Below, piece by piece: positions 1-64,000 of a DNA stretch of 64,000 nucleotides (positions are counted from its first letter, which is position 1; every line of letters begins with the position of its first letter). This DNA is from Hyphomonas jannaschiana VP2. Its GTDB lineage: Bacteria > Pseudomonadota > Alphaproteobacteria > Caulobacterales > Hyphomonadaceae. The notes beneath the pieces are model-generated. The model made no database searches. It saw only the letters and a list, made by a program, of their open reading frames with translations, and had not been told where the DNA came from. The stretch covers positions 310,001 to 374,000 of the forward strand of contig NZ_ARYJ01000002.1 in NCBI RefSeq assembly GCF_000685215.1, given 5' to 3'. The translations under genes were made by a program, and so were the position numbers.

Positions 1-3000
1 CCCTCCTCTGCGTACATTCCGACAGGTGATTTTTTTCCGAAAATAATCGGGCAAGAGACCGCCTGGAATGCAGGTCCGGCAGACGACTTTGCCGGGGATA
101 CATCGACGACAGGACGGATCGGGCTCGACGGCCAGTTCGCTGCTGGCACGCTCGACTGGAATGGTGACAGCGACTGGTTTTCCTTCAGAGCCGAAGCCGG
201 AGAGCTTTATTCGATCGACTTGCTGCAGCGGGCAGGCGAGCTGCAGAACTATGACATCAAAGTCTATGACAGGTTCGGCAACCAGTTGCCGGAGTGGATG
301 TATACGAGCGGGGACCACTACGAGGTCTATTTCGCGACTAGTGGCCGCTACTATGTCGAGTTCTCCTCCTCGGACCGGCTGGACAGTGGCCAGGGGGAAT
401 ATGTCCTGGGGCTCACCCGCAGGGACGAAGTGGGCGGCACGCCCGGGACCGCTGGCGTGTTGCCGTCGGATGGATCCATCGTATGGGGTGATACTGACTT
501 TTCGGGCGATGCGGACTGGTACGCGTTTGAGGTAACGGCCGGACAGCACTTCTATGTAGATCTCGGCGGCCAGTTCAATTCGACGCTCACCCTCTACGAC
601 CAGAATGGCATTGCCATGGCATCCGGTTCTTCCGGATTGGATGGAAACGGACAGGTTCAGCTGGAGTACGACTTTGCCGCTGGGGGAACGTACTATTTTG
701 GAGCCAGTGCCGATGGGCCGTATTCCCTTCAGGCGATAGAAGACATTGCTTCAGACGGCATGGACACCTCCGTGGAGCTTCCGATCAATGGGGTGCGGCA
801 GACGGTCGAAATCAGCAGCGAGACCGATGTGGACTGGCTGAGACTGGATGTTGCGGCCGGGCAGACGGTCTGGTTCCATGCGGACAATTACAGTTTGGAA
901 GACCTCAGCGTGAACCTGCGCGGGCGTGCAGGGGGGCTCCTGCTTCAAGACGCTACCGCCGATGGCGATTTCAGTTACACCTTTGCACGCGCGGGCACCT
1001 ATTTCGTCGACCTCTCATCCACGGGACGTTCAAATGTTTTCCTCCGCGCATGGTCTGAACCGGCTGACATTGCGGACAATGTTTCGACGACTGCCGAGCT
1101 GGTTCTGAATGGGGATACAGGAAGTTTCTTTACCAGTGAGAACTACGCTCAGGACCATGACTGGTACCGCGTAACCCTGCAGGCAGGTGAAACCCTGTAC
1201 GTTTCGCTGACGGCGGATGTAGGGGCGGTCAGTATGGGGATGGAATTGTATGATTCAGATGGGAAGGCCATGCCGTCTTATCATGCCAACCCACGATCCC
1301 TTGTTGACAGTTTCACAGTCGCTGAATCCGGCACGTATTATCTTGACGTTCATGGTGTCGGAAGCGGCGCTGCATATTTCATTCAGACGCGGACGCATCA
1401 TGACGATTATGCTGACTCGGAGGGGTCCAGCTATACGTCGGGCCCGGATGCGAATGCGCCGGTCGGCGACCTTGTAATTGATGGAGTTGTGGAGGGGCAG
1501 ATTGAGGCGCCTCTGGATTCGGACATCTTTTCCCTGGATTTGTCGTACTACCAGCTTGTTCATGTCACTCTGACACTGGACCGCCCCATGAACGGGACTC
1601 TGGATCTGGTCGTTGGTGCCAGTTCTGGTCAGGGTGTCCTGCTGAGCTATGAGCAGTCGGTGGTGCATGGCGTGGCGGAGGCGTGGTATTTCATGTCGAC
1701 CAACGGCACGTTATCGGCAACCGTATTGAGCGGAAACGTTGGCTATACCGGGGGGTATACGCTGGAAACGGAAGTCAATCCTGACGACTATGGTGATACA
1801 CCGGAAACGGCCGGTTATCTCGGGGCGGATGGCGTCGTTCAGAGCTGGATCGAGACCAATGACGATGTCGACATGTTCAGCCTCGATGTGCGTGCCGGTC
1901 AGGTTGTCCAGTTTGAATGCGACGCCCAGGCCCTGTTCGGCTATGGTATGCAGTACCCGGAGCTGAAGATATATGACGCGGGCGGGGAGTTGTTGCTCAC
2001 CATTCCGTCAGACTATCAGACGGTGAATCTGGCGCTTGTGCAGTTTGATGCAACAGGCACCTATTATGTTTCCGTAGAGGCTGGAGGAAACCTGGTTCCG
2101 AACAGGGTGCCGGGAACCTATACGCTGTCCGCGACGACCTATTTCGATGATTATGGCGCGGATTCTATTCATACACCTAATGAGGTGTTCGGGTCTCCCA
2201 ACTCGGATGACATAATGGGGACTGTCTGGGGTGACGTGATATTTGGTAACTTCGGATATGACACCCTGCGCGGGTGGTATGGCGATGACTTCCTGTACGG
2301 AGGTCTTGGGGATGATGACTATGAGCCCGGAGCCGGGGCTGATACGATTTACTACCGGATGGGAGACGGTAACGACCGGATCTTTGGATTTGATTTTACG
2401 GAAGATCACATCATCCTGGAGGGAAATCCGTATGCGACGTTTGATGAAATGCTACGATACATGCAGGCGTTTTCGTCGTCCGCGAATATTGGTGGGATCA
2501 ATCAGCCGGCAGTCGTGCTGACTCTTGGCAATGGTGATACCATCACTTTCGTCGCAACGACGATGGACGAGATAACGCCGGAAGCTTTCGGATACACAAA
2601 TGGTCCGCGCAATATATCCCAGACCACGCATGGAACTGTTTTCTTCGATTATATAACGGGACACGATACCGGAGACGCCTTCTGGGGGCATGGCGGCGAT
2701 GACTACTATTTCGCCGGCGGCGGCGGTGACTGGCTCTTTGGCGGAGAAGGGACGGACCATCTTCTGGGGCAGGACGGAGACGATCACATTTCGGGCGGAA
2801 CAGGATCGGACAAGCTGATTGGCGGAATGGGCGGGGACGTTTTCGTCGTCGGACATGACAGCGCTCAGGATACGATCTCCGATTTTGCCTTCTTCGAAGA
2901 CCGGATTGAATTTGTGCATGGCTCCGGCGTGACGGACTTTTCTCAGGTCCAACTGACGCAGAGCGGGCAAGATGTGCTGCTGGAAGCGGGGGATGTGCAT

Positions 3001-3282
3001 GTCCTGCTGCGGAATGTTGTCGTTGAATCGCTGAATGCCAGCATGTTCGTCTTCGACCAGCTTGCCGGGCCGAACGCCGGGTCGGAAGCTTTTGGCCAGG
3101 GGGATGTGTCCGCGGCTGGCGGCGCAGTGACGCTGCTTGACCTGCTCGATTTCGAGCCGTCGGCCCAGGGGCTGCCGCTGGACCTGCCGATGCACGGACT
3201 TGATGATGCCTGGGTCAGTCGTGATGGTCCGGACTGGGTGCTGCTGGACCATTTGGGTGACATGGGCGGTTACTGGGCTTGA
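1..3282 (+). CDS. Large secreted PPC-repeat / RTX calcium-binding protein (5' end outside window)
   Basis: The frame is open from the first base to the TAA-type stop at 3280-3282 without a convincing start, so 1093 C-terminal residues of a longer protein are seen. The first two thirds hold about six beta-sandwich modules of the bacterial pre-peptidase C-terminal (PPC) type, each with a D-x-D-W/M/I-Y/F core followed by an aGq-like turn (for example DADWYAFEV, DVDWLRLDV, DHDWYRVTL, DVDMFSLDV). Two RTX blocks follow at about bases 2190-2400 and 2650-2930, with GGxGxDxLxG-like nonapeptides such as YGGLGDDDY and FGGEGTDHL. RTX proteins are normally exported by type I secretion and fold on binding calcium outside the cell. 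No T1SS genes lie in the window. No protease motif is visible in this part, so the activity, if any, is unknown; adhesin or surface-layer-like roles are possible. Confidence 0.85.
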   Translation, partial: PSSAYIPTGDFFPKIIGQETAWNAGPADDFAGDTSTTGRIGLDGQFAAGTLDWNGDSDWFSFRAEAGELYSIDLLQRAGELQNYDIKVYDRFGNQLPEWMYTSGDHYEVYFATSGRYYVEFSSSDRLDSGQGEYVLGLTRRDEVGGTPGTAGVLPSDGSIVWGDTDFSGDADWYAFEVTAGQHFYVDLGGQFNSTLTLYDQNGIAMASGSSGLDGNGQVQLEYDFAAGGTYYFGASADGPYSLQAIEDIASDGMDTSVELPINGVRQTVEISSETDVDWLRLDVAAGQTVWFHADNYSLEDLSVNLRGRAGGLLLQDATADGDFSYTFARAGTYFVDLSSTGRSNVFLRAWSEPADIADNVSTTAELVLNGDTGSFFTSENYAQDHDWYRVTLQAGETLYVSLTADVGAVSMGMELYDSDGKAMPSYHANPRSLVDSFTVAESGTYYLDVHGVGSGAAYFIQTRTHHDDYADSEGSSYTSGPDANAPVGDLVIDGVVEGQIEAPLDSDIFSLDLSYYQLVHVTLTLDRPMNGTLDLVVGASSGQGVLLSYEQSVVHGVAEAWYFMSTNGTLSATVLSGNVGYTGGYTLETEVNPDDYGDTPETAGYLGADGVVQSWIETNDDVDMFSLDVRAGQVVQFECDAQALFGYGMQYPELKIYDAGGELLLTIPSDYQTVNLALVQFDATGTYYVSVEAGGNLVPNRVPGTYTLSATTYFDDYGADSIHTPNEVFGSPNSDDIMGTVWGDVIFGNFGYDTLRGWYGDDFLYGGLGDDDYEPGAGADTIYYRMGDGNDRIFGFDFTEDHIILEGNPYATFDEMLRYMQAFSSSANIGGINQPAVVLTLGNGDTITFVATTMDEITPEAFGYTNGPRNISQTTHGTVFFDYITGHDTGDAFWGHGGDDYYFAGGGGDWLFGGEGTDHLLGQDGDDHISGGTGSDKLIGGMGGDVFVVGHDSAQDTISDFAFFEDRIEFVHGSGVTDFSQVQLTQSGQDVLLEAGDVHVLLRNVVVESLNASMFVFDQLAGPNAGSEAFGQGDVSAAGGAVTLLDLLDFEPSAQGLPLDLPMHGLDDAWVSRDGPDWVLLDHLGDMGGYWA

Positions 3283-3407
3283 CCCGGTCTCAGATAGCGC
3301 TTCCGGTCCCAACCGCTGTAAGGGGCGGCTGCAAGGCTTGACCTGTGGGGCCGATTCCCTAACCAGCTAAGCGGCGTATCCCATTCTCGCCATCCGGACC
3401 TTGTTTC

Positions 3408-4334
3408 ATGACCCAACCCACTTCCAGGCCGTGGTATCGCGTGGCGGCGGGCGTTCTGCCGCGCCCGGTGCGGCGGCGGCTGCTGTGCCTGGGGCGGGAC
3501 CTGGTGAGCCTGCCGGGCCGCCTGAAGCCGGGCGCGCGGCCGGTGCCCTGGTCCAGCCTGCATGATGTCGGCGGCGGTGAATTTCACACGGTGGGCCGGG
3601 CGATCCTGAACAGTCTGGTCAATGAGGCGGGCCTGACGCCGGACGACCATGTGCTGGACATTGGCTGTGGCACGGGCCGTGTTGCGTTTGCCCTGGCGGA
3701 CTATCTGACGACTAAGGGCTGCTATACCGGATTTGACGTGGCTCCCGGCGGACTAGCCTGGATGATCCGCCACTTGCCGCCGGCTGCCGCGCCGTTCCGC
3801 ATCGTGCGGGCGGATGTGTTCAACACCGAATACCGCCAGAAGACCAAAACCCGGGCGGAGAGCTACCGCTTCCCGGTCAGCGACGGCAGCGTGGATGTTG
3901 CCTTCGCCACGTCTGTCTTCACGCACCTGCTGCCAGCGGATGCCGAGAATTACCTCGCCGAGATCGGGCGCAGCCTGCGCCCCGGCGGGCGGGCCTATGT
4001 CACCGCCTTCCTGATGACGCCGGAGCGCCGCGGCCCGGCGGAGAGCGGCGCCGCCTTCGTGACATTCCATCCCTTCGGCGAGGTTGCCCATGTCGGGGAC
4101 CTGAACGTGCCGGAGGCGATGATCGCCTTCGACGAAACAGTCTTCATGGATTGGGTGGCGAAGGCCGGGCTGGAACTCGTCCCGCCGGTGAAATATGGCC
4201 ACTGGAGTGGCGGCGGGCCGAAGCCGGGGCAGGAATTCCAGGACGTCCTTGTGCTGAGAAAAACGCTTCACGCAGCAGGTGCGGCTCCCGTCATGAGCGT
4301 GAGGGAGCAGGACAGACTGGGGTTTGACGGCTGA
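3408..4334 (+). CDS. Class I SAM-dependent methyltransferase
   Basis: A 308-residue protein starting at ATG 3408. The SAM-binding motif I is VLDIGCGTG at about residues 82-90, followed by the usual Rossmann-type order: an acidic residue after strand 2 (GFDVAPGG), a motif near DVAFATSVFTHL and a strand-5 region RPGGRAYVTAF. These mark a soluble methyltransferase of the UbiE/small-molecule type; the substrate cannot be told. The N-terminal 50 residues are rich in arginine and proline and are not part of the fold. It ends exactly where the convergent gene at 4335 ends, so the two stop codons abut. The 125-bp upstream gap after the RTX gene suggests its own promoter. Confidence 0.85.
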   Translation: MTQPTSRPWYRVAAGVLPRPVRRRLLCLGRDLVSLPGRLKPGARPVPWSSLHDVGGGEFHTVGRAILNSLVNEAGLTPDDHVLDIGCGTGRVAFALADYLTTKGCYTGFDVAPGGLAWMIRHLPPAAAPFRIVRADVFNTEYRQKTKTRAESYRFPVSDGSVDVAFATSVFTHLLPADAENYLAEIGRSLRPGGRAYVTAFLMTPERRGPAESGAAFVTFHPFGEVAHVGDLNVPEAMIAFDETVFMDWVAKAGLELVPPVKYGHWSGGGPKPGQEFQDVLVLRKTLHAAGAAPVMSVREQDRLGFDG

Positions 4335-4952
4335 TCAGGACGTATCGCAGGCCTGCGCCTGCAGGGCGACCTCGTGCAGGTGCTGCATGTTACCGGCCTG
4401 TTCCGGCGTGAGGACCTGATCGGTGAAGGCTTTTGGCTGCGGCGCCAGCAGCGGCTTCAGCGGCGCGTGAAGCCGTGCGCTCATGGCCTGCAGGTATAGG
4501 TCACCATGCGCGAAGACATCGGCAAGTGCGGCGAGGCGTTTCAGCAGCGGTTCAGCGGAGACAAGGCCGTCCGTGGACCGATCGCGGGGTAGCTGACCGG
4601 CGGGCGGAGGCATGAAGGCGTGGTCCGGATCGGCCGCCGCCGCACGCCGGATGACGGGAACGGGCGGGCATTCATCGATGCGGAACAGGAGGTTCGTGCC
4701 CTCCGGCAGCGGCGACATCGGGCCATGTTCGGCGCACATGATGACCAGCATGCGGCGCACCAGCGCCTCGAAAATGCCGATGGCGGTGCGCAGCGCCCAG
4801 GCTTCCATTCGTGTCATGCGCAGCGGCTCTGCGCCTTCGGCCGCATCTTCGGCCGGGGCATGGCGCGCCAGCAAGCGTGTCACGGCGTTTTCCACCGTTT
4901 CCCACCAATGGCGGATCAGGGTCTGGGTGCGGTGCGGGACAGGAAAGCTCAT
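4335..4952 (-). CDS. Hypothetical protein, 205 aa
   Basis: Not recognised. The reading frame is closed neatly against the methyltransferase (stop codons abut at 4334/4335) and its codon use is like its neighbours. The protein is helical, rich in Ala, Leu and Pro, with no signal peptide and no clear membrane span. Features visible are a central hydrophobic helix around ALVRRMLVIMCAEHG and a conserved-looking LLKRLAALADVFAHGDLYL segment. It resembles small alphaproteobacterial proteins of unknown function that sit between housekeeping genes. The ATG at 4952 is the first in frame; a later start cannot be excluded. Confidence 0.6.
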   Translation of the reverse strand: MSFPVPHRTQTLIRHWWETVENAVTRLLARHAPAEDAAEGAEPLRMTRMEAWALRTAIGIFEALVRRMLVIMCAEHGPMSPLPEGTNLLFRIDECPPVPVIRRAAAADPDHAFMPPPAGQLPRDRSTDGLVSAEPLLKRLAALADVFAHGDLYLQAMSARLHAPLKPLLAPQPKAFTDQVLTPEQAGNMQHLHEVALQAQACDTS

Positions 4953-5158
4953 GCCGCACAGAATGGCGGGTGTCGCGACCCGGTTGGATAGGTGTCTCTC
5001 AATCCGTTGAAAGTAAAGGAAAAAGGCGGCGGATAGCGCCCGGCCTCTCCAGCAAAATGCCTGGCAAATTTCGTTCGGGAATTGAAAACAGGCTTGACCC
5101 TTGCAACACCCACAATATAAGTGAGCGATTACTAACTAAATGGTGGTGGAGGACTCCC

Positions 5159-5863
5159 ATGGCGTTTGAAGCAGCATTTGAAATCCTGGAGCCCAGCGGC
5201 GTGGTGCAGGCGATCATGCAGGCCGTCGACGGGACGCTGGCGGCGGTGCAGCCGGGCGCGGTGGCAACGCTCGGATTGCTCGGCACCGGCGCACTGATTG
5301 CGGGGCAGGCGCTGGCCGGCTGGCTGCTCGCAGACCTTGGCAGCGGTGTGATCCACTGGGCGCAGGACCGGTATGGCTCGCCGCGCTGGCCGCTGGTGGG
5401 CGGCATTGTGCGTGACACGATCCGCCATCACCGCAAACCGATGGGCTTTCTGGACAAGCCCGTATTGGCACGCAGCGCGCGGATGATCGGCCTGGCGCTG
5501 GTCGTGCTGATGGCCCTCCTGTTGGCCGGGGCGCCGCTGGCTTTTGCCCTGCCATTCGCGGCGGGCATCTTCCTGTCGAATGAAATCCACGCCGCTGCGC
5601 ATGCGAAAGCGCGCAGCCTGCCGGGCCCTGTGCGGGCGCTGCAGCGCATCGGCCTGATCCAGTCCCCGCTGCACCATGCCGCCCATCACCGGCACCTCAA
5701 GAATGTGAATTTCTGCACGCTGACGGACTGGGTTAACCCGGTGCTGGAGCGCGCCCGCTTCTGGCGGCGTCTGGAGGCGGTGATCCGCCATGCAGGCGGT
5801 ATCCGTACGCGGCGCGACCCGGTCGTGCGGCGTCAGCAGCGGCGGCGCTGGAAAGCGGCCTAG
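5159..5863 (+). CDS. CarF/TMEM189-like lipid desaturase (plasmanylethanolamine desaturase family)
   Basis: The open frame begins upstream, but the ATG at 5159 is chosen because GGAGG lies about six bases before it; this gives 234 aa. Histidine motifs typical of the Lipid_desat (Kua/TMEM189/CarF) family are present in order: GVIHWAQD (His66), RHHRKP (His90, His91), NEIHAAAHAK (His144, His148) and a C-terminal LHHAAHHRHLKNVNFC cluster (His172-179). These would bind two irons at the membrane surface. Hydrophobic spans flank residues 35-60 and 105-140. Family knowledge: CarF and TMEM189 make the vinyl-ether bond of plasmalogens, and CarF is needed for the singlet-oxygen response of Myxococcus. 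The substrate here is an inference. The last four bases overlap the convergent unknown gene. Confidence 0.8.
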   Translation: MAFEAAFEILEPSGVVQAIMQAVDGTLAAVQPGAVATLGLLGTGALIAGQALAGWLLADLGSGVIHWAQDRYGSPRWPLVGGIVRDTIRHHRKPMGFLDKPVLARSARMIGLALVVLMALLLAGAPLAFALPFAAGIFLSNEIHAAAHAKARSLPGPVRALQRIGLIQSPLHHAAHHRHLKNVNFCTLTDWVNPVLERARFWRRLEAVIRHAGGIRTRRDPVVRRQQRRRWKAA

Positions 5864-6273
5864 GCGCCTGCGGCGAGCTGCACGGCGAGGGATGCGCCGG
5901 TGCGCGTCGCCACGCGGCTGAGCGAGAAGGTGCCTGAGATCCGCGCATCCTCAGAGAACGACCAGCGCCCGGTGAACAGGCTGAAAGAGGCGTCGACCGA
6001 GCCGCAATAGATCAGGTCCGGCTGGATGATGCCGGTTTCGGGCACATAACGTTTCGAGAGCAGGACGTGCTGGCCGCACCGGTCGCCCCGGACGGTCGCA
6101 TCATATTCCGGTTCGCATCCCAGCATGGGGCCGAAGGTCACCGGTTCCAGCGTCGTGCCGCACAGTCTGCCGTCGATTTCGGTGAGCATGGCTGTGAAGG
6201 CGACACAGGTGCCGTCGGTGTCATAGCGGTACTCGCCGCTCCACAGTCCGCTCATGTCTTTTAGTCCGCTCAT
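5860..6273 (-). CDS. Hypothetical protein, up to 137 aa
   Basis: Not recognised. The frame starts at 6273 or, seven codons later, at 6255 (MSGLWSGEYRY), which is the better-looking start. The sequence reads as a small beta-rich domain: GLWSGEYRY near the start, MLTEIDGRLCGTTLEP, and a matching C-terminal strand FTGRWSFSEDARISGTFSL, the pattern of a lipocalin-like or DUF-type barrel. It has no signal peptide. It converges on the desaturase gene with a 4-bp overlap and is divergent from purD across 42 bp, so it probably shares a promoter region with purD. Confidence 0.6.
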   Translation of the reverse strand: MSGLKDMSGLWSGEYRYDTDGTCVAFTAMLTEIDGRLCGTTLEPVTFGPMLGCEPEYDATVRGDRCGQHVLLSKRYVPETGIIQPDLIYCGSVDASFSLFTGRWSFSEDARISGTFSLSRVATRTGASLAVQLAAGA

Positions 6274-6315
6274 ACCTACTTGATCTCAGACGCAGAGCCG
6301 CGCATCAAGCGCCGC

Positions 6316-7611
6316 ATGAATATTCTTCTCATCGGATCGGGCGGCCGCGAGCATGCGCTGGCCTGGAAAATGGCCCAGTCGCCGCTTGTGGACGTGGTGC
6401 ATTCGACGCCGGGAAACCCCGGTATGGATGAAGTCGGCCCGTGCTTCGATGTCGGCGCGACGGACATCGAGAACCTTGAAAAACTTACACTTCAGATTGA
6501 GCCGGACCTGGTTGTGATCGGTCCGGAGGCACCGCTGGCGGCGGGTCTGGCTGACCTGCTGAGGGCGCGCGGTTTCGATGTCTTCGGGCCAGGCCGGGAC
6601 GCGGCGCAGCTCGAAGCCTCAAAATCTTTTTCCAAGGGCCGGATGACAGCTTATGGCGTGCCGACGGCCGCTTATGGCGAATTCACGGAAGCTGGGCTGG
6701 CAAAAGCCTTTTTGCGCAAAATGCAGGCACCTTATGTGCTGAAGGCCGACGGGCTGGCCGGCGGCAAGGGCGTTGTGATCGCCGAAACGCTGGACGATGC
6801 GGACGCCGCCGTGGACGAAATGCTGGGTGGGCAATTCGGGGAGGCCTCCGCCACTCTGGTGATCGAGGAGTTCATGCATGGCGAGGAAGCCAGCGTCTTC
6901 GTGATCACAGACGGCGAGGGCGCGATCTACCTGCCCGCCGCGCAGGACCACAAGCGCGTCGGCGACGGCGATACCGGCCCGAACACGGGCGGCATGGGCG
7001 CTTATGCGCCAGCCCCGGTGGTGACGGACGAGATCATGGCCTGCGTGAAGGCCGAGATCGCCGAACCGATGCTGAAGGGCATGGCCAAGGACGGGATGCC
7101 GTATCAGGGCGTGCTCTATATCGGCATCATGGTGACCGAAGACGGCCCGAAAGTGGTGGAGTTCAACGCCCGCTTCGGCGATCCGGAATGCCAGGTGCTG
7201 ATGAAGGGCCTGAAGGGCGACATCGTCCCGGCGCTGCTCGCCTCGGCGACCGGCGGCCTGAAGGGCAATGAAGCGGCCTTCGAAGCGCTTCTGGAGCTGG
7301 ACCAGTTCGAGCCGACCGCGACGGTCGTGATGGCCATGACGGGCTATCCGGGGTCTGTCGAGAAGGGCTCGGTGATCAAACATGTCGGCAAGGCGAACGA
7401 TCTGCCGGGCGTGCACGTCTTCCACGCGGGAACCGACCGTAACGATCTGGGCATGCTGACTGCCAATGGCGGACGCGTGCTGAACGTCACCGCCAGCGGA
7501 AGCACGCTGCGCGAGGCGATCGACCGCGCCTATGCCGGTGTCGACATCATCGACTGGCCGGAAGGCTTCTGCCGCCGCGACATCGGCTGGCGCGCACTGG
7601 AGCGCGGCTGA
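6316..7611 (+). CDS. purD: Phosphoribosylamine--glycine ligase
   Basis: Joins 5-phosphoribosylamine and glycine with ATP to give GAR, the second step of purine synthesis, in the cytosol. The ATG at 6316 gives 431 aa, the usual PurD length, and the protein then starts with the conserved [19 protein letters not shown]; the in-frame ATG at 6280 would add 12 atypical residues. The ATP-grasp domain shows [15 protein letters not shown] near residue 140, the [13 protein letters not shown] loop near 220 and the metal-binding [10 protein letters not shown] near 280. The C-terminal domain is complete. It stands alone, divergent from the unknown gene at 6273, with no other pur gene in view. Confidence 0.97.
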
Positions 7612-7671
7612 GGCACTCATCCGTTCAGGGGATGGCTATGGCAGTCCCCCGCCGGTAGGATTCGGCAAGGA

Positions 7672-7690
7672 TAATATTGAGCCGATATTA
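7672..7690. promoter_or_regulatory. Inverted repeat TAATAT-N7-ATATTA upstream of exported paralog 1
   Basis: The two 6-bp arms lie at 7672-7677 and 7685-7690, about 55 bp before the TTG start of the first 646-aa exported protein. The surroundings (GGa before, CC after) extend the symmetry with one bulge. It could be an operator, or simply an AT-rich -10 region of the promoter for the paralog pair. The call rests only on symmetry and position. Confidence 0.3.
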
Positions 7691-7743
7691 CCGGGCGCAG
7701 GGCGAAGACTTGTCTGCTTCATGTCCGGGTGGGGGAGATTGCT

Positions 7744-9684
7744 TTGCTGCGCTGGTTCATACTGGCCATAATGGCCCTTTGTGTTTCGCTGTCCCTGCCG
7801 CTGAAGGCGCATGCCTGGAAGGACATTACCGTTGGCGATGCGCGGCAGACCAGCGATTGCCTGAACGAGACGCCGTCCGACGAGTGCGTGACGAAGACCG
7901 GCCGCTATGTGCGCACCAATACGGGCACCGAGACCGGCACTGTGCCGGTGCGGCTTTTGCTGCGCCGGAACCTGCCGCAGGACCAGTTTGACGCCCTCAT
8001 GCGCAAATATGGCATGATTGAAGGCAAGTACCATGAGTGGTTCGTCAATGCCGGCGACAAGGACTATTACAAGCGTGCAATGACACTGCAGGGCCTGACG
8101 GCGCTGGACGGGAAGACGGTGCTGCTGCCGGCGGAGTTTACGCGCGTCCTGCCGCTCAGCGACCGCGTGGCGCTGGTGCGGACGGTGAAAAATAACTGGT
8201 ACTTTGCGACGCTCGGCCCGGGTGAGACGACGCTGACGGAGCTGACCCATCCCTGGGACGATCTGCAATGGTTCTCCGGTAACGAGCCCAAGCGGCCATT
8301 CATGGTCATGCTGCGCCAGTATGGGGAGACGAAGGAAGACCTGCGGTCCTACACGATCCTCGATGGCGACGGGGAGGCGGCCTACACGGTCAGCGGCGTC
8401 ATTCCGAATACGCACGGCACGGATGACTACTTCACGTTCTATGCCGGCTATATTGGCTTTCCCGTGCGCGTGGACGCCAGTGAGTTTTCGGTCATCTTCA
8501 ATATGATCACGCTGGAGCTGGAGAAGATGGGGCCGGTCTTCGACATTCTCGACGTCGGCTATGCGCTGACGGAGAAATGGGACGACAACAAGTACGACAA
8601 AAAATACTACCCCTTCCAGAAGATTGGCGAGATGCCGTCCGGCAAGGGGCTTCTGTCAACGGACATATTCGAACCCATCGATGTAGGGAATGCGGAGCCG
8701 CACCCGCTTACGGACCCGAAAGCGACGCGGGGCATGGTGCCGTTGCGCCTGCCGGGCCAGATCGACGGTATACGCGGCTGGCTGATGGTGTACGCCAATG
8801 CGACGGACCAGTGGTACAAGCTGATCATGCATGCGCCGAAAACGGATGAATATCATGCGGACAAGTTGGGCCGGTGGGATGAACTCACCCCCTCGTCCGT
8901 CCGGGTGTATCTGTGGGAACCGAACGAATACCTGCCGCTGGCCGATATCTGGATCGGCACGATCTCGGACGAGACGCACAAGGCCCTGTTTGCGAACGCA
9001 AACCCGAAGGATATCCCGCCGCCAAGCTATCGCGTTGCGGCACGTTTCTTCGAGAGCCCGCGGCAACTGTCGGCGGGCGGCGTCACGGACTGGTACCTGA
9101 TCGGTAGCGAACCGAGCGCGGAGAATTTCCAAAAGATCTACGACACGCGCTCCATGCGGGCCTCGCACCCCGACAATCCTCAGGCGCTGGCGACGCCGGA
9201 ACTCATCGCGGAGATGAAGAAGGAATGGCAGGCGAAGGCCGCCTATCGCGAATATATCGAGACGCCTTGGGAGGTGCAGGTGGCGCGGGCGCAGGCCGAG
9301 CAGGAACGCACGCTGCTGGCGGCAGCAGACAGCGCGATTTCAGGCGGCTACGGCATCGATTTCAATGGCGACTTCTATTACATCGCACGCACCAAGGGCG
9401 GGAAATACCTGCAGGCCTATTGGAACAAGTATCACCAGCTGCCGCGGTCGGCCGATGCCTATGACATTTGCCGCCGGTTCGGCTCGTCCAGCATGGAGTG
9501 CAGCCTCGTCTATGCGTGGGCGGACAATATCTCTCAAGGCCAGCGCGAAGCGGCCAGGCGGGACGCGGACCGCTACAGCCAGAAGCAATTCAACCAGGGC
9601 TACAAGCCGGAATACCGACCGCCCATGTCGGAGCCGCGCTGCTACCAGACGGGCGCAAAGACGGAGACGTGTTTCTACAATTAA
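7744..9684 (+). CDS. Exported protein of unknown function, paralog 1 (646 aa)
   Basis: A GTG at 7729 is possible, but the TTG at 7744 is preferred: GGGGGAG sits six bases upstream, the product then begins directly with a signal peptide (MLRWFILAIMALCVSL, cleavage after AHA at residue 24), and its length becomes 646 aa, identical to the next gene, which also starts with TTG. The mature protein begins WKDI. One segment (LLPAEFTRVLPLSDRVALV) is like a WG/KWG-type repeat strand pair. Other shared landmarks are PLADIWIGT, VTDWYLIG, AYREYIETPWEVQ, SADAYDICRRFG and a C-terminal two-cysteine tail ending PRCYQTGAKTETCFYN. Probably periplasmic. No catalytic motif is recognised. Confidence 0.8.
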   Translation: MLRWFILAIMALCVSLSLPLKAHAWKDITVGDARQTSDCLNETPSDECVTKTGRYVRTNTGTETGTVPVRLLLRRNLPQDQFDALMRKYGMIEGKYHEWFVNAGDKDYYKRAMTLQGLTALDGKTVLLPAEFTRVLPLSDRVALVRTVKNNWYFATLGPGETTLTELTHPWDDLQWFSGNEPKRPFMVMLRQYGETKEDLRSYTILDGDGEAAYTVSGVIPNTHGTDDYFTFYAGYIGFPVRVDASEFSVIFNMITLELEKMGPVFDILDVGYALTEKWDDNKYDKKYYPFQKIGEMPSGKGLLSTDIFEPIDVGNAEPHPLTDPKATRGMVPLRLPGQIDGIRGWLMVYANATDQWYKLIMHAPKTDEYHADKLGRWDELTPSSVRVYLWEPNEYLPLADIWIGTISDETHKALFANANPKDIPPPSYRVAARFFESPRQLSAGGVTDWYLIGSEPSAENFQKIYDTRSMRASHPDNPQALATPELIAEMKKEWQAKAAYREYIETPWEVQVARAQAEQERTLLAAADSAISGGYGIDFNGDFYYIARTKGGKYLQAYWNKYHQLPRSADAYDICRRFGSSSMECSLVYAWADNISQGQREAARRDADRYSQKQFNQGYKPEYRPPMSEPRCYQTGAKTETCFYN

Positions 9685-9729
9685 AGACGACGGGCCGAAG
9701 GGGATGGCCTTGGGATTGGAGTATTTGAT

Positions 9730-11670
9730 TTGTTCAGACTGATGGTTCTGGCCATTTCGGCCTTTTGTATTTCGCTGCATGCCCATGCATGGAAATCATA
9801 TTCTGACGCGGGCAGCCTTCTGGCTGATATCAGCCGGGGCAGATGTGTTGAGGACGCACCGAAAGGGTTCAACTGTCTTTCGAAAGACATCCGCTATGTG
9901 CGTACCGATACGGGCACCATGCCGGTGCGGCTGTGGTCGGTCTCGCAATTGGACGGCGAGCAGATGGGCGCCATTCTGGACCGGTACAATCTTCCGCGTG
10001 AGGACTTCACAAGATACGCGCAAGACTATGGTGGCCAGAGCAAGGGCAACGACTATAACTGGATATCCAAACAGGTCGTGCTGCAGGGCCTGGCGGCCGA
10101 AGACGGCACGATCCTGTTGCCGGCGGAATACATCCAGGTGCTGCCCATCAGTGACAAGGTGGCCCTCGTGATGGCGCTGGATTACCGATATTATTTTGTG
10201 ACCCTCGACCCGGAGCAGCCGCGCCTTTTCAGGCTGCCGTTCAAGCACTACGAATTCTACTTCATTTATGGCCGCACGCCTGAAACCCCCTTCACGCTGA
10301 TGTTCCATGACAAGACGGCGACGGATGCACGGGGCAAGACGCTGGTCGTGATGGATAATATGGGCAAAGAGGTGCACCGCATCACCGGCGTCGTGAACGA
10401 AGGCAGCGGGGATTACGATTTCTACCACTATGGCAATGGCAAGATTGCCTTTCCGGTGAAAGGCGAGGACGGCACGGGCCTGTCCGTGGTCGTCAACTCT
10501 CTGACGCTGGAAATGGAAGAAGTCGGGCCGTATTTCGAGACGCTGCCTGTCGGCTATGCGCTGACCGACGACTGGAGCCGCAACAATCGTAGTGACTACA
10601 AGCAGGTGCCCGTGCAGAAGGTGGCGGCGATGACGTCCGGGCACGGCATATTGTCAGGTGAGAGCATCTACCTGCCGATGCGTCATGAGGATGGCGAGGT
10701 GACGCCGTTCGGCCATCCCAACATACTCGGCATGGTACCGCTGTACCTGCCCGAGATCGAAGGCGTGCGCGGCTGGCTGGTTGTGTACGAGGCAGCGGAT
10801 GGGCGCTGGTATCGCCTGATCGGCGGCGCGGTAGACGGGGACCTGATGCGCGGCAAGCCTCAAGAGCTGCTGCCGGCAAGCGTCATGGACTATATTCTCG
10901 GCCGCAAGAACTATCCGCCTTTCGCCGATATCTGGATCGGCACGATGGACGAGGACGAGTATTACGGCCTGTTCGCAGGTGCAGACCGCCGCGATGTGCC
11001 AGAGCCGCCGCTGCGGATCGCGGCGCGCTATTTCAAGGATCCGATGAACCGCTCCGCGGGCGTGACCGACTGGTATGATGTCGGCATGGACATCGGCCCG
11101 GAGGAATTGTGGGCGGCCTATGAGGCTCGGGACCGGAAATCAACGCACCCGGACAATCCCATGGCCATGGAGCGTCCTCTGATCCTGGCGACAGCCCGCG
11201 AATGGTGGGAAAGCAACAAGGCCTATCGCGAATACCTGGAGACGCCATGGGACGTGCTGCAGGCCCGGTATGAGGCGGAATCCCGCGCGACACTGAAGGC
11301 CAGCGCCGATGCGATCCTGGCCATGAGCGGCACCGATGTGCCTTATGGCGACGACTTCTACACCGCCGCGCGCACGCTGGGCGGAACGTACCTCAGCACC
11401 TACTGGCGGCGCTGGAAGCGCCTGCCGCGCTCCAGCGATGCCTATGACATCTGCAGCCGTTTCGGGAACAATAGTCCGGAATGCAACCTGGTCATGCCGT
11501 GGGCGCAAAATGCCTTTGACGCCCAGCGCGCACAGGAACAAAAGGCCTCCGATGCTTATGCGCGGCAGGTGGAGCTGACCAAACGCAAGCCGCCAGCCTA
11601 TCGCCCGCCGTCTTACGGTCCGCGCTGTTACGACCAGGGCAATGGGAAAGAGCTTTGCTTCTATGACTAG
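9730..11670 (+). CDS. Exported protein of unknown function, paralog 2 (646 aa)
   Basis: Begins with TTG at 9730, preceded by GGAG about ten bases upstream, and encodes a signal peptide (MFRLMVLAISAFCISL, cleavage after AHA at residue 20). It is colinear with the gene just before it: same length, same landmarks (LLPAEYIQVLPISDKVALV, FADIWIGT, VTDWYDVG, AYREYLETPWDVL, SSDAYDICSRFG) and the same two-cysteine tail (PRCYDQGNGKELCFYD). The 45-bp gap and shared order point to a tandem duplication kept in one operon. Divergence is substantial over the whole length, so the copies are not recent. Function unknown; a periplasmic or surface role is inferred from the signal peptide and tail cysteines. Confidence 0.8.
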   Translation: MFRLMVLAISAFCISLHAHAWKSYSDAGSLLADISRGRCVEDAPKGFNCLSKDIRYVRTDTGTMPVRLWSVSQLDGEQMGAILDRYNLPREDFTRYAQDYGGQSKGNDYNWISKQVVLQGLAAEDGTILLPAEYIQVLPISDKVALVMALDYRYYFVTLDPEQPRLFRLPFKHYEFYFIYGRTPETPFTLMFHDKTATDARGKTLVVMDNMGKEVHRITGVVNEGSGDYDFYHYGNGKIAFPVKGEDGTGLSVVVNSLTLEMEEVGPYFETLPVGYALTDDWSRNNRSDYKQVPVQKVAAMTSGHGILSGESIYLPMRHEDGEVTPFGHPNILGMVPLYLPEIEGVRGWLVVYEAADGRWYRLIGGAVDGDLMRGKPQELLPASVMDYILGRKNYPPFADIWIGTMDEDEYYGLFAGADRRDVPEPPLRIAARYFKDPMNRSAGVTDWYDVGMDIGPEELWAAYEARDRKSTHPDNPMAMERPLILATAREWWESNKAYREYLETPWDVLQARYEAESRATLKASADAILAMSGTDVPYGDDFYTAARTLGGTYLSTYWRRWKRLPRSSDAYDICSRFGNNSPECNLVMPWAQNAFDAQRAQEQKASDAYARQVELTKRKPPAYRPPSYGPRCYDQGNGKELCFYD

Positions 11671-11690
11671 TCGCGCGTAGTGCAGTTGGC

Positions 11691-13142
11691 ATGATGAAAG
11701 ATACTCTGAAACTGACCAGCGCGGCACTTGGTGTTGCCACGCTTGCATCCCTGGTTGCTTGCGCAACCGATCCGGCGCCCGAACCGCTCAGCGGGGACCT
11801 GCTGATCCGCGATGTGCGCACGATTGGCTTTGAGGGGGAGACGCCTGCGATCCTCGAGCATGCCTACGTGTTGGTGAAGGACGGGAAGATCCTTGCCGTG
11901 CGCGAGACGGCTGATGGCCTCTCCGCGCCGGAAACGGTGGACGGCACAGGGCAGACCATGGTGCCGGGGCTCACCGACATGCACGTCCATATCTGGGACG
12001 AGGCGGAGCTGGGGGCTTACCTCTCCTGGGGCGTGACGCGGGTGCGCAACATGTCCGGTCTCTCCTTCCACTTGCCGCTGGCAGAGCGGATCGAGGCGGG
12101 TGAGGTTATGGGGCCGCATCTCATCACGACGGGGCCGATCCTCAACACTCCCGGCCCGAATGCCCAGATCAATCACCAGATGGTCGAAACCGCAGACGAG
12201 GGACGTGCCGCCGTCGCGTGGCAGGCCGAGGCGGGGTTTGACCGGATCAAGGTCTATTCCAACCTCACCCGCCCGGCCTATGAGGCGATCATCGAAGAAG
12301 CCGCGGCGCGGGGCATGCCGGTCGCCGGCCACACGCCGGAAGGCGTGCGCGAAGAGGGCATGCCGCAGGACAAGCCCTTCAATATCAGCTTCGAAGAGGT
12401 TCTGGCCGACCATTTCGAGACGATCGAACATATTGAATCCGTGGTCTGGCACGGCCTGCGCAATCGCCATGATGAAGCGGCAGCGCGTGAGCTTGCCCGC
12501 AAGATCGCCGCCGAAGGCGTGCCGGTGACGGCGACCTTGCTGGCGCACCGGAACCTGCTGCTGGTGGCCGAGACGGACGGCACGGCGGCGACCCGTCCGG
12601 GAACGGAGTTGTTAAATGTGGTGGAGCAGCAGACCGAGGGCGGCAATTTCGACTTCTGGGCCGCGCAGGATCCGGCGCCTGTCGCGGAAGATGCGGCCTT
12701 CTACGCCCGTGTGGCAAAGATTTTCCAGGAGGAAGGCGTCACGCTACTGGCGGGCACGGATGCGGGCATCTTCACGAACATTCCCGGCAAGTCGCTGGGG
12801 GAGGAACTGGCCCTGCTGACCGCAGCGGGCCTGTCGCCCTATGACGTTTTGCGGTCGGCAACGTACACGCCGTCGGCTGTACTGGGCACGGCCGGACAGG
12901 ATGGATGCGTCGAGGCAGGCTGCGCGGCGGATCTCGTCCTGTTGCCCTGCGACCCGCTGGCGGACATTGCCTGCGCAGCGGAGCCTGCCGGGCTCGTCTA
13001 TCGCGGCACATGGCTGGACCGGGCGGCGCTGGATGGTCTGCGCCAGGGCGCGGCCGCGCAGGATGCAGACCGGACGATGGCCAATGTTTTCGGCGGCATG
13101 GCCGAATATGGCGTCGATCTCAGTGCATTGACCGGGGAATAG
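11691..13142 (+). CDS. Amidohydrolase-family lipoprotein
   Basis: A 483-aa metal-dependent hydrolase of the amidohydrolase superfamily (imidazolonepropionase/prolidase-like branch). The N-terminus has a lipobox, SLVAC, with the lipidated cysteine at residue 24, so it should be anchored facing the periplasm. Visible metal ligands are DMHVH (His98, His100), a lysine in DRIKVY near 186, histidines in VAGHTPEG near 214 and TIEHIE near 247, and the aspartate of LLAGTDAG near 357. The substrate is unknown; related enzymes cut dipeptides or lactams. It starts 20 bp after the second exported paralog and may share its transcript. Confidence 0.85.
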   Translation: MMKDTLKLTSAALGVATLASLVACATDPAPEPLSGDLLIRDVRTIGFEGETPAILEHAYVLVKDGKILAVRETADGLSAPETVDGTGQTMVPGLTDMHVHIWDEAELGAYLSWGVTRVRNMSGLSFHLPLAERIEAGEVMGPHLITTGPILNTPGPNAQINHQMVETADEGRAAVAWQAEAGFDRIKVYSNLTRPAYEAIIEEAAARGMPVAGHTPEGVREEGMPQDKPFNISFEEVLADHFETIEHIESVVWHGLRNRHDEAAARELARKIAAEGVPVTATLLAHRNLLLVAETDGTAATRPGTELLNVVEQQTEGGNFDFWAAQDPAPVAEDAAFYARVAKIFQEEGVTLLAGTDAGIFTNIPGKSLGEELALLTAAGLSPYDVLRSATYTPSAVLGTAGQDGCVEAGCAADLVLLPCDPLADIACAAEPAGLVYRGTWLDRAALDGLRQGAAAQDADRTMANVFGGMAEYGVDLSALTGE

Positions 13143-13237
13143 AGACCGTAAACGCTCCGCCAATCCGGGGATGTGCAGTCCAGGAATGGCGGTTTGCCCG
13201 CCGCCGGGTCGATTTGGGAAATGCGGCGGGCAAAACG

Positions 13238-13259
13238 CAGGACGCGCCGTTGCGTCCTG
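13238..13259. terminator. Possible terminator hairpin between convergent genes
   Basis: An 8-bp stem, CAGGACGC / GCGTCCTG, with a six-base loop lies in the 196-bp gap between the convergent amidohydrolase and alcohol dehydrogenase genes. On the minus strand it is followed by CGTTTT; on the plus strand there is no T run. Its position fits a terminator for leftward transcription or a shared stop, but the signal is modest. Confidence 0.35.
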
Positions 13260-13338
13260 TTCCTGAAACGCGTGAGCGCCGGGAATCCGTCGTGGGAAAC
13301 TCGCTTTTTTGGTGAAATTTTGGTGACAGGCGCCTGCG

Positions 13339-14400
13339 TCAGGCGTGCGGGTCGATCAGGATCTTGATTTCGTGTGGATCCCTGGCGAGCGCGTCGAAGG
13401 CGGCTTCGGTGCTGGCCAGCGGCTGGTGGCTTGTGATCAGCCGGGCGGCCTTGTCGGTATGGGCTTCGATGAGGTTCAGCGCCGTGCCGAACTCTTCCGG
13501 CCGGTAGGCGAAGCTGAACTCCAGCGTCAGTTCCCGCGTGATCCCCTCCAGCGGCGTGATCGTCTCTTCATGCGGGCAGACGCCGACAATGATGACATGG
13601 GCATGCGCCGGCGCAGACTTCACGATCTGGGCGAGGACGCCCGCCGCGCCGGTGCATTCGAAAATGTTGAGACCCGGTGGCTGGCCACGGAAATCCCGTT
13701 CCAGAAGGGGGGACATGACCGCCGGTTCATGGCCGAGGTCGCCCCAGCGTTCATACGGGCTGTCGGTGGCCGGATCGAGCACGACGTCAGCTCCGAGGCG
13801 CGCGGCGACGGCGCGGCGTTCGGCTGAGAAGTCTGCGGCGAGGATTGGCCCCCGACCGGCGATCTTCAGCGCCAGGATAACGGCGAACCCGACCGGGCCG
13901 CAGCCGATCACCATGTTGGGCCCGTCGTTCCGGTTCGCGAGGTTCACCGCATGCAGGCCGACCGAGAGCGGTTCGGTCAGCGCGGCAAGATCGTCCGGAA
14001 TACCATCCGGCACGCGGAAGGTGCGCTCGGCATCGATGCATGAGAGGGTGGCGAGGCCGCCGCTGTGGAAGGGGGAGAGGCCGATACAGGCCGGCCCGTC
14101 ATGGCTGTGCGTGAAGGGCAGGCCCGTCACCCGATCACCCACTTTCAGCATCGTATCCGTACCCGGAGCAATGCCGACAATTTTTGCCGAGAATTCATGG
14201 CCGGGCACGATCATGGGCAGCTGGTGCTGCGCCTCGGGCGGGGTGACATCTGCCAGCTCCGCCATCTGCTTGCGCAGGCTGAGATCACTGCCGCAGATGC
14301 CGTTGAACAGGGGCTGGACCAGAAGCTGCCCGGCGGCCGGCGACGGGTCGGGCAGGTCCGCGATTCGGAACGTCTTGCCTTGCAGGGTAAGCGCGCGCAT
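13339..14400 (-). CDS. Zinc-binding alcohol dehydrogenase (MDR family)
   Basis: A 353-aa medium-chain dehydrogenase/reductase. Catalytic zinc ligands are visible as NGICGSDL (Cys36) and PGHEF (His68, Glu69); the four-cysteine structural zinc lobe of classical ADHs is absent, and the region after the GHE motif reads THSHDGPACIG. The Rossmann NAD(P) motif is VIGCGPVGFAV near residue 165. It probably oxidises a secondary alcohol or polyol. It is last in an operon with the SDR enzyme (stop and start abut at 14401/14400) and the cupin gene, downstream of a TetR regulator. Substrate not determined. Confidence 0.88.
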   Translation of the reverse strand: MRALTLQGKTFRIADLPDPSPAAGQLLVQPLFNGICGSDLSLRKQMAELADVTPPEAQHQLPMIVPGHEFSAKIVGIAPGTDTMLKVGDRVTGLPFTHSHDGPACIGLSPFHSGGLATLSCIDAERTFRVPDGIPDDLAALTEPLSVGLHAVNLANRNDGPNMVIGCGPVGFAVILALKIAGRGPILAADFSAERRAVAARLGADVVLDPATDSPYERWGDLGHEPAVMSPLLERDFRGQPPGLNIFECTGAAGVLAQIVKSAPAHAHVIIVGVCPHEETITPLEGITRELTLEFSFAYRPEEFGTALNLIEAHTDKAARLITSHQPLASTEAAFDALARDPHEIKILIDPHA

Positions 14401-15186
14401 TCAGGCCCCCGGCATACCGGCAAACAGGGCAACTTCCGGCTGGCCGGTATGCGCCGTTGTGCCGCCATCGGCGACCACGATGGAGCCGGTCATGTAGGAG
14501 GCCGCGTCCGAGGCGAGGAAGGCGACCACGTTGGCCATCTCCTCCGGCTGGGCGCCGCGGCCCATGGGGATGCGCTTGTGCCATTCCTCCGGCAGGCCGG
14601 GCATCTGATTCATGCCGGCGGTGATCGGCGTTTCGACCAGACCGGGGCAGAGGGCGTTCACGCGGATGCCGTCGCGGGCATGGTCAATCGCCAGCGCCTT
14701 TGTGTAATTGATCACGGCGCCCTTGGCGGCATTATAGGCCGCAAAGCGATAGTCCCCACCCAGCCCTGAAATGGATGCTGTGTTCACGATCGCGCTGCCG
14801 TGCGGCATGTGAGGGATGGCGTGGTGGCAGGCGTAATAGACGCTGTGCAGGTCTACCGCGATCACCTGTTCCCACTGGTCCGGCGGCAGCTCCACCGTGT
14901 TGCCGAAACTGCCAATACCGGCATTGTTGAACAGGATGTCGATCCGTCCGTGTGCGTCTGTCGCGGCCTTGATGAGGGCTGCCACGTCGGTCTCTTTCGA
15001 GACATCGCAGGTCACCGCCATGGCATCCGGAGCGAGCGCCGCGGCAAGGGCATTTGCCGCGTTTTCGGAGATGTCGGCAAGCACGACCCTGGCGCCTTCA
15101 CCGGCCATCAATCGTGCGGTTGCCGCACCGATGCCAGAGGCTGCACCAGTGATGACGGCGACCTTGTCTTCAAATCGTTTTGTCAT
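14401..15186 (-). CDS. Short-chain dehydrogenase/reductase
   Basis: A 261-aa classical SDR. The cofactor motif TGAASGIG lies at residues 14-21, an acidic residue follows strand 2 (VVLADIS, favouring NAD), then NNAGIGSFG near 88, and the catalytic serine (NTASISG) and YNAAK pair near 137-155. Such enzymes interconvert alcohols and ketones. It sits between the cupin gene and the zinc alcohol dehydrogenase with no intergenic space to the latter, so the two dehydrogenases likely act on one pathway. The pathway itself cannot be named from the sequence. Confidence 0.9.
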   Translation of the reverse strand: MTKRFEDKVAVITGAASGIGAATARLMAGEGARVVLADISENAANALAAALAPDAMAVTCDVSKETDVAALIKAATDAHGRIDILFNNAGIGSFGNTVELPPDQWEQVIAVDLHSVYYACHHAIPHMPHGSAIVNTASISGLGGDYRFAAYNAAKGAVINYTKALAIDHARDGIRVNALCPGLVETPITAGMNQMPGLPEEWHKRIPMGRGAQPEEMANVVAFLASDAASYMTGSIVVADGGTTAHTGQPEVALFAGMPGA

Positions 15187-15201
15187 CCGTTGGCCGCTCC
15201 A

Positions 15202-15738
15202 TCAGGACAGGACTGAGCTGGGAGGTTGCTCGTCTGCCCAGGCGGAGCGGCGCTCGGAGATAACCCCCGAAATTTTCTGCCAGGCTGGCAGCGTCTTCGC
15301 GAGGAACTTGATGTCGAAGTCTTCCTGGGTGCGGAATTCAAGCACTTCCACGCCGTCGGGGCCGGGCGTGTAGCGGTAGGCCTTGCCCGCACCCAGGAAG
15401 AAACCGTCGCCTGGGCCCAGCGTATCGGTGCCCAGTTGGAGGCTGCCTGCGACGATATAATAGAGACAATCGGAATTGTGTGTATGAAGAGGGAGCGGGA
15501 AGCCGCTCTTGAACCAGGCATAGGTCAGGCTGAAGCCCGGCTGGGAGAAGAGCGTCTTGACCACATTACCTTCGGCGAAACCGGCTTCAAGCGCGGCGCC
15601 AATGCCGGCCTCAAGGTCCGGCGTCATGTCCGCAACTTCCATATGTGCGGTCTCGTCCAGCGAGGCGGCCTCGGATGTGCGGAAAATCTGGTACCCGGCG
15701 GCGGTGGCCGGTTTTTCGGTGACGTCTGCGTCGCTCAT
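15202..15738 (-). CDS. Cupin-domain protein
   Basis: A single cupin barrel of 178 aa. The first cupin motif is PLPLHTHNSDCLYYIVAG (an HxH pair) and the second is GPGDGFFLGAGKAYRYTPG. The ATG at 15738 is chosen because GGGAGGA lies about nine bases upstream; the frame also opens at 15756, which would place the ribosome site inside the coding region. It may be an enzyme (isomerase, dioxygenase) or a ligand-binding protein. It is the first gene of the leftward operon with the SDR and alcohol dehydrogenase, reading away from the TetR gene, with a perfect palindrome between them. Confidence 0.8.
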   Translation of the reverse strand: MSDADVTEKPATAAGYQIFRTSEAASLDETAHMEVADMTPDLEAGIGAALEAGFAEGNVVKTLFSQPGFSLTYAWFKSGFPLPLHTHNSDCLYYIVAGSLQLGTDTLGPGDGFFLGAGKAYRYTPGPDGVEVLEFRTQEDFDIKFLAKTLPAWQKISGVISERRSAWADEQPPSSVLS

Positions 15739-15843
15739 GTCTTTGATTCCTCCCATTGGCCACAGCAGGGCGGCCGTATTTGCAGGCGCCAGGCTTTTGC
15801 CCCATGTCTTCCTGCACCGGACACGCTAGCGCCAAAAAACAAA

Positions 15844-15859
15844 TAGTCAATATTGACTA
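15844..15859. promoter_or_regulatory. Perfect 16-bp palindrome, predicted TetR operator
   Basis: TAGTCAATATTGACTA reads the same on both strands and lies in the gap between the cupin operon and the divergent TetR gene. On the minus strand its right half supplies TTGACT, a good -35 element, followed 13 bp after the A by GCTAGCGT, close to the Caulobacter-type -10 pattern. A repressor bound here would block the operon promoter. Length and symmetry fit TetR-family operators; no footprint data exist in the sequence. Confidence 0.7.
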
Positions 15860-15936
15860 ATATTGGTCTGGCGCGGTTGACGCGGGCGGGCCGCTGGCCA
15901 TTATCGGCGCCCTCAGGGCAGGAAGCGGCGGGCGGG

Positions 15937-16566
15937 ATGACCGAAATCAAGGAGCGTTCAGGGCGCAGGCGAACCCGCCGCGGAGAGGAAACCCGCCGGC
16001 AGCTGATCGACGCCTGCATCGATTGCCTCAATGAACGCGGCTATGCAGGCACCTCCATCGAGGCCGTCATGGCGAAGGCCGGCATCAGCCGCGGCTCGGT
16101 GCTGAACCAGTTTCCGACCCGGCTGGACCTGATGACCGCCACGATCGAAGCCGCGATGCGCGGCATGATGGCGGACACAAGCGCCCGGTTTGCCCGGATT
16201 TCAGACCCCGTCGAGCGTCTTCGCCGCCTGTGCGACCTCTATTGGGAGACGCAATGCCTGCCGGTGTCAGCGGCGGTGACGGAAGTGCTGCTGGCGGCGC
16301 GCTGGGACACGGAACTGGCGGCCATGCTTGGCCGGGTCACCAAGGAAATCGAGATCGAGCTGGACGCCGAAACGCGCCGGCGCGGAGAAGACGCCGGGGT
16401 GAACGACCCGGAGGCGCTGGTGGTGCATGCGCGCATGCTGATCCTGTCGCTGCGCGGCATGACGCTGGAACTGATGTTCGATCCGGACCGGCAGATCATC
16501 CACCATGCGCTGGAGGAAATCCGCGCATCGCACCAGGCATTCTGCGACCGGATGCTGGCGGACTAA
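15937..16566 (+). CDS. TetR/AcrR-family transcriptional regulator
   Basis: The ATG at 15937 gives 209 aa starting MTEIKERSGRRRTRRGEETR; the upstream in-frame ATG at 15853 lies inside the palindrome and would add an unlikely tail. The N-terminal helix-turn-helix is clear (TSIEAVMAKAGISRGSVLNQF, about residues 37-57), with the usual arginine-rich arm before it. The C-terminal all-helical ligand domain contains no recognisable ligand motif. The gene is divergent from the cupin-SDR-ADH operon and most likely represses it, and perhaps itself, through the 16-bp palindrome at 15844. Confidence 0.9.
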   Translation: MTEIKERSGRRRTRRGEETRRQLIDACIDCLNERGYAGTSIEAVMAKAGISRGSVLNQFPTRLDLMTATIEAAMRGMMADTSARFARISDPVERLRRLCDLYWETQCLPVSAAVTEVLLAARWDTELAAMLGRVTKEIEIELDAETRRRGEDAGVNDPEALVVHARMLILSLRGMTLELMFDPDRQIIHHALEEIRASHQAFCDRMLAD

Positions 16567-16608
16567 GCCGGCAGCTTTTCCATTTTCATTGCATCCGCAG
16601 CCGCGAAA

Positions 16609-16637
16609 TTGACGTGCCTCCAATTATACAACATATT
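16609..16637 (+). promoter_or_regulatory. Predicted sigma70 promoter of the MarR-CPBP operon
   Basis: TTGACG at 16609-16614 and CATATT at 16632-16637 are separated by 17 bp, the optimal spacing for the housekeeping sigma factor. The -10 element falls inside the perfect inverted repeat at 16627-16652, so binding of a repressor there would shut the promoter. The start codon follows at 16664. Confidence 0.6.
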
Positions 16638-16652
16638 GCACAATATGTTGTA
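16627..16652. promoter_or_regulatory. Perfect inverted repeat, predicted MarR operator
   Basis: TACAACATATTG, two bases (CA), then CAATATGTTGTA: a flawless 12-bp inverted repeat ending 11 bp before the MarR start codon. MarR proteins usually bind AT-rich palindromes of this size that overlap their own promoter. The predicted -10 element lies within it, so autorepression is the natural reading. Confidence 0.8.
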
Positions 16653-16663
16653 GGAAATCTCGA

Positions 16664-17128
16664 ATGACTGACTCTCAATTTCTTGAAACCCGTGCCGCCT
16701 TCGCCTTGCGTGTGAAGCAATTGCACGACCGGCTGAGCGAACAGCTGGATGCGGCGATGGCAAAATGCGGCCTGCTCATTCCTGGCAAGACGACCGGAAT
16801 CGTTCAGCTTCTGTATTCCGAAGGGCCGCGTTCAAAGGCCGATATCGCAGACCGCCTGCGCTATTCGCATCAACTGACCACGCAACGGCTGGCCTGGCTG
16901 CTGAAGCACGGCATGGCCGAAACCAATCCGGACCCGGAAGATGGCCGACGGCAGATCGTCAGTCTGACGCCGGATGGCGTAGAGCAGGCGAAAATTCTGC
17001 AAACCTTCCTGCCGCGCCTTCAGGACGCCTATTCCAGCTTGTTCTCGGAACTTGGAATGGATCTGGACACTGAAATTACCAACGCCAGTCGTTTGCTGGA
17101 CACGAAGCCCCTTGCGGACCGGATTTAA
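16664..17128 (+). CDS. MarR-family transcriptional regulator
   Basis: A 154-aa winged-helix protein with the MarR layout: N-terminal dimerisation helices, a recognition region SKADIADRLRYSHQLTTQRL (about residues 57-76) and the wing NPDPEDGRRQIVSLTPDG near 87-104, the D-x-R/R signature of the family. The C-terminal helices complete the dimer interface. It lies directly behind a perfect palindrome and 15 bp ahead of a CPBP membrane protease gene, so it probably represses both. The inducing ligand is unknown. Confidence 0.9.
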   Translation: MTDSQFLETRAAFALRVKQLHDRLSEQLDAAMAKCGLLIPGKTTGIVQLLYSEGPRSKADIADRLRYSHQLTTQRLAWLLKHGMAETNPDPEDGRRQIVSLTPDGVEQAKILQTFLPRLQDAYSSLFSELGMDLDTEITNASRLLDTKPLADRI

Positions 17129-17143
17129 CGTGAGCCCCGTAAT

Positions 17144-17986
17144 ATGATGCGATTTCTTTCACCTGCATTGGCTGCAGGCGGCCGGATCCTGCTGGCCTTT
17201 ATCATGATTGCCATACCCGCCGCGATCGTGCGGCTGGTTCTGGTTCCGGGCATGGAAGCACTGCTGAACCTGAGTGACCCAGCCGTTGTGGTGCTGCGGC
17301 GGGTTGGCATGATGACCGGCATTGTGGCCGGATACTGGATGTATGTCCGTCTTGTGGAAAAACGCGCAGCGGCGGAATTGTCGTTCCGGCCCGCAACGAT
17401 CGGCCTTAGCGGGCTGGCCGGAAGTGCCAGCATCGCTGTGCCGATGTTTGCATTGTACGTCTTCGGCGCATTTGTCCTGACCGGTACAGGCGGTGACGGC
17501 GGGCTGGCAGGCATCGCGCTCCTGATCCTTGCTGCCGCCCTGCTTGAGGAAGTCGTATTCAGGGCCGTGATTTTCGGGATCATTGAGCGCCAACTTGGCC
17601 TGTGGAGTGCGCTGCTGGCGCCGAGCCTGTTGTTTTCTGCACTGCATCTGTTCAACTTTCACTGGGGTGGTTGGGCCGCCTTTGTCTCGGTTGTCCTGCT
17701 GGGGCTGATGTGGAGTCTGGTTTATGCCGTAACCCGCAATCTGTGGGCCGCCACCGCCAATCATGCCCTGTGGAACTTCACCATCATCCTGACGGGGCTG
17801 CCGCTGACCGGACAACAGCAGTGGCGCGCCGCTGCTCCGTTGCACAGCGAGATCAGAGGAAACGTGTTGTGGACCGGCGGCGAGGCCGGTCCGGAAGGTT
17901 CCCTCCTGGTCATCCTGTTTGTCATTGTGATTACGAGCGGCCTTCTCTGGTGCGTGCGGGCGGGGGCCAGAAGCGGCGCTCGCTGA
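17144..17986 (+). CDS. CPBP-family intramembrane metalloprotease
   Basis: A 280-aa protein with about seven or eight hydrophobic spans and the CPBP (ABI/CAAX) motifs: EEVVFR with Glu135, Glu136 and Arg140, a histidine in SALHLF (His168) and another in the last motif NHALWNF (His207). These residues form the active site in the inner membrane. Bacterial members process bacteriocins, act as immunity proteins or cleave regulatory membrane peptides; which applies here is unknown. It follows the MarR gene by 15 bp, so it is presumably derepressed when MarR releases its operator. Confidence 0.88.
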   Translation: MMRFLSPALAAGGRILLAFIMIAIPAAIVRLVLVPGMEALLNLSDPAVVVLRRVGMMTGIVAGYWMYVRLVEKRAAAELSFRPATIGLSGLAGSASIAVPMFALYVFGAFVLTGTGGDGGLAGIALLILAAALLEEVVFRAVIFGIIERQLGLWSALLAPSLLFSALHLFNFHWGGWAAFVSVVLLGLMWSLVYAVTRNLWAATANHALWNFTIILTGLPLTGQQQWRAAAPLHSEIRGNVLWTGGEAGPEGSLLVILFVIVITSGLLWCVRAGARSGAR

Positions 17987-18003
17987 ACGGACAGAGCAGA
18001 CAG

Positions 18004-18873
18004 TCAGGCCGGCAGTTTGTCCGGATTGCGCATGGCGTAGAGCCAGGCAATGCGGCCGTCTGCCGAGGGGGCGAGCGTCAGGATCAGGTCCACTTTTCCC
18101 TCCAGCCGGCGCACGATGGCAGGCCCGCCATTGGCGAGGCCGGGCTCTACGGACCATTGCGCCTTGTCCTGCATGGCTTTTGCCATCACCGCCATCAGGA
18201 CATGGGTGATGTCTTGAGGCCCGATCAGTGGGCGGAGCGCTGCGCGGACTTTCTTGCCGCCATCGGTAAAGGCGACGGCGTCCGGGGCAAACAGGCTGAG
18301 CGCGGCATCATGGTCGAGCGCGCTGGCGGCGGCCATGAAACGTTGCAGCAGGTCCGCGACGTCTTCAGGTGGCGCGTCGAAGCGTGGGCCGCTTTCCTGC
18401 AGGCGCCGGTGGGCCCGGCTGACCAGTTGGCGGCAGGCGGCTTCGGACTTGCCGGTGATGGCGGCGATTTCGTCATAGCCGGCATCGAAGGCCTCCCGCA
18501 GGATGAAGGCCGCTCGTTCCGTTGGTGACAGGCGCTCCATCGCCCAGAGCAGGGCCAGCTCGCACTCCTGGGCAAGTTCGAAGCGCGCTTCGATGCCTAG
18601 GCTCTCGCTCTCCACCAGCGGCTCCGGCAGCCAGGGGCCGGGATAGGTCTCCCGCCGGGCGCGGGCAGAGCGCAGCGCATCGATGGCAATCCGGGTGGCG
18701 GTGCGGCGCAGCCACGCGCTGGGGTTCTCGATGGCCGCATGGTCTGCCCGTTCCCAGCGCAGCCATGTATCCTGCACAGCGTCCTCGGCGCCCGCCCGCT
18801 CGCCCAGCATGCGATAACACAAGGCTGTCAGGGCCGGGCGCTCGGCTTCGAACAGGGCGGTGTCGGCAGTCAT
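18004..18873 (-). CDS. ECF41-type RNA polymerase sigma factor (SigJ-like) with C-terminal SnoaL-like domain
   Basis: A 289-aa sigma factor with regions 2 and 4 (AEDAVQDTWLRW near 29-40; SPTERAAFILREAFDAGYDEI near 116-136) and a fused regulatory domain of the NTF2/SnoaL type. All three motifs described for group ECF41 are present: WLPEP in the linker (residues 81-85), DGGKK at 204-208 in place of the usual DGGGK, and NPDKL at 283-287. In this group the C-terminal extension, not an anti-sigma factor, controls activity. Its ATG overlaps the stop of the decarboxylase-like gene by four bases. An ECF41 promoter precedes the operon at 19815-19841, so it should direct its own transcription. Confidence 0.93.
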   Translation of the reverse strand: MTADTALFEAERPALTALCYRMLGERAGAEDAVQDTWLRWERADHAAIENPSAWLRRTATRIAIDALRSARARRETYPGPWLPEPLVESESLGIEARFELAQECELALLWAMERLSPTERAAFILREAFDAGYDEIAAITGKSEAACRQLVSRAHRRLQESGPRFDAPPEDVADLLQRFMAAASALDHDAALSLFAPDAVAFTDGGKKVRAALRPLIGPQDITHVLMAVMAKAMQDKAQWSVEPGLANGGPAIVRRLEGKVDLILTLAPSADGRIAWLYAMRNPDKLPA

Positions 18874-19406
18874 GCGGCCAGCTTCACGACCTTGCCGCCA
18901 AAGTCCAGCCTCTGGCAGGCCTGCCCATGACCGAGCCCGCGCTTCAGGACGGGATAGATCCGTCCGGAGGCTGCGGCGAAAGCACAGGAGACGGCGGCTT
19001 TCTTCCCGAACTCGCTCTCGATTTCGCGGCGCAGGTCATCGGCGCGCGGGTCGCCCGTGATCGCCATCATGGCAAAGCGGAAGCCGAGCCCGATCGCGCC
19101 GGCCTCCTGCGGCCGGCCTTCGGCACAGGCCTGAAGGCAGGCCGGATCGGCCCCGCCTTCAAGGGCCATGTCTACAACGAGCTGGGCGCACGGGCCGCAA
19201 TCGCCTTCCAGTGTGGAAGCGAGCAGGGCGCCGGTCCAGGCGGCTTGTCCGGCGGCCGGGCCGCGATACTTGTAGAATTTCGGCAGGCGGGCGAGCCCGA
19301 TGGCCGCCGCTGGGCTGATGTCGATCAGGCCGTGCATATAGCTGACATCGTAATTGTAGTGCCGGCCCATCTTGCGGGCTGTGCTTTGCAGGAATTTGCG
19401 GATCAT
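18870..19406 (-). CDS. Carboxymuconolactone decarboxylase/AhpD-like protein
   Basis: The start is the ATG at 19406, which overlaps the previous stop by four bases and gives 178 aa (MIRKFLQSTARKMGRHYN). The frame is open further upstream but has no suitable start. The protein is all-helical with a CxxC in LEGDCGPCAQL (Cys70, Cys73), the redox motif position of AhpD-like members of the family. Genes of this family are the classic partner of ECF41 sigma factors, which supports the call. The substrate is unknown; a peroxide- or organic-radical-related redox role is inferred. Confidence 0.75.
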   Translation of the reverse strand: MIRKFLQSTARKMGRHYNYDVSYMHGLIDISPAAAIGLARLPKFYKYRGPAAGQAAWTGALLASTLEGDCGPCAQLVVDMALEGGADPACLQACAEGRPQEAGAIGLGFRFAMMAITGDPRADDLRREIESEFGKKAAVSCAFAAASGRIYPVLKRGLGHGQACQRLDFGGKVVKLAA

Positions 19407-19789
19407 GCTCTGATCTCCTTGCGGGTAAAACTGAGGGCGGCGGTGAGGGCGAGCCAGGCCGGGATCTGGATGCCGGCGAGGTTCACGAAGGCGATCTGAT
19501 CGAACGGCAAGCCGCGCGCGAACCAGATCCAGATGTGGAAGAGGGCGTGCAGGGCTGGCCACGCCGCGCCGCAGACGGTAGCGGTCCGGTCATGCGCCAG
19601 CGCACCATAGGCGAGCGCCCCGGCGCTCATGCCGAATGCGAGGGCGATGTCCCGCACGAAGTGCAGATTGAACGGCCCCATCATCGCCACGCCCGGCACG
19701 GTTTCGTACCAAAAATGTGGCGCAAACCACATCGTCAGCGCATTGGCGAAATGCGCGGCGGCAACGAGGAAAAGGATCGGTCTCCACAT
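19403..19789 (-). CDS. Small integral membrane protein in the ECF41 operon
   Basis: A 128-aa protein with about four hydrophobic spans (ILFLVAAAHFANALTMWF, HFVRDIALAFGMSAGALAYGAL, a third near AAWPALHALFHIWIWF and a fourth IPAWLALTAALSF). It is the first gene behind the ECF41 promoter and its stop overlaps the next start by four bases. Conserved-looking polar residues within membrane spans include His13 and the HALFHIW pair. No family is recognised with certainty; it could sense or transport the signal handled by the operon. Confidence 0.75.
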   Translation of the reverse strand: MWRPILFLVAAAHFANALTMWFAPHFWYETVPGVAMMGPFNLHFVRDIALAFGMSAGALAYGALAHDRTATVCGAAWPALHALFHIWIWFARGLPFDQIAFVNLAGIQIPAWLALTAALSFTRKEIRA

Positions 19790-19814
19790 GTCATGTCTCC
19801 TGTTTCAGGGACAT

Positions 19815-19841
19815 GACGAGACAGCATCCGGTTTTGTGACA
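19815..19841 (-). promoter_or_regulatory. ECF41 sigma-factor promoter
   Basis: Read on the minus strand: TGTCACA (19841-19835), exactly 16 bases, then CGTC (19818-19815), about 25 bp before the start of the membrane-protein gene. This matches the published ECF41 target pattern TGTCACA-N16-CGTC without a mismatch and implies that the sigma factor encoded last in this operon drives its own expression. Confidence 0.85.
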
Positions 19842-19844
19842 GGC

Positions 19845-21725
19845 CTAGGCGTTGGCTTCCAGTGCTTCGGCGGCTTCGAGCCAGGCGTGTTCGGCCTCTT
19901 CAGCGGTTTCGGCGTGGGTGGCGCGCGACTTCAGAAGCTTGTCCAGTTCGTCCGGCGGGGGTGTGCCTTCGGCCAGTTTCGCGTCGATCTTTGCAATGGC
20001 GGCGTTCGCCTTTTCCATCCGCTCTTCAGCTTCCCGCGCCTTCTTTTTCAGGGCGGAAAGGCGCTTCTTGTCTTCCGGTGAGGCTGCGGGTTTGGGCGCA
20101 TCCTGTTTCGGCTTTGTCTCTTTTGACTTTGCCTCTTTCGCCTCGGCGCGGTCGGCCTTCATGACGAGGGCGCGGTAGTCTTCGAGGTCGCCATCATAGG
20201 TCGTCGCCCGGCCATCCTTGACCAGCCACAGGCGATCTGCCGTCGCTTCGGCGAGGTAGACATCGTGGGTGATCAGCAGGACGGCGCCGGGGAAGTCGTT
20301 CAGCGCGTAGATCAGCGCCTCGCGGCTGTCGATGTCGAGGTGAGAGGTCGGCTCGTCGAGGATCAGGATGTGCGGCGCAGAGTGGGACATGAGCCCCAGC
20401 AGCAGGCGCACTTTCTCGCCGCCCGAAAGCTTCTCGACTTTCGTCTCGACCTTCTCGGCTGAGAACCCCATGCCAGCAGCCACGGCACGCACTTTCGCGG
20501 GCGGCGTATCTGGCGGGAGGAGGCGTCGGACATGGTCGAGAACGCTGTCGCCTTCGGAGAGTTCGTCCAGCTGGTCTTGCGAAAAATAGCCAATGCGGAC
20601 AGCCTTGGGTGTCACGCGTTTGCCGGCCATAAGCGGCAGGCGTTCGGCGATGGATTTCACCAGCGTCGTCTTGCCCTGCCCATTGGCGCCGACAATGGCA
20701 ATGCGGTCGTCCGGGTCGAGGCGCAAATTTACCTTGGACAGGATGCGCGCGCCTTCGCCATAGCCAAGTTCGGCATCCTTAAGCTCCAGCATGGGCGGGG
20801 CCAGCTTGTCTGCGGGCGGCGGGAAGTGGAATGGCGTCGTGCGGTCGGCGACGGGGATGGAGATGTCCTGCATCTTCTCCAGCATTTTGATGCGCGACTG
20901 GGCCTGCCTGGCCTTGGAGGCCTTGGCACGGAACCGGTCGACGAAGCTTTGCAGGTGGGCGCGTTCCTTGGCTTGCTTCGCCTGCTGGGATTCCAGCTGG
21001 GCGAGCTTCGCCGCGCGCAGTTTCAGCCAGTCATCATAACCGCCGGGCGTGATGGAGAGTTTGCGGTGTTCCAGTGCCATTGTGTGCGTGACGCAGCGGT
21101 TCAGCATTTCGCGGTCGTGGCTGACGATCAGGACCGTGTACGGATATTTCCGGATATAGGTCTCCAGCCAGGCCGCGCCTTCGAGGTCCAGATAGTTGGT
21201 CGGCTCGTCCAGCAGCAGGAAATCCGGCTGCGAGAACAGGACGCCTGCGATGGCCGCGCGCATGCGCCAGCCGCCGGAGAATTCCTTCGTGGCGCGGCCA
21301 AGGTCTTCATCCGAAAAACCAAGCCCGTGCAGCACTTCGGCGGCGCGCGCCTCTGCAGACCAGGCATCAATGTCCATCAGGCGTTCATGGATCTCGCCGA
21401 TCCGGTTCGGATCCGTCGCGGTCTCGGCTTCCTGCATGAGGGCGTGGCGCTCTGTGTCAGCGGCGAGCACGACGTCCAGCACAGTCTCATCCGTCGGGGC
21501 GACTTCCTGCGCGACCCAGCCGAGGCGCGCGCCGGTGTTCAGGCGGATCGCGGCATCATTGGTCGGGTGCTCCACATCCTCCCGGATCAGGCGCAGCAGC
21601 GTCGACTTGCCGGTACCGTTGCGGCCGACAAGGCCCACTTTCCAGCCGGCAGAGATCTGCGCCGAGGCAGATTCGAACAGGGGCCGGGCTTCGACCTGAA
21701 AATCGAGATTGGTAATGGTGAGCAT
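19845..21725 (-). CDS. ABC-F family ATPase (Uup/YheS-like)
   Basis: A 626-aa soluble protein with two ABC domains and no membrane spans. First domain: Walker A GRNGTGKST near residue 36, signature FSGGWRMR, Walker B LLLDEPTNYLDLE. Second domain: GANGQGKTT, LSGGEKVRL and LILDEPTSHLDID. The linker is charged and helical (QQAKQAKERAHLQSF). The last 90 residues form a Lys/Glu-rich coiled coil, as in Uup and YheS. ABC-F proteins act on the ribosome, resolving stalled or misfolded states, and some protect from antibiotics. A gene-free region with structured repeats lies upstream of its start at 21725. Confidence 0.93.
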   Translation of the reverse strand: MLTITNLDFQVEARPLFESASAQISAGWKVGLVGRNGTGKSTLLRLIREDVEHPTNDAAIRLNTGARLGWVAQEVAPTDETVLDVVLAADTERHALMQEAETATDPNRIGEIHERLMDIDAWSAEARAAEVLHGLGFSDEDLGRATKEFSGGWRMRAAIAGVLFSQPDFLLLDEPTNYLDLEGAAWLETYIRKYPYTVLIVSHDREMLNRCVTHTMALEHRKLSITPGGYDDWLKLRAAKLAQLESQQAKQAKERAHLQSFVDRFRAKASKARQAQSRIKMLEKMQDISIPVADRTTPFHFPPPADKLAPPMLELKDAELGYGEGARILSKVNLRLDPDDRIAIVGANGQGKTTLVKSIAERLPLMAGKRVTPKAVRIGYFSQDQLDELSEGDSVLDHVRRLLPPDTPPAKVRAVAAGMGFSAEKVETKVEKLSGGEKVRLLLGLMSHSAPHILILDEPTSHLDIDSREALIYALNDFPGAVLLITHDVYLAEATADRLWLVKDGRATTYDGDLEDYRALVMKADRAEAKEAKSKETKPKQDAPKPAASPEDKKRLSALKKKAREAEERMEKANAAIAKIDAKLAEGTPPPDELDKLLKSRATHAETAEEAEHAWLEAAEALEANA

Positions 21726-21802
21726 GCGCGGGTGTGTAACCGGGCCGGAGGTGAAAGCAAGTGCAGGTTACGGCTCCCCGAAAAGCTGGCCGGGGAAAGG
21801 GG

Positions 21803-21902
21803 CCCGCCATGCCAGACAGTCCGGGGGGCAGGACCAGGCATGGCGGGTATTTCGCTGTCCCCAAGTGCGGTGGGAGAATGGGGAAATGGTATCCACAGCG
21901 AA
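21803..21902. repeat. Hairpin element, unit 1
   Basis: Hairpin A: CCCGCCATGCC (21803-21813) with GGCATGGCGGG (21837-21847), 11 bp. Hairpin B: TTCGCTGT (21851-21858) with ACAGCGAA (21895-21902), 8 bp. Its loop B differs from the other units (CCCCAAGTG instead of the TTTCAG motif), so this is the most diverged copy. Confidence 0.8.
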
Positions 21903-21973
21903 GAGGCCCAAAGTGCGGGCTTCACAGACCAGACGTACCGATCCCCGGCTTTATCCAAAAAAGTTCAGCGGCG

Positions 21974-22062
21974 CTGAAACAGGGACGCCCGCCGGGCCGG
22001 AACAGGGGTAGGTCGACGCGGCGGGCGGTTCGCGATTGGCTTTTCAGGGGGCCGGCGCGAAC
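21974..22062. repeat. Hairpin element, unit 2
   Basis: Hairpin A: CGCCCGCCG (21986-21994) with CGGCGGGCG (22019-22027), 9 bp. Hairpin B: GTTCGCG (22028-22034) with CGCGAAC (22056-22062), 7 bp. In addition CTGAAA (21974-21979), just upstream, is complementary to TTTCAG (22042-22047) in loop B, which would form a pseudoknot in RNA. Confidence 0.8.
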
Positions 22063-22127
22063 GGAACTCATACCGATGACGCGGCTGCGCGCTGGTTTAT
22101 CCAGATTTGTCCGGCTGGGAGAGAAAA

Positions 22128-22222
22128 CCCGCCATGTCATCTATCGCGGGGGGGGGGGGGGACAGGATGACATGGCGGGCGGTTCGCCGTTCGGTTTCCA
22201 GGGGGGAAGAAACGCTTCGAAC
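22128..22222. repeat. Hairpin element, unit 3, with 14-G tract in loop A
   Basis: Hairpin A: CCCGCCATGTCATC (22128-22141) with GATGACATGGCGGG (22166-22179), 14 bp. Its loop contains an uninterrupted run of 14 G at 22148-22161. Hairpin B is the weakest: GTTCG (22182-22186) with CGAAC (22218-22222), 5 bp. Confidence 0.8.
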
Positions 22223-22330
22223 GGGACCTCTCTCGTGACACTGATATGGGGTGACAGGGGCCGGTGTCCATGACCCTCACGCGTTCGTGAGAGGTGAAAT
22301 TCCGGTAAGGAATCCGGGGCGGAAAAGGCT

Positions 22331-22438
22331 CTGAAACAGAGGTGCCCGCCATACTGTCTGCTGGGTCAGGGGGGAGGGAGGCGAGACAGTATGGCGGGCA
22401 GTTCGCTGCATCGTTTCAGGGAGGAATCTACAGCGAAC
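22331..22438. repeat. Hairpin element, unit 4
   Basis: Hairpin A: GCCCGCCATACTGTCT (22344-22359) with AGACAGTATGGCGGGC (22384-22399), 16 perfect pairs. Hairpin B: GTTCGCTG (22401-22408) with CAGCGAAC (22431-22438), 8 bp. CTGAAAC (22331-22337) is complementary to GTTTCAG (22413-22419) in loop B, as in unit 2. Confidence 0.85.
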
Positions 22439-22551
22439 GGGACCGGTTGCGGCGAACCGCTTACCGGTCTAACGCGGTACGCTGCGCTTCCCGTCGCAGG
22501 AATCTCAATCGTGGCGGAAGTTTAATCTGAAGGTCGCGTCGACAACGCCGC

Positions 22552-23040
22552 TTACTTGATCGCTTGCAGATCGTCCCAGTACTCGATGGGAGGAACATCG
22601 CGGATCATTTCTTCAACCATCGCAGTGAACCCGGCATTGAAATACCCGGAGGTGATGCCCCAGAGCGCGCGCCCGCGCTCGGTGCCGAGCACGAAAAAGA
22701 TCACGCCGCGATAGGTTTCCCAGGACTCCTTGTCCATGGCGCCGGATTTGTATTGCAGCCATTCGTACTCGCGTGCGCGCATCTGGCCGATCATCCAGAA
22801 GATCGCCTTGGTTTTCTCTTCGAAACTCGGCGTTTCGACTTGTGACATGATCCTGCCGAGTTCCGGAAACTCGACGAATTTGTAGACGCCGGTCTGGTCG
22901 TTCGCGAGCTGCGTCTGCCGTGACTCCGAGCGCAACAGCACGGTACCCTGACGGACCTGTATGGTCAGGAAGATCAGGGTGGCAGCAACGACGACCACAC
23001 CGGCGATCTGGGCGATATAGGCAATCTGCTCAAGGGTCAT
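22552..23040 (-). CDS. Hypothetical membrane-anchored protein, 162 aa
   Basis: Not recognised by name; it is like small proteins common in marine proteobacteria. An N-terminal membrane helix (IAGVVVVAATLIFLTIQV, about residues 12-29) is followed by a soluble helical domain with aromatic-rich helices (IFWMIGQMRAREYEWLQY; YRGVIFFVLGTERGRALW) and an end PPIEYWDDLQAIK. This topology suggests an inner-membrane anchor with a cytoplasmic or periplasmic helical bundle. The next gene upstream on the same strand (23120) has a comparable layout, and the two may form a unit with the hairpin array downstream. Confidence 0.65.
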   Translation of the reverse strand: MTLEQIAYIAQIAGVVVVAATLIFLTIQVRQGTVLLRSESRQTQLANDQTGVYKFVEFPELGRIMSQVETPSFEEKTKAIFWMIGQMRAREYEWLQYKSGAMDKESWETYRGVIFFVLGTERGRALWGITSGYFNAGFTAMVEEMIRDVPPIEYWDDLQAIK

Positions 23041-23119
23041 TGTGGCTCCAGTTCCGTGATCAGGCCAGCTGCCCGGCTTTCAGGGAATGACGGGAAAGCA
23101 TTTGTAATGCGGCGGAGGG

Positions 23120-23911
23120 TCATGGCGCGGCATCGCTCTCGCGGCGTGAGCCTGACGCGCCCAGTTCCTTGGCCAGCTCAGTATCCAGCACGGTCAGGAC
23201 CGCAATGCGGTCTTCGTACCGGTCGAGGAATGACTCCAAGCGTGCGATGTTGTCGCTGTACTCGCTGAGGAGGCCTTTATTCCCGCGTATCTGGTCGATG
23301 TCACAACTATATCGCCACACCAGGCCTTTGTCGTCACGGCCCGCACTTGGAGAAACGTAGCCTGCATCTTCAGCACGCCCCACTTCGAGCCAGATGGCGT
23401 CCGGATACCGGGTGTGAAGCCGGAAGAGTTCGCTGACCGCTTCTGCCCGCGCAGCACGGGAACGTTCCTGCACAACAGCATAGTCGCGGAGGGCCGCCTT
23501 CACGGAAGGGTTAGAAATGAGGTCAAACCGGCCGGAGGCAAGAAGTTCATCAAGGCTCGACAATGCTTCGGTGGGCGAGGGCATCCAGTGAGAGACGAGC
23601 AGAGCCCAGCACTCTTCATTGGTGAGTGGCCGTGACGGCGCGAGCGAGAACATGACGGAATTAGCGTCTGTGGCCAGCCCAATGCGAGGGCTATGTGCGG
23701 CGAGCTCTTTTTTCTGTGTGTCCAGAAGTGAGCGGGTCTCCTCCTGCAGGCGCAAGAGCAGGACCTGCTCGCTGTTTCGCTCAACCCGCGCCGCGTTCCA
23801 GTTGTTGACCTGCAGACCGATGAACACGCCGAAGACAACAATCAGCGTCTCGATGACGACGGTGAACCAGTCCTGCTTGCGGAGCGCGGTGGTGAGACGG
23901 CGGAGGATCAT
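23120..23911 (-). CDS. DUF6090-like membrane-anchored protein, 263 aa
   Basis: Starts MILRRLTTALRKQDW and has one membrane helix (FTVVIETLIVVFGVFIGLQV, about residues 16-35) followed by NNWNAAR, a pattern seen in the DUF6090 family and its relatives. The remainder is a long helical domain with an ERNSEQVLLLRLQEETRSLL coiled-coil start. Family function is unknown. It lies 79 bp upstream of the other membrane-anchored unknown gene and probably shares its transcript. Confidence 0.7.
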   Translation of the reverse strand: MILRRLTTALRKQDWFTVVIETLIVVFGVFIGLQVNNWNAARVERNSEQVLLLRLQEETRSLLDTQKKELAAHSPRIGLATDANSVMFSLAPSRPLTNEECWALLVSHWMPSPTEALSSLDELLASGRFDLISNPSVKAALRDYAVVQERSRAARAEAVSELFRLHTRYPDAIWLEVGRAEDAGYVSPSAGRDDKGLVWRYSCDIDQIRGNKGLLSEYSDNIARLESFLDRYEDRIAVLTVLDTELAKELGASGSRRESDAAP

Positions 23912-24077
23912 GGGGCGGCCTCGGGATTTGAGGGCGGGCCGTCAGCGACCGGTTTCCTGCGGATTCCGGACAGGAAATCAGGCAGCTTCAAGCGCATGAA
24001 CTGTCCCCCTCATCCATATGGCCGAGGTTTACATTAAGGGGTTTTGAGGGGCTGACAAGAAATTGTCAGAAGGCGTG

Positions 24078-24677
24078 TCACTTGCCGACGTAGATCAGCG
24101 TGCGGCGGGGCACGTCTTTCAGGAAGGTGGCCAGGTCTTTCTTCGAGAAGACGATGCAGCCATTCGAGCGGCCGAGCTTGCCCCATTTCTGCAGGAAGGA
24201 GGGCTCGGCATAGTCGGCAGCGTGGATGACAATGGTCCGGGCGCGGGCATTGGCATTCGTCGGGTCGAGGCCGTCGAGACGGAGAGACTTGCCATGCTTG
24301 CCGACATATTGCTCAGCCAGCAGGTAGGCGCCTTCCGGACTCGCCGAGGAGCCGGGCACGTCGGAGAACTGGTCGAGGAAGCCGTCATGGTCCGGGTCGG
24401 AGCCGGATCCATGGGCTGCGCGGAAAGCGGCTTCGACAAGGCCGGTCTCCAGATTGACCAGATATGCGCGCTTCTCGTCAGAGCGGCGGGCATAGTCCAC
24501 GACGACGAGGTGGGTCTGGTCTGCGGTGTCGCTATGCGCTTTCAGGGAAGCCAGGGCCTCGCCCAGCAGTTCCGGCCGGATCAGTCCCTGCGGGTCGACG
24601 GGAATCGCCGCCGCGGGCAGTGCAGCAAGACAGAAGGTGGCGAGACTGACACCGGTACAGGCCAGAAAACGTCTCAT
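24078..24677 (-). CDS. Murein L,D-transpeptidase catalytic-domain protein (YkuD_2 type)
   Basis: A 199-aa exported protein with a signal peptide (VSLATFCLAALPAAA). The catalytic signature is IVIHAADY with His152 and GRSNGCIVF with Ser171 and Cys174, matching the His-x-Ser-x-Gly-Cys pattern of L,D-transpeptidase-like enzymes of the YkuD_2 branch. It should act on peptidoglycan stem peptides or related amides in the periplasm. Its ATG overlaps the stop of the small membrane gene upstream by four bases, so the two are translationally coupled. Confidence 0.88.
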   Translation of the reverse strand: MRRFLACTGVSLATFCLAALPAAAIPVDPQGLIRPELLGEALASLKAHSDTADQTHLVVVDYARRSDEKRAYLVNLETGLVEAAFRAAHGSGSDPDHDGFLDQFSDVPGSSASPEGAYLLAEQYVGKHGKSLRLDGLDPTNANARARTIVIHAADYAEPSFLQKWGKLGRSNGCIVFSKKDLATFLKDVPRRTLIYVGK

Positions 24678-24862
24678 GGTGCCTTTTCACTCCTCACAGG
24701 TGCAGCGAGCCGGGCGGTCTTTGCCGTTAGGGAAGCAGCCTTCCCATGATGTAACATACGCCCAGCTTCTCGCCAGATCATGAATGTGACAAGCCCCGCC
24801 AGACATACACTCGCGATGCAAATGAGGGTCAGGGCCGTGATGAGCGTTTTGATCTGGAGCAT
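24674..24862 (-). CDS. Small membrane protein coupled to the L,D-transpeptidase gene
   Basis: A 62-aa protein with one membrane span (LITALTLICIASVCLAGLVTFMIW) and a basic tail (RLAAPVRSEKAP). Its stop overlaps the transpeptidase start by four bases (ATGA), the main reason to believe it is real. It may be an anchor or partner of that enzyme. No family recognised. Confidence 0.6.
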   Translation of the reverse strand: MLQIKTLITALTLICIASVCLAGLVTFMIWREAGRMLHHGKAASLTAKTARLAAPVRSEKAP

Positions 24863-24975
24863 GGCGCGTGCCTTTCCTTGCCGGGCAGGTCACGCGGACG
24901 TCGCGGAAGGCCTTGGCGCAGCGTGGCCCGTGAGTATTGTATCTTCTGAGAAATTGCGGAAATGAGGGCAGGAAA

Positions 24976-26064
24976 ATGGCCGACGCGCCGAAAGCTAGCG
25001 ATCTGTTCACCGGCACCAAAGAGGTGGCGGAGACGCACAAATTCGACGAGGCCGCTCTGGCCGCCTGGATGGAAGAAAATGTCGAGGGCTATGAAGGCCC
25101 GCTGGAAGTCCGCCAGTTCAAGGGCGGTCAGTCCAATCCGACCTACCAGCTCGTCACCCCGAACAAGAAATACGTCATGCGCCGCAAGCCGCCGGGCAAG
25201 CTGCTGCCCAGCGCCCATGCCGTGGATCGCGAGTTCCGCGTGATCTCCGCGCTCTATCCGCTCGGCTATCCGGTCGCGCGGCCCTATGGCCTCTGCACCG
25301 ACGATTCGGTCATCGGCACGATGTTCTATGTCATGGACATGGTGGAAGGCCGGATCCTGTGGGACGGTACCCTGCCGGACTATGAGCCGGCTGAGCGCCG
25401 CGCCATCTATGAGGCCAAGGTGAAGACGTTTGCCGACTTGCACAATGTCGACTGGCGCGCCGCCGGCCTCGAAGGCTTCGGCAAGGAAGGCGACTATGTC
25501 GCCCGCCAGATCCACCGCTGGACGAAGCAGTACAAGGCCTCCGAAACCCAGCACATTCCGGAGATGGAACAGCTGATCGAGTGGCTGCCCAAGAACATCC
25601 CGCCGGGGGACAAGACCACGATCGTCCATGGCGACTACCGTCTCGACAATATGGTGCTGCACCCGACCGAGCCGAAAGTGATTGCCGTGCTCGACTGGGA
25701 GCTTTGCACGCTGGGCGATCCGCTGGCGGACTTTTCCTACCACCTGATGAACTGGGTGATGCCGCCGGGCGACAGCTCGCGCGGGTCCATTATGGCCATT
25801 GACGACCTCAAGGCCTGGGGCATCCCGACCATGGAGGAATATGTCGACCTCTACTGCAAGCATACGGGCCGCGATGGCCTGCCGGAGCTCGACTATTACT
25901 TCGCCTATAACGGCTTCCGTCTCGCGGGCATCCTGCAGGGCATCATCGGCCGGGTGCGTGACGGCACCGCCAACAGCGCCAATGCCGAAAGCAACGCCGC
26001 GCGCGTTGTGCCGCTGGCGCAGTTTGCCGCCGACTATGCCCGCCGCGCCGGGATGCCGGGGTGA
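24976..26064 (+). CDS. Phosphotransferase-family protein (ACAD10/11 kinase-like)
   Basis: A 362-aa kinase-like protein of the aminoglycoside phosphotransferase/choline kinase fold. The start at ATG 24976 is supported by an AGGA ribosome site and by the typical MADAPKASDLF start; the upstream ATG at 24937 is less likely. Visible motifs are the glycine-rich FKGGQSNPTYQL near residue 50, the catalytic HGDYRLDN near 218 and the metal-binding VLDWELCTLGDP near 239. This branch matches the N-terminal domain of the ACAD10/11 proteins, which phosphorylate hydroxyacyl-CoA species. Neighbouring acyl-CoA-type genes fit that role, but the substrate is inferred. Confidence 0.85.
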   Translation: MADAPKASDLFTGTKEVAETHKFDEAALAAWMEENVEGYEGPLEVRQFKGGQSNPTYQLVTPNKKYVMRRKPPGKLLPSAHAVDREFRVISALYPLGYPVARPYGLCTDDSVIGTMFYVMDMVEGRILWDGTLPDYEPAERRAIYEAKVKTFADLHNVDWRAAGLEGFGKEGDYVARQIHRWTKQYKASETQHIPEMEQLIEWLPKNIPPGDKTTIVHGDYRLDNMVLHPTEPKVIAVLDWELCTLGDPLADFSYHLMNWVMPPGDSSRGSIMAIDDLKAWGIPTMEEYVDLYCKHTGRDGLPELDYYFAYNGFRLAGILQGIIGRVRDGTANSANAESNAARVVPLAQFAADYARRAGMPG

Positions 26065-27299
26065 CGCCTGACCCATCCGGTGACGGGGACACCTCGCCTC
26101 AGCACACGCAACGCCTTGGGCGGCGGGACCTGATCCTGCTGACCCTGGCGGGTGCCGTGGTGACGGCCAACGCCTATTACATCCATCCGATCATTGCGCT
26201 TGTAGCGAAGGATTTCGGCGTATCGCCGTCCGAGATCGGGCTGGTACCGGCGCTGAACCAGATCGCGCTGGCGCTGGGCATCCTGCTGTTGCTGCCGCTC
26301 GGAGACCGTGTATCGAACCGCAAGCTGGCGACCATCTTCGCGACCGGCCAGCTGGCCGGCCTGATCGTCATGGCACTGGCGACCGACTTCCGTGTCTTCG
26401 TGGCGGGTTCCACCTTTCTCGGCTTCTCCACGATCACGCCCTATCTGTTGCCGGCCTATGCATCAAAACGCGTTGCCCCGGAGCGGCTGGGGCAGGTGAC
26501 AGCAACGCTGACCACCGGCGTGATCGGTGGCATCCTTCTGGCGCGGGTCGGGGCAGGCTGGGTCGGCGAGCATCTTGGCTGGCGGACGGTTTACTTCATT
26601 GCTGCGTCCGTCATGGCGGCGGTCACCTTCATGCTGCCGCGGATCATGGATGAGCGTGAAAAGTCCGACAAGGACACGCCGAAGCACAATTATGTCGGAC
26701 TCGTCCTGTCGGTCTTTCCGATTATCCGGAAGCATCCGGAAGTGTTGTTGTCCGGCACCATTCAGGGGCTCGGCTTCGGCATCTTCCTGTCGGTCTGGCT
26801 TGGGCTGGGTCTCTACCTGACCAGCCCGGCGATGGGCTATGGCGCCGACACGGTAGGCTATCTGGCGGCGATCTCGTTGCTGAACCTGATGACGACGCCG
26901 CCTATGGGCGCCTGGGCCGACCGGATCGGGCCGCGCAAGGCGCGGGTCTTCATCGCAGTGCTGCAGTTCTGCGCCGTCTGTTTGCTGGGCCTGTTCGGCC
27001 ACAGCCTGTGGCTGCTGCTGATCCCGATCATGATGATGAACGTCGTGGGCCCGCTGATCGACATCACCGGCCGGATGACCTTCCTCAGCCTGCCGCCCGG
27101 TGTGCGGACGCGTCTGATGACGGCCTATATCGTGCTGATGTTCGTCGGCGGTGGCATGGCCAGCTGGGGCGCGACCTACGCGTATGAACATGCCGGCTGG
27201 CATGGCACGACCACGCTGACGCTCTGCCTGTCCGGCCTGTTGCTGACTTTGTCTTTCTTGGGCTGGCGGTTTGGCCCGGAGCGTGGTGGAAAGGTGTGA
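26061..27299 (+). CDS. MFS transporter
   Basis: A 412-aa inner-membrane transporter with about 12 hydrophobic spans and the major facilitator motif A equivalent GDRVSNRKLA between spans 2 and 3, repeated as ADRIGPRKAR in the second half. Its GTG start overlaps the stop of the phosphotransferase by four bases (GTGA), so the two genes are coupled. The substrate cannot be told; drug efflux or carboxylate uptake are both possible. Confidence 0.88.
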   Translation: MTPDPSGDGDTSPQHTQRLGRRDLILLTLAGAVVTANAYYIHPIIALVAKDFGVSPSEIGLVPALNQIALALGILLLLPLGDRVSNRKLATIFATGQLAGLIVMALATDFRVFVAGSTFLGFSTITPYLLPAYASKRVAPERLGQVTATLTTGVIGGILLARVGAGWVGEHLGWRTVYFIAASVMAAVTFMLPRIMDEREKSDKDTPKHNYVGLVLSVFPIIRKHPEVLLSGTIQGLGFGIFLSVWLGLGLYLTSPAMGYGADTVGYLAAISLLNLMTTPPMGAWADRIGPRKARVFIAVLQFCAVCLLGLFGHSLWLLLIPIMMMNVVGPLIDITGRMTFLSLPPGVRTRLMTAYIVLMFVGGGMASWGATYAYEHAGWHGTTTLTLCLSGLLLTLSFLGWRFGPERGGKV

Positions 27300-27312
27300 G
27301 GAGGAAGCGGGC

Positions 27313-28536
27313 ATGGTCCTTTTGAAACGCGTGAGCCTTGTGTTCGCCGCGCTGATCGTGGCGGCGGGGATCGGCTGGATCCTGATCGGGCCGGAATGGC
27401 GGTCGCTGCTGGCGCACCAGCCGTATGGCCGGGACGTCTTGTTCTGGAACCAGGCGCAGCGCGATGCGGGCTTCCGCATGATCGACCGCATCCCTTTCGT
27501 CATCGAGTCCCATACCATCGCCCATGGCGAAACGGTGCGTGACCTGCCCGAAGGCGAGCCGCTGGACCCCGGCATCGATCTGGATGCCTATCTCGCCTCG
27601 AACCGGACAGCAGGCCTTGTCATTCTGCAGGACGGCAAAGTCCGTCTGGAGCGCTATGAGATGGGCTTTCGCCCGGATGGGCGCTGGACCAGTTTCTCTG
27701 TTGCCAAATCCCTGACTTCCACACTGGTCGGCGCGGCCGTGAAGGATGGAGCTATCCGCAGCATAGACGATCCGGTGTCGGACTATATCGATGAGTTAAA
27801 GGGCTCTGCCTATGATGGCGTGACGGTCCGGCAAGTGCTGACCATGACGTCGGGTGTCGACTGGAACGAGGATTACAGCGATCCGCAATCCGATGTCGCC
27901 CGGTTTGACCTGCAGGAAGCGGAGCCGGGCAAGAGCGCGCTGGCGACCTATATGGCGGGCCTTGGGCGCGCGCACCCGGCCGGTGAGGTGTGGAACTACT
28001 CCACGGGCGAGACCAATCTGATCGGCGTGCTGGTGAGCCGTGCTACAGAGCGGGAACTCGCCGGCTACCTCTCTGAAAAGATCTGGGCGCCCTATGGCAT
28101 GGCGCAAGATGCAACCTGGCTGCTCGGCCATGACGGGCATGAGATCAGCGGCTGCTGCATCCAGGCTTCGGTGCGGGACTATGCGCGCTTCGGACAGTTC
28201 ATGCTGGAAGGCGGCAAGGCTGGCGGACAGGATGTGCTCCCTGAGGGCTGGATTGACGCTGCCACCGTGAAGCAGGCCGACATCGGCTCGCCCGGCGAAG
28301 GCTATGGCTATCAGTGGTGGACCTGGGATGACGGCTCCTATCAGGCGGATGGCATCTTCGGGCAGGGCATCTTCATCGATCCGAACCGCAAACTCGTCAT
28401 CGCTTCAAACGCCAGCTGGACCTCTGCGCTTGGCGATACGGGCGGCGAATGGGAAGCCCGCAAGGCATTTTACAAGGCAATTCAACACGCCATCGATCTG
28501 GAGGCGGCGACACCGCAGGGTGACGCCGCACCATGA
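27313..28536 (+). CDS. Serine hydrolase (beta-lactamase class C / esterase family)
   Basis: The ATG at 27313 follows GAGGAG and yields 407 aa starting MVLLKRVSLVFAALIVAAG, an N-terminal signal anchor. The catalytic SxxK is SVAK (Ser129, Lys132); the second motif is WNYSTGETN with Tyr near 228, and the third motif appears weak. Such enzymes hydrolyse esters, amides or D-amino-acid peptides in the periplasm or cell envelope. It starts 13 bp after the MFS transporter and is probably co-transcribed with it. Confidence 0.85.
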   Translation: MVLLKRVSLVFAALIVAAGIGWILIGPEWRSLLAHQPYGRDVLFWNQAQRDAGFRMIDRIPFVIESHTIAHGETVRDLPEGEPLDPGIDLDAYLASNRTAGLVILQDGKVRLERYEMGFRPDGRWTSFSVAKSLTSTLVGAAVKDGAIRSIDDPVSDYIDELKGSAYDGVTVRQVLTMTSGVDWNEDYSDPQSDVARFDLQEAEPGKSALATYMAGLGRAHPAGEVWNYSTGETNLIGVLVSRATERELAGYLSEKIWAPYGMAQDATWLLGHDGHEISGCCIQASVRDYARFGQFMLEGGKAGGQDVLPEGWIDAATVKQADIGSPGEGYGYQWWTWDDGSYQADGIFGQGIFIDPNRKLVIASNASWTSALGDTGGEWEARKAFYKAIQHAIDLEAATPQGDAAP

Positions 28537-28567
28537 TGGTGGCAGACTTCAGGAAAAGGGAAGCGCC

Positions 28568-29479
28568 ATGACCGAGACGATCAAGGGACCGCTGCGCGCG
28601 CCGGTGCAGATGCTGCAGGAACAGTCCTATGACGGGCACAAAAGCCTGCATGACGACAGCGAGGCCGAGCGTCTCGGCATCAAGGCCGGGCCGATTGAAG
28701 GGCCGACGCATTTCTCGCAGTTCGTGCCCTATCTGGCCGACATTTGGGGCAATGACTGGTTTGAGCGCGGCTGCTTCTCCAGCCACTTCCTGAACATGGT
28801 GTTCGAGGGCGAGAAAGTCCGCGTCGAGGTCGACCGCCCGGCGCCCGGCGAGACCCGCACAATGTGCCGCGCCTTCAAGGAAGACGGCACGCCGGTGCTT
28901 GAGGCAAGCGCCTCCACTGGGCCGGATCATGGCGAGACACTGCTCGAAGGCCGGATGGCAAAGCTGCGCCCGGCAGGTGACCTCGTCATCCTGGAAGACA
29001 TGAAAGTTGGCATGACCGGCGTCGCGGACGAAACCGTGACCATGGGCATGGACCAGCATATGGGCAGCCTCTATCCCTTCTCGCTGGCCGACAAGCTGAA
29101 AGTCATCACCGAGCCGATGGATGTTTACAGCGACGCTGCCGCGGGGCCTTGGGACAAGCCGATCGTTCCGCTGGAAATGGTCAGTGTACTGGGAAATTAT
29201 TCCAGCCGCACGGCGAAGTTTCCGGTCAAGCAGCCAGCTATTGGCCTGTTCGCAGACCTTGAAGTGCGCATGGTCAACGGCCCGCTCCTTGTGGGCGAGA
29301 CCTACATCCTGCGCCGCGAAGTCGTTGCCCTGTCACAAAGCCGCCGGGTCGAGAATTACTGGATCCGCACGAAATTCTTCGACAAGTCCGGCGATAAGCA
29401 GATTGCCGAAATGCTGCTCAATCACGGTGTGATGAAAGCGAGTTATCCGAACTATCCCGCAGACAAGCTGCCCGCCTGA
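28568..29479 (+). CDS. Hotdog-fold-like protein (MaoC-like), 303 aa
   Basis: The frame opens earlier, but the ATG at 28568 behind an AAGGGAAG ribosome site is the credible start. Two halves look like hotdog domains: the first with GPIEGPTHFSQF and a strand run EKVRVEVDRPAPGETR, the second with LYPFSLADKL and MVNGPLLVGETYILRR. MaoC-type hotdog proteins hydrate or dehydrate enoyl-CoA substrates. The catalytic Asp/His pair cannot be assigned with certainty, so the enzymatic role is tentative. It lies in a run of acyl-CoA genes. Confidence 0.6.
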   Translation: MTETIKGPLRAPVQMLQEQSYDGHKSLHDDSEAERLGIKAGPIEGPTHFSQFVPYLADIWGNDWFERGCFSSHFLNMVFEGEKVRVEVDRPAPGETRTMCRAFKEDGTPVLEASASTGPDHGETLLEGRMAKLRPAGDLVILEDMKVGMTGVADETVTMGMDQHMGSLYPFSLADKLKVITEPMDVYSDAAAGPWDKPIVPLEMVSVLGNYSSRTAKFPVKQPAIGLFADLEVRMVNGPLLVGETYILRREVVALSQSRRVENYWIRTKFFDKSGDKQIAEMLLNHGVMKASYPNYPADKLPA

Positions 29480-29489
29480 GGAGACAGAC

Positions 29490-29984
29490 ATGGCACTTTC
29501 ACCCGAATTGCAGGCCGTGGCCAACAATGTCGACCGCGATGGCTGGACCAAGGTCTATGTCCAGAAGGACCCGGCGAACCCGAACTCGCGCCTCCTGTTC
29601 ACGGTGACTGTGGGCATGCAGGAAAAGTTCGGCCTGCCGGAACTGGTCATCTTCGGCCTGAACCCCGAAACGGCTGACGGCATGGTGCACAATGTCGCCG
29701 CCAAGCTGGTAAACGAGAAGAAGTGGACGGGTGAGCCGCTCAGTATGGGTGGTGTGCTGAACGAAGCCGATGTCGAGCTGCGTCCGGTCCATCCGGAACA
29801 TCTCGGCGAAGTAGGCGCGATCAACATCATGATCCGCCGAGAAACGGGGCGCCCACCGCTGAGGGGCATGATCCAGGTGTTCTGGCCGGGCGATGATGGC
29901 CGCTTCCCGTGGGATCCGGAGAGTACGGACGAATTCCGCGACCAGCCGAGGCTGGATATTTCATGGAAGAAGGCGGGACCGTGA
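29490..29984 (+). CDS. DUF4262-like protein
   Basis: A 164-aa cytoplasmic protein. The layout matches DUF4262: a GW-x-x-V start (RDGWTKVYVQ), a strand LLFTVTVGMQEKFGLPELVIFGL in place of the family's YTIGL..hPElvv segment, and a conserved C-terminal VFWPGDDGRFPWDPE, which is typical of the family's end. The function is unknown. Its stop overlaps the GTG start of the enoyl-CoA hydratase gene by four bases. Confidence 0.7.
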   Translation: MALSPELQAVANNVDRDGWTKVYVQKDPANPNSRLLFTVTVGMQEKFGLPELVIFGLNPETADGMVHNVAAKLVNEKKWTGEPLSMGGVLNEADVELRPVHPEHLGEVGAINIMIRRETGRPPLRGMIQVFWPGDDGRFPWDPESTDEFRDQPRLDISWKKAGP

Positions 29985-30895
29985 GCAGATTTGAGACGCT
30001 TCTCTATTCGACGCAGGACGGGCATGCGCGCATTACGCTGAACCGGCCGGACAAGCTGAACGCGCTCTCCTATGTCATGCAGGCGGAACTCTCCGCCGCC
30101 CTCTGGGAAGCGGACAATGACCGGGATGTGCATTGCGTGATCCTTGAAGGCGCCGGCCGGGCCTTCTGCGCGGGATATGACCTTTCCGGCGCGGATGGCG
30201 ATGTGCCTGTCTCTCCAGTAGAGGACAAGGACGCCAGATCCTATCGCGGTCATCGCAGCATTGATGATGACGCCTGGCAGCTGGAGCGCCAGCAGCGATG
30301 GCGGATGGCACTGTTCGACATGCACAAGCCGGTGATCGCCAAAGTGCACGGCTATTGCCTGGCGGGCGGGTGCGACCTTGCCCTCCTGGCTGACATGGTG
30401 ATCGCTGCAGATGATGCGACCTTTGGCTTCCCGCCCGCGCGGGACCTTGGCGCGTTGCCGAACAATTTCTGGGTCTACAATTGCGGGCCGCAATGGGCGA
30501 AGCGCCTGCTGCTGACCGGCGATACCGTGACCGGCACAGAGGCGCAGGCCATTGGCCTGATCCTGAAAGCCGTGCCGGGCGAGCATCTGGAAGACGAAGT
30601 CGTCGGTCTGGCTGGACGGATGGCGAAGATCGATCCGGACCTCCTGTCTGCCAACAAGCGGATCGTGAACCTCGCCATGGAACTGATGGGCGCGCGAACG
30701 CTGCAGCGTCTCGCAGTCGAAAACGACGTACGCGGACACAATACGCGTGCAGCGGACGGCTTCCGGGCGAGCGTTGCCGAGAAGGGGCTGAAAGCCACAC
30801 TGAGGGCGCGCGATGCGGCGTTCGGCGATGGACGCGCCCGCGTCTTCGGCCCGGAAACACGCGACGAAAACGGCCGTCTGACGGATGATCCGTGA
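29981..30895 (+). CDS. Enoyl-CoA hydratase/isomerase family protein
   Basis: A 304-aa crotonase. The GTG at 29981 is used because it overlaps the DUF4262 stop as GTGA and the product then begins VSRFETLLYSTQDG, ahead of the first strand; the upstream ATGs would put a long tail on the fold. The oxyanion-hole motifs are GAGRAFCAGYDLSG near residue 62 and GYCLAGGCDLALLAD near 120. The catalytic glutamates of classical hydratases are not obvious, so isomerase, hydratase or hydrolase activity is open. It is longer than usual, with an extra insert after residue 75. Confidence 0.85.
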   Translation: MSRFETLLYSTQDGHARITLNRPDKLNALSYVMQAELSAALWEADNDRDVHCVILEGAGRAFCAGYDLSGADGDVPVSPVEDKDARSYRGHRSIDDDAWQLERQQRWRMALFDMHKPVIAKVHGYCLAGGCDLALLADMVIAADDATFGFPPARDLGALPNNFWVYNCGPQWAKRLLLTGDTVTGTEAQAIGLILKAVPGEHLEDEVVGLAGRMAKIDPDLLSANKRIVNLAMELMGARTLQRLAVENDVRGHNTRAADGFRASVAEKGLKATLRARDAAFGDGRARVFGPETRDENGRLTDDP

Positions 30896-30955
30896 CACCA
30901 ATTGCGGTGATCTGGAGAGGCGGCTAGGGTGCCGGCAACTTAGAGGGAGACTCTC

Positions 30956-32236
30956 ATGAAAAGGTTTGGTCTGGCCGCGTTGGCGGCTGTGGCGTTCGCA
31001 GGCATTGCAACTGCGCAGGACGCGGTGATCCATGCAGGTTACCTGCTGGCAACGCCCGGAGACGGCTATCTGCGCAAGCAGACGATCATCGTGGAAGACG
31101 GCCGGATCGTTTCGGTCGAGGCCGGTTACAAGCCGGGGCCGAAAGGCGTGCCGGTGATCAATCTGCGCGACGCCTATGTCCTGCCGGGTCTGATCGACAG
31201 CCATGTCCACATCACCAGCGAATCCGGCCCCGGCGAGCGGATCCGGGCCTTTGAGGAAACCACGGTCGACCAGGCGTTTGATGGCGCCGGCTATGCCCAC
31301 AAGACGCTGTTGGCCGGGTTCACGACGGTGCAGGATGTCGGCGGCTCGAACGATTCCGTGTTCGGGCTGCGCGACGCCATCGCCAAAGGCCTTGTGCCCG
31401 GGCCACGCATGCGGGCGGCCGGTCAGGCCGTGTCGGTCACGGGTGGTCATGGTGACATCAACGGCTATGCGCCGGACGTCATGGCGCTGTTCACCGGTAC
31501 GAACATCTGCAATGGCGCCGATGACTGCCGCCGGGCTGTCCGTCAGCAGGTGAAGGAAGGTGCGGACGTCATCAAGATCACCGCAACGGGCGGTGTGATG
31601 TCCAACACCAAGGCCGGTCTGGAACAGCAATTCACGGATGACGAGCTGGAAGCGATCGTCGAAACGGCGCACTCCATGGGCCGGCAGGTGACGGCGCACG
31701 CGCATGGCAAGGGCGGGATTGAATCGGCCCTGCGCGCGGGGATCGATTCCATTGAGCATGGCACCTATCTGGACGATGAAACCATCGCGCTGTTCAAAGA
31801 GCACAACGCAACGCTGGTGCCGACCGTTCTGGCGGGCGCAACGGTGAGCGGCTGGGTGGACGAGGCCTGGTTCCCGGAAGCAAGCCGCCAGAAAGCCGCT
31901 ATTGTCGGCCCTCTGATGCAGGACATGCTGCGCCGGGCCCATGAAGGCGGCGTGAACGTTGCCTTCGGCACCGATACCGGTGTCTCGAAACATGGCGACA
32001 ATGCGCAGGAGTTCGCCCTGATGGTGGGCGCTGGCTTCACGCCGGAAGAGGCCATTCGCGCGGCGACGGTCATTGCGTCCGAACATGTCGAGATGGATGC
32101 CGACATCGGCACGATCGAGCCGGGTAAATATGCAGACATCATTGCTGTCACGGCCGATCCGCTAAAGGACATCACGGAACTCGAAGACGTGGATTTCGTG
32201 ATGAAAGGCGGCGTCGTCTACAAGAAGGAAGACTGA
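30956..32236 (+). CDS. Amidohydrolase-family protein (Xaa-Arg/Xaa-Pro dipeptidase-like)
   Basis: A 426-aa exported enzyme with a signal peptide ending in ATAQ (residues 17-21). Metal ligands are DSHVH (His83, His85), a lysine in DVIKITATGG near 205, histidines in TAHAHGKG near 249 and SIEHGTY near 267, and the aspartate of FGTDTG near 338. This is the pattern of the dipeptidase-like branch of the amidohydrolases. An AGGGAGA ribosome site precedes the ATG. A second, more distant relative is encoded at 11691. Confidence 0.9.
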   Translation: MKRFGLAALAAVAFAGIATAQDAVIHAGYLLATPGDGYLRKQTIIVEDGRIVSVEAGYKPGPKGVPVINLRDAYVLPGLIDSHVHITSESGPGERIRAFEETTVDQAFDGAGYAHKTLLAGFTTVQDVGGSNDSVFGLRDAIAKGLVPGPRMRAAGQAVSVTGGHGDINGYAPDVMALFTGTNICNGADDCRRAVRQQVKEGADVIKITATGGVMSNTKAGLEQQFTDDELEAIVETAHSMGRQVTAHAHGKGGIESALRAGIDSIEHGTYLDDETIALFKEHNATLVPTVLAGATVSGWVDEAWFPEASRQKAAIVGPLMQDMLRRAHEGGVNVAFGTDTGVSKHGDNAQEFALMVGAGFTPEEAIRAATVIASEHVEMDADIGTIEPGKYADIIAVTADPLKDITELEDVDFVMKGGVVYKKED

Positions 32237-32390
32237 CCGCACCTGCCGATGAGCCTTCGCCCGGCCCGCGAAGGGTTTTGACAAGGCGGAGCGAACGCCG
32301 GATGCTGTGCAGGGATCCGGGCCCAACCGGCCCGGATCATGCATGGGGCCTGTGAGAAACACGGATCCTGAAGGCATAAGGAAAGACAAG

Positions 32391-33263
32391 ATGGCTCTGG
32401 CGACACGAATGGTTACCGGTGCTGCGGCAGTCCTGGCGCTGGCCGCCTGTTCGGGGCAGGACAGTGCCCAAACGGCACAACCGACGGCCACTACGGCCGA
32501 GGCGGATTGTATCCCGATTGCGGACGGCACCTATCAGATCCGTGACGGCAAGATCCTTGTCATGCGCACAGATGCGTCGGCTGTTCCGGAACCGGCCCCA
32601 ATCCCCGATCTGCCGGCAGGCGCTGTCGGCTGGGCGGCAAAGCTCGAACAATCCTTTGCTACGGGCCAGTATCCCTGGCTTGGCCTCCAAGTACGCGATG
32701 GCATTGCCGCTGTGATCGGCACAGCCCCGGGCCTTGCTGCCCGCGATGTGAGCTTCATCACCGCAAAATCCATGATCGAGAACGATCCGGAAGGCGCGGA
32801 GAAGGCAGATCTCATCGTCAATGCGATGGGCGTCGAAGGCATCGAGGACCGCCTCGGCGCGGGCTTGACCCGCCTGATGATGAGCGATCTGACCGTCAGC
32901 GACTGCCAAGATGCCTTCAATCAGACCCTGCGGGTCGATGACATCGATTTCCCGGTGAACATGGCTGTGCTGAACGCGGCGGAACTGCCCGTGGCAGACA
33001 TGGTGACCGGTATCGCGCGGCTTTGCTCTGCCCACAATATCGAGATCGCCGAACATACGGACTCGCGCGGATCGGACAGCTATAACCTCCAACTTTCCCG
33101 CCAGCGCGCCAAAGCCATCCGTGACTACATGGTCGAGCGCGGCGTGGACGAAGCTGTGCTGACGGCCAAGGGCTATGGCGAATCCCAGCCGGTCGATAGC
33201 GGCAATTCCGCAGAGGCCCGTGACCGGAATGAACGGACCGAGATCATCGTCACCGCCCGCTGA
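32391..33263 (+). CDS. OmpA-family lipoprotein
   Basis: The ATG at 32391 gives 290 aa with a lipobox LAAC (Cys20), implying attachment to a membrane on the periplasmic side. The C-terminal 110 residues form an OmpA-like peptidoglycan-binding domain with the usual signature, EHTDSRGSDSYNLQLSRQRA near residue 220, and end DRNERTEIIVTAR. The middle region (VGWAAKLEQSFATGQYPWLGLQVRDG) resembles the BON-like part of related proteins. It probably links the outer membrane to the cell wall. It is not obviously operonic with the amidohydrolase 154 bp upstream. Confidence 0.85.
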   Translation: MALATRMVTGAAAVLALAACSGQDSAQTAQPTATTAEADCIPIADGTYQIRDGKILVMRTDASAVPEPAPIPDLPAGAVGWAAKLEQSFATGQYPWLGLQVRDGIAAVIGTAPGLAARDVSFITAKSMIENDPEGAEKADLIVNAMGVEGIEDRLGAGLTRLMMSDLTVSDCQDAFNQTLRVDDIDFPVNMAVLNAAELPVADMVTGIARLCSAHNIEIAEHTDSRGSDSYNLQLSRQRAKAIRDYMVERGVDEAVLTAKGYGESQPVDSGNSAEARDRNERTEIIVTAR

Positions 33264-33531
33264 TACAAAGGGCCGGAAACGGATTTTCTCATTCCCTTCA
33301 TTGACTGTTCATTCAAACAGGGCCATGTGCCCCCTGTCGCAGCGCCGGAACAGGCGCATGGGGCAGGCAGCGTGAAACGTGCAGCGGGTGAGCCCGCCGC
33401 GACCGGCCGGCCCCTTCAGGCATTCAATCAATGCCGTTGCCCCTGATCGCGCGGGGCTTCCACACAATCAAACCCTTCAGGGCGTACTGCGCGCAGGCAT
33501 GCCGCGCGTCCGCTCGAATGAAAGACTATTT

Positions 33532-34887
33532 ATGACCAAGTTTTCCGACCTCGGCCTGAATCCGCTTCTTATGAAAGCCATCGCGGAAGAAGGCTATGAG
33601 ACGCCGACCCCGATTCAGGCACAGGCCATCCCGCTGCTGCTGGAAGACAAAGACCTTCTGGGCATCGCCCAGACCGGCACCGGCAAGACGGCGGCCTTCG
33701 CGCTGCCGACCCTCGATTTCATGCTGGAGTTCCCGCAGAAGCGCCGGGCACGGAGCGCCCGTGTTCTGGTGCTGGCGCCGACCCGCGAACTTGCCGGCCA
33801 GATCGCCGACAGCTTCCGCACCTATTCGCGCCACATGGACTGCAATGTGCAGACCGTGTTCGGCGGTGTGAACATCAATGCGCAGCGCCGCGCCCTTCAG
33901 GGTGGTGCAGACGTGCTGGTGGCAACGCCGGGCCGTCTGCTCGACCTTGTCGGCCAGAAAGCCGTCAGCCTGCAGGAAGTCGAAGTCCTGATCCTCGACG
34001 AAGCCGACCAGATGCTGGACATGGGCTTCATCCACGACCTGAAGAAGATCGTGGCGCAGGTGCCGAAGGACCGGCAGACCCTGCTGTTCTCGGCCACCAT
34101 GCCGAAGCTGATCTCCGATCTTGCGCAGCAATTCCTGGACAATCCTGTGCGCGTGTCCGTCACCCCGCCTTCCACCACGGCGGAACGTGTGGACCAGGGC
34201 GTCTACCACGTGTCCAACAATGACAAGCTGGAACTCCTGTTCGACGTGTTGAACAATCCGGAAATTGACCGGGCCCTTGTCTTTACCCGGACGAAGCACG
34301 GCGCGGATAAAGTCGTGCGCAAGCTACTTGCCAAAGGCCTGGACGCCAAAGCCATTCATGGCAACAAATCCCAGCCGCAGCGCCTGAAAGCGCTGGACGC
34401 CTTCAAGAACGGCACGTGCAAGGTGCTGGTCGCGACCGACATCGCCGCCCGCGGCATCGACATTGACGGCATCAGCCATGTCGTGAACTTCGAGGTTCCG
34501 AACGTGCCGGAACAGTATGTGCACCGTATCGGACGTACCGCGCGTGCCGGGCGGACCGGCCTTGCTGTGTCCTTCGTGGCAGAAGATGAGCGCTATTACC
34601 TGCGTGACATCGAGAAGACGATTGGCATGGAAGTCGACGTGCTGAAGGCCCCGGACGGTACGAAGGTGGACCTTCTGCCGACGCCGGATCCGAACGAACG
34701 CCTCTACAAGCCGAAAGGCCCGGCCCGTGGAAACGGCGGTGGCCGTTCGGGTGGTGGCGGTCGTGGTGGCCAGCGCCGTCCGCAAGCCAAAGCCAAGCCG
34801 CAAGGCGGCGCAGGCAAGCCCGGCGGTAAGCAGGGTGGTCGCAGCCGGGGCGGCAAGAAGCGGAAGCTGGAAGGCGCGCGCGGCTAG
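33532..34887 (+). CDS. DEAD-box RNA helicase (RhlE-like)
   Basis: The ATG at 33532 gives 451 aa. The DEAD-box motifs are complete: AQTGTGKT (near residue 46), PTRELAGQ, TPGR, DEADQMLDMGF, SATMP, and HRIGRTARAG near residue 345. The tail is rich in Gly, Arg and Lys (GGRSGGGGRGG), as in RhlE and other ribosome-assembly helicases. An ATP-dependent RNA chaperone for rRNA or cold-stress mRNA is likely. The 268-bp upstream gap could hold a long leader; a longer frame opening at 33379 is not credible. Confidence 0.93.
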   Translation: MTKFSDLGLNPLLMKAIAEEGYETPTPIQAQAIPLLLEDKDLLGIAQTGTGKTAAFALPTLDFMLEFPQKRRARSARVLVLAPTRELAGQIADSFRTYSRHMDCNVQTVFGGVNINAQRRALQGGADVLVATPGRLLDLVGQKAVSLQEVEVLILDEADQMLDMGFIHDLKKIVAQVPKDRQTLLFSATMPKLISDLAQQFLDNPVRVSVTPPSTTAERVDQGVYHVSNNDKLELLFDVLNNPEIDRALVFTRTKHGADKVVRKLLAKGLDAKAIHGNKSQPQRLKALDAFKNGTCKVLVATDIAARGIDIDGISHVVNFEVPNVPEQYVHRIGRTARAGRTGLAVSFVAEDERYYLRDIEKTIGMEVDVLKAPDGTKVDLLPTPDPNERLYKPKGPARGNGGGRSGGGGRGGQRRPQAKAKPQGGAGKPGGKQGGRSRGGKKRKLEGARG

Positions 34888-36143
34888 AGGCTGGCGCGCA
34901 GCCTCGCCCAGTCATTGGCGAGGCTGTCGCGGAAGGCCGGTGCGGCGACGGCGATCAGCCGTTCGGCGCGCTGGTCAACATCTGCGGTGGCCAGGTCCGC
35001 CACGCCATGCTCGGTCACGACATAGCCGGCTTCGGCGCGGCTGAGCGTGACCGTCGGCGAGGTGAGCTGTAGCACAATCCGGGACAGGCTGCCGCCGCGC
35101 GCCGTGGCGGGCAGGGCGATAATGCTGCGCCCACCGGCTGAGAGCTGAGCCCCGCGCACGAAATTCCCGAGGCCGCCCGTGGACGCCACCTGCCTGCCTT
35201 TCACCCATTCGGAATTCAACTGGCCGAACAGATCTACTTCGACCCCGCCATTGATGGCGGCGAGACGCGGAATGGCGGCCAGGACCGGCACGGAATGCGT
35301 GACGCTGACAGGCTGGAAGTTGAAGCGTGGGTCTGACCCGGCTGCCTCATAAAGTGGCGGCGTGCCGATGGCCGTGCCGGTCAGGATCGAACCGGGCGCG
35401 GAACTGATCGCTCCTGAATTCACCGCTTCCAATGCGGCATCTGTGATCATGCCTGTATGAATACGGATATTCCTGTGATGTGCCGCTGCGGCCATGGCGA
35501 TCTGCTGAACGCTGCCAATGCCGGACTGGACGGTGAACCCATCCCCCAGCAGCGTGGCAACATTTGCGGCGATGGCCTTTGCTTCATCTGGCAGTGGGGG
35601 GTCACCCAGTGTGATCAGAGGCGTATCATCTTCAATGACGTCTGCAAAATCGGAGAGAGGCAAACGCGGCGATGTTGCCGGGAAGGGCATATCCGGACGG
35701 ATGACCGCGATCCGGCGCACCTTGCCTCGTGCCATGACGGCGGGCGACATGTCCGTGCCGAGGCTGAGAGAGACGTCACCGCGTTTGTCCGGCGCTGATA
35801 CGGGAATGAAGGCGGCATCCAACGGCACCGTCTTCAGCCATTCATACGCCCCCGAATAGTGGATGGGCGTGAGGTGGTAGCGGCCGTCCTCAAAAGCAGA
35901 GCGGTATTCCGAATAGAGAAACGTGCCTTCCGCACGGCTACCCGGATGAAATCCCGTCCAGGCCGTCCGGTTTATGCCGGGCAGCCAGTGGCCGATGAAG
36001 GTCGCGCCGTCGGCGAGATCCGGTTCATCCCGAAGCGTGGTTGCGATGCAACCCGGTTCAGCCGGGCCGCCGGGAACATAGATACGCGGCTTGCCGCCCG
36101 TGGCGGCCCTCAGGTCACGAAGCAGGTCTGCTGTTGCCGTCAA
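34884..36143 (-). CDS. Acetyl-CoA hydrolase/CoA-transferase family protein
   Basis: A 419-aa protein of the 4-hydroxybutyrate/acetate CoA-transferase family, starting at TTG 36143 just after the DUF2855 stop with GAGG five bases upstream. Family landmarks are visible: the N-terminal FIGHWLPGINR, the oxyanion-loop-like QSGIGSVQQIAMA near residue 220, and a C-terminal TEHGVADL. The segment that normally carries the catalytic glutamate (pattern H-S/T-E-M) reads HTGMITD here, with Gly at that position. It may therefore be a thiol-binding or altered enzyme. It belongs to the leftward P450-ECH-DUF2855 run and overlaps the convergent helicase stop by four bases. Confidence 0.8.
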   Translation of the reverse strand: MTATADLLRDLRAATGGKPRIYVPGGPAEPGCIATTLRDEPDLADGATFIGHWLPGINRTAWTGFHPGSRAEGTFLYSEYRSAFEDGRYHLTPIHYSGAYEWLKTVPLDAAFIPVSAPDKRGDVSLSLGTDMSPAVMARGKVRRIAVIRPDMPFPATSPRLPLSDFADVIEDDTPLITLGDPPLPDEAKAIAANVATLLGDGFTVQSGIGSVQQIAMAAAAHHRNIRIHTGMITDAALEAVNSGAISSAPGSILTGTAIGTPPLYEAAGSDPRFNFQPVSVTHSVPVLAAIPRLAAINGGVEVDLFGQLNSEWVKGRQVASTGGLGNFVRGAQLSAGGRSIIALPATARGGSLSRIVLQLTSPTVTLSRAEAGYVVTEHGVADLATADVDQRAERLIAVAAPAFRDSLANDWARLRASL

Positions 36144-36150
36144 ACGCGCC

Positions 36151-37221
36151 TCATGGCGTGAGGATCAGGCCCGAGGCGGGGCTGACATCGGCATCCAGTG
36201 TTTTCAGCCATGCGGTGGTGATTGCCTCATGCCCTTTGCTCTGTTTCGGTTTCACGAATTTGCGGGACGCCTTGTAGAAGCTGAGCAGCGACTGGCCAAG
36301 TTTGGCATTCAGCGCATTGGCGCCGATCTGCTTGGTGCGTTCAGCGGCATAGGTTGGCACAAAGAAGAATTCCGGCTGCGGATCTGGAAGCTGGATCGGC
36401 GCGCGATTGCCTTCCCAGTCTGTCACCCCGATGACGAGGCTGCGCACGAGACGGTCCTTGAGTGCATTGTGCACATCGGCGGTCAGCGCCGGGCGGCCGA
36501 GGAAATCGACAAAGGCGGTCAGGCCGCGGGCATGGAGCCGGTCCGCATCCGCATAGGTCCGCACCCGGCCATAGAGACCGGTCGATTCCACGAATGACTT
36601 GTTGCCCTTCGACGTCAGCGCGACCGTGTCCACATTGCCGCGCTGTTTCAGGCAGTGCGCCAGCGCCATGGCCGTTTTGGATGAAGCGGAGGAGATCACG
36701 ACGGTCTCCGGGATCGGATCGCCCGTTTCCATCAGGGAATCGTCAATCATCCAGCCCGTGGTGAACAGCGGACGGAACAGCATTTGCTGCGCCTCGAACT
36801 CCTTGTCATAGGAGGGGTCTGCTGCGGTGAAGATGTAGGTGTTGTAGATCGGCGCCATAGGCTGGCGGTGCTCGGCGCCGTCAATAAAGCTCGCCTTGCC
36901 GACCTTGGCGGGCTTCACATCGAAGCGGTCAGAGATCGGAAGGTATCCGTAGACGCGCTGGCCGGCTGAGACGCCCTCGGCCTTGGACTCCTCCACCGTG
37001 GCAAAGCCCCAGACTGGTACCCGCCCGAAGGCCGGGTCGGCGGCTGGAAAAAAGTCCCAGTATTTCATGGCGTCGCCGAATGTGGCGTAAGTCACATTGT
37101 TGGCCGTCAGGGCGAAAGCCTCAACCTTCAGACGGGCGCAGCCATCGGCCAGCGGTGCGGCTGGCTGATCGGCCCATTGAACCTCGCGCAGATCTTCGCG
37201 GCGGATGAGAAAATCGCTCAT
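36151..37221 (-). CDS. DUF2855-family protein
   Basis: A 356-aa protein of unknown function that looks like a degenerate MDR-type dehydrogenase: an N-terminal barrel-like part (MSDFLIRREDLREVQW; AFALTANNVTYATFGDAM) and a C-terminal part in which TVVISSASSKTAMALAHCL is the nucleotide-fold equivalent but lacks the glycine-rich motif. The C-terminal 35 residues are basic (SFYKASRKFVKPKQS). Its start overlaps the stop of the enoyl-CoA hydratase by four bases. Confidence 0.85.
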   Translation of the reverse strand: MSDFLIRREDLREVQWADQPAAPLADGCARLKVEAFALTANNVTYATFGDAMKYWDFFPAADPAFGRVPVWGFATVEESKAEGVSAGQRVYGYLPISDRFDVKPAKVGKASFIDGAEHRQPMAPIYNTYIFTAADPSYDKEFEAQQMLFRPLFTTGWMIDDSLMETGDPIPETVVISSASSKTAMALAHCLKQRGNVDTVALTSKGNKSFVESTGLYGRVRTYADADRLHARGLTAFVDFLGRPALTADVHNALKDRLVRSLVIGVTDWEGNRAPIQLPDPQPEFFFVPTYAAERTKQIGANALNAKLGQSLLSFYKASRKFVKPKQSKGHEAITTAWLKTLDADVSPASGLILTP

Positions 37222-37976
37222 TTTTTCGCTTTCGGTGACTTCCCTGTAAAGGCCCCGATTCGAGCCTGCATGTCAGGCCCCACGCCCTCACTGTTGAGTA
37301 CCTCCCATTGCAGGCCGCTGTCCATATCGCGTGCATCGGTCGCTTCCAGAAGGCGCTTGTTGGCGGCATGAGAAAAGGCAGAGTTTTCCGTGATCTGTCC
37401 GGCCAGTTTTTCGATCGCTGCGTCGAACTCGGCATCCGGCACGACCATCTCGGTGAGGCCGATGCGGAAGGCTTCGTCTGCGCGGATCATTTCCGCTGTG
37501 AACATCAGACGCTTTGCGGTGGCGATCCCCACTCGGCGGGGCAGGCGCTGGCTCATGCCCCAGATCGGTGTCAGCGCCCATTTGGCGTGTGTGTCGCCGA
37601 AACGGGCGCTCTCAGCGGCGATGATGAAGTCTGCCGCGAGGGCGACTTCCAGTGCGCCGGTATAGCAATGCCCGTGCACCGCCGCGATCACCGGCTTCGG
37701 CAGGCGCTCCATCAGGCGCAGCGTTTCGGAATGCCAGCCGCGGGATGGCACGGCTTCCCCCTCGGCGATGTCGGCCAGGTCATGCCCGGCGGAGAAGCAT
37801 TTGCCTGCGCCGCGCAGGACGACACAGCTGATCGTGTCGTCCTTGTAGAGATCGGACACATGCGCGCGGAGTTCGCGAAACATGCCGACTGTCAGGGCAT
37901 TCAGCTTGTCCGGACGGTTCAGGGTGAGAATAGCGCAGCCATTCTTGTCCTGACGGGTAACGAGGGCGTCTGTCAT
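37218..37976 (-). CDS. Enoyl-CoA hydratase/isomerase family protein
   Basis: The ATG at 37976 overlaps the P450 stop by four bases and gives 252 aa. Crotonase features: LNRPDKLNAL near residue 20, the oxyanion-hole segment GAGKCFSAGHDLAD near 60 and GHCYTGALEVALAADF near 104. Glutamate in the second motif appears as E in GALEVALA, fitting a hydratase/isomerase. It is coupled at both ends to P450 and DUF2855, so it should act in the same pathway, probably degradation of a hydrophobic substrate via CoA thioesters. Confidence 0.88.
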   Translation of the reverse strand: MTDALVTRQDKNGCAILTLNRPDKLNALTVGMFRELRAHVSDLYKDDTISCVVLRGAGKCFSAGHDLADIAEGEAVPSRGWHSETLRLMERLPKPVIAAVHGHCYTGALEVALAADFIIAAESARFGDTHAKWALTPIWGMSQRLPRRVGIATAKRLMFTAEMIRADEAFRIGLTEMVVPDAEFDAAIEKLAGQITENSAFSHAANKRLLEATDARDMDSGLQWEVLNSEGVGPDMQARIGAFTGKSPKAKK

Positions 37977-39304
37977 GTTCCGAGATCCACCATGAGGCTG
38001 GAGATGGCGTGGACGAAATTGTTCGGCGCAATGGTCTGTTCGCCCGTCCATTTCACATCCGGGAAGCGCGACAGGATCTGGCGGTAGGCGGCTTCCAGCT
38101 GCATATTGGCAACACGCTGTCCGAGGCAGACATGCGGGCCGTGCCCGAAGGCGAGGTGTTCCTTGGCATTTTCACGCGTGATGTCGAACCGGTTCGGATC
38201 CGGGAATTTCGCCGGGTCGCGATTGGCTGCGGCATAGTACATGACCACCTTTTCGCCTTCGGCAATCGGCTGGCCGCCGAGTTCCGTATCGGTGGTTGCA
38301 GTCCGGCGCATATAGGTGACCGGGGAGACCATACGGATCGCTTCGTGGACGAAGTTCGGGAACAGATCCGGGTTGGCCTGCAGTTTTACCTTCTGATCCG
38401 CAAACTCCGTCAGCAGGCGCATCGTTCCGGAGAGGGAGTTTCGGGTCGTGTCATTGCCCGCGAACACGATCAGCAGCCACGAGCCGTCGAGGAATTCGGG
38501 GCTCAGCGGCTTGCCGTCGATTTCGACATTGGCGATGGCGGAGAGGAGGTCCTCTTTCGGTTCCTTCCGGCGCTCGGCGAGCAGGTGGCGGCCGAAATCG
38601 AACATCGCCTGGATTTCGTTGATGAACTCCATCATCTCTTCCGGCGTTACATTGCCGAGGCCTTCCTGCTGGGCCCGGTATTGCGAGGTTTCCAGGAAGT
38701 GCATCCAGTGGACCAGTTTCGGCCGGTCGGCCGCTGGGACGCCGAGGATTTCACATAAGGTGAACAGCGGCAGTTCGGCGGAGAACATTTCCACCATGTC
38801 GACCACCGGGCCTTGCTTCTCCATTGCGTCGAGCAGTTCGGTCATATAGGCATCCACGCGCTTGCGAAGTTCGGCGACGAAGCCCGGGCGGAAGAAGTGC
38901 ATGTGCTCCATGCGAAGCGGCGTGTGGTAGGGCCGGTCCAGATTGATCAGGCTGTTCAGGCTGGAAGAGTGCAGCAGCGGATGGCGCGGCTGGTCCGGCA
39001 GGCCGTAGGTCATCAGGATGCCGCCCCGCTGGGACGAGTAAGTCGCCGGGTCCAGCTCAACCTTCTTGACGAGGTCATAGGAGGTGACGGCCCAGAAGCC
39101 GGCGGCGGCCTGTTCCGGATGCCACATTACCGGGGCCTTTTCCCGCATCAGGGCGAAGGCTTCGTGCGTGTAACCGCCATGGCTGGAAAAGACCTCCGGA
39201 TCGGTGAGGTTCACCGGCGGAGCGAGATCAAAAACGGGCGCGTTCGAAGGCGCCTGCGGCGGGACTTCCTGCTGATACGTGTCGGTCACATTCTGAAGCG
39301 TCAT
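37973..39304 (-). CDS. Cytochrome P450
   Basis: A 443-aa soluble bacterial P450. The I-helix oxygen-binding motif is AGNDTTRNS, the K-helix ExxR is in HEAIRMVSP, and the heme-thiolate loop is FGHGPHVCLGQRV with Cys near residue 393. It is related to the steroid/fatty-acid hydroxylase group (CYP125/142-like layout), but the substrate is not determinable. No ferredoxin or reductase gene is nearby, so electron partners come from elsewhere. It is the first gene of the leftward operon. Confidence 0.92.
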   Translation of the reverse strand: MTLQNVTDTYQQEVPPQAPSNAPVFDLAPPVNLTDPEVFSSHGGYTHEAFALMREKAPVMWHPEQAAAGFWAVTSYDLVKKVELDPATYSSQRGGILMTYGLPDQPRHPLLHSSSLNSLINLDRPYHTPLRMEHMHFFRPGFVAELRKRVDAYMTELLDAMEKQGPVVDMVEMFSAELPLFTLCEILGVPAADRPKLVHWMHFLETSQYRAQQEGLGNVTPEEMMEFINEIQAMFDFGRHLLAERRKEPKEDLLSAIANVEIDGKPLSPEFLDGSWLLIVFAGNDTTRNSLSGTMRLLTEFADQKVKLQANPDLFPNFVHEAIRMVSPVTYMRRTATTDTELGGQPIAEGEKVVMYYAAANRDPAKFPDPNRFDITRENAKEHLAFGHGPHVCLGQRVANMQLEAAYRQILSRFPDVKWTGEQTIAPNNFVHAISSLMVDLGT

Positions 39305-39353
39305 GCAATGCCTCCCTTATGGCGATCACCACGGGCGGCATTTGAGCGCCGTC

Positions 39354-40469
39354 TCAGCGTGGCTTGCTGCGTTTTCTGTTGCCTGACAACTTACCGGAAG
39401 GCGGCTTGCTGCCAAGGCGTGACTTGACGGAAGGATGTTTCGCGGAAGGGGATTTCTCGGCCGGAGGCTTGGCGCTGGTCGACCATTCCTCATCCGGTTT
39501 CCGGCCCTTTTTGCTACGCGGTTTGGGCGGCGGTTTCGGACCGGGCTTGCCACCGCGCGGCGCAGGCTTGCGAGGCGTGGTGCTAGTGCTTTGGCGAACA
39601 GGCGCGCCGTCCTTAAGCCCCTCATAGAGGTGCCCGACCGCTTCGGCGAGCAGGTCCGGCGGCACTTCATCCACCTGGCCGGGCTTCAAATCGACCAGTT
39701 CGAATGGGCCATAGGAAACCCGGATCAGCCGGTTGACCATCAGGTCCAGCGATTCCAGCGCGCGCCGTACCTCGCGCTTCTTGCCTTCGGCCAGTGTAAC
39801 GGTCAGCCAGTTGTTCGCGCCCGTTTCCCGGTCAAGCACCGCGCGGATCGGCTGGTACTTCACGCCCTCGACCGTGATGCCCTGGGCGAGCTTCTCGATC
39901 TTTTCCGGCGTCACCGTGCCGTGGGCACGCACACGATAGGTCCGCTCCAGCCCGCTGGACGGCAGTTCCAGGGCTCTCGCCAGCGCACCATCATTGGTGA
40001 GCAGCAACAGGCCTTCAGTGGTGAGGTCCAGGCGGCCAACGGTCACCACGCGGGGCAGGGTGCGGGGCAGTTCGTCGAAGATGGTCCGGCGGCCTTCCGG
40101 GTCCACATTGGTCGTGATGAGGCCGGATGGCTTGTGATAGCGCCAGACGCGGGTCGCTTCCGGCGCAGAGATAATGCGGCGGCCGACGCGGATCAGTTCC
40201 TTGCCGGTCACCTTGAAGGCGGGCGACGTCAGCTTCTTGCCGTCGACGCTGACTTTGCCTTCTTCGATCAGGCGCTCGACTTCGCGGCGCGAGGCGACGC
40301 CAGCCCGCGCGAGATATTTCGCGATGCGCTCGCCTTCACTCCAGTCGGGTTCCGCGGCGGGGCCGCGTGCTTTGGTGGTTTTGTTTACGGGGCCGCGCTT
40401 GCTGCCCGGTTTGCCTTGCGCGCCCGCAGGGTTGCGGCGCAGGCGGCCCGTCTCTCGACGCTCCGTCAT
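39354..40469 (-). CDS. rluB: Ribosomal large-subunit pseudouridine synthase (RluB-type)
   Basis: Isomerises a uridine in 23S rRNA. The N-terminus (MTERRETGRLRRNPAG) is basic, followed by an S4 RNA-binding domain (RIAKYLARAGVASRREVERLI, about residues 48-68) and the RsuA/RluB catalytic domain with GRLDLTTEGLLLLTNDG, the active-site aspartate near 140. The C-terminal 90 residues form a Lys/Pro/Ser-rich tail. Total length 371 aa, longer than E. coli RluB because of the tail. It reads leftward, just upstream of the P450 promoter region. Confidence 0.9.
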   Translation of the reverse strand: MTERRETGRLRRNPAGAQGKPGSKRGPVNKTTKARGPAAEPDWSEGERIAKYLARAGVASRREVERLIEEGKVSVDGKKLTSPAFKVTGKELIRVGRRIISAPEATRVWRYHKPSGLITTNVDPEGRRTIFDELPRTLPRVVTVGRLDLTTEGLLLLTNDGALARALELPSSGLERTYRVRAHGTVTPEKIEKLAQGITVEGVKYQPIRAVLDRETGANNWLTVTLAEGKKREVRRALESLDLMVNRLIRVSYGPFELVDLKPGQVDEVPPDLLAEAVGHLYEGLKDGAPVRQSTSTTPRKPAPRGGKPGPKPPPKPRSKKGRKPDEEWSTSAKPPAEKSPSAKHPSVKSRLGSKPPSGKLSGNRKRSKPR

Positions 40470-40542
40470 GATGGCTTCCTTTCAATGTCAGAGGCCCGAA
40501 TCCGTCATCCGGGCCTCCGATGCAAGGGCTTTTGGCCGTCGC

Positions 40543-41925
40543 TTATTTCGACAGCTCCGTGATCAGCACGTACCAATGGTCCAGCGCGCCGGGGATCGAG
40601 TCGACCGGAACGCGCTCGTTCAGGCCGTGGGCATACTCGTCCGAAGGCTTCATGAAGATGCCGGTAACGCCATAGGTATCGATGCCTTCCTTGCGGAAGA
40701 ACAGGCCGTCCGTCGTGCCGGCGGACATGGACGGGATGATCGGAAGGCCGGGCGCCTGGGCATCCACCGCCTTGCGCAGCGCGGCCATGATTTCCGGGTG
40801 CAGCGGCGAGGTTTCCGATTGCGGGAACTCCTCCGGGAAGGTCACTTCTGCGCCGTCGCCTGCCAGTTCCTGAAGCTTAGCCATAACTTCGCGCGGCGGA
40901 ATGCCGGGGAAGATGCGGCAATTGATGTTCGCGACCACGCTCTGCGGCAGGGCGTTCGGTGCATGTCCGCCGGTGATCTCGGTCGGCACACAGGTTGTCC
41001 GCGTGATGCCGACGAACTCGGATTCCTGGCCGATCCGGTCGGTGGCGGCCATATCGGTCGGGTCGGCGGCGAAACGGGCCATCGCTTCGCCGAGGTCCCC
41101 CTCCGTGCGCTTTGCCGTCTCGGCGAAGAAGGCGAGCGTTAGCTCGCTGGTCTGTACCGGGAATTTGTAGGCGCCGATCCGTTCCAGCACACTGGCCATG
41201 TCGACAATCGCATTGTGCGCTGTCGGGCGGCTGGAATGGCCGCCGGGATTGGTGATGGTGATCTTGAAGTCGGCATAGGTCTTTTCGCCGGCCTGCAGGC
41301 TGTAGAAGGCGTAGGTGCCGTCTTCATTCAGCGTGCCGCCACCCCCATCGGCATTCAGCACGTAGCGTGCATTCCGGTAGAGCGGAGCGATCGTCTCGGC
41401 GGTCTTCTGCGCGGTCTCTTCATCTCCTGTCAGAATGAGGACGATGTCGTTTTCCGGTTCAAACCCTTCACGCTTCAGGCGCAACAGCGTGGTGACCAGC
41501 ATGGTCAGGCCGTATTTATCGTCCAGCACGCCGCGCCCATAGTAATAGGTGCCATCCGTTTCCATCGTGAACGGAGCGCGTTCCCAGTCGGCCGGGTTGG
41601 CTTCGACAACGTCCATATGCGCGTTCAGAAGTATCGGGGAGCCCGGGGTCTTGCCATGATAGGTCGCGATCAGCGTAGCGGTCTCGCCCAGCGGAACAAT
41701 CTCGATGTCCTCTTTCGCGAAACCGCCAGCTTCCAGCTCGCCGGCAAGGTATTCTGCATAGGCCGGAACCTTGCCGCGTCCGGCGACCGTGTCGAACGCC
41801 ACGGATTTGCCGAGAATTTCGGTCGCCTTGTCGATATCGACCTGTTCGGCACTGGCCGTGGTCGGCGCGGAGACGCATCCGACGAGGAGAAGTGCGGCGA
41901 GACTGGAAAGAATTTTCTGTTTCAT
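40543..41925 (-). CDS. M20-family metallopeptidase, lipoprotein
   Basis: A 460-aa zinc peptidase with a lipobox (LLLVGC, Cys17), so it should be attached to the membrane and act in the periplasm. M20 motifs: LLNAHMDVVEAN (His and Asp metal ligands), the general base and second metal site GDEETAQK, a glycine-rich NADGGGG and the lid-domain GGHSSRPT. Members remove C-terminal or N-terminal amino acids from small peptides or split acyl amino acids. Its ATG overlaps the stop of the membrane gene upstream by four bases. Confidence 0.9.
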   Translation of the reverse strand: MKQKILSSLAALLLVGCVSAPTTASAEQVDIDKATEILGKSVAFDTVAGRGKVPAYAEYLAGELEAGGFAKEDIEIVPLGETATLIATYHGKTPGSPILLNAHMDVVEANPADWERAPFTMETDGTYYYGRGVLDDKYGLTMLVTTLLRLKREGFEPENDIVLILTGDEETAQKTAETIAPLYRNARYVLNADGGGGTLNEDGTYAFYSLQAGEKTYADFKITITNPGGHSSRPTAHNAIVDMASVLERIGAYKFPVQTSELTLAFFAETAKRTEGDLGEAMARFAADPTDMAATDRIGQESEFVGITRTTCVPTEITGGHAPNALPQSVVANINCRIFPGIPPREVMAKLQELAGDGAEVTFPEEFPQSETSPLHPEIMAALRKAVDAQAPGLPIIPSMSAGTTDGLFFRKEGIDTYGVTGIFMKPSDEYAHGLNERVPVDSIPGALDHWYVLITELSK

Positions 41926-42350
41926 TTCGTGAAGGTCCGGATGATGTCGTAGATCTGAATAAGGTTGGCGCCGATCGCCAGGCCTATGAGGATTTCGAGC
42001 GGGATCCAGACCGGGATCAGGCCGCGGGCGCGGTTGCGGCCGCGGTCTGCAAACAGGGAGACCAGCCGCCCGATGCCGGCGCCGATCCAGCCAAGCGCCA
42101 GCGGCAGGGCCGCGAACCCGGCATAGATGGCAGGCAGGTTCAGCGCGATCAGCAGGGCAGACAGGTGTGCCATCAGGAACAGGCCGCCATAGGTGGCCCG
42201 AAATTCCGAATAGCCACCCGGCCGGGCCGGATCAGGATCCTCAACAAGGCGCACAACGCCGGATGCCCACCGTGGGGAGATCAGGGCACCGAGACCCATG
42301 GCCGCCCCGGACGCCAGGGCAATGCAGGAAATCATCTGGCCGTAGTGCAT
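41922..42350 (-). CDS. Small membrane protein, DUF4345-like
   Basis: The ATG at 42350 (MHYGQMISC) is preferred; GAGAGGA lies about eight bases before it, and the earlier in-frame ATG at 42380 is less favoured. The product is 142 aa with four hydrophobic spans and a FRATYGGLFLMAHLSALL segment, similar to DUF4345 membrane proteins. Function unknown. It is coupled to the M20 peptidase by a 4-bp overlap. Confidence 0.7.
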   Translation of the reverse strand: MHYGQMISCIALASGAAMGLGALISPRWASGVVRLVEDPDPARPGGYSEFRATYGGLFLMAHLSALLIALNLPAIYAGFAALPLALGWIGAGIGRLVSLFADRGRNRARGLIPVWIPLEILIGLAIGANLIQIYDIIRTFTK

Positions 42351-42432
42351 GAAGATTCGTCCTCTCAGCAGCCCGGACATTAGATGGCTTTTCGCGCGAG
42401 TCTAATCCTGTCTTCAGTCTGTTGGCCGGCAC

Positions 42433-42465
42433 ACAAAAAAACGCCGGCCAATACAGGCCGGCGTT
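42433..42465 (-). terminator. Rho-independent terminator after the EAL gene
   Basis: On the minus strand the stem AACGCCGGCC (42465-42456) pairs with GGCCGGCGTT (42449-42440) around a six-base loop and is followed directly by a T-run at 42440-42433. It lies 25 bp past the stop of the EAL-domain gene and should end its transcript. Confidence 0.9.
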
Positions 42466-42489
42466 GGAGAGTTGGGTTGGGGGGGATGA

Positions 42490-43719
42490 TCAGGCTTTGC
42501 GCGCTTCGGCTTTCATTTCGCCAAACGCATTGATGCTGGGACGGCCGAGGAAATAACCCTGGCCTCTGCGGACGCCGAGCAGTTTCAGCGTGCGAAGTTC
42601 GGCCTCGGTCTCGATGCCTTCAGCAACGATCTGGGCGCTGGTTTCACGCGTGTAGTGCAGCAGGGCAGAAATCAGCGCGCGGCGCGCAAGGTCGGCATCG
42701 ACATTGCGCGTCAGGCTGATGTCCACTTTCACGAAGTCCGGGCTCAGCTGGATGATGTGGCGCAGCGACGAGTGTCCGGCGCCGGCATCGTCCACCGCGA
42801 TGCGCAGGCCGCGCTTGCGCAGCGGTGCTAGGCATTTCGTGAACAAGTCATAGTCCTCGATAATCGCGTGTTCGGTGATCTCAAGCACAATGCGCGACAG
42901 TGGAAGTCCGGCAAAAGCAGGGGCAAATGCGGGATTTATCACGGTCTGCGGCGAAGCGTTCACCGATACATACTGGTCGGCTGGCAGTACATTCAGCGCC
43001 CGCACGGCGTGACGGATGGCGGCCAGTTCCAGTTCCGCAGCAAGACCGACCTCGGCAGCCTCGGCGAACCAAATGTCGGGCGTGCGGTAAGGCTCAGCCG
43101 AGAAGCGGGAGAGGGCTTCAAAGCCCTTCGGCTGCATGTCGCCAAGGTCCACGATGGGCTGGTAGGCGATTTCGAAGGCTTTTTCTTCCAGCACGGATTC
43201 GATGCGGATGCGCTTCTCGCGCATGATCCGCTCTGTGCGGTGATTGGCGTGAATCTGCTGCGTCGCGAGATTTGCGAACAGGCGCATCGTTTCCAGGTCG
43301 CGCGAATTCAGGCTGGTATTCGGCTTCGGGCTGAGACAGGCGAACATGCCATAGATTGTGCCGTCTTCCAGATGGATCGGAATGGCAATGTGCGAGCCGA
43401 TCGGCAGCGTGCGGGTGATCGGAAGGGACGAGGCCAGCTGGTTTTCGGACGTATCCGGGATCATCTGCGGCAGGCGGCCGGCGATGATCAGGCCGCAATA
43501 GCCTTCATCCATGCTGCGGCTGGCACCGGCGCGGATCAGGTGCTCATAGCCCGGCGCATCGACGTTGCGGTAGACAACGCGGCCATTCACGAACTGCGAA
43601 AGATACGCCACCGGCATGTCGAGGTGTTCGCGGATCGCCCTCAGGGACGATTCAATGATTTGCGGCGAGCTCTCCGACGGACCTTTCAACATGGATGCGT
43701 CGAGTTGGAATGCGTTCAT
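42490..43719 (-). CDS. GAF-EAL protein, c-di-GMP phosphodiesterase
   Basis: A 409-aa cytoplasmic protein. The N-terminal part (about 15-170) is a GAF-like sensor (PVAYLSQFVNGRVVYR; GSHIAIPIHLEDGTIYGMF). The C-terminal part (about 175-400) is an EAL domain with the catalytic signature intact: EALSR, SVNASP, EITEHA, DDAGAGHSSL (where DDFGTG is usual), VKVDISL, AEGIET and QGYFLGRP. It should hydrolyse c-di-GMP to pGpG, controlled by the GAF domain, and so influence motility, stalk or biofilm behaviour. A strong terminator follows it. Confidence 0.92.
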   Translation of the reverse strand: MNAFQLDASMLKGPSESSPQIIESSLRAIREHLDMPVAYLSQFVNGRVVYRNVDAPGYEHLIRAGASRSMDEGYCGLIIAGRLPQMIPDTSENQLASSLPITRTLPIGSHIAIPIHLEDGTIYGMFACLSPKPNTSLNSRDLETMRLFANLATQQIHANHRTERIMREKRIRIESVLEEKAFEIAYQPIVDLGDMQPKGFEALSRFSAEPYRTPDIWFAEAAEVGLAAELELAAIRHAVRALNVLPADQYVSVNASPQTVINPAFAPAFAGLPLSRIVLEITEHAIIEDYDLFTKCLAPLRKRGLRIAVDDAGAGHSSLRHIIQLSPDFVKVDISLTRNVDADLARRALISALLHYTRETSAQIVAEGIETEAELRTLKLLGVRRGQGYFLGRPSINAFGEMKAEARKA

Positions 43720-43889
43720 CAGTGCCCTCCCGGCGAGCGCCTGGTCTTAAGTGAATCCCCCTGCCGTCCTGGCAGTTACCGGGCCAACATAATTAGCTAT
43801 TTTTAAGCAAGCGGTGCCGGAAACGGCGGAATTCGGAACAGAGAGTTGCCGACTTGGAAACCATGTTGAGCTAAGACACGCTCGGGGCC

Positions 43890-44855
43890 TCAGGTGACGC
43901 CGGCTTCCTTCCAGGCTTCCTTCGGCCAGCGGCGGTGTTGCCAGAACCATTGGCCGGGATGGGCGCGGACCTGCGCTTCCAGGAAGTTGTTGATCCGCGT
44001 GACCGAGCGCAGAATGTCGGCGTCGGTATCGCCGGTGTCCTCGGGCACATAGGGCTCGTGGAATTCGATACGGAACCGGGCAGGGCCGGTGCGGACGGTC
44101 GAAACGGGCACAATCGGCACCTTGTATTTGAGGGCAAGGCGCGTGGGCCCGGGAGCCGTCATGGCGTCGCGGCCGAAGAAGGGAACGGCCACCCCTTCAT
44201 TGAACTTCTGGTCGTTCATCAGCGCGATGGGAGAGCCTTTGGCGAGCGCGCGCATCAGTTCGCGCGTGCCGATGCCTTTCGGCGCATTGATCGCTGTGCC
44301 GTAGTCATGACGCAGTTTCGAGATGCGCCGGTCAATGTGCGGATTGTTGAGCGCACGATAGGTCATCACCGCTTGCGGGATGCGTTTGGTGATGGCCGCC
44401 GGCATGATTTCCCAGTTGGCGAAATGGCCGGAAATGAAGACTGCGCCCTTTCCGCTGTCGCGGATGCGGTCGAGAATGTCGAGTCCGACTATTTCCACCC
44501 GCCCGGACGTGTACGGATCGATGCTCGGTAGGTGGGGTAGTTCGCCCGCCGTGCGGCCGGCAGACTCCCAGGCGGCGAGCGCGGTTTCCTCAACTTGTTC
44601 TTCCGTCCAGTCCGGGAAAGCCATTTTCAGGTTCCGGCGCATGGTCTTGTGCTGCGACAGGCGCGGGCCGATCTTTCGGATGAGCCATCCGCCGAAATTC
44701 GATGCGCGGTCCGGCCCCATCGCCTTGACCGGAGCCCAATAGATCAGATCCCAGGCAATCGTTTCCAGCCGCCACTGGACCCGCTGCCAGAAGCTGGCGC
44801 GGTTATCGATGTCCTTCGGGCGGACATATCCGGTTTTCTGCTGCGGATCGCTCAT
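43890..44855 (-). CDS. Lysophospholipid/lipid A acyltransferase (LpxL/HtrB family)
   Basis: A 321-aa inner-membrane-associated acyltransferase of the lipid A late-acyltransferase family. The catalytic H-x4-E motif is GHFANWE near residue 143, followed by a conserved LMNDQKFNEGVAVPFFG segment near 215 and a C-terminal HPGQWFWQHRRW, all typical. It transfers a secondary acyl chain to Kdo2-lipid IVA or a related precursor. It is last of a four-gene leftward operon with lpxK, waaA and a DUF374 gene, joined by a 4-bp overlap. Confidence 0.9.
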   Translation of the reverse strand: MSDPQQKTGYVRPKDIDNRASFWQRVQWRLETIAWDLIYWAPVKAMGPDRASNFGGWLIRKIGPRLSQHKTMRRNLKMAFPDWTEEQVEETALAAWESAGRTAGELPHLPSIDPYTSGRVEIVGLDILDRIRDSGKGAVFISGHFANWEIMPAAITKRIPQAVMTYRALNNPHIDRRISKLRHDYGTAINAPKGIGTRELMRALAKGSPIALMNDQKFNEGVAVPFFGRDAMTAPGPTRLALKYKVPIVPVSTVRTGPARFRIEFHEPYVPEDTGDTDADILRSVTRINNFLEAQVRAHPGQWFWQHRRWPKEAWKEAGVT

Positions 44856-45847
44856 GCTTTGTCCGGCGTGAGAACTGGGGCGAGAAGCGCGGCAAGCGCT
44901 GCCTCATCTTCAAAGCGGGCTTCGACGGGGAAGACAAGAATGCGCGCCCGTTCTTCCGCAGGCAAGCGGACATGGTCTTTTGATGTAGTGATCAAGCGCG
45001 CGCCGCGATGGGCGGCGAGGTCGTGCAGGAATTTTAGGTCACTGGCCGTGTAGGCGTGATGGTCGCCATAGGGCACGCTGTCCTGAAGGTCGGCGCCGGC
45101 CTCTGTGAGGCTGTCGAAGAATTTCACCGGGCGGCCGATGCCCGCAAAGGCGACGAGTGCGCCTTCCGGTACCTTGCCGGCAGGCGCCAGACCGGCGCGC
45201 ACCACTGGCAGGCGGGACTTCTGTACCGCCGTCAGTTCCTTGCCTTCTCCCATAAGGATAACGCCATCTGCGCGGGCGAGACCATCGGCGACGGGTTCCC
45301 GCAGCGGCCCCTTGGGCAAGACATGACCATTCCCGAAGGGTGCGGCGGCATCGATCACAATCAGGGACAGGTCCTTCGCGAGAGAGGGGTTCTGGTGGCC
45401 GTCATCCATGACGATCAGCTGGACGCCGTCTTCCGCCATGGCGCGGGCGGCTTCTGCGCGGTTCTTGCCGATCCAGGTTTCCCCTGTGGCGGCCAGCATC
45501 AATGGTTCGTCGCCCACTTCCGCCGATGTGTGGAGGGCAGGATCGACCTTCAGCGGGCCTTCCATCGTGCCGCCATAGCCTCGCGACAGACTCGCCGCCC
45601 GCAGGCCGGCAGCACTTGCCTTGTGCCGGATCGCTTCGACGATGGGGGTCTTGCCGACGCCGCCGACCGTGAGATTGCCAATGCAGACAATCCGGGCTGC
45701 AACCCGTTCCGGCTTTGCGGCCGCCAGCTTGCGGCGAATGCCGAAGGTATAAAGCGCCGCCAGAGGCGTCAGCAGCAGGCGGGTCAGCGGGGCGGCTTCC
45801 CGGGACCGCGGATCAAGGCCGGCCGACCAGAAATGCGGCGCCTTCAT
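44852..45847 (-). CDS. lpxK: Tetraacyldisaccharide 4'-kinase
   Basis: Phosphorylates the 4' position of the lipid A disaccharide at the inner membrane with ATP. 331 aa. The P-loop reads GNLTVGGVGKTP near residues 57-68, and the downstream LSRGYGG and DDGHQNPSL motifs are typical. An N-terminal hydrophobic helix (LLLTPLAALYTFGI) anchors it. It overlaps waaA by four bases at its start and the acyltransferase by four at its end, so the whole lipid A block is translationally coupled. Confidence 0.95.
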   Translation of the reverse strand: MKAPHFWSAGLDPRSREAAPLTRLLLTPLAALYTFGIRRKLAAAKPERVAARIVCIGNLTVGGVGKTPIVEAIRHKASAAGLRAASLSRGYGGTMEGPLKVDPALHTSAEVGDEPLMLAATGETWIGKNRAEAARAMAEDGVQLIVMDDGHQNPSLAKDLSLIVIDAAAPFGNGHVLPKGPLREPVADGLARADGVILMGEGKELTAVQKSRLPVVRAGLAPAGKVPEGALVAFAGIGRPVKFFDSLTEAGADLQDSVPYGDHHAYTASDLKFLHDLAAHRGARLITTSKDHVRLPAEERARILVFPVEARFEDEAALAALLAPVLTPDKA

Positions 45848-47106
45848 TCCAGAAGTCCTTTTTCCGGCAACAGCGGGCGGATGGCTTCCAGGGTCACCTG
45901 CATCGGTGCGTCGGCTTCATATTCCAGAAGGTCCAGCGAGGAACTGGATGGCGGCGCCATGGTCACCAGCGCCCGGCCGATGGCTTTCGGTGTCTTGAGC
46001 AGACGGATGAGGCCGCGCTCCGACAGGTCTTCCATCATGTCGGCAAAATTGAAAACATCCGGGCTGGAGACCACAGGCTTGCCAAGGCGGATCGGTTCCA
46101 GCGGATTGTGCCCGCCAACGTCCGGCGTGTGCCCGCCGCCCAGATAGACCGCATCCGCCAGACGGAACCAGATACCCATCTCGCCCATCGTGTCGGCCAG
46201 AAGGACCCGCGTGTTCATGTTCGGCACATCCCCGCGCGAGCGGCGTGCGAAGGGGATGTTGCGGGCTCGTAGCAGGTCTTCGACCACGGGCCCGCGTTCC
46301 GGATGCCGCGGGGCGATGATCAGGGCGGCGTCCGGCGCGGCCTTCATCGCGTCCAGGAAGAGCGCCTCTTCGCCATCATGCGTCGAGGCGGCGAGATAAC
46401 ACTTGCGAAGGCCTTTGAAGCCCTCATGCATCCGGCGCAGCTCAATATCATTGGCCGACGGTGGGGGAAGGGCGGATTTCAGGTTTCCGGAGCAGACAAC
46501 CGGCTTGCCCATCAGATTGGCCAGTCGCCGGGCGGTGTCCTCATCTGCGGCAAGGACGGCGTCAAACCGGCCTACCAACGCGCGGAAGGTCTGGTGAAAG
46601 CGTTGCCAGCCTTGCGCCGACTTTTCGGTCATGCGCGCATTTACCAGTGCACGTTTGGCCCCGGCTTTTTCTGCTTCCAGGATCAGATTAGGCCAGACTT
46701 CCCCCTCACCGAAGATGCAGAGGCTGGGCTTCCAGTGACGGATGAACCGCCGGGCAGCGGCGGGCGTATCGATCGGGGCCATGGTGTAGACGGCATTGTC
46801 CGGCAGCATCGGTCCCATCAGCCTGGCGGAGGTTTGCGTCTGGCTGGTGAACAGCAGCATCAGGTCTGGCCGCTCGTCCAGCAGACGGTTGCCGAGTTCC
46901 AGAAGAAGCCGGCTTTCGCCAACACTCGCCCCATGCAGCCAGACCAGCGCACCATTGTTGCGCAGCACAGGCAGGTGCCGCGCCATCCGTTCGTTCCGGC
47001 GCGAGAAGTCTTCCTTGCCCTGTTTGACCCGTGCACTCAGCACGAAGCCCAGGAAAGGCGAAAGCGCGCTGGTCAGGACGCGATACACATGGAGTGCAAA
47101 GGTCAT
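45844..47106 (-). CDS. waaA: 3-deoxy-D-manno-octulosonic acid (Kdo) transferase
   Basis: Adds Kdo to lipid IVA at the inner membrane. The ATG at 47106 (MTFALHVYRVL) is the start: it overlaps the stop of the DUF374 gene and gives 420 aa, the usual length; the longer frame from 47148 is less likely. The glycosyltransferase 30 landmarks are LVWLHGASVGES near residue 55, FTSQTQTS, CIFGEGEVWPNL, ALVNARMTEKS and a C-terminal YLGGGHTPDVGGHNPLEP. It lies between the acyltransferase-type DUF374 gene and lpxK. Confidence 0.95.
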   Translation of the reverse strand: MTFALHVYRVLTSALSPFLGFVLSARVKQGKEDFSRRNERMARHLPVLRNNGALVWLHGASVGESRLLLELGNRLLDERPDLMLLFTSQTQTSARLMGPMLPDNAVYTMAPIDTPAAARRFIRHWKPSLCIFGEGEVWPNLILEAEKAGAKRALVNARMTEKSAQGWQRFHQTFRALVGRFDAVLAADEDTARRLANLMGKPVVCSGNLKSALPPPSANDIELRRMHEGFKGLRKCYLAASTHDGEEALFLDAMKAAPDAALIIAPRHPERGPVVEDLLRARNIPFARRSRGDVPNMNTRVLLADTMGEMGIWFRLADAVYLGGGHTPDVGGHNPLEPIRLGKPVVSSPDVFNFADMMEDLSERGLIRLLKTPKAIGRALVTMAPPSSSSLDLLEYEADAPMQVTLEAIRPLLPEKGLLE

Positions 47107-47837
47107 TTGGGGGAAGGGTCCGTAGCTGTTTCCGGTTTGCGGCCGCACAGCATATCAGCCCGGCGGGTCGCTTCATCAAGTCGTGCCTGCAATTCCGCGC
47201 GCAAGGCCTCAGGGTCTGCGGTGCGTGGGGCCGCAATCGGCGCCCCGAGTATGATGGCGCCCTTCGTAAAGGGAAACGGGATGATAAACCGGTCCCAGGT
47301 CTTCAGCCGCCAGCAGGGCGTGATCGACAGGGCGTAGGGCACGATCGGCGCGCCGGCCCGCTGGGCGATCATGATCGCGCCGGGGCTCACCTGTTCGGCC
47401 GGGCCACGCGGGCCGTCGGGCGTGATGCAGACCGCGCTGCCGCTTTTAAGCAGGCGTGCGGCTTCGGCAATGGCGCGGGCACCGCCCTTGTCCTTGCGCT
47501 TCTTCTTGTTGGCTGCAGAGCCCCTGACGGCATGGAGCTGAAGGTGGTCAATGGCGCGGGCGACCGCTTCACCGTCCGGCGACAGGGAGATCAGCATGGC
47601 CGCGCGGTTCACCCGGTCTTTCCAGCCGCGAATGAAGCGAATCCAGCCGACCGGCAAGATCATGATCCGGGAATGCCATGAGGCGACAACGATGCCGTCA
47701 TTCTCGCGCCAGGCTTCGCGGGCTGCAGGGTCTACCTCGACCGTCCAGCGCACCGTATGGGCCACCAGGGCCATCCACGCCCAGATCAGGCGGCCGAGGA
47801 TGGCGGCGACGGCGGAAGAGCGAAGCAGCGATTTCAT
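47103..47837 (-). CDS. DUF374 lysophospholipid acyltransferase-like protein
   Basis: The ATG at 47837 gives 244 aa; the frame opens further upstream, but that part overlaps the tRNA and is not credible. It is a member of the DUF374 family, related to PlsC acyltransferases: an N-terminal membrane helix, VASWHSRIMI near residue 50, then VRGSAANKKKRKDKGGARA and CITPDGPRGPAEQVSPGA near 145, the conserved positions of the family. It usually accompanies waaA in alphaproteobacteria, which supports the context here. Exact substrate unknown. Confidence 0.85.
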   Translation of the reverse strand: MKSLLRSSAVAAILGRLIWAWMALVAHTVRWTVEVDPAAREAWRENDGIVVASWHSRIMILPVGWIRFIRGWKDRVNRAAMLISLSPDGEAVARAIDHLQLHAVRGSAANKKKRKDKGGARAIAEAARLLKSGSAVCITPDGPRGPAEQVSPGAIMIAQRAGAPIVPYALSITPCWRLKTWDRFIIPFPFTKGAIILGAPIAAPRTADPEALRAELQARLDEATRRADMLCGRKPETATDPSPK

Positions 47838-47902
47838 CGCGCGGCTTATAGCGTGCTTTTCAGGAGGAACCACGCATTGTCGCAGGTGGCGGGGAACAGG
47901 AA

Positions 47903-47977
47903 TGGTGGGCGATACAAGGTTCGAACTTGTGACCCCTGCCGTGTGAAGGCAGTGCTCTACCACTGAGCTAATCGCCC
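47903..47977 (-). tRNA. tRNA-Val (anticodon CAC)
   Basis: Reads on the minus strand from 47977 to 47903, 75 bases with the CCA end encoded. The acceptor stem is GGGCGAT paired with ATCGCCC, the D arm has GCTC/GAGC, the anticodon stem CTGCC/GGCAG holds the loop TTCACAC with CAC as anticodon, and the T arm is ACAAG, TTCGAAC, CTTGT. All four stems pair without a mismatch. It decodes GUG. Confidence 0.97.
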
Positions 47978-47993
47978 GCTCCGGAAAAAAGCG

Positions 47994-48022
47994 GGGTTAA
48001 TCTGACTGAGTCGCGAGGTCAA
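47994..48022 (-). promoter_or_regulatory. Possible promoter of tRNA-Val
   Basis: On the minus strand TTGACC (48022-48017) lies 17 bases before TAACCC (47999-47994), about 20 bases upstream of the tRNA. The -35 element is good, the -10 is poor, so this is a tentative assignment made mainly from position. Confidence 0.4.
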
Positions 48023-48049
48023 GCAGGGAAAGCTGAAGCGGGTGTATCC

Positions 48050-48480
48050 CGTTTCTGTCCCCAGATCAGACTACAATCTCCGATGAGTTGTGTGACATGC
48101 GAGTCATAGCTGCTATGCAAAGATATGCTGCAATGCATGGTTTGAGACGCTGTGTTTCCATGGGGAATTGCGGCGAAACGAAGGCTGTCACCCATATACG
48201 GGACAGGCGTGGTATAAGGGATTTACTGTTTTTAGCAGGAACGCTGTAAACATTGCAGGCGCCAAACAGGAAGATGAACAGACGTTCAGTCTGAACATTT
48301 GTTCATCTAGAAAGATTACATTGGTTTCATTCGAAATAAGTCTTGAGATTGAGCGCCAACATTGTCATTTTGCAGTCACAGACGACGAGCCGACCACGGT
48401 TCGCGAAAATGTAGACCCTAAGAAGGACAGGCAGGGGCTGTATCAGCCCTGAAAAACAAAAACGCCTGGAGAGAGAGAAA
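48050..48480. other. AT-richer gene-free region with nested inverted repeats
   Basis: No convincing gene is seen between the tRNA and 48481. The stretch is visibly richer in A and T than the rest of the window. It contains GATGAACA (48273-48280) paired with TGTTCATC (48300-48307); within the same stretch are CAGAC-GTCTG and TGAACA-TT-TGTTCA (48292-48305), which matches the GAAC-N4-GTTC pattern known from Gram-positive SOS boxes. It may hold the promoter of the small gene at 48481 or a small RNA. Confidence 0.5.
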
Positions 48481-48723
48481 ATGAAAGACTGGTGTGACGA
48501 AGAAGGCGCGAAGCGCCTGCGTGAGAAAATTGCTGCCTATTGGGCCGAGCGTGGCTACGAAGTGGATGTTGACCTGGTCGACGCCGGGTTCGTGCCTGCC
48601 ATGCGCAGCGCCCGTACTGACGTGCGCAGCAATATGGTGAACGGCATGCCCCGCCGCCGGATCAATCCGGATGCGTCGGCCGCTCGCCCGAGCTACCGCC
48701 CGCGCGCTGAAGCGACAGCCTAA
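48481..48723 (+). CDS. Small conserved hypothetical protein, 80 aa
   Basis: Starts ATG 48481 behind a GGAGAGAGAG ribosome site. The protein is basic and charged: an N-terminal helix MKDWCDEEGAKRLREKIAAYW, then ERGYEVDVDLVDAGF and a Arg-rich end with RSARTDVRSNMVNGMPRRR. It looks like short conserved proteins of Caulobacterales relatives; the function is not known to me. It converges on gph with a 4-bp overlap. The strong ribosome site and long leader suggest abundant expression. Confidence 0.7.
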   Translation: MKDWCDEEGAKRLREKIAAYWAERGYEVDVDLVDAGFVPAMRSARTDVRSNMVNGMPRRRINPDASAARPSYRPRAEATA

Positions 48724-49400
48724 CTGATCAGGCGCGAGAGCGCCGCAGGCAGCTGGGAATAGTGCGAGACGACGGCATCTGCGCCAATTGCCTCCACTGA
48801 CTCTGCTTCATAGCCAAATGGTACAAATACGAAGGGCAGTCCGGCATTCCGGGCTGCCCTTTCGTCTGTGCGGCTGTCACCGACCATGATGGCGCGGGAA
48901 GGATTGCCCCCGGCCGCATGGATGGTGCGCACGATATGGTCTCCGTCCGGCTTTTTGGACGGGACGCTGTCGGCACCGATGATGGCGGCAAAGCGCGGCG
49001 AGAGGCCCAGCGCATCCAGCAGCTTGTCGGAGAGGTCCTGCTTCTTGTTGGTACAGACCGACAGGATCGCGCCGTCTGCGGCCAGGCAATCCAGTATCTC
49101 CGGTGCTTGGTCGAACGGGCGTGAGCCGATCGCGATGTGTTCTGAATAGTACACAAGGAAGCGGTCAAAGAGACCGTCGAGGTCAGGTTCTGATGGTGTC
49201 AGGCCCTGATGCGTCATACCCTTCCGGATCATCGCCTTAGCCCCATGTCCGATCATGCCGGCGACCGTTTGCAGGTCCACCGTTTCAAGCCCGGCATGGT
49301 CCAGAACATGGTTCAGCGCATTCAGCAGGTCGGGTGCGGTATCTACCAGCGTCCCGTCGAGGTCAAAGACTACGGTCCAGCCGTTCAGCCATCCTGTCAT
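48720..49400 (-). CDS. gph: Phosphoglycolate phosphatase / HAD hydrolase
   Basis: The ATG at 49400 gives 226 aa. HAD motifs: VFDLDGTLVDT (motif I, residues 10-20), the serine/threonine motif SVCTNK near 120, the lysine of SKKPDGD near 155 and the aspartates of MVGDSRTDERAA near 175. The helical cap is of the Gph type, inserted after the first motif. It dephosphorylates 2-phosphoglycolate or a similar small phosphate ester. Divergent from glmU across 85 bp. Confidence 0.88.
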   Translation of the reverse strand: MTGWLNGWTVVFDLDGTLVDTAPDLLNALNHVLDHAGLETVDLQTVAGMIGHGAKAMIRKGMTHQGLTPSEPDLDGLFDRFLVYYSEHIAIGSRPFDQAPEILDCLAADGAILSVCTNKKQDLSDKLLDALGLSPRFAAIIGADSVPSKKPDGDHIVRTIHAAGGNPSRAIMVGDSRTDERAARNAGLPFVFVPFGYEAESVEAIGADAVVSHYSQLPAALSRLIS

Positions 49401-49485
49401 GATTGCTCCAATTCCCGCTCGCCCCTCGCCTTGAATCGGCCTTTGATCTAGGCGAATGGGCATAAGAAAGCGAGAGGGCCCTGTC

Positions 49486-50856
49486 ATGAGCCAGACATCC
49501 AGACCCCGCGCGGCAGTGATCCTCGCCGCAGGCAAGGGAACGCGGATGAAGTCGAGCCTGCCCAAGGTGATGCACCCGGTGGGCGGCCGGCCCATGGTCG
49601 ACTGGTCAATCGATCTGGCGCGCCGGGCGGGCTGTTCGCAGATCGTTGTCGTGGCGCATCCTTCCCAGGGCCTGCTGATCGAACATATCGCCAGCCTGCC
49701 GGGCGATATTCCCGTCGCTTTCCAGGACCCGCCCATGGGCACAGGCCATGCCGTGAAGTGCGCAGCCGATGCGCTATCCGGATTTCAGGGTGATCTTGTC
49801 GTGCTTTACGGGGACTCCCCGCTGGTTCCGGCGGACGCTATTGAGGAATTGTTCGCGTCGCTGGAAGAAGGCGCTGCCGTCGGCGTGCTCGGCTTCGCCA
49901 CGCATGAGCCGGGGCTCTATGGCCGTCTTATCACGTCAGGCCATGGCCAGCTGGAAGCCATCGTCGAGGCGCGCGAGGCGACGCCCGAGCAGCTGCTGGT
50001 CACACTTTGCAATTCCGGCGTCATGGCTGCCGGGGCCGAGGACATGTTCCGGCTTCTGGAAAAGGTCACCAACGACAATGCCAAGGGCGAATACTACCTC
50101 ACCGACCTCGTCGGTCTCGCACGCGCCGAAGGCCGCCGGTGCCAGGCGGTCCGGTGCGCCGAGGAAGACATGATTGGCTGCGACTCCAAGGCAGACCTCG
50201 CCGAGGCCGAAGCGATCTTCCAGGCTCGCTGCCGCAAGCAGGCGCTGGAGGACGGGGTGACACTGATCGCGCCGGAAACCGTCTACTTCTCCTATGACAC
50301 GGTGATCGAGCATGATGTCGTGGTTGAGCCGAATGTGGTGTTCGGCCCGGGCGTAACGGTGAAATCCGGCGCGCAGATCCGGGCATTCAGCCATCTCGAA
50401 GGCGCGACCATCGGGCCCTACGCATCCGTCGGCCCGTTTGCGCGGCTTCGCCCCGGCGCCGTGCTGGATGAGGCGGCATTCGTCGGCAATTTCGTCGAGG
50501 TGAAGAATGTGCATATGGCCGAAGGGGCCAAGGCGAGCCATCTGTCCTATCTGGGCGATGGTGAAGTCGGTGCCGGTGCGAACATCGGCGCAGGCACGAT
50601 CTTCTGTAACTATGATGGCTTCTTCAAATACCGGACGACCATTGGGGAGGGAGCCTTTATTGGCTCTAATTCAGCCCTGGTTGCGCCGGTGACCATCGGA
50701 GAGGGCGCAATCGTTGGCAGTGGCAGCGTCATTACCAAGGACGTCGAAGCGGGTGCACTGGCCGTCGCGCGCGGCAGGCAGGTGGAACGCAAAGGCTGGG
50801 CGACGGCGTTCCGGGAGAAAATGACGGCGCGAAAAGCTGCAAAGAAGAAGGGCTGA
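49486..50856 (+). CDS. glmU: Bifunctional UDP-N-acetylglucosamine pyrophosphorylase / glucosamine-1-phosphate N-acetyltransferase
   Basis: Makes UDP-GlcNAc for peptidoglycan and LPS. The ATG at 49486 gives 456 aa, the same as in E. coli; the upstream ATG at 49456 is not needed. The N-terminal pyrophosphorylase domain has AVILAAGKGTRMKSSLPKV near residue 11 and YGDSPL near 105. The C-terminal left-handed beta helix shows GARIRAFSHLEG-type coils, the acetyltransferase catalytic KASHLSYLGD near 356 and NIGAGTIFCNYDG. It is followed 2 bp later by rpiA. Confidence 0.97.
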   Translation: MSQTSRPRAAVILAAGKGTRMKSSLPKVMHPVGGRPMVDWSIDLARRAGCSQIVVVAHPSQGLLIEHIASLPGDIPVAFQDPPMGTGHAVKCAADALSGFQGDLVVLYGDSPLVPADAIEELFASLEEGAAVGVLGFATHEPGLYGRLITSGHGQLEAIVEAREATPEQLLVTLCNSGVMAAGAEDMFRLLEKVTNDNAKGEYYLTDLVGLARAEGRRCQAVRCAEEDMIGCDSKADLAEAEAIFQARCRKQALEDGVTLIAPETVYFSYDTVIEHDVVVEPNVVFGPGVTVKSGAQIRAFSHLEGATIGPYASVGPFARLRPGAVLDEAAFVGNFVEVKNVHMAEGAKASHLSYLGDGEVGAGANIGAGTIFCNYDGFFKYRTTIGEGAFIGSNSALVAPVTIGEGAIVGSGSVITKDVEAGALAVARGRQVERKGWATAFREKMTARKAAKKKG

Positions 50857-50858
50857 GC

Positions 50859-51557
50859 ATGGCAAACGAGCTGGAGAAGCAGAACGCGGCGGCCGCGGCG
50901 ATGGAATTCGTCGAAGACGGCATGACCATCGGTCTCGGCACCGGCTCGACCGCGAAATATTTCGTCCAGATGCTCGCCGAGGAGATTGCCGACGGCCTTG
51001 TCGTGCGCTGCATTGAGACCAGCGAACAGACCCGCCGCCTGGCCGAGAGCCTTGGCGTGCCCCTGATCCCGTCTGAACAGATCGAGCGTATCCACCTCAC
51101 CGTCGATGGCGCCGATGAGGTCGACGAGCACGGTTTCCTCATCAAGGGCGGCGGCGCTGCGCTCTTGCGCGAGAAGATTATCGCCAATGCCAGTGATCAC
51201 ATGGTCGTGATTGCCGACCCGTCGAAACAGGTCGAGCGGCTTGGCAAGTTCCCTCTACCCGTGGAGGTGACGCCCTTCGGCTATACGATCACGGCGAAGA
51301 AGGTTTACGACGCGCTCTGTTCCAGCGGGATCGACCGTCCACGCGTGGAATTACGGGCCCAGCCGGGCGGCCGGCTGGTCATGACCGATGGCGGAAACTA
51401 CATCCTGGACTGCCACTGCCAGCGGATTCCGGACGCGGAATCGCTGGCTGCACGCCTCTCAAATGTGCCCGGTGTCGTCGAACACGGATTGTTTATCGGC
51501 ATCGCCCGGACCGTCATTATCGGCAATGAGGCCGGGGCCACGGTGTTTGAATTCTGA
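50859..51557 (+). CDS. rpiA: Ribose-5-phosphate isomerase A
   Basis: Interconverts ribose-5-phosphate and ribulose-5-phosphate in the pentose phosphate pathway. 232 aa. The substrate-binding segments are complete: GLGTGSTAKYF near 28, the catalytic DGADEVDEHGFLIKGGGAAL near 85, KIIANASDHMVVIADPSKQV and the end motif. It begins two bases after the glmU stop, so the genes are co-transcribed and probably coupled. Confidence 0.96.
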   Translation: MANELEKQNAAAAAMEFVEDGMTIGLGTGSTAKYFVQMLAEEIADGLVVRCIETSEQTRRLAESLGVPLIPSEQIERIHLTVDGADEVDEHGFLIKGGGAALLREKIIANASDHMVVIADPSKQVERLGKFPLPVEVTPFGYTITAKKVYDALCSSGIDRPRVELRAQPGGRLVMTDGGNYILDCHCQRIPDAESLAARLSNVPGVVEHGLFIGIARTVIIGNEAGATVFEF

Positions 51558-51613
51558 CCCTGCGCGCCCATATGCGCCCGCAGACACGCATACGATCTTC
51601 AAGGAACTGACAT

Positions 51614-53020
51614 ATGGCTGAGCACGCTTACGACTTCGACCTGTTTGTGATCGGAGGCGGCTCCGGCGGGGTGCGCGCGGCGCGCATTGCAGCCATCGCC
51701 GGCGCGCGTGTCGGTCTTGCGGAAGAATACCGGATGGGTGGCACCTGCGTGATCCGCGGCTGCGTGCCGAAGAAGTTCATGGTCTATGCCAGCCAGTATG
51801 GCAAAGACATCGAGAAGTCTGCCGGCTATGGCTGGAGTGTTGGCGTTGTCTCGTACGATCACGGAACATTTGCCGCGGCGATGCATGCCGAAGTGGACCG
51901 CCTGTCGGGCATCTATTTCCGTAACCTCAAGAATGCCGGCGTCGAGATTTTCGAAGAGCGCGCCGAGTTTGTGGATGGGCACACCGTCCGCCTGAAAAAC
52001 AGCGGCAAGACAATCACGGCGAACAAGATCCTGATCGCCGTTGGCGGTGCGCCCTGGCGTCCGTCACCGGAAGAACTGCCGGGCGTAGAGCACACGATCA
52101 CCTCCAATGAGGTGTTTCATCTGGAAGATCTGCCGAAGCATGTCGTCATTGCAGGCGGCGGATACATCGCGGTTGAGTTCGCGCACATTTTTGCCGGGCT
52201 CGGCGTGCCGACCTGTCTGGTTTATCGCGGTGAGGAAGTGCTGCGCGGCTTCGATGCAGATGTCCGCACTGCCGTGCATGAGGGCCTGAAAGAGGCGGGC
52301 GTGCGCGTCGTCACCGGCGCGGTGTTCGATAAAATCGAGAAGCGGGACGGTGAAGACCTGCCGCTCCACATCACGCTGTCCAGCGGCAGCCATATCGATG
52401 CCGATGTCGTACTGATGGCCGTGGGCCGCCGTCCGAACACCGAAGGGCTTGGCTGTGAGGCGGCTGGGGTCGAACTGGATGACAAGGGCGCGGTCAAAGT
52501 CGATGAATGGTCAAAGACCAATGTCGACAGCGTCTGGGCCGTCGGCGACGTGACCGACCGCGTGGCACTGACGCCGGTCGCTATCCGCGAAGGCCACGCC
52601 TTTGCCGACACCGAATTCGGCGGCAATCCCTGGCATTTCGACCATTCGGATATTGCGACCGCGGTCTTTTCCCAGCCGGAAGTCGGCACGGTCGGCCTCA
52701 GCGAGGCAGATGCCCGCAAGGCCCATGGCCCCGATATCGACATCTACAAGACGAACTTCAAGCCGATGAAAAATGCCCTGAACGGTGACACCAGCCGTGT
52801 ACTGATGAAACTCGTCGTGCGCGCGTCGGACGAGAAAGTTCTGGGTGTTCACATGGTCGGCGACGATGCGGCCGAGATCATCCAGGCCATCGGCATCGCC
52901 ATCAAGATGGGTGTGACCAAGCCGGACTTCGACCGCACCTGCGCTGTCCATCCTTCGGTGGCCGAGGAACTGGTGACGATGCGCACGAAATGGGTGCCGG
53001 ACGTGACGAGTAACGCCTGA
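51614..53020 (+). CDS. gor: Glutathione-disulfide reductase
   Basis: A 468-aa flavoprotein that reduces GSSG with NADPH. FAD-binding GGGSGGVRAARIAA lies near residue 14, and the redox-active disulfide is in GGTCVIRGCVPKK near 40-52. The NADPH domain has IAGGGYIAVEFA near 175, and the C-terminal interface ends in HPSVAEEL with the catalytic His. The GTCVIRGCVPKK spelling is typical of alphaproteobacterial glutathione reductases. It starts 56 bp after rpiA. Confidence 0.95.
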   Translation: MAEHAYDFDLFVIGGGSGGVRAARIAAIAGARVGLAEEYRMGGTCVIRGCVPKKFMVYASQYGKDIEKSAGYGWSVGVVSYDHGTFAAAMHAEVDRLSGIYFRNLKNAGVEIFEERAEFVDGHTVRLKNSGKTITANKILIAVGGAPWRPSPEELPGVEHTITSNEVFHLEDLPKHVVIAGGGYIAVEFAHIFAGLGVPTCLVYRGEEVLRGFDADVRTAVHEGLKEAGVRVVTGAVFDKIEKRDGEDLPLHITLSSGSHIDADVVLMAVGRRPNTEGLGCEAAGVELDDKGAVKVDEWSKTNVDSVWAVGDVTDRVALTPVAIREGHAFADTEFGGNPWHFDHSDIATAVFSQPEVGTVGLSEADARKAHGPDIDIYKTNFKPMKNALNGDTSRVLMKLVVRASDEKVLGVHMVGDDAAEIIQAIGIAIKMGVTKPDFDRTCAVHPSVAEELVTMRTKWVPDVTSNA

Positions 53021-53067
53021 AGCGCAAGTCTCCGTTCACAATCGACGCCGATTGCTTTGAACTTGCT

Positions 53068-54375
53068 CTAATGCGTCTCGTCGCAGAGCGTCTTCAGTTC
53101 CAGCGCGATTGTCTTCAGGCTTTCGCGGATCTGTTTCAGCCCGCCGCCGCGACCGGAATGGATCACCAGCTGTTTCCAGGGCGGCTGGCCCTCCTGCGGA
53201 GGCTTCACGGCGAAATGCTTGGAGCGGGGCAGGGCGGACTTCAGCAGCGCTTTCGACAGCGGGAAGCCGGCTGCATCGTCAAACGCGCCATTGCGGGCAT
53301 CCGCCTCGAAGGTCGACTGTTCCGACCGGCTGACCGCATTGAAGAGAACTGACAGGGCCGGGCGCTTGCCGACGGGGATCTGCGTGCGCAACACCTGGTT
53401 CAGCAGCTTCACCCCGCGCAGGGAATAGATGTCGGTGTGCATCGGCGCCAGCACACGGTCTGCCGCCTCCAGCGCGCAGCGGGTCAGGAAGGTGGCGTTG
53501 GGGTTCGTGTCGAACACGATGAGATCGTATTCGCTGCGATAGAAGTCGACCTGACGCAGGAAGTGCCGCTTGATCTGCTCCAACGCGTCATTGTCGGTGG
53601 CGAAGGCGTATTTCGATATCTCGAACTGGCCAGAGATGATGTCGAACCGGCCGGGCGGGCTGTTGCTGTCGGCCATCAGGTCATGGACCAGGTAATCGCG
53701 CGCGACCGGGGCAAAGGGCTCGGTCGACAGGCTCAGCCAGTGTTCGGCCGGGCTTTCCGCATCCCGCGTATGCAGGCGCGAACGTTCGAACAGCGATATG
53801 ACCGAGCGGTCCGCCGCCGCGCTCTCATCCGCGACATCCATTTCGTAGAAGGTCTGAGTGAGATTGTACTGCGGATCGAGGTCAATCAGCAGAATGCGTC
53901 CGCCGGCCATGGCGTGCCAGGCGCCGAAGACCTGCGCCGAAACGGTCGTTTTGCCGACCCCACCCTTGAGATTCATCACGGCGATGACCGGGCATTTCTT
54001 CTTGTAGGCGTCGAGCGTCTGCTGGACCAGCTGCGCCAGACCGTCCGGTGTTGTGCTGGACAGACGCAGATGCGGCTGGACTTCCTGCTTGAAGAAGCCG
54101 TTCAGGCGCGCCTTGTCGATCTGATAGGGGATCAGCGGCAGGCCGCGGGCCTTGGCGCGCTCAATATCCTGCCGGACGGTCTTTGACCGCACGGAGGTCG
54201 CGGACACCAGCACGATCATCGCGAAGGCGTCATCGATGTCGCGATTGTTACGATCGCGGTCGTTGGCGTCGTCTGGCGCGAATTTTACCGGGATCGACTC
54301 AGCCCGCATCGCTTCGTGAAGCTTCAGCAGGTCGTCGAGGTCCAGCGTGGAGTGGGCGATATAGACGTGAGACAT
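53068..54375 (-). CDS. TIR-domain / ParA-like ATPase fusion protein
   Basis: A 435-aa fusion. Residues 1-120 read as a bacterial TIR domain (VYIAHSTLDLDDLL; FAMIVLVSATSVRSKTVRQD; GLPLIPYQID). The usual catalytic glutamate position for NADase activity appears to be Asp70 (VRQDIERA). Residues 128-435 form a ParA/MinD ATPase with the deviant Walker A KGGVGKTT (137-144), switch region LLIDLDPQYNLTQTF and Walker B DLIVFDTNPNATF. No ParB gene or parS-like cluster is seen nearby. The combination suggests an ATP-driven protein using TIR for assembly or signalling. Lone gene between gor and DAHP synthase. Confidence 0.8.
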   Translation of the reverse strand: MSHVYIAHSTLDLDDLLKLHEAMRAESIPVKFAPDDANDRDRNNRDIDDAFAMIVLVSATSVRSKTVRQDIERAKARGLPLIPYQIDKARLNGFFKQEVQPHLRLSSTTPDGLAQLVQQTLDAYKKKCPVIAVMNLKGGVGKTTVSAQVFGAWHAMAGGRILLIDLDPQYNLTQTFYEMDVADESAAADRSVISLFERSRLHTRDAESPAEHWLSLSTEPFAPVARDYLVHDLMADSNSPPGRFDIISGQFEISKYAFATDNDALEQIKRHFLRQVDFYRSEYDLIVFDTNPNATFLTRCALEAADRVLAPMHTDIYSLRGVKLLNQVLRTQIPVGKRPALSVLFNAVSRSEQSTFEADARNGAFDDAAGFPLSKALLKSALPRSKHFAVKPPQEGQPPWKQLVIHSGRGGGLKQIRESLKTIALELKTLCDETH

Positions 54376-54524
54376 GATCTCGCGGCGGTCCCTTCAGGCT
54401 TGCCTCAGGTCCTGACTACCTAAGGCGTGACGAGGTGATTCCGCCAGCGTTGTGCTGTGAAATTGTGGTGAAACTTGAGCGATCGCCTGCCATGTGATTA
54501 ATGCGGCCATCAATGGAGCGTAAG

Positions 54525-55904
54525 ATGAGCAACTGGACCCCTTCCGACTGGCGCCAACTGCCGGCGAAGCACATCCCGGAGGATTACCCGGATACTGCAG
54601 CACTTGCTGCAGCAGAGGCCCGTCTGCGCTCGTTTCCGCCGCTGGTATTTGCCGGCGAAGCCCGACGCCTGAAAACCCGCCTCGCCGAAGTGGCCGCAGG
54701 CGACGCTTTCCTGCTGCAGGGCGGCGATTGCGCGGAAAGCTTCAAGGAATTCCATCCGGACAACATCCGCGACACGTTCCGCGTGATTCTGCAGATGGCC
54801 GTCGTGCTGACCTTCGCCGCCGCCAAGCCGGTGGTGAAAGTGGGCCGGATCGCCGGACAGTTCGGCAAGCCGCGCTCGGCGCCGATCGAGACGATCGATG
54901 GTGTGACGCTGCCGTCCTACCGGGGCGACAACATCAACGGCATGGACTTCACGCCGGAAGCCCGCATGCCCGACCCGGAGCGCCTGATCCAGGCCTACTC
55001 CCAGTCGGCAGCGACGCTGAACCTGCTGCGCGCCTTCAGCCAGGGTGGCTATGCCAGCCTCGCCAATGTGCACCGCTGGATGCTCGGCTTCGTGGACCGC
55101 AGCTCTCAGGGCGAACGCTATGAGAAGCTGGCGGACCAGATCTCCGCGTCTCTGCGATTCATGGAAGCGGTCGGCCTCAATGCCGAAACCGTGCCCCAGA
55201 TGGCGCAGGTGGAGTTCTACACCAGCCACGAAGCCCTGCTGCTCGGCTATGAGGAAGCGCTGACCCGGATCGATTCCACGTCTGGCGACTGGTACGACAC
55301 ATCGGCCCACATGCTGTGGATCGGTCACCGGACCCGTCAGGTGGATCATGCCCACGTCAATTTCTGCAAGGGGATCAAGAACCCGATCGGCATCAAGTGC
55401 GGCCCCGGTATGGAGCCGGACGAGCTTGTCCGCCTGATCGAGACGATCAACCCGACAGATGAGGCAGGCCGGATCACGCTGATCTCGCGCTTCGGTTCCG
55501 ATGGTGTGGCGCAGGGGCTTCCGCCGCTGGCGCGCGCCGTGAAGGCAAGCGGCCGGACGGTTGTCTGGTCCTGCGATCCGATGCACGGCAACACGCTGAA
55601 GACGGACTCCGGCTTCAAGACGCGCCCGGTGGACCGTATCCTCTCCGAGGTGCGCCAGTTCATCGACGTCATGAATGCTGAGGGCTGTTACCCGGGCGGG
55701 GTTCACTTCGAGATGACCGGCCAGAACGTCACCGAATGTATCGGCGGCGCGCAGGCGATCTCCGAGGACGACCTCTCCAGCCGCTACCACACGCACTGCG
55801 ACCCGCGACTGAACGGTGAGCAGGCGCTGGAGCTGGCCTTCCTGGTGGCAGAGAAGCTTCAGGCGCTCGGCAACGGCAAGGACACGGCCCGCAAGGCCGG
55901 CTGA
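54525..55904 (+). CDS. aroG: Class II 3-deoxy-7-phosphoheptulonate (DAHP) synthase
   Basis: First step of the shikimate pathway: PEP plus erythrose-4-phosphate. The ATG at 54525, six bases after GGAG, gives 459 aa. Class II markers: [11 protein letters not shown] (metal-binding Cys) near residue 66, [14 protein letters not shown], the substrate motif [22 protein letters not shown] and [15 protein letters not shown], and a C-terminal [12 protein letters not shown]. Its ligand and metal residues are all present. It is a stand-alone gene with its own promoter and a hairpin downstream. Confidence 0.95.
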
Positions 55905-55979
55905 CGCACACGCTTTAACCGGCCTTAAAAGCCGGGTGCGACAGCCAGATCCGTCTCCGTCAGGACACGGTAAATTTAC

Positions 55980-56002
55980 AAGGCCGGACCTGATCCGGCC
56001 TT
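55980..56002 (+). terminator. Hairpin after the DAHP synthase gene
   Basis: AAGGCCGGA (55980-55988) pairs with TCCGGCCTT (55994-56002) around a five-base loop, 76 bp past the DAHP synthase stop. It is followed by GCTTCGC rather than a T run, so it is a weak terminator or an mRNA-end structure. Confidence 0.5.
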
Positions 56003-56035
56003 GCTTCGCACAACACAATTCAACAAGACACACGA

Positions 56036-56056
56036 GCCCGGCCTATGGCGCCGGGC
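56036..56056 (+). promoter_or_regulatory. Hairpin just upstream of the MATE gene
   Basis: GCCCGGC (56036-56042) pairs with GCCGGGC (56050-56056) with a 7-base loop. The stem ends 13 bases before the ATG at 56070 and its right edge abuts the GAGGG ribosome site. It could modulate translation of the transporter or be a leftover of the preceding terminator. Position only; no known riboswitch is matched. Confidence 0.4.
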
Positions 56057-56069
56057 AGAGGGTATTCCA

Positions 56070-57482
56070 ATGCGGAGCATGAACTGGCCGGCCTGGGTCC
56101 GGCTTGGGGACATTATTGATTTGTTGCGCCTGTCGGTGCCCATCGCGATCTCCCGGATGGCGATGATGTTGATGAGCATGACGGATGCGGTGGTGCTGGG
56201 GCAGTTTGCGCCAGGCGAGCTGCCGTTCGTGCTGAACTCCTGGCTGCCCATGGGCGTCACGCTGGGCTTCAGTATGGGCATTCTGATCGGGGTTCAGGTC
56301 CTGACCTCGGAAATGCTGGGCGTCGGGCGGCATGCCCAGTCCGGGCGGATTTTCCGCCGGGGACTGTTGGCCTCCATTGGGCTTGGCGTGGTGCTTCTGG
56401 GACTTGTGGTTCTGATCGCAGACCCCTTGTTCTACTGGCTGTTCGTCGAGATCGCGCCTGTCTCTGAGACAACCGATCTCGCCAATCCGGAATACGTTGC
56501 GGCGTCGACGGCGTCGGTTACGCACATTCTGGCATTGGCGCTACCGGGCTTCACCATTTCGACGGTGTGCGGTCTCTATCTGGAAGCGCTGCGGCGCCCC
56601 ACGCTGGTGGCAATTATCAGCTATGGCGGTGTGTTGCTGAACATTGTTCTGGACCTTGCCTATGTCGGCGGCTTCTGGGGACTGCCTCAGATGGGGGCGG
56701 AAGGCGTCGCCATCGCGACGACCGGCTCGCGCTATGCCATTGCGGTCGCGATGTTCATCGCCGTCATCTTCCTGACGCCGGCTTTCCGGGCGTCGCCGAA
56801 GGCGGAGCCGGGTGAGGCGCGCAGGCAGTTCGAGGTTGGTATCGGCTCGGCGATCTCCAATGTGGCGGAGTGGGGCGGGTTCAACCTGACCTTCACGATC
56901 GCGACCTGGATCAGCCTGGCAGCCAACACCGTATACGGATACACAATCCAGCTCGTCGGCTTCTGCTTCATGTTCTATATGGGCATTGCTTCGGCAACGA
57001 GTGTCCGGGTGGCGGAAGCCTTCGGCCGCGGCAACAAGGAGGAGGTGGTCAATGCTGGCCGCCTCGGCGTAGCTGCAACGATCCTGACGGGCGTAACGCT
57101 CGGGCTAAGCCTCGTCATCTTCAGTGGGCCGCTTTCGGTGTTGCTGGTCGATGGCGAAGCGGTGATCGACGGTGTCCGGATTGCCCCTGCCATTGCATCG
57201 CTTCTGTTCCTGGCATCGGTCATGACGGTATTCGACGGGATCCAGGCCACGGCGTCCTTCGCACTGCGGGCGCAGGAGATCGTCTGGTCGCCGAGTCTTA
57301 TTCACATCGGCTCGTTCTTCCTCGTCATGCTGCCGGCTTGCTACTGGTTCGGCATCGTGCAGGGAAACGGGGCGCGGGGCATGATGGAAGGTGCGCTGAT
57401 TGGCGTGTTCGTGGCAGGGACGCTGCAGACGCTGATGCTGGAATTGAAAGCGGCGCGTCCCTTGAAAGGACACGCCGCCTGA
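56070..57482 (+). CDS. MATE-family efflux transporter
   Basis: A 470-aa inner-membrane protein with about 12 hydrophobic spans, starting MRSMNWPAWVRLGD at 56070 (a GAGGG ribosome site precedes it). The duplicated MATE repeat is recognisable from the paired segments SVPIAISRMAMMLMSMTDAV and a second-half equivalent. It probably exports cationic drugs or metabolites using Na+ or H+. It is a single gene, lying downstream of the DAHP synthase and hairpin structures and ending 34 bp from the convergent HU gene. Confidence 0.92.
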   Translation: MRSMNWPAWVRLGDIIDLLRLSVPIAISRMAMMLMSMTDAVVLGQFAPGELPFVLNSWLPMGVTLGFSMGILIGVQVLTSEMLGVGRHAQSGRIFRRGLLASIGLGVVLLGLVVLIADPLFYWLFVEIAPVSETTDLANPEYVAASTASVTHILALALPGFTISTVCGLYLEALRRPTLVAIISYGGVLLNIVLDLAYVGGFWGLPQMGAEGVAIATTGSRYAIAVAMFIAVIFLTPAFRASPKAEPGEARRQFEVGIGSAISNVAEWGGFNLTFTIATWISLAANTVYGYTIQLVGFCFMFYMGIASATSVRVAEAFGRGNKEEVVNAGRLGVAATILTGVTLGLSLVIFSGPLSVLLVDGEAVIDGVRIAPAIASLLFLASVMTVFDGIQATASFALRAQEIVWSPSLIHIGSFFLVMLPACYWFGIVQGNGARGMMEGALIGVFVAGTLQTLMLELKAARPLKGHAA

Positions 57483-57516
57483 ATTCTCTACATTATCCGG
57501 TAACGGATGACCGGTT

Positions 57517-57783
57517 CTAGAGGTCCTTCATTGCGGAGGCCGGCTTGAAGGAAGCCGATGTCTTCTCCGGGATCTTGATCGGTTCACCGGTTGCCGGGTT
57601 CCGGCCGGTGCGGGCATTGCGGGTTTTCGGCGCGAAAGTGCCGAAGCCTGCGATGGCGACCTGCTTACGCGATTTCACCGCGTCAGCGATCGTGTCGAAT
57701 ACAGCATCAACGGCCTTGCCGGCGTCGCTTTGCGACAGACCAGAAGCAGCGGCCACTGCCTTCGTAAGTTCACCCTTGTTCAT
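57517..57783 (-). CDS. HU-family DNA-binding protein
   Basis: The ATG at 57783 gives 88 aa, the usual HU length. It begins MNKGELTKAVAAASGLS and carries the DNA-binding arm GFGTFAPKTRNARTGRNPATGEPI, with the proline at the tip that intercalates into DNA. An abundant nucleoid protein. It reads leftward in the space between MATE and the RNase H-like gene. Confidence 0.95.
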   Translation of the reverse strand: MNKGELTKAVAAASGLSQSDAGKAVDAVFDTIADAVKSRKQVAIAGFGTFAPKTRNARTGRNPATGEPIKIPEKTSASFKPASAMKDL

Positions 57784-57882
57784 ACGGGTTCTCCTCTGAG
57801 TTAAACGGCGATGCCCCGCCGTTGGTTCGACTAGTCCACGATTCGGAAACCCTGAACACGCCGGATTCCCAATAAACACGGG

Positions 57883-58797
57883 CTATACGCCCGGAATCCA
57901 GCCCTCTTCGGCCTTAATTTTCGTGTTTTCGGCCGGTTCCAGGCTTTTGGCTGTGGAAAATGCAGCTGAAAGCGCCCCTTTTTCGTCGAGGGACGCATAA
58001 TAATGGGCAATTTCGCGAACCTGGGCCGCATCCAGCGTTTCGCCGGATTCGGGCTTTACCTTGGTCAATGAGGGGTAAATCTCGGTCATGACGACGTTCA
58101 CGTCAGTGAGCGTTTCCTCGGTCAGGGGCTCTGCCGGATCGAATTCGAACGGCCAGATCCGGGCGCCCGGCCAGGCCTCGCGCAGGGCATGGACATGGGG
58201 AATCCCGGTCAGGGACTGGCTGCCGACACTGCCAGTATAAGCGAGCTGCCAGACAGATTTCGGCTGGCCCAGCTTGTTGTCGCGCAGATGGGCTTCAACG
58301 ATCCGGTATTCCGGCAGGGGGCCATCAGTGTAGTCGGGCTTCGTGCTACCCAGTGTCGAGACGACATCGCGCGCCGGCGCCCCCCAGAAGGGGAACGGCC
58401 CCTTCGAGACGGCATAGTTCATCCCGGCTGCGATGGCGTAGCGGGCGTTGGAATTGTCCGGCTTGTCCTTCAGCTTCGCGGCGAGGTGCTCATGCATGGC
58501 CTGCCACGGCGCCTTGCCGTCCAGCTTCAGGCCGAGGGCCTCTGCCGTGCCGGCCGGGTAGCCAAGCGAGAAGTCAAACCCCAGAAGGACACGGTCGCCG
58601 CGCTTCGTCAGCTTGCCGACCATGTCCTCCAGGAATTCGCGGGCCTTCAGACGCGTTTCAATGTTCACGGCGCGGAACTGAAGTTTCAGGCGTGCGTCCT
58701 TGGCCAGGATGCCAATCCAGATCGAATTGGCCCCGGTCACGGGCTTTGACGCCGCGCTCCAGTCCACCATGATATACGCGTCGAAGAGAGCCGCCAT
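57883..58797 (-). CDS. RNase H-fold-like hypothetical protein, 304 aa
   Basis: Not assigned with certainty. An N-terminal strand with an acidic residue (YIMVDWSAASKP), a following strand DRVLLGFDFSLGYPAGTAEAL and a C-terminal acidic segment (NVVMTEIYPSLTKV) look like an RNase H/DUF429-like fold of the type seen in alphaproteobacterial proteins often mislabelled as cobalamin or molybdopterin enzymes. There are no membrane spans. The start is 2 bp from the next gene, so it is co-transcribed with the upstream oxidoreductase. Confidence 0.65.
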   Translation of the reverse strand: MAALFDAYIMVDWSAASKPVTGANSIWIGILAKDARLKLQFRAVNIETRLKAREFLEDMVGKLTKRGDRVLLGFDFSLGYPAGTAEALGLKLDGKAPWQAMHEHLAAKLKDKPDNSNARYAIAAGMNYAVSKGPFPFWGAPARDVVSTLGSTKPDYTDGPLPEYRIVEAHLRDNKLGQPKSVWQLAYTGSVGSQSLTGIPHVHALREAWPGARIWPFEFDPAEPLTEETLTDVNVVMTEIYPSLTKVKPESGETLDAAQVREIAHYYASLDEKGALSAAFSTAKSLEPAENTKIKAEEGWIPGV

Positions 58798-58799
58798 GA

Positions 58800-59825
58800 C
58801 TATCCCAGTTTCACAAGCATCTTGCCGGTATTGGCGCCGCTGAAGAGACCGATGAAGGCGTCAGGCGCCTTGTCGATTCCCTCCATCACGGTTTCCTGGA
58901 ACTTCATCTGCCCTGCCGCGATCCATTTGGCCATATCCGCAAGGAAGGCTGGCTGCATATCGGCGTGGGTCGAGACGATGAAACCCTGGATCTTCAGCTG
59001 CTTGCCGACGACCTGGATGATATTGGGCGGACCAACCGGCGTGCCGGTTTCGTTGTACTGGGCGATCATCCCGCATTCGGCAAAGCGTGCCATCGGACGG
59101 GCTGCTTCGATGGCGGCGGTCAGGTGGTCGCCGCCGACATTGTCGAAATAGACGTCGATGCCTTTCGGGGCGGCTTCCTTCAGGGCAGCGACGAGGCCTT
59201 CAGCCCCTTTGGCCTGTTTGTAGTCGATCACATGATCGGCGCCGAGCGACTTCACGAAAGCGCATTTGTCCGGTCCGCCGGCCGAGCCGATGACGGTGCA
59301 GTTCTTGATCTTGGCGATCTGCACCACGGTGGAGCCGACGGCGCCAGCTGCGCCGGAGACGAACACGGTGTCGCCTTCCTTCAGCTCGGCCACTCGCAGG
59401 ATGCCGGCATAGGCCGTGAGGCCCGGCATGCCCGCGACACCGAGAAAGGCGCTGTCCGGGAGGCCGGTATCGCCCGGCAGTTTCACCGCCATGGCGCTCG
59501 CCGGATCGCCGACCCAGGCCGTGCGCCAGCCATTCATCGACTGGACAAGGTCGCCGACCTGGAAATCGGGATTGTTCGATGCCGTCACCCGGCCGACGGC
59601 GCCGCCGGTCATGGTTTCGCCGATCTGGAAGGGCGGCACATAGCTTTCACGGTCATACATGCGGCCGCGCATATACGGGTCGACCGACATCCAGGAATTC
59701 TGGACCTGAATTTCACCGGGGCCCGGCTCGCCGATCTCGACCGTCTTTTTCTCGAAGTCTGACTGCTGCGGCAGTCCGACGGGGCGGCGGGCAAGGGCCC
59801 ATTCCGTTGATGTAAGTGTAGCCAT
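58800..59825 (-). CDS. NADP-dependent oxidoreductase (MDR family, zinc-independent)
   Basis: A 341-aa protein of the leukotriene B4 12-hydroxydehydrogenase/CurA-like branch. The N-terminal barrel opens WALARRPVGLP, and the SVDPYMRGRMYD stretch is characteristic. The cofactor motif is VSGAAGAVGSTVVQIAK near 160, and the later VIGSAGGPDKC and IDVYFDNVGGDHL segments are typical. No catalytic zinc ligands are present. It reduces double bonds of enones or related compounds. Leftward; divergent from the Gfo/Idh/MocA gene across 169 bp. Confidence 0.92.
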   Translation of the reverse strand: MATLTSTEWALARRPVGLPQQSDFEKKTVEIGEPGPGEIQVQNSWMSVDPYMRGRMYDRESYVPPFQIGETMTGGAVGRVTASNNPDFQVGDLVQSMNGWRTAWVGDPASAMAVKLPGDTGLPDSAFLGVAGMPGLTAYAGILRVAELKEGDTVFVSGAAGAVGSTVVQIAKIKNCTVIGSAGGPDKCAFVKSLGADHVIDYKQAKGAEGLVAALKEAAPKGIDVYFDNVGGDHLTAAIEAARPMARFAECGMIAQYNETGTPVGPPNIIQVVGKQLKIQGFIVSTHADMQPAFLADMAKWIAAGQMKFQETVMEGIDKAPDAFIGLFSGANTGKMLVKLG

Positions 59826-59994
59826 TCGTGATTCCTCCTGCTTGGTTTCCTGTGTTTGTCTTGGGCCCTAATTGGGCGTGAAGAGCGGCGCTGTGAAGGG
59901 GCAATCGCCAAGAAAGCCGCTGCGGAGGGGCTGTGCCACAGCCTTGATACTGCGGCGGTTGGGTGCCATGCCGAACGGGACAGAGGGCTAGGAC

Positions 59995-60918
59995 ATGACG
60001 AAGCTGAAAGTGGGCGTCGCGGGCGCCGGGGTGTTCGGGAACTATCACGCGCAGAAGGCGGCCGCATCGGTCCACACCGATCTGATTGGCGTCTACGACA
60101 TCGATCTGCCCCGTGCGACCCGTATCGCTGAGCAGTTCGGCGCGAAGGGCTTCGACGACTATGCCGCTTTCCTGGAGGCATGCGACGCGGTCGTGATTGC
60201 TGTGCCCGCCACCTGGCACGAACCCTTGGCCCGGCAGGCAATCGAGGCGCACCGTCATGTTCTGTGTGAAAAGCCTCTGGCCCTGACCGGCAAGGCCGCG
60301 CGCTTCCTTGCTGACGAGGCCGCAGCCCATGGCCGCATCCTTCAGGTGGGCCATCAGGAGCGCTTCGTCGCGAAGGCGATGGGCGTGCTGGCCATTGAGG
60401 AAACCCCGCTGCTGCTGGAATCGGTCCGTTCCGGTCCGCCGGCGCCGGACAATCGCGCAGGCGATGTGTCGGTCATCTGGGATCTGATGATCCATGACCT
60501 CGACCTTGCCGCGATGATGCTGGGCAATGAGTTTACCGGCGTGAGCGCCACAGGGCGCCGCGTCCACTCGGCCCATATCGACGAGGCGACGGCTGAGTTC
60601 ACCTATGCTGCCGGTGGCAAGGCCCGCCTGACAGCCAGCCGCGCCGCCACTGAGCGCCAGCGCAGCATGCATGTCGTCTATCCCTCAGGCGAAATCGCCA
60701 TCGACTTCCTGACCCGCAAGGTCGAGAACTCCACGCCTTACGAGATCAAGGTCGACATCTCTGCTGAGCTGCCTGACCCGCTGGGCGCCGCTGATGAAGG
60801 CTTCTATGCCGCCTGCCTCGGCCTCGCGCGCAGCCCGGTGCCGGCCCACGGAACGGTCGGCGCCGTCGCAATGGCGGAAGCCGCCGAAGCCGCCGTGCTT
60901 GCAAAAATCGACGCCTGA
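59995..60918 (+). CDS. Gfo/Idh/MocA-family oxidoreductase
   Basis: A 307-aa NAD(P)-dependent sugar or inositol dehydrogenase-like protein. The nucleotide-binding motif is GVAGAGVFGNYHA near residues 7-19 and the conserved HVLCEKPLAL near 90 (the EKP motif). The C-terminal part carries the usual conserved segment DLMIHDLDLAAMML. Substrate unknown. Its stop (60918) abuts the stop of pth (60919), so the two are convergent. Confidence 0.88.
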   Translation: MTKLKVGVAGAGVFGNYHAQKAAASVHTDLIGVYDIDLPRATRIAEQFGAKGFDDYAAFLEACDAVVIAVPATWHEPLARQAIEAHRHVLCEKPLALTGKAARFLADEAAAHGRILQVGHQERFVAKAMGVLAIEETPLLLESVRSGPPAPDNRAGDVSVIWDLMIHDLDLAAMMLGNEFTGVSATGRRVHSAHIDEATAEFTYAAGGKARLTASRAATERQRSMHVVYPSGEIAIDFLTRKVENSTPYEIKVDISAELPDPLGAADEGFYAACLGLARSPVPAHGTVGAVAMAEAAEAAVLAKIDA

Positions 60919-61530
60919 TCAGGCCTCGCCGCGCTTGGCGGCCTGTTTCGGATCGTGCTTCGGTGCCGGGGCGAGGCGCATGACTTCGGTCTGAAACCGC
61001 TCGTCATCGCCATCCAGCAGGAAGGGCAGGGCGCTTCCGATTGCGTCGATCATCGGCTCGAACCATTGCAGGTCAGCCTTGGTGAAGTCTGACAGGACGT
61101 GCGGCATGACCATGGCCTTGTCGCCGGGATGACCGATACCGATCCGCACACGGCGGAAGCTTTCGCCGAGATGCGCCATCATCGAGCGCACGCCGTTATT
61201 GCCGGAATGCCCGCCACCGCGCTTCACGCGCAGCCGCCCGGGGGCGAGATCGATCTCGTCATAGAAGACGGTCACATCATCAGCCGGGCGCTTGTAGAAT
61301 TGCAGGATCTTCGAGAGGGCACGGCCGGTCTCGTTGTAATAGGTCTGCGGTTTGACAAGCAGAACCTTTTGCCCGCCGACATTGCCCTCCGCGATCAGGC
61401 TTTCGAACTTCGAACGCCATGGCCCGAAATTGTACCGCGTGTGCAGGGCGTCCACCACGATGAAGCCGGCATTGTGCCGGTTCTTTGCGTAGCGGTCGGT
61501 GGGGTTTCCCTGTCCGGTAAGGATCAACAT
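60919..61530 (-). CDS. pth: Peptidyl-tRNA hydrolase
   Basis: Releases tRNA from peptidyl-tRNA that drops off the ribosome. 203 aa. The catalytic His19 is in NRHNAGF, Asn at NETGRAL near 65, the substrate loop YDEIDLAPG near 93 and the GGHSGNNGVRSM segment near 110 are all present. It lies downstream of rplY in the usual pair; a terminator-like hairpin separates them. Confidence 0.96.
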   Translation of the reverse strand: MLILTGQGNPTDRYAKNRHNAGFIVVDALHTRYNFGPWRSKFESLIAEGNVGGQKVLLVKPQTYYNETGRALSKILQFYKRPADDVTVFYDEIDLAPGRLRVKRGGGHSGNNGVRSMMAHLGESFRRVRIGIGHPGDKAMVMPHVLSDFTKADLQWFEPMIDAIGSALPFLLDGDDERFQTEVMRLAPAPKHDPKQAAKRGEA

Positions 61531-61566
61531 GAGGAATGCGCCTCCTGCCGGGGCTTGGGGGTAAAA

Positions 61567-61605
61567 AGTGAGCGGCCCGCCTGCAACATAGGACAGGCGG
61601 GCCGC
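61567..61605 (-). terminator. Hairpin between rplY and pth
   Basis: GCGGCCCGCCTG (61572-61583) pairs with CAGGCGGGCCGC (61594-61605), a 12-bp perfect stem. On the minus strand it is followed by TCACTTTTTAC, so it probably terminates or attenuates the rplY transcript before pth. Confidence 0.8.
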
Positions 61606-61631
61606 ACGTTAAAGGATGGAAGGGAAGAGAC

Positions 61632-62279
61632 TTAGTCTTCTTTCTCTTCGTCGCCTTCTTCTTCAGCGCCTTCTTCTTCGCCTGCCTCGGCAGAGGTATC
61701 ATCGGCCTTGGCCGAGCGGCCGGCGATGGTGGCGATGGTGAAGTCGCGGTCGGTGATGGTCGGCTCGGCATCGCCCGGCAGGGTGATGTCGGAGATTTTC
61801 ACATTGTCGCCGATTTCCAGCTTGGAGACGTCGGCTTCCAGCGATTCCGGAATGTGGCCGGCCGGGACGAGCAGTTCGACCGCGTGGCGAACCACGTTGA
61901 GCGTGCCGCCCTTCTTGAGGCCCGGCGAGACTTCTTCGCCGACGAAGTGCACAGCCACTTCTACCTTGATCTTCTGCTTGGCGTCGACGCGGAACAGGTC
62001 CACGTGCATCGGCTGGTCGGTGACCGGGTGCATCTGGATCGCCTGCGGGATCACCAGCTGCTTCTCGCCTTTGTGGACGAGGGTTGCGGTCGAAGACAGG
62101 AAGTGGCCAGTTTCGATGGCCTTCTGCACTTCACCACGCTTCAGGCTGATCGCCACCGGGTCCTGGCCGCCACCATAGAGGACGCCCGGCACCATGCCGT
62201 TTTTGCGGGCTTCACGGGCGCCGCCGGTGCCGACGCGCTCGCGCAGTTCGACATTGAAGGTAATCTGTTGTTTTGACAT
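61632..62279 (-). CDS. rplY: 50S ribosomal protein L25 (Ctc type)
   Basis: A 215-aa L25 with the general stress/Ctc C-terminal domain. The N-terminal 5S-rRNA-binding domain begins FNVELRERVGTGGAREARKNG, with GVLYGGG a little later, and the C-terminal half has HVDLFRVDAKQKIKVEVAVHF and VRHAVELLVPAGHIPE. The tail is strongly acidic (EEGAEEEGDEEKED), common in alphaproteobacteria. It is first of the rplY-pth pair. Confidence 0.96.
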   Translation of the reverse strand: MSKQQITFNVELRERVGTGGAREARKNGMVPGVLYGGGQDPVAISLKRGEVQKAIETGHFLSSTATLVHKGEKQLVIPQAIQMHPVTDQPMHVDLFRVDAKQKIKVEVAVHFVGEEVSPGLKKGGTLNVVRHAVELLVPAGHIPESLEADVSKLEIGDNVKISDITLPGDAEPTITDRDFTIATIAGRSAKADDTSAEAGEEEGAEEEGDEEKED

Positions 62280-62540
62280 TGTTTTTCCTTTCGCCCTCGA
62301 CTCCGCCCCGCCAGTCCGGTGAGGTGAGAAGCTGACACGTACGGCCTCGCGCCGCCGTTTCTGAAGGCGCGCAGGTACCCCATAAGCCCTGTATTGGCAA
62401 GGGTTTGCGGCAGGTGGAATGGGGCGGGCTTTAGCGCCCTGTCAGTCTGCTTTGACTTGTTTCCGCCCCCTCCGACCAAGGTCGGGGATGGTGGCGGGGG
62501 GAAATCGCGTAAACTGGTGAAAAGAATACGGGAGGAAAAG

Positions 62541-62744
62541 ATGCTGAAATCGCATGTGATGATGGCCTTCGGCCTGCTTATGGCCGCAATCTATGCGGTG
62601 CGTCTCGCGTCGGGCTTCAGCCTGTCGGACGGGTTCGGCCTCGGCGAGGCTTACCTGATCGGCGGGCTGGGGCTGGCCGGGGCGCTGCTCTGGAGTGGCT
62701 GGAAAGAACGGCGCCACGCCAAGCGTATCCGCCAGGAAAGCTAA
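62541..62744 (+). CDS. Small membrane protein, 67 aa
   Basis: The ATG at 62541 lies eight bases after a GGAGG ribosome site; the frame opens earlier but without support. The protein has two hydrophobic spans (MMAFGLLMAAIYAVRLA and AYLIGGLGLAGALLW) and a basic C-terminal tail (WKERRHAKRIRQES). Not recognised. It is followed by a clear terminator at 62755. Confidence 0.65.
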   Translation: MLKSHVMMAFGLLMAAIYAVRLASGFSLSDGFGLGEAYLIGGLGLAGALLWSGWKERRHAKRIRQES

Positions 62745-62754
62745 GACCAAAGTG

Positions 62755-62777
62755 GGGCTGTCTGAGACAGCCCTTTT
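62755..62777 (+). terminator. Rho-independent terminator after the small membrane gene
   Basis: GGGCTGTCT (62755-62763), one G, then AGACAGCCC (62765-62773), followed by TTTT. It ends the transcript of the 67-aa gene and separates it from the symporter genes. Confidence 0.85.
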
Positions 62778-62871
62778 GCGTCAGCGTGCAACCTGCGGCT
62801 GCCGCACCCCGACAACAAGAACGGCCACATGAGCCGGCGACGGCAAGGGTCAAAGGGAGGAAACGGAAACA

Positions 62872-63138
62872 ATGACTCACAATATCAAAGAGATTGATGC
62901 GAAGGGGTACTGGCGCGACGTCGTCAGGCTGACCCTGAGCCTTCTCGCCATCTGGTTCATCGTGTCCTACGGGGCAGGCATCCTGCTGCGCAGCGTGCTC
63001 GACCAGGTGTCGATCGGCGGCGCGCCCCTGGGATTCTGGTTCGCACAGAACGGATCCATCTACGTCTTCGTGGGGCTGATTTTCTACTACTGCCGGGCAA
63101 TGAACCGCCTGGAGAAGAAATACGGCGTGGAGGCCTGA
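62872..63138 (+). CDS. DUF4212 small subunit of a sodium:solute symporter
   Basis: An 88-aa membrane protein with two spans (TLSLLAIWFIVSYGAGILL and a second near SIYVFVGLIFYYCRAMNRL). This DUF4212 layout is found just upstream of large acetate/solute symporters and is thought to be their small partner. It begins behind a GGGAGGA ribosome site at 62872 and stops 4 bp before the symporter start at 63143. Confidence 0.9.
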   Translation: MTHNIKEIDAKGYWRDVVRLTLSLLAIWFIVSYGAGILLRSVLDQVSIGGAPLGFWFAQNGSIYVFVGLIFYYCRAMNRLEKKYGVEA

Positions 63139-63142
63139 GACG

Positions 63143-64000
63143 ATGGGCGGCGAGGAATTCTGGACCTATTTCTGGGTCATCCTGACTTTCGGGACTTATA
63201 TCGGCATTGCGCTCTGGGCGCGGGCCGGTTCGACCGACGACTTCTATGTCGCCGGACATGACGTCCACCCCACCGTCAACGGCATGGCCACGGCGGCCGA
63301 CTGGATGTCGGCGGCCTCGTTCCTGTCCATGGCGGGCCTGATTGCCTTCATGGGCTATGGTGGCTCGGTCTATCTGATGGGCTGGACCGGCGGTTATGTT
63401 CTGCTGGCCCTGTTGCTTGCGCCATTCCTGCGCGAGTTCGGCAAGTTCACCGTGCCGGACTTTGTGGGCGACCGCTACTACTCGACCACGGCCCGCCTGA
63501 TCGCGGTCGTCTGTGCCCTGTTCGTTTCGTTCACCTACATCGCCGGGCAGATGAAGGGTGTGGGCGTGGCCTTTTCAGGCTTCCTGGGGGTCGAGTTCAA
63601 CACCGGCATCATGGTCGGCATGGCGATTGTGTTCGTCTACGCGGTGCTCGGCGGCATGAAGGGCGTCACCTATACGCAGGTGGCTCAATATGTCGTGCTG
63701 ATCTTTGCTTACACTGTACCCGCGATCTTCATTTCACTGATCGTTACCGGAAATCCGGTCCCGCAGCTGGGCTTCATCTCCAATGTGAAGGGTGAAGACA
63801 TCTCCATGCTGGAGAAGCTGAATACCGTCGTGACGGATCTCGGCTTCCTCGAGTACACGCAGACCGACAAGTCCATGTTCGACGTGTTCGCCATCACAGG
63901 CGCGCTCATGTTCGGCACGGCCGGTCTGCCGCATGTGATCATCCGCTTCTTCACCGTGTCGAGCGCAGGGGCTGCCCGCGTGTCGGCCGGCTGGGCGCTG
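63143..64000 (+). CDS. Sodium:solute symporter (acetate-type, VC_2705-like), 3' end outside window
   Basis: Starts ATG 63143 and is open to the last base, giving 286 residues of a longer protein. It has multiple hydrophobic spans and SSS-family landmarks: DDFYVAGHDVHPTVNGMATAADWMS near residue 30 (the GR-like first-span region), DFVGDRYYSTTARLIAVVCAL near 108, and GTAGLPHVIIRFFTV near 260. With the DUF4212 partner it probably takes up acetate or a short carboxylate with Na+. The rest of the gene lies beyond the window. Confidence 0.9.
   Translation, partial: MGGEEFWTYFWVILTFGTYIGIALWARAGSTDDFYVAGHDVHPTVNGMATAADWMSAASFLSMAGLIAFMGYGGSVYLMGWTGGYVLLALLLAPFLREFGKFTVPDFVGDRYYSTTARLIAVVCALFVSFTYIAGQMKGVGVAFSGFLGVEFNTGIMVGMAIVFVYAVLGGMKGVTYTQVAQYVVLIFAYTVPAIFISLIVTGNPVPQLGFISNVKGEDISMLEKLNTVVTDLGFLEYTQTDKSMFDVFAITGALMFGTAGLPHVIIRFFTVSSAGAARVSAGWAL

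Follow-up and report, generated by a model that had tools for sequence, protein, structure and literature searches.

A tandem array of two-hairpin elements in Hyphomonas jannaschiana that probably encodes small RNAs with C-rich, anti-Shine-Dalgarno-like loops

The window, i.e., the whole 64,000-nucleotide stretch of Hyphomonas jannaschiana VP2 DNA that was analysed, contains a gene-free gap of 826 bp (21726-22551) in which four imperfect two-hairpin repeats lie in tandem. These units are read here on the minus strand, so that unit 4 comes first and unit 1 last; bits refer to covariance-model matches, and fold z values compare the minus-strand fold with dinucleotide shuffles.

22552..23040, minus strand: upstream neighbour, gene for a 162-aa protein of unknown family
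22344..22442, minus strand: unit 4, first unit on this strand; 77.8 bits, fold z -9.7
about 22438-22401, minus strand: unit 4 hairpin B, loop GATTCCTCCCTGAAACGA
arms 22384-22400 and 22343-22359, minus strand: unit 4 hairpin A, loop CGCCTCCCTCCCCCCTGACCCAGC
22127..22226, minus strand: unit 3; 80.8 bits, fold z -8.3
about 22222-22182, minus strand: unit 3 hairpin B, with CTTCCCCCCTGGAAA within its loop
arms 22166-22179 and 22128-22141, minus strand: unit 3 hairpin A, with a C14 run within its loop
21987..22066, minus strand: unit 2, the most divergent copy; 56 bits, fold z -3.3
about 22062-22028, minus strand: unit 2 hairpin B, loop CCCCCTGAAAA
about 21986-22027, minus strand: unit 2 hairpin A, with CTACCCCTGTTCC within its loop
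21802..21906, minus strand: unit 1, closest to the ABC-F gene; 60.4 bits, fold z -4.3
about 21902-21851, minus strand: unit 1 hairpin B, long C-rich loop TTTCCCCATTCTCCCACCGCAC
about 21847-21803, minus strand: unit 1 hairpin A, loop TGGTCCTGCCCCCCGGACTGTCT
19845..21725, minus strand: downstream neighbour, ABC-F ATPase gene; nearest NCBIfam model PRK10636 (YheS-like), matched below its cut-off

On the minus strand, the units follow a plan of TCCC, hairpin B (GTTCGC...GCGAAC), N, hairpin A (GCCCGCCAT...ATGGCGGGC) and a T/C tract, making hairpin B the 5' hairpin and hairpin A the 3' one. Both present C-rich loops on this strand (CCUCCCUGAAA, CCCCCCUGGAA, CCCCCUGA), with CCTCCC, CCCCCC and similar variants; such loops, first noticed as G-rich on the plus strand, are found in every unit, including those of single-copy relatives (GTCCCCCCCTCCCCCAAG, CCGTCCCCCCCCCAGC). 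The hairpin A loop of unit 3 holds a homopolymer of 14 G on the plus strand (C14 on the minus strand; 22150-22163), and as sister species have shorter C runs in this hairpin, the tract could be prone to slippage. Every species that has unit 2 contains TGGATAA(A) in both spacers flanking it, toward unit 3 and toward unit 1 (21930-22110 in the window, minus strand); this sequence is reminiscent of a partial DnaA box or of an AT-rich promoter element. The ABC-F neighbour is syntenic in every unit-bearing species that could be checked. On the other flank, proteins of only distant similarity (33-43% identity) take the place of a 263-aa neighbour of unknown family (23120-23911) in some close species, and yet the 162-aa protein next to it is conserved there.

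A sequence-only reading of this DNA had described four two-hairpin units with compensatory stem changes, and both observations hold up against relatives. In an alignment of 20 units made with MAFFT and not fitted to structure, 14 of 25 pairs were changed on both sides, amounting to 36 such cells vs 16.5 in shuffles (0/500 reaching 36), with slid-partner controls giving 3-17 double-changed cells. A larger alignment, with 36 distinct sequences among its 37 units, showed 16/25 pairs changed on both sides and 69 double-changed cells vs 27.3 in shuffles (0/500); as it was fitted to structure, the 20-unit result is the fairer test of covariation. Two adjacent hairpins are present in 37/37 units. By this comparative measure, the stems are under selection for structure beyond chance. 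The same reading had proposed a pseudoknot between TTTCAG in loop B and an upstream CTGAAA in units 2 and 4. The complementarity exists in letters; however, the loop half is a constant CTGAAA (minus strand) whereas its partner varies among sister species, and the pseudoknot is therefore rejected as not conserved. The complementarity in these two units is instead accounted for by extra small terminator-like hairpins, in which the non-loop half sits in the window and a few relatives.

A first covariance model was built from the 20-unit alignment, and an improved model (with E-values that are rough by construction) was later used on 42 Hyphomonas genomes, 15 of which carry the element, thereby providing further copies with preserved stems. 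Six species have four units, four have two and five have one; the two-unit count may be low with respect to G044, in which two units lie at the ends of separate contigs. Upstream of the orthologous ABC-F gene, four units occur in the same order in G004, G006, G007 and G019, with four also in G052, such that the order of all four is kept in five close species. Under strict filters that can lose weak copies, 299 genomes of the order yielded no unit outside Hyphomonas, and a pattern scan of 84,980 genomes returned 32 stretches, with the second hairpin A arm only in Hyphomonas-type records. A unit match identical to that of G044 was seen in JACXUV010000043.1 from the bin 'Rhodobacterales bacterium DE15.006', which is probably Hyphomonas. 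Identity within orthologous unit positions is 82-86% (units 3 and 4), compared to 60% between units 3 and 4; orthologous positions are thus closer to one another than are positions within one genome, and duplication therefore preceded the split of the four-copy species.

Several features around the units are consistent with promoters and 3' ends on the minus strand.

22277..22290, minus strand: palindrome TCACGAACGCGTGA upstream of unit 3, kept upstream of all single-copy units
22244..22272, minus strand: predicted unit 3 promoter core, CATGGAC (22272-22266), N16, CCATAT (22249-22244)
22321..22341, minus strand: small terminator-like hairpin after unit 4, CTCTG-TTT-CAGAG then CCTTTTCC
21958..21978, minus strand: terminator-like hairpin after unit 2, TTCAGC-GCC-GCTGAA then CTTTTTT

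Fourteen upstream regions, nine from unit-3 copies and five from single copies, can be aligned and have ATTACC...TCAC..TCACGAASGCGTGA in common; the shared block comprises (i) an ATTACC(C/G)(A/G)AA(A/C)TTCACC-like stretch, (ii) the palindrome TCACGAA(C/G)GCGTGA and (iii) a -35/-10-like core at fixed distance. The palindrome TCACGAACGCGTGA is a probable activator site; its single exact copy in the whole genome speaks against a regulon via TCACGAASGCGTGA. The predicted core, CATGGAC-N16-CCATAT, fits sigma-70 or, less well, a heat-shock sigma factor, and has CTTGGAC-N16-CTATAT as its counterpart in Hyphomonas sp. L-53-1-40 (G003). As a generic E. coli-type sigma-70 scan flagged no promoter, the predicted unit 3 core included, the promoter assignment rests on conservation and the alphaproteobacterial signature. 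The conserved block upstream of unit 4 is a different one, and units 1, 2 and 4 display no clear promoter. Since the single copies have the upstream block of unit 3, this unit probably keeps the ancestral regulation, to the extent that a short alignment allows. The ancestor was probably a lone copy under an activated sigma-70-type promoter of its own, from which tandem duplication would have given rise to two and four copies as stems diverged and loops varied.

Assignment of the units to the minus strand rests on several modest, concordant signs. Minus-strand sequence 3' of hairpin A contains 185 T and 179 C among 444 bases, compared to 93 T of 444 for plus-strand sequence 3' of hairpin B. The extra small hairpin with a T run is present at unit 4 in 6/9 species, and the one at unit 2 is clear in 2/6; relative to the T7 tail of alphaR8 (see below), the 3' tails of the array are weak terminators. 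In a strand-neutral walk, G-T pairs outnumber A-C mismatches by 18 to 8, an excess as expected for minus-strand RNA, with the pair columns alone giving 16 vs 11 and hence a modest strand signal. Both strands of the units fold well, with the minus-strand z stronger than the plus-strand z in each. The earlier suggestion of tandem structured RNAs is well supported, as judged from covariation, orthologues, promoter-like conservation and tail composition.

Building on what is directly observed (structure conservation, orthologues, the copy-number series, the conserved upstream region and the C-rich loops), we favour the reading, with a probability of about 0.74, that the array encodes tandem trans-acting small RNAs with C-rich anti-Shine-Dalgarno loops, running leftward. 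The four genes would each give rise to a small regulatory RNA of ~100 nt from the minus strand, in which two adjacent hairpins keep the C-rich, anti-Shine-Dalgarno-like loops single-stranded, and which would end in hairpin A and its T/C tract or in a short extra hairpin. The loops would bind G-rich stretches in the Shine-Dalgarno/5'UTR parts of several mRNAs by base-pairing, Hfq probably being involved, thus blocking translation or altering stability; Hfq is encoded in the genome. Conserved single-stranded C-rich loops on variable stems mark the anti-Shine-Dalgarno small RNAs of alphaproteobacteria (PMC3927594, PMC7143759, PMC10746234, PMC10253847, PMC5869019, PMC12559287), for which reason base-pairing with G-rich ribosome-binding regions of mRNAs is the most likely function of the units. 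A genome search for targets of the form TTCAGGGRGG-N3-13-ATG returned 4 matches vs 1 for a control pattern and supports no target; one of the 4, a short-chain dehydrogenase (C8:38953), has a convincing start codon but is too weak to claim.

The initial statement that no described family has such a plan was too strong. The cuckoo/alpha-r14 family of Rhizobiales (NfeR1, SmelA075/SmelA099), with its CCUCCUCCC loops (PMC3927594, PMC7143759, PMC10746234), likewise places several hairpins side by side, with a C-rich loop of the anti-Shine-Dalgarno type on each, and has variable stems with conserved loops, several copies per genome and a sigma-70-type promoter with a conserved stretch upstream. The units display the 2-4 adjacent hairpins per RNA by which cuckoo RNAs are recognized; however, their loops carry CCUCCC(C)UGAAA, CCCCCCUGG or simple runs of C in place of CCUCCUCCC, and CCTCCTCCC is absent from every loop of every unit. 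Each unit also has two main hairpins, and the array occupies another genomic place. Its promoter plan resembles that of NfeR1, which has CTTAGAC-N17-CTATAT and a conserved activator stretch upstream (PMC10746234), but the palindrome TCACGAASGCGTGA differs from the LsrB box (TGCA-N6-GCAT) reported for that RNA. A search elsewhere in the genome for a true cuckoo RNA (CCUCCUCCC plus a second CCTCC) gave two places, no excess over a reversed control (2+2), and these were rejected by eye.

Four homologous small RNAs also form a cluster in Rhodobacter sphaeroides, where they are known as CcsR1-4 (RSs0680a-d), with RSs0680a containing two stem-loops that each bear an anti-Shine-Dalgarno motif, as in the array (PMC3927594, PMC10253847). 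In that cluster, a DUF1127 gene (ccaF1) is transcribed together with CcsR1-4, which are processed behind it, whereas unit 3 seems to be served by a promoter of its own, and no DUF1127 gene (PF06568) was found in 21 genomes comprising this one and relatives from Hyphomonas and the order. The shared CcsR precursor has an RpoHI/RpoHII promoter; the unit 3 core, as noted above, fits sigma-70 or, less well, a heat-shock sigma factor. Caulobacter GsrN shares a C-rich 5' loop, which pairs with G-rich mRNA leaders (PMC5869019), but unlike the array it is a single-copy RNA with a sigma-EcfG promoter; no EcfG-type promoter (GGAAC-N16/17-CGTT) lies within 130 nt upstream of any unit.

A further close system is that of the alphaR8/suhB RNAs (RF00519), which include MmgR and SisA-D of Caulobacter and have an anti-Shine-Dalgarno core, UUUCCUCCCU, and sibling copies (PMC12559287). 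A genuine alphaR8 lies elsewhere, far from the array, in 42/42 Hyphomonas genomes, as exemplified by this one and G006:

G000:C26:1490-1563 (this genome) and G006:C1:587654-587727: alphaR8/suhB RNA (RF00519), seed GTTTCCTCCCTTTGAC

The array resembles alphaR8 in having sibling copies and in that loop B of unit 4 (UUUCCUCCCC/UUCCUCCCU) nearly repeats the core UUUCCUCCCU and the Hyphomonas alphaR8 seed GUUUCCUCCCUUUGAC, reading UUUCCUCCCCUGAAAA in some species and UUCCUCCCUGAAA in the window. Unit 4 thus has 8-9 of 10 core bases, carried in a hairpin loop, whereas alphaR8 leaves its core single-stranded, with a weak hairpin on one side and a U-tailed terminator on the other; the other units are without the core, and the array gave no match to RF00519 even at E 5. 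As unit 4 loop B nearly repeats the alphaR8 seed, an overlap between the targets of the two is suggested. Across Rfam 15, no array match exceeded a gathering score (best 20.3 and 18.2 bits vs cut-offs of 60 and 46), the sole match in the window being a tRNA. With no CCUCCUCCC loop, no DUF1127, no RF00519 match and no EcfG promoter, the units are filed, on these sequence criteria, as a new family that would work like the C-rich-loop small RNAs while being a member of none of those tested.

Another reading, raised in the sequence-only account, is that the ABC-F (YheS-like) gene has the units as its long, structured 5' leader, in which they would act in cis, e.g., as attenuators or processing/stability hairpins. 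Array and gene share one strand, 48-165 nt separate the end of the last hairpin from the ABC-F ATG, and in 13/15 species no gene was found between the two. However, in the remaining two (G020 and G003), two genes intervene between the single unit and ABC-F, and the element is therefore not simply or obligatorily an ABC-F leader. Relatives G009, G013 and G017 have ABC-F proteins 86-88% identical yet are without the element, with coding sequence reaching the ABC-F gene. Moreover, unit number varies from 1 to 4, loops are conserved as well as stems (as is typical of pairing seeds), and unit 3 and the single copies have their own promoter-like region. A leader role is thus not supported as a general rule, and we regard it as unlikely; the array may still be co-transcribed into ABC-F in some of the 13 syntenic species.

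Sequestration of SisA-D by CrfA in Caulobacter (PMC12559287) provides a model for a plus-strand RNA whose G-rich loops would act as a sponge for C-rich small RNAs such as alphaR8. On that strand, unit 4 loop B (CAGGGAGGAATC) is complementary to 9/10 bases of the alphaR8 core UUUCCUCCCU (PMC12559287), and the ability of both strands to fold well agrees with such a role. The promoter-like conservation, T tracts, G-T/A-C asymmetry and stronger fold z in every unit all point to the minus strand, however, and the single-copy loops are without AGGGAGGAA, making a sponge in place of the C-rich small RNAs quite improbable. That the locus would yield both, with a plus-strand RNA sequestering alphaR8 and the array's own C-rich small RNAs, is a remoter prospect that we would hold very lightly; if true, one tandem array would encode anti-Shine-Dalgarno small RNAs and their sponge on opposite strands.

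The long palindromes and intergenic setting might also befit elements acting as DNA, be they protein-bound hairpins, as the sequence-only account had offered, or a REP/BIME-type repeat. Membership of the latter entails many dispersed copies, whereas each genome has one locus (G044 giving two hits on separate contigs), dispersed copies are absent, and plasmid and phage collections contain no match to the units; the array is therefore no dispersed repeat. Protein-bound DNA hairpins are in turn disfavoured by the strand-asymmetry of loops, tails and upstream motif, and orthologues conserve loop sequences, such that we give a DNA-level role very little credence. Lastly, sequestration of CsrA via the GGA motifs present in some plus-strand loops is ruled out, barring an unrelated analogue, by the absence of CsrA from the genome, as judged by a family search that detects it in E. 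coli, B. subtilis and T. maritima.

Ultimately, the tandem anti-Shine-Dalgarno small RNAs proposed here appear to constitute an undescribed RNA family confined to one genus, the design itself being known in related bacteria, and would enlarge the set of small RNAs from alphaproteobacteria in which variable hairpins display anti-Shine-Dalgarno loops. The 1-2-4 copy series within a single genus provides a natural experiment in the multiplication and divergence of sibling small RNAs, and the near-repeat of the ancient alphaR8 seed would render regulon overlap between unrelated small RNA families testable in the same genomes.
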